NCBI GenBank assembly: GCA_034670405.1
Contig: JAXDDX010000013.1
Location: forward strand, 379,001 to 443,000
Source: Hoplostethus atlanticus
Lineage: Eukaryota; Chordata; Actinopteri; Trachichthyiformes; Trachichthyidae
DNA: 64,000 nucleotides
Reading direction: 5' to 3'
Shown piece after piece: positions 1-64,000 of this stretch. A model generated the notes under the pieces. It saw only the letters and a program-made list of their open reading frames with translations, made no database searches and was not told the DNA's origin. The position numbers and the translations under genes were made by a program. Positions within the stretch are counted from its first letter, which is position 1. The number at the start of each line of letters is the position of its first letter.

Positions 1-1459
1 TATTTTTGTGTTGTATGTCTGCAAGTTTTATTTTTGTGATGAGGCAGTCTCTATCCATCAAGAGGTTTTTAATCTCAGCGGGACTTGGCTGGAATCAAGA
101 GTGGAATCTTATACACTTTTCATATCCTCTTTTCACTTTATCCTGACCCAATTATTTTGAATTACCTCATTCTAATGGTTGAAAACAGATTTATAATGCA
201 CACCGCATGCTAAAAAAAGACAATCAATTTCAACTGAAAAAATTACCCTCAGGGTCACTGTAATTGCAGGTCCCTTGCTAAATGCTACATCCATCTTCTT
301 CCTGGTCGTTCCTTCTTTGCACCTGCCTCCCTCCCATCAACCCCCACCCAATCTGGGCTAATTAAAGCCTCTTGGTTAATTAAACTCAGTAGCAGAACTC
401 ATTTTGAAAGGACAACCATAATGGTGACAACAAGACAGAGAGGGGGATTCCTCTGCAGACGAGCTGGGGAAAAGAAAGGCTCGACAGAACAGCAAAAGAC
501 TTTCCAATCTGTAGAAATTCCTCGTTTGGGGAACAGAAACTGGCTTTCTGGTTTTAAAATGACAAATGAGAAGTGATTGATCACAAGTTTCTCAAATGTT
601 TGCCATCTTTTACAGGCTAATTACAGCACCTCGTCCTCCAGTATATAAAGATGACAATAGTGAGCAGGATGAGGAAAGAGGATCTTTAGATAGATAGATA
701 GTTTATTGATCCCTGGGGGGAAATTCTTACTACAGACGGATGGAAATTTGCAGTAGAGGAAATGAGGTTATGATGTTTATAATTAATGTTTGGTCTATAA
801 ACAGCTCACCGAGTCATTGAGTTTTATGTTCCTTCTGGACAGAATAGGAGGAAAACCATCAGCAGACACATGCGACTTAAGGTTTCAACCATACCGCCAC
901 TGTAGCTCCTTGAAAATACCGTTTTAATAGTGTACAATGTACACATGGTGTTATAGCAGCTCTGAGAAGGAAACAGCCAGTTAGAGTAAAAAGACTGTTT
1001 AATGTGCAATAACATTCTTCTGTGACTTGCTTTCAAGAAAAAGTACATTATTTGTTGAACATGATTTAAGCATTTTATGCAGGTTTCCCATTTTCAAACT
1101 TCAAGCAGAGACAAGGGACAAACTATAAAGGTGCATTTACACAACACTAAAGCTTTCAGTCAAAATGATTTGAGATGTGAAAAGTCAAGTCATCACTGGA
1201 GAAACAGTAACTGTCCTTACAGGGTAACATGACGGCATGTGACTACAGTGCTATCATACTAAAATGCTGTTGTGGACCTGCTACTGTAGACGGGTATTTC
1301 TGGTATTGTATACTAGTATATGAGTTCTTGAGCGGTAAACAATGTTCCAATTTTAAGGTTTCTATTCATCAAGCAGTTTAACATGGAGATTTAAGTTGCC
1401 TTCAACAATACACATTATTTTTCTCAATTCCACACATTGAGTTTCTAATGCGTATGCAG
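1..1459. other. Left flank / presumed 3' UTR of the zinc finger gene
   Basis: No coding exon is visible. The stretch lies directly downstream (minus strand) of the zinc finger stop codon at 1460-1462, so some of it is probably that gene's 3' UTR. It contains one recognisable interspersed-repeat tail (687-726, listed separately). Short open frames here (for example 399-584 and 824-1048, minus) have no splice context or family resemblance. The only minus-strand AATAAA I noticed (about 702-707) falls inside the repeat, so the polyadenylation site is unresolved. Confidence 0.5.
687..726 (-). repeat. Fish LINE/SINE-type 3' tail with (TAGA)n
   Basis: Read on the minus strand, this is a GGGATCAATAAA-like core followed by tandem TATC units. 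That tail is typical of truncated teleost L2/CR1-type retroelement copies. Only the tail is recognisable; the body upstream is too diverged to delimit by eye. The family assignment rests on memory of such tails, not on a search. Confidence 0.5.
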
Positions 1460-4400
1460 TTAATCGGTTTGTTCAGGCATTGAGTCCAGAGACTGGGCTG
1501 CTGCTCCCTCCTCCGTGTGTGTCTCCATGTGTTTCTTCAGCTTGGTTTTGGAAGTGAAAGTTTTCATACACAGCTCACAGTGTGGCTTCAGTAGCTTAAT
1601 GCCTGAATGGCTGCGCTTGTGTCGCGCCAGCTCTGAGGAGCTCTTGAATTTGAGCTCGCACATGGGGCAGGGATAGGGTCTTTCCCCTGTGTGAATACGT
1701 TGATGCAGATGAGCCTCGCTGAGGGTGAGGAATGTCTTCTCACAGTGGCTACAAGGGAACGGCCTTTCACCTGTGTGAATGAGATTGTGTCTGGTCAGCG
1801 CATACGGTTTGGTGAAGCCTTTCCCGCAGTAGGTGCATGGGTATGGGCGGACGCCGGTGTGGGAGAATATATGCTCTTGCTGGGTTTTTTTGCTCTTGAA
1901 GTGCTTGTTGCACTGAGTGCAAGAATAGGGCTTGTCGTCCACGTGGGACCTGTGGTGCTTTGAAAGCTCTCCCTGGGAGAGAAAGCTCTTGCCACACTGG
2001 GAGCAGAGGAAAGGCTTCTCCCCTGTGTGCATCCTCTCGTGTCGGGCCAGGATGGCCACCAGAGTGAACCTCTTTGGGCAGTGGGAGCACTGGAATGGGC
2101 GCTCACCCGTGTGAACGTGGAGGTGCTTCATAAGCATGAAGCGGAGGGAGAAGCGCTTGCTGCACTGGTTGCATTGGTAAGGACGCTCCCCTGTGTGGGT
2201 GGCTAGGTGCCTCTTCACATCGGACCTGCGAGTGTACGTCTTGTCGCAATGTGGACACTTAAACTGGCGCTTGACTTGATGGGTCTGCCGGTGCTGGGAG
2301 CGTGCAAGCAGGGTGTCGAAGCCTTCACCGCACTGCTGACAGATGTAGTGCAGGCTGGCTCCGTGGGACTTCCTGTGCTCAAGTAGCTGAGTGGAAGTGG
2401 GGAAACTCTGGCTGCAAATAGAGCAGATCTGAGGGAGGTGACTCTCTCCGGAGTGAGACTTCTTGTGGTGGACAGTTAAAGCACGGAGGTTGGTGAAGGA
2501 ACTCCCACACAGCCGGCAGGAGAAAGAGATGGCCGCCCCGTGGTGCTTACTCTCGTGCTTGGCCAGATCCCACGAGTGCTGGAAGGTACGGTCACACTGA
2601 GAGCAGTGGAAAGGTCTCTCCCCGGTGTGTGTGAGCTGGTGTCTCCTCACATCTGATGTACGGGTAAACGCCTTACCACACGTTTCACACGTGAGGGCCT
2701 TCTGCTTGCCTTGCGATTGAGGGACATTAGTAGCACTGTCTTTGCTGCTTTGATTATCGAGCTGTTCCACGCTGTCCTGCTCTGCGTTTCCTTCGGGGAA
2801 AAACTTAATTGGTGTAAATATTTCATCGGTGCTGCAGGGAGACGGTGTAAATTCGGCTCCATCTTGCTTTGCCGCCATGAGAGTCCTGCACTCTTCTGTC
2901 CGAACATTTTGCATGTGGATGTGAGGGGAGCTATTTTCATCGCCGTTGTGGAAGGGACACTGTGGGCAGGTGAAGATGATGGAGGTCATTTCCCCAGATT
3001 CACCTACAAAAAAATGTAAAAAAAAAGAAAAAAAGAGTAAGTGACATATGTGGATTTGGTCTCGAAGGCAGGATTGCCTGGTCATTCAAGATGTCTTTCT
3101 TTGTCATGTCAAAATCATTTCAAGGCCTTTTTGCTTACCTGTACTGATTCCTTTGATTGCTATCACAGACGGGGCAAATGATAAATCAGCTTTGTTCCTG
3201 GTGAAATAAAAATCATGGTAAATTTTGTATTGCATGACTCAAATTTGAATTACTATGAAAGAAGAACGTATTATACGATCAAAATACATTTTCAGTTCTC
3301 CGTTATTTTCTTTTGACGAGTTCTTGAATTTGCGCGTCTCCTGCCAACTTGTTGAAGTCTTCATTTGTAGACGGGTAGACCTGCGCACGCTAGCTGAGGA
3401 GGTAGACTGTTGTGCCTGACAGACAGGGACTTCACAGGCGGCATCTGTCATCTCTTGGCCGCCACACGGGGACTCATCTTCATCTCTCAACTGTGTGTAA
3501 GAATCAGAGTTGGCATTGTTCTCTACGCCACCAGGGTGCGCGTCTACCTCCGTTGGCTCCTGCACCTCTTCCACATTTCCCGCTTGGTTGTCGATTTGTT
3601 CGCCTGCATCACACGCTGCGTCCGTTGCACTTTCCGTCTCCATCTCATCGTTCAGAGACTCAATATTTGAATCATTAACCTTGGCTGTCGGTACGTCTTG
3701 ATCGAGGGCCTCCTTCCTTAAAGCAAACGTCTTTGTCAAAGTCTCCAGTGCTTTGGCAATATCCACAGTTTCGCCCGTTTCTTCTGCCTTTGCGCTAATA
3801 GACTCGATGTCATCTTCACTTACAGCCACCATCACTGCTTCGGAGAAATCTGTATGGACTTGTACCTCCTCGGTTGACTCAATTATTTCTTCGCCCACCT
3901 CAGATGCTCCAACTTCCACTTCAGTGTAGACAGTTACTACGCTATACTGGTCTGCTTCGACGAAGGCGATGGGATTCAGTATATTAGCGTAGTTGTGCAT
4001 CGAGTCGAGTCCGACAGACATAGCTGTTTTTTGGGAGGGAGGGATGGATAAAGCGGACATGATGCAGCTGCCAATGGTGGACGATGGGCCATCTATCAAA
4101 TGAACAACAACATAAAAAACAAGAAGTCATAAAAATGCAGTTCCTCGGAAAAACAGAAAAGCTGTGACTACACTATATTTCTGTGACACTGTATGGCAAT
4201 AAAAATGCCCTTCGGGACACTTACATGGCATTTTCAAGAGACCTGAACTCTTATGGTGCTGGTAGATTAAGCTCAGCTCTTCAGGCGTGAACTGAACACA
4301 TTCCTCCAACACCAAGGGAGCAGAGCCCAGCCATGCTGCAGTCTAGCAACAGAGCAGAATCACTTTTATCACCAAGTCAGAACACTACTTTAAACTACTT

Positions 4401-6010
4401 TATGTTTTCCAATGATCGAACAGGCGGAAAGCCCTGTGAGACAAGTTTTGCTTCATGTTGCAAAGGAAAAAACAACCTAAGACATCCGGATGGTCTCACA
4501 ATACGAACAGTTGTACAATATTGCTGAATACCTGTTTTAGGTCTGGTACGGGAAACAGCTTCTCCAGTTTTGAGAGCAGCTCCCACAACAGTAAATGCAG
4601 AGCAGCATCATATCGTGGCCCATATTCCACTGGGAACACCTCCTGTAAGACAACTATCATTAGTTTTAAATAGCACTGCTTTTAAGCTGTATCTTGAGAT
4701 TAATTTTGAACAACACCTATTTGTGCTGAAGGTCAGTTATCAAGACTATTCTCAGACAAACAATCAATCTGAACAAAAAATGATTCAAATGTGTCTAACC
4801 TGGAAGAAGTAGGCTCTCTCAGATGGATCTTTCAGCAGGCTTTGAACAAGCGCAATGAAAGTGGATTCTGTTGTTTCCACTTCTGCATCCCTGTGCTGCG
4901 AAAGATTGCACTGATGTCATTAAATGGGGACCTATCTCATCATTATCACTTTGAAGCGTGCATGCACAAATCAACAGATTTAGCATACGTTTTTGTTTTT
5001 ATTCGGTTTCAAACTTGTATCCCTGCGCTGTGCTTACATCTGTGTGTGCAGAGGTTATCGGGAGTCTGTCCAGGTAGCTCTGGATCACTTGAGGGTCAAC
5101 AGAGCCTCGACTCGAATCTTTGCAGAACTCCAGAATCAGCTGAAACGCAAACAAATCTAGTCACTGCAAAAACAAATACAGCAAAATTAACTTATTAAAG
5201 ACTCAAACGCTGCAATACCAAATTAGAATGGTTCCTCACCCTTGCTCTTATACCCAGAATGAGCTGGGCTTTCTGTCTGTATGTTATCAGTCCAGGGACG
5301 GCCTCTGTCACCATGAAAACAAACTCCTGAAGCTTCTCATAATTCATCACATCTTTCTGCTTTGCCAAGTGCCACATAGCAGCAGACAGTAGCCGCAATG
5401 GGGGCACCAGGAAGCGTAGAGATGAAATGGGGAGGCCTGGATCTGAAAGAGATAAGGTGATTGTGTAATGTCAGAGATGGTGGATGGAGGGCAGCACTGA
5501 GCCCGTTCAGAAAGCACTTCAGCAGTTTAGCCACCCACTCCACAGCAACATCACACTCCTGAATTTAACAACTACCTTTAACCTTCTCTAAACCTTGCTC
5601 ACGATGAAGATGTAACAACTAGCTGTTAATGTGCCAGCCCAGGGCAATGGTACAGAAAATCTACATTTCTATATTCTATGTGAAGGCTAGCCATAAACCT
5701 ATGAACTAGTACAATTGCTGAAGCAAATAGTTCATAGGCGCTTTTAATTTGCAGCCAAATATCTGCTGCCGTTTCAGAGATTATTGCTGTAAATTTGAAT
5801 AATTGCCATTAATTCTAGAGATAATGTGGCCAGTCAAACTCCAGAGGGGGAAACAACATTTTAACAGCTGATGGGTTCACTAGTTCCAGTAAATAGACTG
5901 GACCCGCTAACTGTCTGGCTAACACAATCACAAAATGCATTGCGTCCGAGCGGGAGCACATTATTCAAATACATACCAATTATTTTTTCAATTGACCCAC
6001 GAGCCTCCAT
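1460..6010 (-). CDS. TIN2-like N-terminal domain + C2H2 zinc finger protein (about 1023 aa)
   Basis: Nine exons (complement): 5977-6010, 5240-5442, 5038-5139, 4800-4895, 4532-4642, 4225-4342, 3288-4092, 3139-3197, 1460-3003; the total of 3072 nt closes in frame. ATG 6008-6010, TAA 1460-1462. Residues about 12-205 resemble the TIN2 N-terminus (Pfam TINF2_N): LRLLSAAMWHL, then VPGLITYRQK beside human APGLVRYRHH, then EYGPRYDAALHLLLWELLSKLE. Residues about 222-509 are an acidic low-complexity linker with a basic RRSTRLQMK patch. Residues about 615-1010 hold 14 canonical C2H2 fingers, most joined by TGERP-type linkers, after one degenerate CPQC unit near 522. TIN2 N-terminal domains bind shelterin partners and C2H2 arrays bind DNA, so a nuclear DNA-binding adaptor is inferred. 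The donor of the large exon (3288, AT|GTATTT) is the weakest junction. No gene symbol is assigned. Confidence 0.9.
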
Positions 6011-6489
6011 TACTGCGATATGACTCCAGTGACGGTGAAAACAAATGTAAAATTATGTTATTTGATTTGGTGGCTAACATGCGCTGTTAGAACGCAAGCA
6101 CCTGTTTCCTCAACTTTTCTTCTGCGTTTCCGCTTTTCAAAATAAAAGTTACAACCGAGTCGTGACTGCTCTCATGCAAAATTAAATTAAACTCCCGTCC
6201 TCCCTAGGTACATGACATCCACCTTACAGATGAATCAAGTCTCGCTCATTTTGAGACAAATACTCATATCAAATAAAAAATTTAAAATCTTAAGTTGTGC
6301 TTCAATAAAACAATAACAATAGAGTACCACTTCCATTCAAATAAGAGTACCAGACTCACTGGTCTTGTATGCACTTGAGTATTACTTGATTATTTATCTC
6401 AGGAAATGTTATTGATAGAAATATACAGTGCTTGTTAATTTACATGATAAATACCAATACTCATACACACAAAATAGAAAACAAATTCC

Positions 6490-6690
6490 TATCAGCTTAA
6501 AGTATGAGTTGAAGCCACAGTTGGAGCAGACAATTGGCTTCTCTCCAGTATGTTTGAGCATGTGTCTCCTCAACGGAGTGGTGCTGTTGAAACGTTGAAA
6601 CCCATAGGAGTGTTCTCTTGTGGTTATCTGTTTGTGCACCGTAAAATAACAGGACTGGGAAAATATTTTCTTGAGGTAAACTTTTGTTCT
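6490..6690 (-). pseudogene. C2H2 zinc finger relic
   Basis: Minus-strand translation gives a decayed run of about three fingers. IFSQSCYFTVHKQ matches the second half of one finger. FNSTTPLRRHMLKHTGEKP is a near-perfect finger tail plus the canonical TGEKP linker. IVCSNCGFNSYFKL starts a third finger. Expected cysteines before the first two finger tails are lost, and the frame then runs into non-finger sequence. No supporting exon boundary is visible. It is probably a remnant of a tandem zinc finger copy lying upstream of, and on the same strand as, the intact gene. Confidence 0.6.
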
Positions 6691-7147
6691 AGATTAAACC
6701 TTAACCCTAACCCTCACAAACAACCCCCATTTCTCCACAGACAACTCCCACAGATGCAGATTTCTAATGAAGCAAACTTAATATCTCTATCCATTTTCCT
6801 CATAACCTTTTCCAAACTCTATTTCTGTTCCTAAATGTTCTTCCTGGACTCCTCTCTGATCCAACTCGGACTGATTTTTCTCAGTGTCCTGCATCTCTGT
6901 CTTGTGCTCCATTCTCAACTACGTTTTCCCTGCACCCACAGAAAACCAAAAGAGTGGCAGAGTGAAGAAAGTTAATAAAATACAATCATGTGATGAAGAC
7001 TGTAAAAGGGTTTACAGCTCAAACAGGTGACACATTTCCAGAACCAGCTGAAACAAAAATGTTGGTTGCTCTGAGTTGAGTGGTATTTTAATAGACTCGA
7101 CTCACAGACAGGAAGTCGGACTTCAAAATAAAAGTTCAATCAGCAAA

Positions 7148-7196
7148 TCCCATTGGCTGATACACGCGGAAGTGTCGAGTATTTGGTGACGTCACG
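7148..7196. promoter_or_regulatory. washc3 proximal promoter: NF-Y, ETS and CRE sites
   Basis: Within 50 bp, 145-190 bp upstream of the washc3 ATG, lie an inverted CCAAT box (ATTGG, about 7152-7156), an ETS-type core CGGAAGTG (about 7167-7174) and a full palindromic CRE, TGACGTCA (7187-7194). This triad is typical of TATA-less housekeeping promoters and could serve both divergent genes. Transcription start is not determinable from sequence. Confidence 0.6.
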
Positions 7197-7339
7197 CCGT
7201 CACAGTCCAGTCACATGAAACATTTGACAGAATAATACACTTTTACGTTTCCTGTCTTTTTTCTTTATTTACAAAGAAAGATATTGCTATTAAACATTAA
7301 ACCAGCGCTCTAATCTGTAGGGAGTGTCAAAGACCGAAC

Positions 7340-9043
7340 ATGGACGAGGACGGGTTGCCAATTGTGGGTTCTGGAGTTGATCTTACCAAGGTTGGTGCCA
7401 TACGTTAGCTAATTGTTACCTAGCTAGCAATCCTGCCTACTAACAGTGGTCGTTTTGCTCAGCAGACAAAATTATTCTGCACGGTTGTTTTCCCATCAGG
7501 TCCCAGCTATTCAACAGAGAAGAGTCGTCGCCTATCTCAACCAGTTTGTTGTGCACACAGTCCGCTTCCTCAACCGCTTTTCCACTGTTTGTGAAGAGGT
7601 ATGTCAGCTCAAGAATGACATCCAGCTTCTTCTACGGTTTCCTTTACCTCTTAGTTAGGTCACTGACAAACATTTCTTTGATGCAATTCAATTAATTAAC
7701 ATGCTGTCAAACGTCCCACAGAAACTTGCAAACATATCTCTTCGGATACAACAGATTGAAACTACCCTAAGCATTTTGGAGGCGAAGGTGGGTTCTTCAG
7801 CTTCTCAAGTCATTTGATCTGCTATTTATGCCACTCTATGTTCATGGCATGCTGGCATGCACTGTGGATACTCACTGTGTATGGAATATTCTCCTGGTCT
7901 GTGCAGCTGTCCTCTATCCCCGGTCTGGAAGATGTCAAGTTAGATGGGATCAGTCAGCGACAAACTGCTGAGGCCAATGGACCGACAGTCAATCAAAGCC
8001 AAACAACTGATCCATCTTCAGGGTCACTGCCACCTCCAGAGGTACATGCACATCTTGTATATGGACATAGATAATCACGTAATGTCGTACAGTGACACTC
8101 TATCTCTAAAAACAAAACAAAAAAAAACAATGTGTCAAACATCCCTTTTTGTCTCTTTGTCCCATGGTCATGGTTTTGCAGACGTGGGACAATGCCAGCT
8201 GTTAGTTCCAGGAAACAAATGCAGATCTCGAGATACAATGTCTCTGCAGGGTCTCCGCAGGGTGCTCAAATATTGTACAAAATACAAAATTAGGTAGAAA
8301 AACAAAGTAAAGCATAAATCATCATACAACACTTTATTGTGTGATAGGATGATAGTTAGACAACAACCAGGCTAATACAAACCAATAATACTCATAGAAA
8401 TGCAATTCATTATAAACAAAAGTATACAATGAAATTCCCACAAATTCCTCAAGTATAAAACCTACAAAAGTGTAGCAGAGATTCAGAGCACTAAAATAAA
8501 GTACCAAATCCAGTCTTCATATTCACACCACTCTTTGATCTACATATTCCTGTGTTGCAGACCCCTCAGAGTGTACCAGAAGCTGCTCCAGAGCAAAAAG
8601 CAGCAGTCGTTGCAGAGAATATCATGACAGTGGCCAAGGACCCACGATATGCCCGGTACCTGAAAATGGTGCAAGTGGTGAGTGTACCATAACACCTCCT
8701 TATACACCATAAAAAAAACATCTCCGTGTGTTCCACTGTATCCCAATATATATCTGTTTCTTCTTTCACAGGGCGTCCCAGTTATGGCAATAAAGAATAA
8801 AATGGTCATGGAGGGTTTGGATCCCAACTTGCTTGAGTGAGTGTTCAAGTCACGGTCCTTCTTCCAAATAATTCCAAATAACCACAAATAATCACAGTGA
8901 TTAAACCAACCAATAATAATTCCCTCATTACTGATGACAGCACACCAGATGCCCCCTTGCCTGATGGAGGAAAGAGGAGCACAGAGGACCAAGATGGTGA
9001 TGATGACGGCAGCTCTGGCAGCGAGTCATCTTTCAGCGACTGA
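7340..9043 (+). CDS. washc3: WASH complex subunit 3 (CCDC53)
   Basis: Seven exons: 7340-7390, 7500-7598, 7722-7787, 7907-8041, 8561-8677, 8772-8836, 8941-9043; 636 nt, 211 aa. All junctions are GT-AG and phases close. The product begins MDEDGLPIVGSGVDLTK and continues VPAIQQRRVVAYLNQFVVHTVRFL, nearly identical to human WASHC3. A coiled-coil segment follows (KLANISLRIQQIETTL), then a low-complexity middle, the conserved NIMTVAKDPRYARYLKMVQVG block and an acidic tail ending SSFSD. WASHC3 is a core subunit of the pentameric WASH complex, which activates Arp2/3 on endosomes for retromer-dependent sorting. The gene is divergent from the zinc finger gene and convergent with dram1. Confidence 0.98.
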
Positions 9044-11210
9044 CCTGCCTCCTCTGTCCTCATCAGCGCTAAGCTTCCTGTAAGAGGGCCAGCCATCGTT
9101 GCTGCTGTGCTTCTGTAGCTCCGTACTGGGAAAGAGCACTAGGCAGCAGTGTGCCTTGCAAGCAGTACTAATGATGAAGTAGATGCTCAACTGAAAGCCC
9201 TCATCTCGGTGTGGATGTAGGCACCTAATGCAGGAAAATATGTGCAGTCTGTGTTCCCCCTATATGTATTCTACCATGGCGACCCACCACACTAAAATAT
9301 TTGCGAAAATATTTCTATTTTTACTCTAAATGGTCTCCTTAAGTAAATAGGGAAGGTGTTGTCGGCTTGATCTTGAATGTATTCTGAGTCATATTTCCTG
9401 GAAACAATGGCGGAAACAATGGTTTTGAGCTGAAATGTCAGGGATACCTCTAGACCCGCCTATGTGTTATGACTTTGCACTTCCTACCACAACGGTTGGA
9501 AAAACATTATAGAGGAAACACTGTTTGCAATCCATTGCGAAGTGAAAGAAATATCAGTGCGAAAGAGCTGATATGGTCTCGTATTGGTCAATCAAAGATC
9601 TTGTCTTTAATATATCATTGACATTTAGCTTGTGCTCATGTTTCCTTGTTGCAGCAGTAATCAGTAGAGAGTAGCTTTTATACAAAGACTAACATGTAGT
9701 TATTTCCAATCACACTATTTTTACAGTCTAACACCTTTAAAAGAGATTGTCTTAGTCACGTTCGCTCATTGGTTTGGCAGTTCTGTCTGCATTTGTTATC
9801 AGTTCTAGAAAAATATATGAATGTTGGGTGTGAATGTTCATCATGTATGTTGGATGCGTTGAGCGGAAGGGTACAAAAGTCACAAGACCACAGCAAACTT
9901 CATATCTTGGATTGACGCATCCCTTTCTTTTCGACTGGACTTTCAGTTGACTTTCAGTTTCTGTTTCCTCTGCTGCACTGAGGGCTACATCTATGGATAA
10001 TCACCATTATTTGCAAGAAAAGTGTAAATTGCAATATTTGGTGTTGATTACATTGGTCGTACCAAGGGTGAATCCACTTATTTGTCATTGCATCAATCAC
10101 AACTTGTGATCACGTGCAAAAAGAGAAACTGAAGTAGAGAAGCAGTGGCAAAAACAGTTGATTGCTAAAATATAAATAGATCCTCTTTCACCAGATGTCA
10201 CACTGACTGTGAACTAGTGTACGGATGTGTTTAGAAGACCGGAAAGCACTTTGTTTACAAAAGCAAGGAAAATTTTGGATCTGTGAGCTCTGCCTGTAAT
10301 AAACATTCATACATTTTGCTTGAAAAATGTGTGCCTTTCTTGTTCAGCTCAGCAGTGCACCTCAACACGTTCAACAAGTTCACCAGGATAATCTACTGTA
10401 TCATACCATCCTTAGAAAACAGTGCCAATATAATCAAATACAAAAATACTCATTCCATTTTAGATATTTGAAGTGAAAAAGTTTATCTGTGTTCCTGTGA
10501 CCTTGGATTGGTCAGTGTAGTAACAATCACCATATACAGACATGAAATGTTTTTACTCCCTAATCCAAAGTGAGAAGTTACAGCAGGTCAATGGTGCAAT
10601 TTCTGGGAATTAACTGATTGCGTAAGAATAGAAACTTCGGTATGATAGCCTAGACTACATTCTTAGCTCTCTGGCTTCTCCCTTTGGGACAAAGTGGTTC
10701 ATGTTCATCAATGCTGGTGTGTGCCAGAATAGAAATAGAAATAGAAATCTTAAATTGAGGGGTATTCTCATTTAACCACATGTGCGGTGTTCATGTGTTT
10801 GCTGTGTGATTAACTTCTCTTATTACTGGTCACAGGACAGACGGATGTGTGATGTTACATTACAACAGTCACAAGAGCCATATTTCACTGAATACAGACA
10901 GCAATAAGTAATGTTGATGTTACGTTAATTTGTGATTGTACAAAAAGTATCAAGAATAGAGGACCTGGTCAGTTTTCTTCTTTTAACATAACGTCAGTAA
11001 GACCTTAACCAGATACTGATTTCATAAATAACAATGCAAGAAGCACCTATTTTACTAACACTCAGATATGCCAGTGATCATAATACAAAACACAATCTCA
11101 TAAAAAGCCCTGCAGAATACAGTACAGTATGTTTGGGTATAAAAAGCTCAGACGTGTAAAAAAAGTACATTTTTGAAACCGAGAATACAAATATAAAAGT
11201 TTCAGTATGG
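9044..11210. other. Convergent intergenic region: washc3 and dram1 3' ends
   Basis: No coding exon was found in 2.2 kb. The left part is most likely the long 3' UTR of washc3, ending at the AATAAA near 10298. The right part probably holds the dram1 3' UTR on the minus strand; I found no convincing minus-strand AATAAA there. Confidence 0.6.
10298..10303 (+). promoter_or_regulatory. Candidate washc3 poly(A) signal
   Basis: AATAAA on the plus strand, 1.25 kb after the washc3 stop. A T/GT-rich tract (TTTTGCTT...TGTGTGCC) follows within 40 nt. It is the first such hexamer with downstream GU-rich sequence that I noticed in this convergent interval. Confidence 0.5.
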
Positions 11211-13225
11211 TCAAGAACACTCCACAACCTCTGTTCTCACCCGTAGGTTAAATAGCTGTGGGGAATAAAAAGGGAGACAAATAAGAATCTGTTTCAGGAA
11301 GGGAAAAAAAAGTGGATTATCATTCTGTTGGCACGCTGACTGATGTAATGAAACTCACTTTGAAATCTTCGATGTATGTGAGGAAGAAGCAGACGAAGCT
11401 GAAGGCAACAATCCACTCGCTTACAGCGCTGATGAGATGGAAGACATAGTCCTGTAAGAGGGACACAAGCTGATATCAGTCCTCTGTCAATTTGATGCTC
11501 AGCTTGGGAGTGTTGATGTATACTGGTGCATACAGCCTACCTTGTCTTGTGGGTGTCTATGCAGTGTGGTTTGTGACACGTAAAATGCACAGATGACAGC
11601 TGATGTAACAGTTAAGGCAAACACAAAAACACAGCATCATTCTTTTGGCTTAATCACAATGCCAAGGATAAGACCCACAAGGTAATCCAGTATTGGGATC
11701 ATCAAAGAAAGTGCCTGGTTAAATACTTACTATACATGTTTAACCATATAACCTTTCACCTTGGTGTCCTTACGTATTTGACGACTGTGTGAAAGGATAC
11801 TGGGGAAAACGGCCAACATGGCGATGGTGGCAACAGTCGCACGAGTGTAACACACTGCCAAGGAGGACCCATACGGATAGGCAAAATATGATATAACAGA
11901 CTGGAGGACTGTGTATAACACACCAGAGGAGAAGAACAGCAGCGCTCCTGCATCATGAACCGGTGTCACCGATGTTTCCTGACATCAACAAAATCATTCA
12001 GAAGAAAATCTTTCAACGTGGCACGACACCTCTCCAATCTGTTGAATCGTGACCTATTTCTACGTACCTGCCTATGACAAACGTCTTTTACTTGATACAA
12101 ATGTGATTAAAATGCGCACTCACATGTGAAAACGTACCTGGAAAGTGGCAACAAAGCACATGCCCAAACAGGAAAGCATTCCAACCCAGAGAGCAGCTTT
12201 ATTCAGAGATGGGTGTACCACAGAGGTTTCCTCACTCAGTTTCTCCACATATTTGTATCTGGCGTACATGGTGGCCATTCCTGTGGAGGATTATAGATAT
12301 GCCTCAAAACTGTGAATTTATTATTATTATTTTTATTTTTTTTATTAAAACCTTTCCTATCAGACCATTTATCCCAACCATGAGTTTCTACTTTCATTTT
12401 TTTCAAAAACGGAAGTATGACTGGAGCATTGGTTCCCTCCCAGGGAAAGCCCAGTGGGTTGCCTAACAGTCAAGAAACAGAGGTTGCAAAGATGTTTTTT
12501 TTCTTTCTGCTTGTGAAAATACCTGAAACTGCGGTGACGAATGTCATCAAGCCAAAAATGCAGCTCTCTGGGGGTTTGTCACCTGTATCACTTTAAAAGG
12601 AAAATCAGAATTTGAATTTAGATAGAGTGAATCCTTACAAAATAAAGACATTTGTTGATAGCAAATCCTAACTATTGGTTAAGGACATAGTTGGAAGCAA
12701 TGGAATACCTTTTGAAGTCAGTCTGACAAGGATCTTAACACTTAATTTTAAAGAGAAATGAGAGAAACCATGTATCGTTAGATGTGTTTAGAGTGACCTA
12801 AAATAAGAGTGTCAAGAGGACTGGTGTAACTGCGTCTTGCGCAGCTGGAGCGTGGGTACCAGCCAAGTGAACGCAGGGGAAAACGAAACTAACTTGGTAT
12901 TTAGTTTCTACGGTTAAGAGTTTTCCCTCGGTTTTCAATCAATCAGTTCATCAAAATAAAATTATGATATATACATTTCCACAACTCATCTTTCATATCT
13001 GACATATTAAAAGTTAAAAGTTAAAGCGTGACCGGTGTCCCCTGTCCTGTTTTAAACATCTGTACATAAATCAGATAAAATACACATTGCTTACCTTATG
13101 TATGGAAAGACCACATCGACATCGTCTCTAAAAAGCGCAATTAGGTAGGTAACAATGAATGTGCTTGACGACCAGACAACCAAAAACACTGGTAAAAAGC
13201 ACAGTCCTTGCATAAACCAAAACAT
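11211..13225 (-). CDS. dram1: DNA damage-regulated autophagy modulator 1
   Basis: Seven exons (complement): 13095-13225, 12523-12590, 12138-12280, 11801-11978, 11541-11599, 11359-11451, 11211-11255; 717 nt, 238 aa, the length I recall for human DRAM1. Signature blocks are PYISDTGDKPPESCIFG, SVISYFAYPYGSSL (human SIISYKSCPQWNSL), CAFYVSQTTLHRHPQDK and EWIVAFSFVCFFLTYIEDF. The hydrophobic pattern fits the family's six membrane spans (Frag1/DRAM/Sfk1 family). The known role is a p53-induced lysosomal membrane protein that promotes autophagy. The exon 4 donor (CCCCA|GTATCC, end 11801) was chosen because it restores phase and homology; the frame otherwise reads on without similarity. It is divergent from gnptab, with about 1.15 kb between start codons. 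Confidence 0.97.
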
Positions 13226-14013
13226 TTCAGCGGAGAGCTTTTACGCGTCACCAGAGAAAGTTGGCTATATGTGAGACTGACTGGAGGAAAATCCCAATAA
13301 TGACAGACGAAGCCATATAATATTCAATCCAAGTTTAAAGGCTGATCCAGGAACAATGACCACTCTACTGTAAAGCCTGTTACCGACAGTCACATGGTTG
13401 TGTGAATAAAAGTTTGAACTTTGCTGTCAATAAGGTGATGAATGCAGTAACCTCTTCCTCAAAATTTCTCAATATGGGCCTATGCAAAACAAATGATCCG
13501 TTATGATCAGTCGAGTTCTTTCCAACCACATCCTCGCAGCCTTTTCTTTCTTCCTTTCTATCTTTAAAGAAATATCATTGTAATGACCTCATCGTACTTC
13601 ATAGTCTTTTTTATTTTTTTTTATTTCCTATGGTTTTGCTATAATATTCCTATAGGGATTTATATTTTTGTGACCTACAGTAGCTGCATGACATTTTAGC
13701 AGAGATTTGCTGAAACAGATACTTTGGGATTACCATAGTATTATAATATATATAATATTATATTATAATTATAATATCATTGCCTTTTTATTAAGTCTTA
13801 CAGAACGCAAGCGAAGACGAATGTGGTGTCGGAATAACGTAATTACAAATTAAACCCCAATGAAAAATCCAACAATGTGGATTTTTTTTGTCATACCAGA
13901 GTTGCACGGATGTGTCGTTTACTGGGCGGAGAGCATGTAACTCATGCCAACAACTAGCTCTGTACTACTTGAATCCTAAAATAAACCAACAGCCACAAGA
14001 AATGTGCTTTTTT

Positions 14014-14019
14014 CACGTG
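14014..14019. promoter_or_regulatory. CACGTG E-box / CLEAR-like site
   Basis: TTCACGTGGC lies between the divergent starts of dram1 and gnptab. It matches the CACGTG core of the CLEAR element (GTCACGTGAC) bound by TFEB/TFE3, but not the full flanks. CACGTG also occurs elsewhere in the window, so the case rests on location. Confidence 0.4.
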
Positions 14020-14154
14020 GCCCATTTTGATAGATTTTCCCATCAAGCACATGAATGCGCAGACGATTGTATTTACAACTTCAACTACTGGAGTTAGTTA
14101 CGAGGAGACTCTGAAGGTAGCACAGGATGACCCCCCCCCCCCTACTCCTCCTCG

Positions 14155-14168
14155 CCGCTAGAGGGCGA
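14155..14168 (+). promoter_or_regulatory. CTCF-like core
   Basis: CCGCTAGAGGGCGA matches the CTCF core CCASYAGRKGGCRS at 12 of 14 positions. It lies about 210 bp upstream of the gnptab ATG in GC-rich sequence after a poly-C run. Binding is inferred from the motif only. Confidence 0.45.
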
Positions 14169-14377
14169 TAAAGAGTTTGGACCGAAGGAGCAGCGAGACG
14201 GATCAAGCGGCGTTACCGACGTTGAGGAAGTATTAGTGTGTTGTCATGTGTGTGTCAGACAGTCCGGCTGGTGGTCAGCTGACAAATACAAGGTGCTTGT
14301 GATGTTTACACACTTTTATAGTACGTTAATTTATGTTTTTTGAATGAATGCAACGCTATGCTTCGCCAAGGAGAACC

Positions 14378-28680
<14,303 letters not shown>

Positions 28681-29011
28681 AAAAAGGAAGACTTCGTTCT
28701 CCTCTCCTTTCTGCACCTTAACATCCATCCCCTCTCTCCTTCTCCCTGCCATCCATACCCCTCTCCTGCATGGTAGAGAGGACCCAGTGGGTGACTGAGT
28801 GGAAACTCAAGAGCCATGATGTTGAATCTGAAGTCTCGGTCCTTGCGTTGCATCAGCATGGATCATGGATAGAAACTCTTGTGAGATGGTGATTAAATAC
28901 TTGTCAGAAGATGATGGATGGGGCTGGCCAGTGAAGACTCGCAGGAGTGAGAACGGTAGCCAGAAGCCCGTCACTCCTCCTCCCTTCCTCTGGGGGCACC
29001 TGAAACACAAA

Positions 29012-29012
<1 letters not shown>

Positions 29013-29056
<44 letters not shown>
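29013..29056. repeat. (CA)n microsatellite
   Basis: About 22 CA units inside the presumed gnptab 3' UTR; a shorter GT tract follows at 29185-29207. Confidence 0.95.
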
Positions 29057-29057
<1 letters not shown>

Positions 29058-30043
29058 CACACTCCATCCAGACGTTGCCAACAATGTACCACCCTCCTCA
29101 TGTCCTGCCCTAGCCATGTGATTGATGTGCTGTTGAAGTGTGAAGCACTTGATCTAGCAGTCAGTCAGAACGGACTCCTCTGAGGTGTGTGTGTGTGTGT
29201 GTGTGTGCAGTGGCCCAATCTCTCCAGAACCACAGACGTGTCTGGAACTCCAGAGCTTGGGCTTGAAATAAGAAGAGAAATAGGTAAAGAAGCCAATGAG
29301 GAAAAAGTATAGGAATAGGATTATTAGAGTAATTAGTTTACCTGTGTTGTCTATTGTCCTCAAAAAAACATTAAGTGCCTTCTTTGTAAGTGTCTGAAAC
29401 ATTTGTTCCCACAATGCATTCCTGCTCGTTTTAGCCCTGTTTTGTGTTTTGAAGTGTTTTATTATGGCCTATCCAAATCATGGCCAGATCCACAATGGGA
29501 ATAAGTGGGATGTAGGATTATATTATCATTCTTGTTATTGATGTGGTAAGAATAAAATTACTGAATGTTGGACGCTAAGTAATGCTAACCATAGCTTTCA
29601 CAACCGCCCATATGTGTCCCTGTGGGACTCGATAGGCTCCGCTAGTGTCTGAAATTCAGACCCCCTCAGCATGCTCTTTAACTTAAATGGTTTGGATTGT
29701 ATTCTTGTAACGATGAGCCAAGTGACTAATAATGCCTCTGATTAAATGCCATAGAATGATAATTTAACATCACAAAATGCTCTTCTACTGTTCAACTCTT
29801 TCCTATGAATGACTCCATGCCTTTAGGACTGGCATTTAGTCACCTTTTTCATGTTAAGGTTCTTTAATATGGGGACTGACCAACATGAAAGTGACTGCTA
29901 GATAGGATCAGTGTTTTACTGCTGTACTATAAGTCAAACGATGTAATAGGGTGGTAGACCGTGCCACACAACGATAGGCTACACACGCTATATCTGGAAA
30001 TTGGTGGATTACCTTGGATGAGTGAAGTGGTTCTTCTGATTGA

Positions 30044-30049
30044 AATAAA
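30044..30049 (+). promoter_or_regulatory. Candidate gnptab poly(A) signal
   Basis: AATAAA is followed within about 15-40 nt by a strongly GT-rich stretch (GGTTCCGTTGTCTTGGTGTT), the classic downstream element. An earlier AATAAA at 29551-29556 lacks such a clear GT-rich follow-up and could be an alternative site. Confidence 0.55.
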
Positions 30050-31687
30050 ATGAGATTTGGTTCCGTTGTCTTGGTGTTGGCTTTGTCATTACAGGGACAA
30101 CAGATTGAATGAAAAATATTTCTTTATTACAATCTTTTCCACTCATGTTAGTAGAAAGGTATTTTACTGTATTGTTAACAGTGCAAAATGTTGTTAAAAT
30201 CAAGCTTGTACCTTTCAATGCATAGTTCTAAAGACAATCGTGGGTTATGCAAAATTATCTTTTTAGGACATGCCCTTCTACGATGTGTATAATCCTTCAG
30301 AGGGACTTTCCAAATCATGAATTTTGGAGAATAGCATTTCTTACCCTTTAATAGATAGTTTACCTTCACCATAAGAAAATCCCTTTCCATCCTAATGAAG
30401 CTGGACTAATGACCATTGACATAACATGATCATAGAAGAGTCACATCCTGGTCAGATTACAAAACTGTCATCCTATTCAATAATTACAAAAATTACTGAC
30501 AATTGAACAAATCATAATCTTTCAAGAATCAAGTGATATACATTCACCTATACATGGCATACATTTATATACGTGAAAAAAGATAATTATGTCTAGTGTG
30601 AACAGTAAAAAAAACAACTTTCCAGTAGCATTGTATCATAGCTAGTGTATGCATTTTGCATGATACTTCAGTGATCATCATACTGTGCCATCAGTGAAGA
30701 TTTCTGAAAAAAACAAAATGTTTGTCAGCTGCTTTAAATATTCACAAGTTAAAAAAAACAAAACATTTAAGGCGTCCTCAGTTTTGAAATCTGTACAATC
30801 ACAACATTTCTGTTAGCCCTTTAGGGAGAAGAACAGAGAAAGCAGAACAAGTCATGTGTTAATGCATCATCAGTCGACATCTTTCTGTAAAGGCTTGAGT
30901 TGAAGTGTTGAGGCTGTAAGTTGAGATGAGTAGTGTGAATAAAAACACCAAAAGGAAATATAACTTAAGGATTTGTTTCTCTCAGGAAAGCCTTGTAGGA
31001 GACTTGTCTTCATTTTCAGCATTAACACAGACCCTTGCCCCTTCACCTTACAGCGTACCTTATTGACAACATGCCAGTCCACATTGCAAAGTTCATTGGA
31101 AATTACTTGAGGTTTGAAAGGTCATTTATTTATTCATTTATTTTGTATTTTCTAGCCCTGATTATTTTCATGTTGAGTGACATTCATTTCATAAATAAAA
31201 ACATATAGCAAACACGACCATTACTGTTTTAAACCGAGACCGAGATGGATCAATGGGGCTTTACCATATTAATTAATTTTTAGTGTTATGGACGATTCTG
31301 CCTAGGAAGCATGTGCATAACTTCAAAAGAAACAGAGCAACTAGTCATATCTGATGAAACATTTGATATTTGCCCAAGCTATATAATACATAGTGAACAC
31401 AATTTATTTTGGTCAATGATTTGAATAAGCAGGAAATCGATTCTCCAATCACATGCACTTGCTGTTGACAACATACGTCTGATTGGCTACAACAACAACC
31501 AATGACGAATCCAAGGGGGAAACCCCAAAGATCCATGTAGTTCTCCATTCATTAGATCCATGCTTTTCAACACTGCTCGGTGTGTGCGTGTGTGTGAGAG
31601 TGTTTGGTTTGTAGTGTCCTGCATCAGGGACTGGTTGGTTTAATTTCCATCTACCTCTCATGACTTTCACATAGTGGGACAGACAGT

Positions 31688-31693
31688 TTTATT
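31688..31693 (-). promoter_or_regulatory. Candidate chpt1 poly(A) signal
   Basis: Minus-strand AATAAA about 120 nt beyond the chpt1 stop codon. Further AATAAA hexamers occur near 31121-31140 on the same strand and could give a longer 3' UTR. Confidence 0.45.
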
Positions 31694-31814
31694 CAGAGGT
31701 GGTCACTTTGTCAAGGTTGCAATGGCTCGGGGTTGAGGGTCTTTCCTTGTTGTCTGCTTTCAGCAGCGGGGAGAGGTCTGCATCGCCCCCTGCCTGCTCC
31801 CGCCGGGCAAGCCG

Positions 31815-37719
<5,905 letters not shown>

Positions 37720-38582
37720 TGTCCTCGAAGCGCCGTAACCACCTCCCGATACTCCGAGGTCCTTTTTTAGGCAGGGCTATCTTCTCGCGTCCAACCCCAA
37801 AAAATAGCAGCTCATTTGGTATTTATAGATGAATAGGCCATTTTCCACAGCGGAACCACGAGACTCGGTAGTCTTTCCGTTTCTGATCGAGTTGCGTCTC
37901 AGCAGGAAGCGAGGTTCCGGAAGAGAATAATATCTCGCCGGGAAATTTAAACGAGGTGCTCCTGTTTATAATTCCCCCCAGATTACGTGTCTCTGGGTTA
38001 CATATGATAAAGACTATATTAATCAAGCAATAATAAACAAAAGGGAGTGTCATACCGTGTGGTATACTACATGTCGTGTAGTACAACGTCGGGTTTATTA
38101 TTGATGCTATTCAATAATTTATATATTAAAAATTCCAAGACATACAAACAATTGCATAATGAATGAATTTGAACCGTTTTACTGCTCCGTCAACCACCTC
38201 CTTGGTAGAAAACCGTTGAGGAATCTAGGGATTTTTGTGTTGCTTGGTTTGTTGTTGTGTTGCGAGTTTGTTCCCGGTGCAATTGTCGCGAGAGTTTGAG
38301 AATCATAATCATATTATTCTGCTGCTGCGCCGCTCGCCACGGAAAATCAACCGGTATTGCCAGTAATATATTGCCTATATTAGGTAGTTAGTGTTTTTCA
38401 TTCGTGGTCCTCGATCCAGAGCTCTGCTGGTTTTGAGTCTAGCCATCTAATCATTTCACCGACTATTTCACACCTGGGATGCAAGGTGAAAGCAATTACC
38501 TGCAATTAACTACATACATGGGATGGCTGGCTTAATGGATTAGAGCGCCTCCAATCAGAATAGTAATTTTTGTATTCTTATT

Positions 38583-38662
38583 CTCCTTATTCTTACAACC
38601 CCTTGGAATCCCCTCAAGGGCCCCTGCAAGTCCACAAACAACAGTTTGAGAAACAGTACTCT
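38583..38662 (-). repeat. Dispersed repeat, copy B
   Basis: On the minus strand this reads TTTCTCAAAC ... GTGGACTTGCAGGGG ... CTTGAGGGGATTCC, and aligns with 15035-15107 on the plus strand. Together they show a mobile, probably non-autonomous hAT-type element present twice in opposite orientation. Confidence 0.5.
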
Positions 38663-39204
38663 GCACAACATAACATGCAAATTATTTTAAACTCGCACTT
38701 ACAATTCTTCACGCTTTTGGACACATAGCAACTAAAACATGCTTCTTGCTTTTTTGTGCCCACACCTCTGCTAAATGTAATATAATCCCCCCCCACATTG
38801 GCTCTCTGACGTATAATAAAGACTGCAGGCTTCAATTGTTGTCAAAACAGACACAGTATCATTAGATGTGGAAGTGTGGAATCTACACAAGAAGAAGGCT
38901 CACAACAAGAAATAGTACAATTTTTTTTATTCCATGGGTCATAATTACAAAGGTAACGGCATGCGCACGTGACTCAGCCTCTTATTTGAATCAAGCCTCA
39001 AGTCCAATATGTATCCCAAAAGCATTATGTGTCATGCACAACATTGCAGACAGACTGTGTAAGCCTCTAAATACCCACACTTTTATCCCAAGAAAAAACT
39101 GTGAAATTGACAAATACTTATCATCATCTTATGGGGGTCAACACATTAATTTATCCAACACAGTCAGAACTGCTTTCATTTTGCTTGCTATATAGCACAT
39201 TTTG

Positions 39205-39234
39205 AAGTTCTATGACTCTTACGTCATAGAACTT
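39205..39234. repeat. Short inverted repeat (12-bp arms)
   Basis: AAGTTCTATGAC (39205-39216) and GTCATAGAACTT (39223-39234) are exact complements around a 6-nt loop, in the presumed mybpc1 3' UTR. Confidence 0.75.
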
Positions 39235-39699
39235 GTACATTGCATAACATCATACAAACACTAAACCTTTGTTTATACATTTCCTCTCCTCTTCTTTCAG
39301 ACCCCATAAATGATTATTTCCTCCTGCAAACACTCCCAAAGAAGAACAAAATGTGAATACTGTAGGTGTGTGTTACTGTTTGTGTTATATATATTTATGT
39401 GCTACATATCGTTTTTTTTACACACTACTCAACGAAGTTAAAAGCTAGAACCAAAACACTGCCGACATGCATCTGAGCTGATAGAGCCTTTCAAAAACCA
39501 GAGGGTGACAAAGAAGATGAACTGGCTTTTCTATGGTAACTAGCTCCAAACCCGCACACAGCATGCCACACCACAGACCAGCACACGCTTTCATCTGTCT
39601 TTCCATCCCTCCATCCTTCTGGCCGCTGACCCCTGGTGAGAGATGACGATCACGAGTGGCAGCAGTTGTCTGGAAAGCCAAAGTGTCTCGTTGTCCAAT

Positions 39700-42600
39700 T
39701 TACTTCTCTTGCTCAACAGTCTTCGCCTCGTTCATGTACTTATCAATCAAGTGTAGGGGCACTCCACGGTGCATGAGTTCATAAAAGGTGAACCCTCCTG
39801 GGGGACAGAGGAGAGACACTCTCATGTCGTTGCTGGGATGGACAGATGTATGTGGAGAGTGAAAACAGAAAGACAAAGAGAAGGAGGAGGAGGAGGAGGA
39901 GGAGGGGGAAGAGGAGGAGGAGGGGAGAAAGTCTGAGGAGAAAGAGGCTGTCGGGATGAGAGGTCAGAGAATAGGTGCGCACACAGGGCCACGAGCAAAA
40001 GAAACAGAATGCAATGAAGAGCGACCAGTCAACACACTGAGGAAAGTACAGTGTGTGATAGGAGTGAAAGGAGAGAAGAAAGACGGCCCGTATAACTCAT
40101 GTTCAAGATGCATAACTCTATCTATAATATATAATATTATAGTCTATAATATCTACATCTGGTCAGGCTTGCAGAACTAGGAGCAAAGGTTAATTGCATG
40201 GACTGTGGAATAGGATGCAAGATTGGTGCAAATTCCAGATCAATGAAGCATACTATTTTCAGTCATGCACAACAAGCAATACAATGATTTTTGCGCTGTT
40301 ATGTCTCCTGTCGCAAATAGAGCGTGAATCGATACATTAAAAACGAGACATGGAAAATACCCAGTGCCAGCTTCGATCCTATTATGTCTAGAATCTACTC
40401 AACAGCACCCAGGAGAAACAGTATATGTCTACACGGCGTCACACTCTGCCCCAATGTTTTCCACGGCTGTTGCTCCTGATTCTAGGCAAAGGTCAGACCG
40501 TTTGCAACACTTACTCACCTTATGTGTGACACATGATAAATAGATTTTGTTATCAGGGCGCCTCAGGTCACACAAACTAATAAATTCACACCAACCACTA
40601 CAACAATCAATTCAAATATTTAGGATATTGGCTGTTAAAGGCAGCCACCTAGGGGGGTTCAGGGAAAGAATTTGGACGAAGATTTTACTTGGCTTTACGT
40701 GAAATCTACTTGGCTCATACAGGCGCCAAACTAGCTACCATGCAAATCTTGTTTGCATTAATACATGCAACGCCCGTTTTCATGTATTCTTTTCCTGGGT
40801 CCTGCTTTCAGACCGGTTCGCATGAGCTAAAAAAAGACGCTACAGTCCCACTACTGAGAAAAGCAAGGTTAGCATAGGCCATTGAAAGATGCATAATGAA
40901 TGACATAAGCTTCATATGCCAAAACCATATGAAAGCTTACCTTGGATGAGAACATACATTCACAATTCCTGAGTTTGGACTGGGGGAGAAAGAAGAGAAG
41001 AGGGGGTTAACAAAATGTTTACATGAAGGAGTTATATGTGTGTTCCAGGGAATACTGTCGAGTTATTACTGAACTCTTTTATATGAGGAGTTAACCTAAG
41101 GAGAAGTTGCAATTTGTGGGGTTGGAGAACAGTTTAAGATGGAGCCACCAAATAATTCACCCAACATAGAAACATTGACAGCTTTATAAGTTATGCCTAG
41201 TGAATTGTGACTGACAGACTATGTGTTGAGTCGGTGTCCCATGATGATGAACAAGATGATTGGATGGATTGGATAGAGTTGTGTGAGAAGTGAATGCTAT
41301 CAGTAGAATTTGAGGGCTAAACGTTAACAGGTTTCAGTGGTGAGCACATGTCATCAGATATTATGTGCACTGCACACACATGAATGGATTATTAAGTCAA
41401 CATATATTAAATATATTTATTTTAAGAATGGCACCATGATACACATGCCTATATGGTCTGCACTTTGGTGTACTGCAACACAAAACCCAAGCACTATCCT
41501 GCGGTACCAGCCTACGGGACTGGTTTCCCAAAGTGCTTGTAGCCAAGCCTTTGCCTCATGTTTACAGCCAGAAGAGACTGATGACTGTGACCATAAATGC
41601 TTCATGGTTTGTCTTGTAGTAGTGTATGTAATATATGTATAGTATATGTAGTATAGAAATCCTGAAAGAAGGAACTAACAATTTCAACAGAGATGTGAGC
41701 ATGAGCCTGCAATAAGAACAAATAAATACTTAAAACTAGGAAAGCTTTGGGAAACCAGACCCAGGTCAAGATAGACACCTAGGGATGCACACAGAGGCCA
41801 CTTCCTGGTCCACACTGACCTTTGACCTCCAGTTTGCAGTCCACTTGGGCCTCTCCCAGATCGTTGATGGCCTTGCAGGTGTACAAGCCCCCATCATAGG
41901 GGTTAGGCTTCCTAATCTCCAGAGTACACACTCCTTGGTTGCTAAACATGCGGTAGCGAGGGTCGGCAATGATGGCAATCTTATTCTTCATCCACATCAC
42001 TTTGGGCTGGAGTCAGACACAGCGATATTAGACATTTCCCAAGAGACGAACATCAAATCACTGCAGAATTTCATTGTCTTCTGATATATTGCATTCTCGG
42101 ATATTGGATTGATTTCAATGAGCATGATTTTATTGACATGTGGCTCATGAGAGGTTGAAGCCTCAGTGTTTAGCCCATCATTAAGGGACAATGGGGGTGA
42201 TGCATAGTTTGATATGATGCACATGTAGTTCTGCTACCTACCCTTGGGTTAGCACGCACACTACAGTTGAGAGTAGCATTGTAGCCAGCGACCGCGAAAG
42301 TGTTGACCAGCGGCTGTGTGAACTTTGGCGCTTCCTTGAAGTCGTGGTCGATGTACTCGGGTGTTTTCAGTTGAAGGCCTGTGGAGGGAACGGTAAAGGA
42401 ATGGGGTTGTACATGATACAGGTGCTGAGCTGTATCATGCGGGAATTGCCCTATGTGGTGAGGAAGAGACAACATTTTCTTATTCATCATCGGTTGAGAC
42501 GGTGACATTATGGTTTAAGGGGCTGTCAGTCACATTTTAGGCTCACATTTTAGGGTGGAAAACATCACTGACAGTACCTTTCATATAACAGCTGTAAAAA

Positions 42601-45600
42601 AAAATAGTCAACAGATAAAACAATAATTACATTTTTTCTACATACTAGTAAGCTTGAACAGAAGAAAATAATATGACCCAAAGATCATTTTCTTGTGATG
42701 CCACTGTGAGTTGATCCAAACTGCTTTATTGATTATTGTTGACTTTACCTTCGCTCCAAGAGCTTGGAGAGTTTGCCCTCATCAGAGCGTTGTTAATTTT
42801 TCAGCCAGCACAGTAAAGTCTGGGAATATATGACTTATCTTCCCCAAAGTGCAAATTAGTTTACATCCATCCAAGTGTTGTACAGCCGAGACATACCTTC
42901 CTTGACGATGAGGGCGCTGTCCTTGGTTTGAGTGGCACATTCACTCAGGCCACACATGTTCTCTGAGTAGATCCTGAAGAAGTACTCGTTCCCCACCACC
43001 AGCTCTGTGATGGTGATGCACGTGCGATGGTAATGCTCAATGCACGTGAACCATTCCTGTAGTGCAGATCAGGCTTAGTCCAAACACGTGATGTAAATAC
43101 CACATCCACAGAGATTTCTCATTGACAATTACAATTAAGTAAACGTGGTAAAATTGATTTCCTACCATGGTCTTTTTGTCTGCTTTCTGAATGGTGTAGC
43201 CTGTTATGGGGGCGTTGCCGCTGTCTTTTGGAGGGGACCAGTCTAGAGCCACATTTCCTCCCCATACCTCCTCAATGGCCACAGACTGGGGAGGCCTGGG
43301 CAGGTCTAACAATCAATTAAACAGTTGATCAATGAATTCAATAATTTCAGTATTTTTAAGTGTAGATTTCAATGTGAAAATAAGTATCAGATAAATACTC
43401 TGCTTTGAAGACAATTTATGTAACAGTAGTAGTAGTAGCAGTAGTAATAGCGTGTAAATCAATGTTTCCTGATTTAAGACTATTTGTACTTGTCCTCCCT
43501 TCGCTCACCTACGATTTGAATATCGATTATGGCTGTGTCCATGTGGTTTTCCACCTGCACTGTCATCTCATACTTCCCAGAGTGGCTGCGTTCTGCTTTA
43601 CGGATGAAGATGATGCTGTCGCAATCTGTGTTACGGATGCTGACATGCGCAGGGTCTATGGGCTTCCCATCCTTCACCCAGCTCACCTTCGGCCTGGGCT
43701 TGCCCTAGACATCACACAGAGTGGCATGGGTTCAGTAATCAGTGCAGAGCTAGGGTGAAGATCTTGGGTGATTGAGTTGGACGATCGCTTTACCAAAAAT
43801 GGCACCACAAGGTTGACTGCTTCTCCAACTCTGCGAGTGCATGTCTGCTTCAAGTGTCGGGGCATGCGGATCTTGGGTGGTTCTGTAGAGGAGATAGAGC
43901 AGAAGGTGTGTGGTAAGGGAGTGATTTTAGATACCAATGTTCTTTTCAACCTTTTCCTCCAAAACACCCCACTTACAAGCCGAGTTGCAGAGGCTCTATA
44001 ACAGAACCTACAGTACAAACTTCTAAAGAGCAGAAAGGAGTTTTCAGAGCTCACCGATAACCTCTTTGACAAGGATGGAGTGCTGAAGGGTCCGAGGAGT
44101 GCTGGCTCCAGCAGCATTGATGGCCTTGACTCGGACTAAGATTTTAGACCCTGGGGGAAGCCCGGTGATGGTGTACTTGGTCTTCTCTGTCAGCTCCTTG
44201 TTGGAACATATCCACTCATCAGCTGTGGGAAACAGCACATCTGACTATGAGGTTCAGTTTGAAACACGAATAGCATTCACCGAGTCCTATTGCGTTTAAA
44301 TCTATATTTCTGTTTCTGTCTATTTCTGCTGCTGATTCTGTTTTGTGGGTATTGAACATGCAAAAACGTGTACAAATAACTTAGGAGATACATCAATCGA
44401 GGGTGTCTCACTTCCTTCTATGCAGTACTCCACCATGTATCCATCCAGGCCGGCAGCTCCAATGGTGTCGGGAGGACGCCACTTCATGGTCACTGTGTTG
44501 TCAGTGACATCATCCACAACCAGCATGGTGGGCTCACTAGTCACAGCTGTGTGGAGATGGATGGAGGTTGGAGAGATCACAAGGCTCATACCCACCGTTC
44601 CTCATTTGTTTTCCAACAATGGATATGAAAGAGATAGGGAAACTGATCATGCATATCATGTACAGCCATTTTAGCATGTTATGAACATGTGAGCAGGGCG
44701 CCTCTCTTGCCAGCTGGTATGCCATCAATCTGCTCATCAGATCTCATTAGACTCTGCTCTTGCCGTCTATTCTTATATTCTGACTCATATTTAACTTATA
44801 TTGAACCCTCTGACAGGCCTGATCTCCTAAACCTCTAATCCGGAGATGATTTGGCAGCCATTATAAAGACATATTTAATATCTTCTAAAGCTCCTGCGTG
44901 TCCAGTGGAGGTCACAGTCAGAATGCTTGGGATAGTGGGGTATGGGGAGGGACAGCTGCACCGGGGTACCAAGGGCAGATCCCACATGCACACAGTATCA
45001 CAGGCCCACTCCTTGAAATTTCATGCATTATTATGAAATGGTTGCTGTATATTATCTTACTTAAGGGTGTAATGCTTTCCTGGACATATCATTGGCAGCA
45101 ACAGTTTTAGTTCAAAGGCCAGTGTTTACACCGCTAAGTGGACACCTGAACAAGATTTTACGGCTACTCACCGAGGGGAATAAAGGCTTTGGATGGTCCC
45201 GCTAGGGTTTGGACACCCCGATGGCATTGACTGCAAAGATCCGCACTTCGTATGGCACTCCCTCAATCATCTTCTTGGGTTCGAATGCTGTTTCTTTGAT
45301 GAGGTCAAAGTTCAGCCTCATCCACCTAGAACTCTGTTTCTTTTTTCTCTCGATGAAATAGCCTTTAAAGGGACATTCAGGAAGCTAGTCGTTAATTGCC
45401 AACACACACCAGTGTAATCTAATGTGAAACGCCAATATGCAATGTTTACCTAATATCGGTGAACCCCCGTCATATAGTGGGTGTTCCCATGTCATTGAGC
45501 ACCAGTCACCGCCCACCACTGGAACCAAGGGAGCATCGGGAGGGTCTGGGATGTCTGCAGACAACACAAGTCCATATTAATGATTGACGAGACAAATGGA

Positions 45601-48600
45601 AATGTGCAGTTCTCTCCACGGTCTCTTGATTTGAAGTATTTGTCGTGTTGTCTCTTACCTACAACCTTGATTTTGACACTGGCTGTGGCCTCGCCAGCCT
45701 CATTCTGCAGGACTATCTTGTAGTTCCCTGAGTCTTCCCTCTCTGTGACTTCAATGGTCAGGCTGGTCTGGTCGCCAAATGTTTCAGCACGGACACGATG
45801 CCCAGAGTCAAGAATGACCTGAGAGAGAAAGACAGAGAAAATGACATATATGGCTTTATAGATGAATATTTAAGATTATTTGAAAATCAGAGCCATGTTG
45901 ACCAAGTGATGAAAATCAAAAGCAAAAATGTAGACAGATGAATTAGACCGCTCACCCTCTCTCCCTTCATCCACACCACCCTGGGTGCTGGTTCTCCACT
46001 GATGGGGATTTCCAAGCGTAGTTTGCTTCCTGCCACAATTGTCACTGTGTTGTCGGGGAAGTTCAAGCTGTCCAAGCGCACCTTTGGTGGGTCTGCAGGA
46101 AATTGAATCAAATCATAAAAAATGTGAAGTTGAACTTTTTGTTTTAAACAGTGTTGTTGAGATGTTAAAAAAATGACCAGTTGAAAGATAGCTTCTGTAC
46201 CAATGATATGAATTTTGGCAGAGAGGCTCTGTGAGTAGCCCTCGGGTACAAAAGTATAATCCCCTGTATCATGAAGGGAGGTGGTCGCGATTTCAAGTCG
46301 GTGGTCCCTGAAAAACCAAGATGACATTAGTTGTGTGAAGTTGGTTGATCAGTGGAACAGGTTGATTAATCAGTATACACAACAAAAGCAAACAAGTATT
46401 ACTAGGTTTATATGAAAGTAAAAGCCATCCAGCCATCTGTGGAATCCTTTTGGGTGGCCAATACCAGGGATGATTGCCTACATTTTTTTTACTTTATTAC
46501 AGCAATTACCTTTTGGGTTGCAAGGATTCCATAGGCAATGCTGAAGGATGATTCCAGAGAAAGGAAAGAGAGGACATACTTGTTTCTATGCAGGATGTTG
46601 ATGCGGTCACTGGGCTGGATCAGCTGTCCATTCCTGTACCAGCGGCCTGGCACGTTGCCTGGGTAGATCTCACAGTGCAGCTTGAGGGGCTGACCCAACA
46701 TCACCGTCACATTCTGCAGGTTCTGAAAGATCTTCAGTGGTTTCACTAAAAGAGGTGGAGAGAGTTGAGAATGGAATTGAATAAACAATTACTACCGATT
46801 CCTTTGAAAAGCAAGTGAGCGGGGAGAAAAGTCTGAAAATGTGAGCGATGCTACATACAGTCAACCTGTACGTGAGCCTCAGACGTGCCACCAGTGGCCA
46901 TGATGGAGTATGTCCCACTGTCTTCCTTGGAGGCATCATCAATGACTAGGTAGTGTTTCATTCCCTCACACTTAACTCGGTATCTGGAGCGCACCCCTGT
47001 CGGAACCTCAACACCATTCTTCATCCTGAAGGAGGCCACAGGCAAATAAACAAAAAATGTAAAGGTGCTATGTGTAGCATTTTTAAACATCAATATATCA
47101 TGATCAAATTGATTGTAAGATGTTCATCTAATTACTGTAAACAAATGAGACCATGGCCAAGATGTTGGTAGCCTCTATCTCACACCAGGAGTATTGTTAG
47201 TACTAGACCACATTTCCTATAAACCCCACTGCTTCCTGTCGCAAAGTGGATGTTGCCACTTGTACCCGCGCCCTACTTTTGTTTACTCTTTTTGCTTTAT
47301 TGAAGAGAATAAACAGGTAAGAGGAGATTTTTCCATCGCTCTTTCACTCCCTCCACCATCTGGCTTTTCCAGAAAAGGCGAAAATGCAAAAAAAAAAAAA
47401 AACAATCTCCAAAATTCGACCTTGTGGCACACAATGTAAAAGGGTGGTAGACGCTGCCAATCTTTTTGGTGATGGTCTCATTTGGTCATAATAATGTCTC
47501 AAAATTAAAGTGGTAATGATTTAGTGATGTTAAAATGTTGTTGCACCTTTAAGTAATTGTCCCTATTATAGACTTACCATTTCACTTGAGCGCCTTCCTC
47601 TGACACCTCACACTCCAACTCAATCCTCTCATTCACTGTGGTCTTCACAGGCTCAATACTTTTAACTATCTTAATTGGTAGCTCTGCAGACAAGGGATAT
47701 CAAAGAAATGAAAGATGTACTGCTTTCCTCACAATGAGGAACAGGCATGTCAATTGATTGGCACGCTAACATACCCTGCATGTGACCTAAGGCAATATCA
47801 ATTATATAAATGTGAACATTCATAACGATACCTTTGACAAACAGCTCTGTGGTGCACTTCTCATCTCCTGCCGCTACGGCGTAGGCGGCATCATCGTTCA
47901 CGGTGCAGTTATTGATGACCATAATCCTTTGTGTGCCCTTGTGCTCAAAAATATACCTAAGCAGGAATTCCACTAGTTACATCACATCAAAATTACATCA
48001 AATTGTGGCCAAAGAAAGAAATATTTGCTAGCTGGTAAAATAACAAGTAATATTTTCTTAGATTAAAAACTTAAATGTGTTGACAAAAAAAGCTATAAAG
48101 AAATGCCACATCATTCAAAAGCCAATCCCAACATGCATCATGTGTGCGCTGACACGGCACAAACCCAAAGGTCAGACTAGACAGAGGGGTGGGGTCACAC
48201 CAAAGGTCTGTGTGGAGAAGGGAAATCAACTGGACGGATGGACTTACTTCCTTTGACTTATGGTCAGCAGTGGAGCCAGAATGGGGCCGGAGCACAGGAA
48301 GTGTGCAGGAAAGTGATTATGGCAGACAGGAAGGAGCACCATGGCATGACACGACAGATAGACAGACAAAGACAAGACAGAGAGACATCATGCCTGGAGA
48401 GGTATGTTGTCGCCAATAGTATTACAACAAAGAAGAGGATATAGTGGACTCTTCGACACGGGGAATCCTGGAAAATATGCCCCCGGAGATCAAAGCCAGA
48501 AAACTGCAATAACCTCCCAGATGGCTTTAACTTCGCATGGCTTTGAATTGCGACTTGAGATCATGTAAGACTAAGCATAGTTTTTCTCTTGTTTATGACA

Positions 48601-51600
48601 CTATAGGTCCACGATCATGGTTAATCCAAGAATTAACATTAGACAGCAGAGAGAACTGAAATTAGCTTTTTGATTATGTTTGGGACGTTTTGGGCTATTA
48701 AGGTAAAGCTAATGGCCACAGAACGGTCATGGTCATAGTAGCAACAAAACTGGTAGAAAACAGTAAGAAAGGAAAGTACAGTGAAGCTAAGTGAAGTACA
48801 GTGAAGTGTAGCTATTGTTGTTAACTGCATTGCGTTTTTTAAGACGAAAAGTTACATTTATTATTGCTGTTAAAGTGGTTGAGATCACTTGCTAAAGCAC
48901 AACACATTTTTATAATCTCGTAAATTTCTCCAACATTTACCACGTGATATAGCATCTTTTAAAACTGTTACAAAGCCAGACTTAGTTAAAGACCTATGGA
49001 GGAGGTACCGCCTTTTTCCCCTACGGAGAAGGACATGTAGTTAAAAGACAACAGTTGACATCATACACTGCATTTGCACCCAAATGAAGCCCTGAAGCCA
49101 TGTACAGCCACGTGAACACATAATGGTCTTATCATGCCAGTTAAGATGTTGTGGAAACTGCTCATCACAGTGGATAGAACATTATCAGCTGGCAATGGTT
49201 CACAGTGCAGTGGTGTGGACCGGCACTATGTGACGAGAGCTGTGTTGTGGAGGTCATGTGAGGTCAAAGTGGAAAACGGTGGCCTTATGCTACACTGGAA
49301 ATACTTTCTTACTAAAATATTTAATATTTGAGGGTTATTTATGAATGTGTATGTCAGTGTGGTACTCTGGTGAATCTGTATGTGTGTGGTGTAAAACATG
49401 TGAACCATTGTTTTTTAGAGATGTGACAAAATAAAACACATAATACCACAGGGCAGGCAAGATAGGCAAAACCACAAATGAGAAACATTTCATGGAAAAT
49501 CTCCAAAATGCTTTTCATTTGTGCGGTGTTGAAGGGGGAAAGGACATAGAAGATACACTGAAACATGAAAACAATGTTTGTTACATACTTTGGGGTGGGC
49601 CTGATTTCCTGTCCGTTCTTGTACCATTTCAGTTCAACTGTGGGGTCGGCCAGATCCACCACTAAGCGGATCTTTCCTCCCTTATCCGCCTGATATGCAG
49701 ATTCCAACTTTTTTGAAAAAGCTTTGAAAAAGACAAAACACAGAGGACACAGGGGAGATTGAAGAAACATTGAAATTGAAAGTCATTGAAAGTAATCATG
49801 CTCCTTTTCAAGATCAAGACCAAAGATCAAAGCTAATATTAACCAGGCTGTTGAGCATTGCATTGCACAGTTCTGCCACAGGAGAACAATGGTGAACATT
49901 GATTTACCCTCGCTCTTCTTCTCCTCTTTCTTGGTCCTCTTCAGCCTCCTGAGCAGGCCCCTCAGATCTGTGATGCCGTAGGTAAAGGCAATCTTCTCAT
50001 ACTCATCTGGCCGGGCTGTCTTCAGGATCTCCCACACGTCCACCTCTGGAACCTCCTCCTGCTTGGGCTCCCTGGTGGTGCCGGATATGAGGGGAGGATG
50101 TGAGGCTAGCGGTCATAAGTTGATGTTTGCAACATGTCCTGAGGAACTGCTTATTACGGGGAAGGGAGGCTAACCTGTGGCATGGATGGCTTTGAGGCAC
50201 CGGTAGGGGATAGAGGAAGCAACTGGGACGGCTACTAGATGGACGTAACTGCATAAAGTCTAATATAACTGGAAGGTTTTCAATGTGGCTTCGGATCTCG
50301 GAGACGCAAAGCTGGACAACAACTTCTTCAGGGTGATAATCTGTTCTTTCTGTTTTGCTCCTGCCCTTTTTTTCTTAACCTATCACCGCCTAAGGAGCTC
50401 CTCAGGACATGTCACACAAAGGGATGGGCACGGTAAGCTGTCTGCCTGTGCTTTGACATCAGCCCTGGAGTCAAGCGTTAAGTGTTGGGGGAGCAGCACT
50501 ACGAACACAGAAGGGGTGTGCGACGGTGATGCCCTAAGAGACAAACTTGTGTTGGGTTTGTTTTGTCTGTTTGTTTTTTTCATGTCGATCCACTGGGATA
50601 TCTTTATAGCTGTTCAATATAGAGACACAAAGATGAGAATGCTCAGTGAAATGTATTTTAAAATACGTAGGCTATATTTCTTTTGATAGTTGGTACCATG
50701 GACAGCAATTGGTTAGGATGTGGCACTTGCCATACTTTAGACTAAGTGAGTCCAAAATAGCTGTTGTAGTCTTTTTTGACCAAATTGACCAAAAAGGAGA
50801 TACCAGAAATACCAGAAATTTGCAGCTCTTCATCTCAATGAAATTTGGTCTACAGGCACTGAGGCTAATTATTAATCATACGTTTGATTTTGATTAGTGC
50901 ACAAGAATATAAGCTACCACACAATGACTTAAAGCTAATATTATAAAACTTGTCAGGAACTCTATTTTGAACAAATCTCATACTAGATATAAGGTGTTCG
51001 GCTTTGCAGTCCTTGTTTTAGGTTTGCGGTCTGTATCAGTGGACAGAGGGGGAATATGAAAGGGCAGTTGGATACATCTTAATGAGGGATTTGGACCAGG
51101 GTTGGGTTCTTTTAGTTGACGCTGTTATAAGATTTAAGGGAAAGATTTGGGAGATGAAACAAAATGAGTGATGATTTTATCAGTGTTGTAGTATTAATAG
51201 AACACAGTGTTTGTATTTCTTTCTAAATAACTAAATAACTGAATACAGTATAATTCAATAGATTGTAATGATAGAGTTTTTGTGAAATAATTGGTGGAAA
51301 TGCAGCATGCAGGGATATAAGGGAAAACCTCCACAAAGAGGACATATCGTTCAGTATCTTTCTCCTATGAACTGGCCCATCCCTTTGCTTGTTTGTTTGT
51401 TTCAGTCATCACTTCAGAGATGCTCTGACACTGTTAGATGATGAAGGTGTCCGTAGGAGATGTTAGATCTGTGAGATCCAGGTTAATAAGCATGTCGCCC
51501 TGGACGTGAGTAGATCCATTAGTCGGCTGAATAAAGAACATTCAGTCAGCCCTTTCTTTCAGAGACATTTTCCCAAATGTCCGAAAGGTTTGAGGTGAAT

Positions 51601-54600
51601 AGCATGAAATATTATTCCATTCTTTGTTTGTATTTCTCATCTGTTTATTTTCAGGCAATTATCGAGAAGGCTGAAATAAACATTGTTGTATTTGCCTTAT
51701 ATTTCTAAATTGAAATAAAATGACAATGTAGCGATAACACTATTTAACAGCATCATTTCTGGATGGTCCGCCAGCACATCATTAATGATCCAAAATGGTG
51801 CACTTTGCCTCAAAACGATGGCATTCAACTTCACTGCTTCATGAAGGGTGCTCGCCCATTCGACTGCTACAGCGGGTTTACGGTGCAAAGCCCATTTCCA
51901 TCATTACTGATTGCTGACAGAGCATTTACGAATGCTGCCTTCAAATGAAGTGTTACCGTACTACAGGAGGCCAACACTCTTGCTTGTCCAATTCCTAGAG
52001 CTACATTTCATGCTGGGGACTCTACAGGATTACAGTACTTACCCGCAGTAAGGTCTAATCGTTTTAATACCTATGGTATTCTCTCTACTAACCTTTGATT
52101 TCTGAATGTGTAGGGAAGAAGAAGAGACAGGCCCAAAATAAATGTGTAATTTTATGTCAGTGAACAGTGTCACTGCCTAGGTCTATTTGAACTCACACTT
52201 CTATATTAAAAACAGAATTTTGTTTGACCAAGAAAAATGGAAGAAAAATCAAACCCAAAACTCAAAAACACAGCTCAGTCTGTGAGGGTTGAAATAGTAT
52301 TCTGCACGGTATCATATGACAACATCTAAAATATGTATTGTTTCATGGTGTAGATTCACCACAGTATTTTTGGGTTAGCATATGTATCATCTTTAAAAAA
52401 TATATTTGCCGCTCATACAGAAATATTTTAACAACAATATCATGCCATACATAGATATGTTGTAATGCACACAATATACTATGTGGTAACAATAGTGAAT
52501 AGTGAATTTGGAAGAGAAAAAGAGTGAATGATGGTTGCGATTGCAACATTCACAAAAGATCAAAAAGAAAGAACCACACCCAGATAAGGGCTTGAAAATA
52601 ATGACAAAAAGAAAAGAAACATCCACTTATGGGCGGGACATGATTCTCACCTATGTTTAAGGAGACCACTAAAGTCAAGCTCCCCTGCATCGTCTTGTCC
52701 TTCACTGCTGTTGTTAACAAGAAGAGATTAATAAAGATTTAATTATAAAAGAAAAAAAACAGATACAGGCACTAAAACAATGCTAAAAGAACAACACAAA
52801 GCAAAGGCTCTGAGGTCAATCAGTGCATTAGCTCCTAACTAACACACGATTGGAGCTTACACAAAACCCTTTGCCTCTTTTCCAATTAAAGGCTTGGAAC
52901 AAATTGGTTTGTGTAAGGAGAGCTTTCCCAGACAATATTGCCACAATGTTTCTGCAATGTTGAAGCAACATTACTGAGCAGCGACATTGTGATACTGCTA
53001 TGGAACTGGGATGCTTTGCATTGCTTTTCAGACACATTGTTGGGAGGGACATAAAATGCAAGCGTTGGCCTTAGAGCAGATAAACACAGAGTTGGCTGGT
53101 TGATTTGTAATTACCTTTGACAAAGGTTAATGACATTTGTACAACCATATTTTCACACACTGATATATCATACAGTAATATTATTTGACGGTGAAACATT
53201 TCATAGTTTGGAATATGACGGCGGCTAAAAATGACGGTCCTTGTTCTCTTCTTCAGGTTGGATGATCCTTTAGTAATATTAACAGATTGTCAGAGATCCT
53301 ACCCTGAATTAAATACACCCAGGAAACATTGTTACTTATATTGCACCTTTGACACATGGGCTGGTTTAATATACTTTTGTTTGAAGTTTACTTTAATAGA
53401 AAAAGTAATACTAATATCAACATTGTTGTAATTGTACTCTTTTCGTTACCTTCTTTTGAAAGCTGATCGAATATCAATATTCTGTGAGCTCTGTTCAGTT
53501 TCTGTAAGACAGTAACAACAATACATAGTGTACATGTTTTATATCTGTATGTTTTTTGCAGGAAATGTACTAAGATGAATGTAATTGACTGGAATGTGTA
53601 TAACATTGACAAACCTATAACTTCCAAGTCAAATGAACAGCTGTCAAACTTGTCCTTGTAGGTGACCTCACACCTGTAATTTCCAGCATAGTTGTCTTTG
53701 GCCTTGATGATGTGCATCTCAAACGTGTGAACCTGCCGGGGGTGATACATAGGAGTTGGAATAACAGCGCAGGATTTCAAGGATAACAGTCGGATTAGAG
53801 TGCGCATACCTTGGTGAATCGGTCAAAAGTCTCTTTCAGTTGTAAGTGCTTCCCCGTCTTGCTCGCCAGGTCCATCCATTTTCCTTTAAACCACTTAATA
53901 GTTGGTTTGCGTAGAAGATCTTTGGCCTCCACCTTGGCAATGAAGGAGATGTCCGCACCTTGGAAACACAGAAAATACAGCGTGACCACATAGAAAAAGA
54001 TCAGATTGATCAGATTGCCACATGTCACATCAATCTGTAATGACTAAAGTCACAAAATGAAAACTGACTTTTTCATTCATCTATTTAGCAATACATGCCA
54101 AAAGAATCACAAAATCTTTATTTTTTCATATTTTTATATCAGCCCATTACTTTTCCCGTCCCTCCTGTATTCTTAGTGGCTGTTTCACCACATACCAGTA
54201 GATGTACATAAAAATAACAACTAATAATATCATCACAGATTTTTGAACAAAAAGATTAATTAATTTCTAATGATTGTCCTCCATACTACACCAACATCTT
54301 GTTTCAACTGGAAATATGTCAAATTGTGGAAGCAAGGGGCTTTCAAAATGCCACCTCACTGTGACTTTAATAAAGATTCTGAGTTTGTTTACAGGACTGA
54401 GACATTCTGTGGGCTTATCAGAAGGAGAATCAGTGCAGCACACCCTTTGGACCTGTCAATACCCCCATGCAAAGTCTAGGATTTCCCTCTTGTACTTCAA
54501 CCAGCTCCTTTTTACGGTGCCGTCACTCACCCACAGTGACGGAGCCGCCCTGGGGCTTTACTATCAGCAGGGTGGACAGTGGTGGGGTGTCAATGGGCTT

Positions 54601-57600
54601 GTCCAGGTCCTCTGGTAGCTGGCCCTCTCCCAGAGACCACACTGGTCAGTGAGGAGAGACACGCACATAAACACACCATCACACAGAGACCTCCGTGAAC
54701 GAGAATAATAGAGCCACACAGTTTAGGAATCCATACACCCACCTTTCACTTTTCATCTGAAAGTATTAATCTTACCAGAGGAGAGAGACGGACAGACAGA
54801 CACACCAAGAGACAGACAACACATTTTCACACTTCTCAACCATCATACCTCAAACACACGCACAAATTAAGCTCTTTGCAACATGGAAAGCATGGAACAG
54901 ACAATATGGAACACACAACAAAAAACATCTCATTGCCAGGAGGGGCAACAAGAGAAAACTTGACCATTTTCAGCACTTATAGGAGGGGGAAAATCATCTT
55001 TGTTTTGTAGACGCTCCAGTCTTGTTCGTGATGCCAGAGGTCTGAGTCTTGATGAGTCACACCGTTGCCATACCGTTCTTATACTCCACATCTAGTAGAT
55101 GTTCTAAAGGTGCTATGGACCTAAGTTGGTCCTTGAGACAAAACCGCTCCTGACATTTTATACGAGCTGACTGTAAAGCCCACTGTAAAACGTGAAACTA
55201 CTTTTTATCCATTTTCACATGGCCAGATTTCCAAAAGCCCCAAAGCACCTTACAAGCAGTGGAGAGGAAAAATGGAGTTTCCACTATGACGTTTCAGGAA
55301 ACCAATCTTTTTCATAGAGTGTAACATAGTCTCTGACTAAATTAACCTGGACTCTTCAAGACTGCCGAGCGAAGTTCCATTTAACCAGGTAGAAAAAAGG
55401 AAACCAGTGGAGTCACTGATCAATCAGTTGAAACAATGTACGTGACTCCACTGACCGGGACAATCTTTTTTTGACTACCACTGTCAGACATTATTACCTG
55501 AGTCTTTTCTCCCCATGGCTGGCACAGGGACGCTATCATCTAAACAAAGACAGAGAGAAATTTACAGCATATTATATGGAATAGTACTGTAAAGTCCGTT
55601 GGAGCAAGCACACACCAAAAAAAAAAGAAAAAAACCCAAAACAAAACCAGGACCAACAAGCAATAAAAGACTCTAGGAATCAAATACCTGTAGTTCTGTC
55701 TTAGTTTTACACTTTACTCTCCATTATTGGCCTTCCTACTATAAATTTGTAAATCGACCAATGAATATCGATTGCTACTTAAATGTGAAAATCCACCTTG
55801 CGAGTACGAACATGATTGTATTATGACAGAATTCCAAATGTATACACATAAATGTAAATTTATGTGTCACAAATCTTTGAATTTGTTAATGAGTGTTAAT
55901 ATGTTAAATTTGGAACATCTTCACTTTCTTCTGTTGTAAAACGAACTCGCAAGCACACCAAAACATCTGGAAATAAACATGTCTCCAAACATGTCTCCTA
56001 CATCCAGACAGTTGGACATTGTGATTTAGAGTAGGCTACCGGTTTGGTTGGTGAGATTAACAAAGAGATCTTACTAGGCAGCTCAATAGAGAGTTTCTTG
56101 AGTGAACTGGCATCCTCTGTGAAAAAAGCACAGTATCATTGATATTAATAAGGATAAGCTATTTTTGATGTTTTTTAAGTATATTTCAACTGAACCAGAT
56201 GATCGAAGAGAAAAGCTCTGAGATAAATCGTAGAAAATGAAATGAAAATAAATAGAAGACAACTTAAAAAAGAAAAAAAAAAATAGCATAGTGACATTAA
56301 AGGGGAATATCACTATATTCTAGGTTATCCACATAGCCGAGGAGAGTTCAGTTAGTATTTGTCAATGTGAAAATGTTTTTCCCCAAAGCTAGAAATCAGA
56401 AAAAATGTATTAATTTGTCATGTCATGCTGACATAAAGCCTGGAGCTGGTCCATGGAGAATGATGTTGAGTCAAGTTGCACTATGACACAGTCACCCTAC
56501 TCCACTCCAGTTCATTTTTCCAGTTCAGTTTTACATCTGAGTGACATTGCACATTGGACTGAGGGATACATTTTTATGGTCCCCTACTTCTAGATATGGG
56601 AAATCATTTTTACTTTTGACTAATACACACCAAACTGTCCTGGGACATAGGAACAACATATTTAAAAGCTCAGATTCAGGGGTATTCCCTTTTAATGTGG
56701 TCTAAAAAGATATTACAAGCAATAGAATATTACAAATACATGTATAATATTTCCATATATACATAATATATGCATATACATGATGAGCATCCATGTATTT
56801 AGCTAGTACATATAATACATACATGTCAGATGTAATTGTCACATCCGTACCTTTATTTCAGATAAATAAAGGTGAATGTGCTCGTCGGAATTATGTTGTG
56901 GCATTTCTGTCTTTGCAGAGAAATCACACACTTACTGTATGTATGTCAGTGCACAGACATACATCACAATATTTTCAGATTTGACTGGAATATTCTGTAG
57001 CATAAACTATAATCCATTTGAGTTATTAGAGAGTACTTTTCTGCCTGCGTCTTATTGTTAGAAAAAAAAAAATTATGTGAGGCAGCTTTAGAGTATGTTA
57101 TTTCTTGGTTCTTCCCAAAATTTCCAAAGCACTTGAGAGTTGATGTGAGCCTGACCTAGGGCGATTGCTCCACGGCCACCGTCCTCAAGAGGTGAAGAGG
57201 AAATAATTAGGAAGTACTAAGGGTGGGTTGCTATGGGTACCAACCTGGTGGGGGTGTTGGGGTTGGGCTACTGGCTGCAGCATCATCATCATTATCTGCA
57301 ATAAAGGTGTCATTGACAAATAGACCCACCTATCAAAAAGCTCCAAGTCCATCACTGGCAGGCCAACAAGACACAAGACTGGCAGGCCAACAAGGCCATA
57401 AGATGAGACATGCGAGACAAAATAGACTTTGAGTGGAACATGCAGCTCTTTGACATGGAGAGTGAGACCAAACTGTCAGCCAACAGTTCGTGTGATTGGC
57501 TTGTGCCCTATATGACCTTAACTATGTCTAAGAGATGGAGCTGGTGTGTAACATCAAGGCTTTGTGCTCAGCGCCGCAAGCTTCTCAAGATGCCGTAAAA

Positions 57601-59758
57601 GCACAAGCTCTCCAGCACTGCACATACACACAGACACACACACTCTCACACACACTTATGAGAGGAGGTGTACTGTAAAAAAAAAAAAATCAGCCTTCAA
57701 CAGCCTTCAACAGCCTGCAACTGCGAAACATTTTCACAATAAATGCGTGTGGCCAAGCCAAGGAAAGCTCCTAATCCTGTTTAACTTGGGCTTTATCTGC
57801 TCTCTGCTTCCAGACAACGATATTAGTTACTATTTACACAGAGAGAGCAAAAGTCGATTTATTTCAACTCAGTTCACTTTGACATTCTTGTATTGGAGAT
57901 AGAAGGAGATAGAAGGAGATAGAGATAGTAAACAAATCAGTAACCTTTCATCCACATCATGGCTATTTGCTAACACTATGTAAGCATGTGTGTCTGCTTG
58001 TATGTGTGTGTACAAGCTTGCTGGACTTGTATAGTGATACTCCATTTCAGAATAAAGCCTACAGAGGAACTGAGGGTGCTGACTCATCTTCAACACAAAC
58101 CTTGCATCACCTCCAGTTTTCTTTGATACATATTAAAACGGGTGACTGATAATCTTGTAATGTATGCCAGCAGGAAACGTACAAGTATAATTTCTGTTAC
58201 TATGTCTTCAAAGTGTGTAATGTGCATGCAATCAGAGCCCTGTTGAAAGAGAGCACTCAGGATAAATCAATGCATGGCCCCAATCAGTGAGGTGTGAATG
58301 AAGTCCATAGCATTTGGCCTCAGCAGCCAAGGAAGTAAAGGGAATGTTTGTCTATTGAGCAGCTTCCTTGCAGAAGGAATCCTGATTCAAAAAGACAGGC
58401 ATCTTTCCATCTGAATGTGAGTGTAAGATAAAATAGGGCGGTTCTACCATGCTGCTGGGCTATGTAGTGGACTTTCAGGGCTTGTTACAGTAGCATTTCA
58501 GTGGAAGAGCTCTCTCAGTGAGGTGGAAAAACATGCACTTTGACTGTAAGAGACTTGAGACTGATTGTAGTGGAGTACTTACCGGGCGGTGGGGGAGAGC
58601 AAGGGCCCTCTTCCTTTACAGTAGAGCTACCAGACTCCGCTTGCTCTTTCACCCCAACCCCACCAGGCTGTGGTTGATTACAGCCATTCTCTATGGGGCT
58701 TGGCTCCTTAGCCACCACAGCCTGTAATGGCTCAGGCTCTGTGGGCTCTGGTTTCTTCCCATCAGTCTCTACTGGCTCTTTCACCTCTGCTACCGCCTCT
58801 GTACAGCAGACATAGCGCCAGGCTGGAGCAGCAAGCCTCGGGCACAAACAATGGCAGCCTTGCAAAACACTGCTTGCTCATATGAGGTGGGTATAAATAG
58901 CTGATGACCAGCTAGGTAGGCACTATCCTCAAATTCATGAGATTTAGGCTAGGAAGGTAAATGAAAAAGTTCTCCAATCAACTAATAAAGCTATAGAGTG
59001 GTCTTCTAATGGTGTCTGGTGTTCTGGTACTCTAACACCTATCTGGTCATAGCATATCTATACTGTAGGGAGATCATGGAGGCAGGGTTTTACCAACTCA
59101 GTTGTATCAGATGACACGATTACATGTACCATTAAAAATTTAGAGAGCTGGTCTTTTTAGAGAGTTGGTCTTAGACTGAAGCTAACAAAGTCAGTAAAAC
59201 CCAACTTCCCCAATCCCACTGTACCTCCTGTGTGATGACTCAGTACGTCATACAGTCACACAAATAGTAAGACAGCCACAGCCTGAGTTAGTGACAGCAC
59301 CAAGCAACAAGGCTAGCGTCATAAGGGCATTTAGGGCAGTGCGGGCATGTGGATACGTGCACAGTAAGTGGGGTTGGCTCACGTGTGGCTAACCTAATTC
59401 ACTTTTGTGCGAATCTGTTGTGTGTTGAGTAAACATACCTACACAAGAAAAGTGCAGTTGCAGGCCTCCCAGAGTGAGTTAAGTCAAGAACAGTGATGGC
59501 ACACACAAAGCAAACACGTGATGTGAGTGTGATGTGCAAAAGAACAGAGCAGTCTGGGGACGAAGTGGAGGCTTTGGGTGGGGGGGTGGGGGGCCGGGTT
59601 ACCCACCTGGGGGTGGAGAAACCTCCAGGGATATCGCAGGTAGGGGCAGGGCACCATTAGTGTCTGGGGCAACACTTTCTGAGCATGTGACAAATATAGT
59701 GGTGGATGGAACAGCTGCTTTTAACAGCACAAAGCTTCAGCATCTGCAGTGCGTCTCT

Positions 59759-59807
<49 letters not shown>

Positions 59808-60849
59808 CCACCTACGTGTCCACACGCACACACATTTTATCCCAGTATGACATCTTTCTACAGAAACATTCACACAGTCAAAAAAACACAGACAGACACA
59901 GGAATAACCTATTGTAGGCCCTTTTCCTACTCAACACTGAGAAGATGTGTTAATATGTCAAAACCGGGGAGTTTGAAAATGTCATTTAGGTTGATTTATA
60001 AACACACTGGGTTGAAATGGGACCAAGACTTCCTCCTTATTCATCCATATGTTGTTAATTAACTTCCACATCTAAAGACCCTGTAGATCGTGAGCAGGTG
60101 TGTCACTATTCTAAGCTAATGACTGACAACACCATGAGCAAACATGACTGAACATAATTACAATGTTTTCACTTTTGAAGAAATATTATGTAACCATACA
60201 GCGAATCATCCAAAGGCCTCGCAGGGACATTTTTAGATCGACCTGAAAAAGCTGAGCTCTCCGCCTGACCATGCTGGAGCCTCAAGATGCTGCTGCTCCA
60301 AGGTCAAACCCTGGCGTCGGCGGACAGCCAATTGCATGCTGACACCTCGGTCGCAGGGGTGTCAGCTGAATCAACAGACAGGGATCAGCTGGCCAGCCAG
60401 CGGAATGCCAGGGATGCTGACGGCTCGGCCATCACAGCGGACCACTCTGAACCACTGCAGCACATCGCTATTGCCGAGTATTGGTTCCACATTTACACTC
60501 TTATGTGGCTGTGTTTGCACGTTCACGCCAAGTTCAGGGCTGTGGTAGTCACATTACATGTGTATGCAGCCTCAGTGCTGCCATGTGCTTATATACCGTA
60601 AACGCACAAAATGATTGGTGTTTCGTTTTTCCACCTGGTATCTTGGTGTCCCATTCATGTGCTCTTCTTTAATTGTTGTGTCTACCCAGTTTAGTATAAC
60701 CTTAACTCATTTTTAAGCACAGGATTACATCAGATATTGATTGTATGTCCTGTGCCTTATCCATTGCCTCTTAGACTGTGAGGTGACAGAAGTAGATTAG
60801 ATGTCCATCACTGTTCACTTACCTTCTGGCTGGCCATTTGTTGTCTCAT
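39700..60849 (-). CDS. mybpc1: Myosin-binding protein C, slow-type (5' end not found)
   Basis: Complement exons by domain. N-terminal Pro/Ala/Glu-rich: 60823-60849, 58583-58798, 57245-57295, 56075-56116, 55498-55539. C1 Ig: 54531-54641, 53810-53958, 53615-53732. M-motif: 53450-53501, 52651-52707, 49908-50071. C2: 49589-49721, 47832-47956. C3: 47578-47683, 46859-47025. C4: 46580-46745, 46201-46307. C5: 45956-46092, 45659-45818. C6 FN3: 45450-45554, 45172-45362. C7 FN3: 44412-44546, 44055-44222. C8: 43794-43882, 43509-43704. C9 FN3: 43166-43305, 42897-43056. C10: 42242-42378, 41820-42006. Tail: 39700-39797. About 1240 residues match human MYBPC1 domain by domain, e.g. [20 protein letters not shown] and [20 protein letters not shown]. 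This sarcomeric A-band protein binds myosin, actin and titin. Exon 45172-45362 has a frame break (TAG 45202-45204). The initiator exon lies upstream, probably beyond the window. Confidence 0.95.
39883..39930. repeat. (GGA)n purine tract
   Basis: About 48 bp of almost pure GGA/GGGGAA on the plus strand, just inside the last mybpc1 intron. On the transcript it is a CCT-rich pyrimidine tract about 90-130 nt downstream of the... genomic position preceding the tail exon acceptor is at 39798, so the tract lies 85 nt upstream of that acceptor in transcript order. Confidence 0.85.
40941..40979 (-). other. Candidate 39-nt alternative mybpc1 exon with in-frame stop
   Basis: A good acceptor (TTTCTCCCCCAG) and a consensus donor (AAG|GTAAGC) bound 39 nt. 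Spliced after the C10 exon (phase 1) it would add VQTQEL and stop at TGA, replacing the longer tail encoded at 39700-39797. The stop lies about 20 nt before the exon end, so nonsense-mediated decay would not be expected. Human MYBPC1 also varies at its C-terminus. Use of this exon is inferred from splice signals only. Confidence 0.4.
47957..49588 (-). other. mybpc1 intron within the C2 domain
   Basis: A 1.6 kb intron between exons 49589-49721 and 47832-47956. I see no additional exon or recognisable element; the flanking exons join in phase as PTPK|YIFEHKG. Confidence 0.7.
50072..52650 (-). other. mybpc1 intron within the M-motif
   Basis: A 2.6 kb intron. The flanking exons join as LLKH(R)EPKQEE. 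No exon or known element was recognised inside it; it is AT-rich, with many short A/T runs. Confidence 0.65.
54642..57244 (-). other. mybpc1 introns around two 42-nt N-terminal exons
   Basis: Only the two symmetric 42-nt exons (55498-55539 and 56075-56116) were found in this 2.6 kb. The rest is intronic and A/T-rich. Both exons are phase 1-1, so each can be skipped without changing frame. Confidence 0.6.
57354..57395. repeat. Short direct repeat
   Basis: ACTGGCAGGCCAACAAG occurs twice, separated by ACACAAG, in the intron upstream of exon 57245-57295. Confidence 0.8.
57690..57722. repeat. 11-bp tandem repeat, three units
   Basis: CAGCCTTCAA is repeated two and a half times with one change in the last unit. 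A further 9-bp tandem (GGAGATAGA, three units) lies at about 57895-57925. Confidence 0.7.
58799..60822 (-). other. mybpc1 N-terminal intron
   Basis: This interval holds a CA microsatellite (59762-59801) and a GC-rich island with a long open frame (about 60250-60601, see findings). A 16-nt micro-exon at 59607-59622 was considered and rejected. Confidence 0.6.
59762..59801. repeat. (CA)n microsatellite
   Basis: About 20 CA units followed by imperfect CA-rich sequence in a mybpc1 N-terminal intron. Confidence 0.95.
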
Positions 60850-63800
60850 CTAGAGAAAGAAAGACAAACAAACTCAATATCAGATTGGACATGTAGCACT
60901 CTTAGATCAAAACAATCAGTCTGTCTCTAAATGTTGATCCAGTCAGCATAATCACCCAACATTTGTTTTTGTTGAGAGTGCACCTTGAACCATTCTGCTG
61001 ATATTCATTTGTGTTGGAGGTCTGCCTCCTCATGTTTAGATACCATGCAGTCTTAACTGATTATGATGGAGGCCCCTGCAACACACCATTTGTTTGAACT
61101 CTGCGTTGTCTAGACCGATGAAATCAATAGTGGGGGGAGTCAGCAACAGAAACATATTTGGATACTACATTCTAAACCTATAACAGGACTTAATGCAGGG
61201 CCTCAGCACATCAAAGCATCCATACAGCCACCGGCATGCAATGACAGGGTTATGAAATTAACCTTGTGAGTTATTAATGGGTTAGTGGAGCACAGTGCCA
61301 TGGGAGGTTGTCTGGTCCCCATGGGAGCGTCAGGCAAGCAATGCCCTCAATTGTGCAACATCTGGAGCAGCTTCCTCTTTCACTGTCCTTCCTCAGGTTG
61401 CTTTGAACAACTTCAATTCTGACACAAATTGGTACTTTTGCCCAATAGAAAAACAGAACAGACACATGGCGAAAGGCAAACAATGAATAATACTATCTGG
61501 GGTAGTCTTACATGATAAACCAATGAACCAATAAACAGGATTCACATTCAAGCAATTAAATAAATATCATGGGTATTAGCATGAAGTAAAGCAGACACTC
61601 ATCCACAAGCAATGCTTCAATCAATCATTTACTTCTGGGATAGCATGTGGGAGAAGAAAAGGATTGAGAAGAAAGAGGTAGAGGGATTAGAAGGATGTTT
61701 TTGGGGATGACGACACTGGGCAGATCGGTTGCCCTCACACGTTCCAGCCTGTCAGGTTCCACTGAACACCGTGATGGCAGTCTGTGAATTCTTCAGGGAT
61801 GCTAGAGTACCCTGTGCCAGCCATGACAGAAATTATGGGAATTACTCTACCAATCCTCTCCAAAGTCTGAGGGTTATCTTCAAAATCACTTTCCATAAGC
61901 CAACCCAGTGGAGACCTTTCTTTCTGCATCTTTGCCTTTAGGGGAATGTAGTCCTCTCTCTCCTTCACAGAGGGTTTCTGTTTCTCCAGCTCTTTGTAAC
62001 CAATCTATGAATACTGTAGTCGTCCATGCACAATTTTTAATGACCTGCAGACAGGCCACATTCTCTCCTATTGCTGCTCAGCTTCTGATATCCCTCCACT
62101 TTGTAATGATTCCCACTGGATATTCATAGCCAAAATTAGCCACACCTCACTGCAAAACAATGTGCTGTTGGCCACTCGGCCGCAATCCTACAGGGTCAGA
62201 TCATGCACCCGAGAATGAGACTCTTTCTCTGTCTCATCACCGCAGAGATAATGAGTGTAGAGAAAGGTATTGTTTTACCTCCCAGGACTCCCAGCGCAGC
62301 TGACTGGGTTGCAGGTATTTTCAGCTGTTGCCCCTGCTGGCGTGTAGACAGAAGGGCTCATACGGGCTCCAGCATGAGCCAAACTGCTGGCAGCTTCATT
62401 TTCCTAATATAGACCTCTATCGCTTTAATAAAGACATTAATCATATTGTGTTTGCCCTTGATGTGATCCTTTATTTTGCTACGGCACAGTGTCAGTGGAA
62501 GACTGAAGAAAGTGTGGCCTCTTGTTTCTAAGAGCTCTGGTTAGGCAAAGGGAGAAAGGAACTGGTGGGAGACTAAAGGTGGCTGAATGTAGCTGGGAGC
62601 TGTGGTTGGGTGGCAAGTAGCTGTCGACAGGCTTTACCCCATTGTTTACCCAGGGAGTGATTTATGGACTAGTATTCTGTAACACACATCAAGAGTCCAG
62701 GGTGGGGGTAGGAACTCAGTGGCAGTAAATATCGTGAGGCGAGGACATGGGCTTTACTACGACTGTAACCAAAGACTTTGAGTGAAGGCAGTTGGAGCGG
62801 GAACACTGCTGGAAGGCTTCTTGGCCTGGGGTCAAATGTTTGTTGGTTAGGTGTTTGACCTCTGAGTGCTTCATCCTGAATGGAGAGTGGAAGAGAGATG
62901 TCTGTTTCGGTGTATGGCGCAAAGGGAGAGAGGGGGGGGGGTGATGGAGGGAACAAGGGATAGGGATTAAAAGTGTGCTCATTCTGAACTATTCCAGGGA
63001 CAAGAATCCCGGGCCCAAGAGATCCACTCAGCCAGTCCGTCAACTCTCGTCTGACTTTTAAAGGCTTGAGTGTGGGGTGTCTAAAACAACAGCGGCCTCC
63101 TGCTCTTCAGCTGTTCAGAGTCATTTAAAGAACAATACTTTTCTACCTTCATTTATCTACTCTTCTGGACACAGCAGCTATTTATGGCTGGTGTTTGCAG
63201 CAGCCTGGAATCTGCTGTCTCCCCTTCCCCACAGCTTTGTCTCTGAGGGGATCATGGATGTTTATGTCAGTGGATGAACTCTCTGTGGGAGCATCTGCAC
63301 TATACTAATAAAACACAATCTACGAAGGTGCGTGATGATAAAGGCCGAGCTATGCAAAACCCCTTTGGTGCCGATCCTCACATCACCTCAGTGCCTAAGC
63401 TTCCTCTGGCTATCACAAGCTCTTCGTTGACATTGAGACACTGCGCTTTATCGACTATTAATAGCATAGTAATACGGCACAACAATAGAGTGGACTAAAA
63501 TCTGAACAGTGAACAATGGCTTGCATTCTTGCAGTTTGAAGCTGCCAAAGGTAGATAGAACTGCTTGTCATCTCTCTGAATTTATTGATGCTATTAAAAT
63601 AACTTCAATGAAAGCAATCTTTGCAATCCTTCCTATTCCACCATGTAATCCCCAAAGTCCAGAGGCAGGGGAGAATCCACCCAGAGAATAGGCTGATTGT
63701 ACGTGTGCAGAGGGAGGAGTGCGTGTTAGTGCATGTCCATGCCTAATGCGTGAGGAATTGCTACAGACAGATCTATGGTCCATTGGAGGATAAAGGGTTT

Positions 63801-64000
63801 ATTAAAAAACTTGTATCAGCTCCCATCAGGAAGGTGTCCAAGTGGCAAACAAAATGTTCCATTTCCTCTACATGGGCATGTCTGGATGCTGAGCAAACCC
63901 CCAAAGACCTGAACTAATAGAGGAGGGAAGTAATACCATATCGCAATGACAGACAAGTGCGGATTAAAAGGTGAATGCTGATGGACACGATGGTACAGAT
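60850..64000 (-). other. Presumed 5' intron / upstream region of mybpc1
   Basis: No convincing exon with an initiator ATG was found in the last 3.1 kb. All mybpc1 exons seen are downstream of a phase-1 junction, so at least one more 5' exon must exist here or, more likely, beyond the right edge. No other gene was recognised. Confidence 0.55.

Follow-up and report, generated by a model that had tools for sequence, protein, structure and literature searches.

To our knowledge, TIN2 itself has no zinc fingers and no DNA-binding array of its own, and it is the only member of its family kept in mammals. Its TBM is given as FxLxP in two reports (PMC7617103, PMC5309834), F152 and E153 of the human protein are both required for TPP1 binding (PMC8262337), and residues 50-56 (RYRHHER) are proposed to face TRF2 S410 (PMC9943673). 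In zebrafish, the N-domains of two of three TIN2 homologues, TIN2-2 and TIN2-3, both lacking FxLxP, did not co-precipitate TPP1 (Xie et al. 2011, PMC3032778). The main text of that study leaves the C-termini of the two proteins unspecified, and the word "zinc" occurs in it zero times.

The window considered here is the whole 64,000-nucleotide stretch of Hoplostethus atlanticus DNA that was analysed. A nine-exon gene encoding 1,023 residues is predicted from its sequence on the minus strand (6010..1460), with a single open frame from the ATG at 6010 to the stop at 1460 and with all exon phases closing as originally predicted (1,0,0,0,0,1,2,1; Table 1). In a Pfam profile search the window protein matches TINF2_N (PF14973) over the full length of the model (1-149 of 149, residues 35-182; 178.1 bits, E 1.8e-52, against a curated cut-off of 29.4 bits), the human TIN2 sequence scoring 191.2 bits as a yardstick, and it matches solved human TIN2 in the PDB (5XYF_A, E 1.1e-13). 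The original prediction had named this domain and proposed the profile search, which proved significant; the call was right, and its placement in exons 2-6 holds for exons 2-5 but not for exon 6, since residue 182 is the last of exon 5. Apart from TINF2_N and zinc-finger models, no Pfam domain reaches its cut-off in the window protein, and neither KRAB nor SCAN matches at E up to 0.1. The exon-7 part of the linker is acidic (52 D/E versus 17 K/R in 268 residues), and six of the fourteen C2H2 motifs (fingers 1, 6, 7, 8, 11 and 12) are followed by canonical TGE[KR]P linkers. Neither F-x-L-x-P nor [FYW]-x-L-x-P occurs anywhere in the 1,023 residues, the F-x-L stretch of the linker being FALRK at 344. 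The acidic linker, the number of fingers and the lack of a clear F-x-L-x-P, with FALRK as its nearest approach, had all been anticipated correctly.

Table 1. Features of the TINF2_N/zinc-finger gene and its surroundings, in window positions.
Feature	Position	Strand	Remarks
Exon 1	5977..6010	-	start codon 6010; donor at 94th percentile; predicted
Exon 2	5240..5442	-	TINF2_N begins here (domain from about 5374); gene model and Pfam
Exon 3	5038..5139	-	TINF2_N; the exon most rarely recovered among paralogues
Exon 4	4800..4895	-	TINF2_N; gene model and Pfam
Exon 5	4532..4642	-	TINF2_N ends; carries W165-E166, equivalent of TIN2 F152-E153
Exon 6	4225..4342	-	about 39 residues past the Pfam domain; matched in most paralogues
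Exon 7	3288..4092	-	acidic linker; weak donor at 3' end
IMSALSIPP motif	4037..4063	-	near exon 7 start; hand-derived coordinates
Exon 8	3139..3197	-	59 nt; sole open frame is the one leading into the fingers; its donor outscores all others in the gene
Exon 9	1460..3003	-	zinc-finger exon, including stop
Degenerate finger-like stretch, CPQCPF...HIH	2909..2968	-	by eye; about residues 522-541, ahead of the array
14 C2H2 fingers	1517..2689	-	residues 615-1005; hand-derived coordinates
Orphan finger fragment	6514..6609	-	upstream, outside the gene model; zf-H2C2_2 30.6 bits, below cut-off of 40

A search of the fish's own 633-Mb genome recovers at least 19 TINF2_N genes on nine contigs, a lower bound obtained by assigning 39 exon matches to genes by their first domain exon. 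Same-strand C2H2 fingers follow the domain in 17 of the 19, the window gene included, which gives it sixteen finger-bearing paralogues. Across the 18 other loci examined, at least six same-strand finger motifs lie downstream of the domain in 16; as controls for finger density, two of these loci show one motif each on the opposite strand and the other 16 none, and the same strand upstream of the domain has none in any of the 18. What was originally presented as a single odd gene therefore keeps its architecture and loses its singularity, being one of 17 genes with such a layout. Several of these genes share a contig (five on C26, four on C105 and two each on C34, C149 and C13). The finger arrays of L009, L018, L019 and L025 are split over several frames, and some of these loci may be pseudogenes, though they are counted in the 17.

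In one paralogue, L011, Myb/SANT-like domains replace the fingers (Myb_DNA-bind_4, E 9.4e-19 and 1.6e-16); combinations with such domains also exist among SCAN proteins. The TINF2_N domain is under purifying selection, with dN/dS of 0.12-0.34 over exons 2 and 5 of ten paralogue pairs hand-picked from tree and position. The tree of 20 domain rows has good support for three of 17 inner branches; it settles neither the placement of the window gene nor the root, so that the direction of evolution cannot be read from it. Its 129 columns come from parts of exons 2, 4 and 5 and follow the coordinates of the window protein, a layout that may give the window row an advantage; part of the columns is absent for L018, whose locus contains 1,301 N. 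With one 221-aa query, no relatives were found in IMG/VR (six pattern matches) or in GTDB contigs (73 pattern matches). Searches of the open-access literature gave no description of a TINF2_N/zinc-finger family; domain databases may list the architecture.

The weak point of the window gene model is the poor exon-7 donor. Scored with a weight table against all GT on the same strand of the window, this donor (AAT/GTATTT) lies at the 63rd percentile and the remaining seven at or above the 90th. Together with an in-frame ATG seen by eye near the start of exon 9, it would fit a pair of adjacent genes, one TIN2-like and terminating where exon 7 is read through to the stop at 3239, the other a zinc-finger gene in its own right, their fusion being an artefact of modelling. 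This alternative is highly improbable, because in L017 and L021 an LSLPP linker motif and the fingers (14 and 10) share one open frame, the fingers of the two having been separated where L017 lies inside the 10 kb of L021, and because L023 and the window gene have 12 fingers in common in the same order. By eye, L023 also holds a fuller counterpart of the degenerate finger ahead of the window array. Order and strand, which for most paralogues are what is known of the link between domain and fingers, are alike in 17 of the 19 genes. Moreover, none of the four poly(A)-type hexamers sought between exon 7 and exon 9 is present, and exon 8 lacks an in-frame ATG and is open only towards the fingers. 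The fusion of domain and fingers in one gene, and with it the earlier claim that the same mRNA continues into the fingers, is thus well supported at the level of sequence.

A finger-less TIN2-like gene, L016, is probably the real tinf2. Neither its 10-kb locus nor another 2.8 kb (L028) contains a same-strand finger, each holding one opposite-strand motif, and the identity of L016 to human TIN2 (34.4%) is the highest of the 19 by a small margin. One candidate exon carries the FxLxP-type sequence FSLFP, which could be due to chance, as two of the four FxLxP-type matches in this locus have a stop inside the motif itself. The pattern of the IMSALSIPP motif matches in L016 as well, and in L011, L017 and L021. 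In zebrafish, tinf2 adjoins acd; here the sole TPP1/ACD match is on C1 and L016 is on C95, which as contigs may or may not be neighbours.

We consider it fairly probable that the window gene belongs to a fish multigene family that uses the TIN2 TRFH-like N-domain as a zinc-finger-associated module. The fingers would recognise a particular DNA site away from telomeres, and the fold, which in TIN2 offers a surface for docking peptides, would hold a partner with a short motif and bring it to the site chosen by the fingers; the acidic linker would serve as a flexible spacer. The suggestion that the fold is reused in the manner of KRAB or SCAN agrees with the presence of a multigene family. The original prediction also offered recruitment of shelterin partners, which is less likely and has little support, given the lack of FxLxP and the two zebrafish homologues negative for TPP1. 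As a shelterin adaptor, the domain would still bind TPP1 and TRF2, and either the fingers would bring components of shelterin to sites outside telomeres or the protein would be located at telomeres. The window domain ranks second of the 19 in identity to human TIN2 (32.8%, with L017 at 32.2% and L018 at 32.1% close behind), and it keeps E153 (E166) and K160 and has W for F152 (W165). A shelterin contact is possible, since W165-E166 retain two features of TIN2 needed for TPP1 binding; W-E also occurs in L016 and in six of the 19 fish domains overall, and nine of the 19 keep E. Against such an adaptor, A15 of human TIN2 (A15R abolishes binding) corresponds to L30, a weak column given that L016 has V, and the RYRHHER stretch reads TYRQKAQ and is less basic. 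In addition, the window protein has no TBM, and section 6 of a zebrafish telomere pull-down study names no TIN2-ZNF protein, with Zgc:171459 among its named hits unassigned (PMC11846949). We regard the adaptor as unlikely, and the partner of the window domain is most likely other than TPP1. Of the 165 fingers taken from 15 of the 17 finger-bearing genes, none has an R..H..R helix (GGG-type by the recognition code), a weak argument against a telomeric target.

A narrower form of the module reading, whose odds overlap with it, is that these proteins are KRAB/FiNZ-like repressors of transposable elements, with the domain bringing in a silencing complex. The copy number of at least 19 and the clusters agree with this, as does the finding of 164 distinct helices in the 165 fingers (L018 and L025 omitted, L009 and L019 represented by their longest piece). 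Contact residues are also more divergent than other finger positions in seven of seven chosen paralogue pairs, which were hand-picked from tree and position and are not independent. For five same-contig pairs, hand-picked in the same way, pN at contacts and in the rest of the finger is 0.34/0.19, 0.53/0.25, 0.48/0.26, 0.53/0.29 and 0.57/0.30. Judged by these pairs, the DNA-contact residues of close paralogues have diverged more rapidly than other finger positions, the pattern of zinc-finger families that switch targets; at the contacts, pN stays under pS in six of six pairs, the pair of window gene and L023 included, and these values do not show positive selection. However, the window gene and L023 have contacts that changed no faster than the rest (0.30/0.27), a hint that the target of the window copy may have been steadier, although only 24 of their 48 contact residues are identical by hand count over 12 finger rows. 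The Pfam search likewise adds no domain that would speak for repression, and we know of no silencing partner for the TIN2-type fold. We hold the repressor form as a tentative possibility.

More broadly, and somewhat doubtfully, the TIN2-type TRFH may be a portable docking module of fish DNA-binding proteins (C2H2 or Myb/SANT-like), with shelterin TIN2 a specialised member, either born without the DNA-binding part or deprived of it later, and the only member that mammals keep. TIN2 is regarded as a scaffold of telomeres, and a DNA-binding family built on its docking domain would link telomere scaffolds to gene-regulatory factors. Comparing the naturally occurring variants of such a family would also help to learn which surface residues determine TPP1/TRF2 binding. 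Genes labelled "TINF2-like" in fish may include zinc-finger genes besides the true tinf2, a caution for studies that trace shelterin evolution through fish genomes.

Among known systems, TIN2/TINF2 shares the N-terminal TRFH-like domain with the window protein (full Pfam match, PDB homology) but has a TBM, whereas the window protein has none and carries 14 fingers, and a separate TIN2-like gene is present in the genome. Zebrafish TIN2-2 and TIN2-3, like the window protein, combine a TIN2-like N-domain with another C-terminus and no TBM, and may be orthologues of members of the fish family. The primer-encoded ends of TIN2-2 were equalled by 339 and 309 of 5000 shuffles when compared with the window protein, and the primer-encoded start of TIN2-3 falls on M34-W35, a placement matched in quality by 316 of 2000 shuffles. 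TZAP/ZBTB48 and other telomere-binding zinc-finger proteins also join fingers to a telomere-protein link; ZBTB48, however, has a BTB domain and binds telomeres through its finger 11 region (PMC11846949), whereas no telomeric specificity is indicated for the window family. Closest in layout are the KRAB, SCAN, ZAD and FiNZ zinc-finger proteins, the last described as unique to cyprinids in two reports (PMC10547256, PMC11603059), which have a common N-terminal module, several copies per contig and diverging C2H2 arrays. The general pattern of such families, a shared N-terminal module with finger arrays, is found in the same 17 TINF2_N genes, except that the module here is TIN2-like; the family would extend the range of zinc-finger-associated domains, so far KRAB, SCAN, ZAD and FiNZ among others, by a new type.

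The nine exons of the window gene have GT-AG borders and phases (1,0,0,0,0,1,2,1) that close, as originally predicted, into one frame of 1,023 residues. A Pfam profile search of this protein significantly matches the whole model of TINF2_N (PF14973), the N-terminal TRFH-like domain of TIN2 (178.1 bits, E 1.8e-52). When the search is limited to the N-terminal 233 residues the score is 183.0 bits, against a yardstick of 191.2 bits for the human TIN2 letters as printed by the PDB search. The PDB match is human TIN2 (5XYF chain A, E 1.1e-13), with a single further row up to E 1, at E 0.63, and 44 of 158 aligned positions of the domain are identical to human TIN2. The original prediction of a TIN2-type domain with 14 C2H2 fingers is thus borne out; canonical TGE[KR]P linkers lie behind fingers 1, 6, 7, 8, 11 and 12. 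The F-x-L-x-P (TRF1-binding) motif, earlier said to be missing from the linker, is indeed absent from all 1,023 residues in a motif scan.

Features and their positions (window coordinates unless a locus, contig or protein is named)
Feature	Position	Strand and setting	Basis
Window gene	6010 to 1460	minus	gene model
TINF2_N, window protein	residues 35-182		Pfam profile search
Fourteen C2H2 motifs, window protein	residues 615-1005
Orphan C2H2 finger fragment	6514-6609	minus, close upstream of exon 1
Presumed washc3, apparent start	about 7340 onward	plus, head to head with window gene, ~1.3 kb apart	start judged by eye; CCDC53 matched farther along
CA/AC dinucleotide arrays	20990-21071, 21174-21213, 35058-35179		98-100% matches
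L011, Myb/SANT-like domains	about 8614-9730	gene strand, beyond LSLPP motif	Pfam match
L012, three weaker Myb/SANT-like stretches	7836-9640	gene strand, 2 to 4 kb past fingers	E 7.6e-12 to 1.6e-8
L016, candidate exon with FSLFP	about 4805-4865	acidic stretch after
TPP1/ACD, sole match listed in genome	G000 C1:19043895-19044335	within 608-aa open frame

That the TIN2-like domain and the fingers are separate neighbouring genes could be argued from the exon-7 donor, which reaches only the 63rd percentile while the other seven of eight stand at or above the 90th (rank against all GT on that strand, by a weight table). This is unlikely, however, as exon 8 (59 nt) lacks an in-frame ATG and is open solely in the frame running on to the fingers, and a scan for four poly(A)-type hexamers finds none between exons 7 and 9. 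The strongest evidence for a single gene comes from its paralogues.

Across the 1,161 contigs (633 Mb) of the genome that the window comes from, a profile search gives at least 39 exon-level TINF2_N matches, all above cut-off, and the same search finds none in 14 control genomes. Counted by first domain exon, there are at least 19 genes: five on contig C26, four on C105, two each on C13 (which carries the window, at C13:379001-443000), C34 and C149, and one each on C31, C67, C95 and C273. In 10 kb surveyed for each of the 18 other loci, six or more same-strand finger motifs lie downstream of the domain in 16 and none upstream in any; L025 has the fewest downstream, in broken frames, and the opposite strand holds a single motif in two loci (L014, L016) and zero in 16. 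TINF2_N is therefore followed by C2H2 fingers in 17 of 19 genes, window gene included, for which mere adjacency would have to account. The pattern [ILVMF][LMIVF]xxL[SIT][ILVMF]PP, which lies close to the exon 7 start of the window gene, occurs in five of the 19 (window, L011, L016, L017, L021), and it shares one open frame with 14 fingers in L017 (636 codons) and 10 in L021 (482 codons). The window gene (14 fingers) and its paralogue L023 (13) have 12 fingers in common, order kept, which likewise argues against separate genes.

Neither the 10 kb surveyed at L011 nor the 10 kb that follow contain a finger motif; instead of fingers, the downstream DNA-binding part of this locus seems to be a pair of Myb/SANT-like domains (PF13837, E 9.4e-19 and 1.6e-16). 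L012, its sister in the domain tree with weak support (88/78), has 11 fingers, and its Myb/SANT-like stretches may belong to the next gene.

The domain has dN/dS of 0.12-0.34 in 10 chosen pairs (101-102 codons of exons 2 and 5, several pairs with high dS) and has therefore been kept. At finger contact positions (-1, 2, 3, 6), non-synonymous change exceeds that in the rest in five same-contig pairs (0.34/0.19, 0.53/0.25, 0.48/0.26, 0.53/0.29, 0.57/0.30); between window and L023 it is 0.30/0.27, with 24 of 48 contact residues identical by our count. At the protein level contacts differ more in seven of seven chosen pairs, the window lying outside this set. The sequences show contact residues apparently changing more freely rather than proven positive selection, because the chosen pairs are non-independent and in each of the six pairs just listed contact pS exceeds contact pN. 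Fifteen of the 17 finger genes supplied 165 fingers for a comparison of helices: 164 are distinct and none is R..H..R.

Neighbours of the window gene match CCDC53, Frag1/DRAM, LNR, CDP-alcohol transferase and Ig domains in Pfam, which we take to be washc3 and, for the last three, gnptab, chpt1 and mybpc1. As this is the gene order of human 12q23, the window gene is off the human TINF2 position. It possibly shares a promoter region with washc3, and the orphan fragment is probably what remains of a finger gene that has decayed.

No fusion of TINF2_N with zinc fingers is described in the titles and opening abstract lines of the open-access matches listed; neither 'TINF2_N' with 'zinc finger' nor 'PF14973' returns an open-access paper. 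In its main text, the study of metazoan ZNF families by Wells et al. 2023 mentions neither 'TINF2' nor 'TIN2' (PMC10547256). Pfam may already list the architecture. Birds are reported to lack an annotated TIN2 in a phylointeractomics paper (PMC5309834).

The human TIN2 domain is described as the docking site for TPP1 and TRF2 peptides (PMC7617103). In a further study, A15R, F152A and E153A abolish binding of both, a W198 change weakens it and K160 has no importance (PMC8262337). The window domain has Leu and Trp for A15 and F152 and keeps E153 and K160, with W198 falling beyond the aligned region; L016, a finger-less TIN2-like locus, has Val, Trp, Glu and Gln at the four sites. Of the 19 fish domains, six carry the W-E pair at F152-E153 (window, L010, L011, L016, L019, L023) and nine have Glu at E153; elsewhere the site reads, for example, AG (L012), SQ (L013), LD (L015), SD (L018), RK (L024) or EQ (L026). 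With this pair kept, the window domain may still contact TPP1, which speaks for shelterin recruitment, the main rival, and against a docking module for a putative partner other than TPP1/TRF2, which the fingers would place on DNA. We nevertheless lean towards the docking module with another partner, since of three zebrafish TIN2 homologues cloned by Xie et al. 2011, with a common N-terminal domain and different C-termini, only zfTIN2-1 (TBM present, near tpp1) is reported to bind TPP1 (PMC3032778); with two of three lacking this binding, shelterin recruitment seems improbable. Repeat silencing, a more specific form of the docking-module reading, is suggested only tentatively. Like the window gene, the zebrafish homologues that do not bind TPP1 have the TIN2 N-terminal domain, and the text is silent on whether they carry fingers (PMC3032778).

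A true tinf2 is probably present at L016, because this locus has no fingers on its own strand, an ORF with (by eye) many charged residues, a candidate FSLFP exon, possibly encoding the TRF1-docking motif, and a domain closer in identity to human TIN2 than any other among the 19 (34.4%, against 32.8% for the window domain; range 25.0-34.4%). In zebrafish, true Tinf2 is reported to be enriched on TTAGGG DNA and tinf2 mutants to develop normally; the probable true tinf2 at L016 would parallel the true Tinf2 of that species (PMC11846949).
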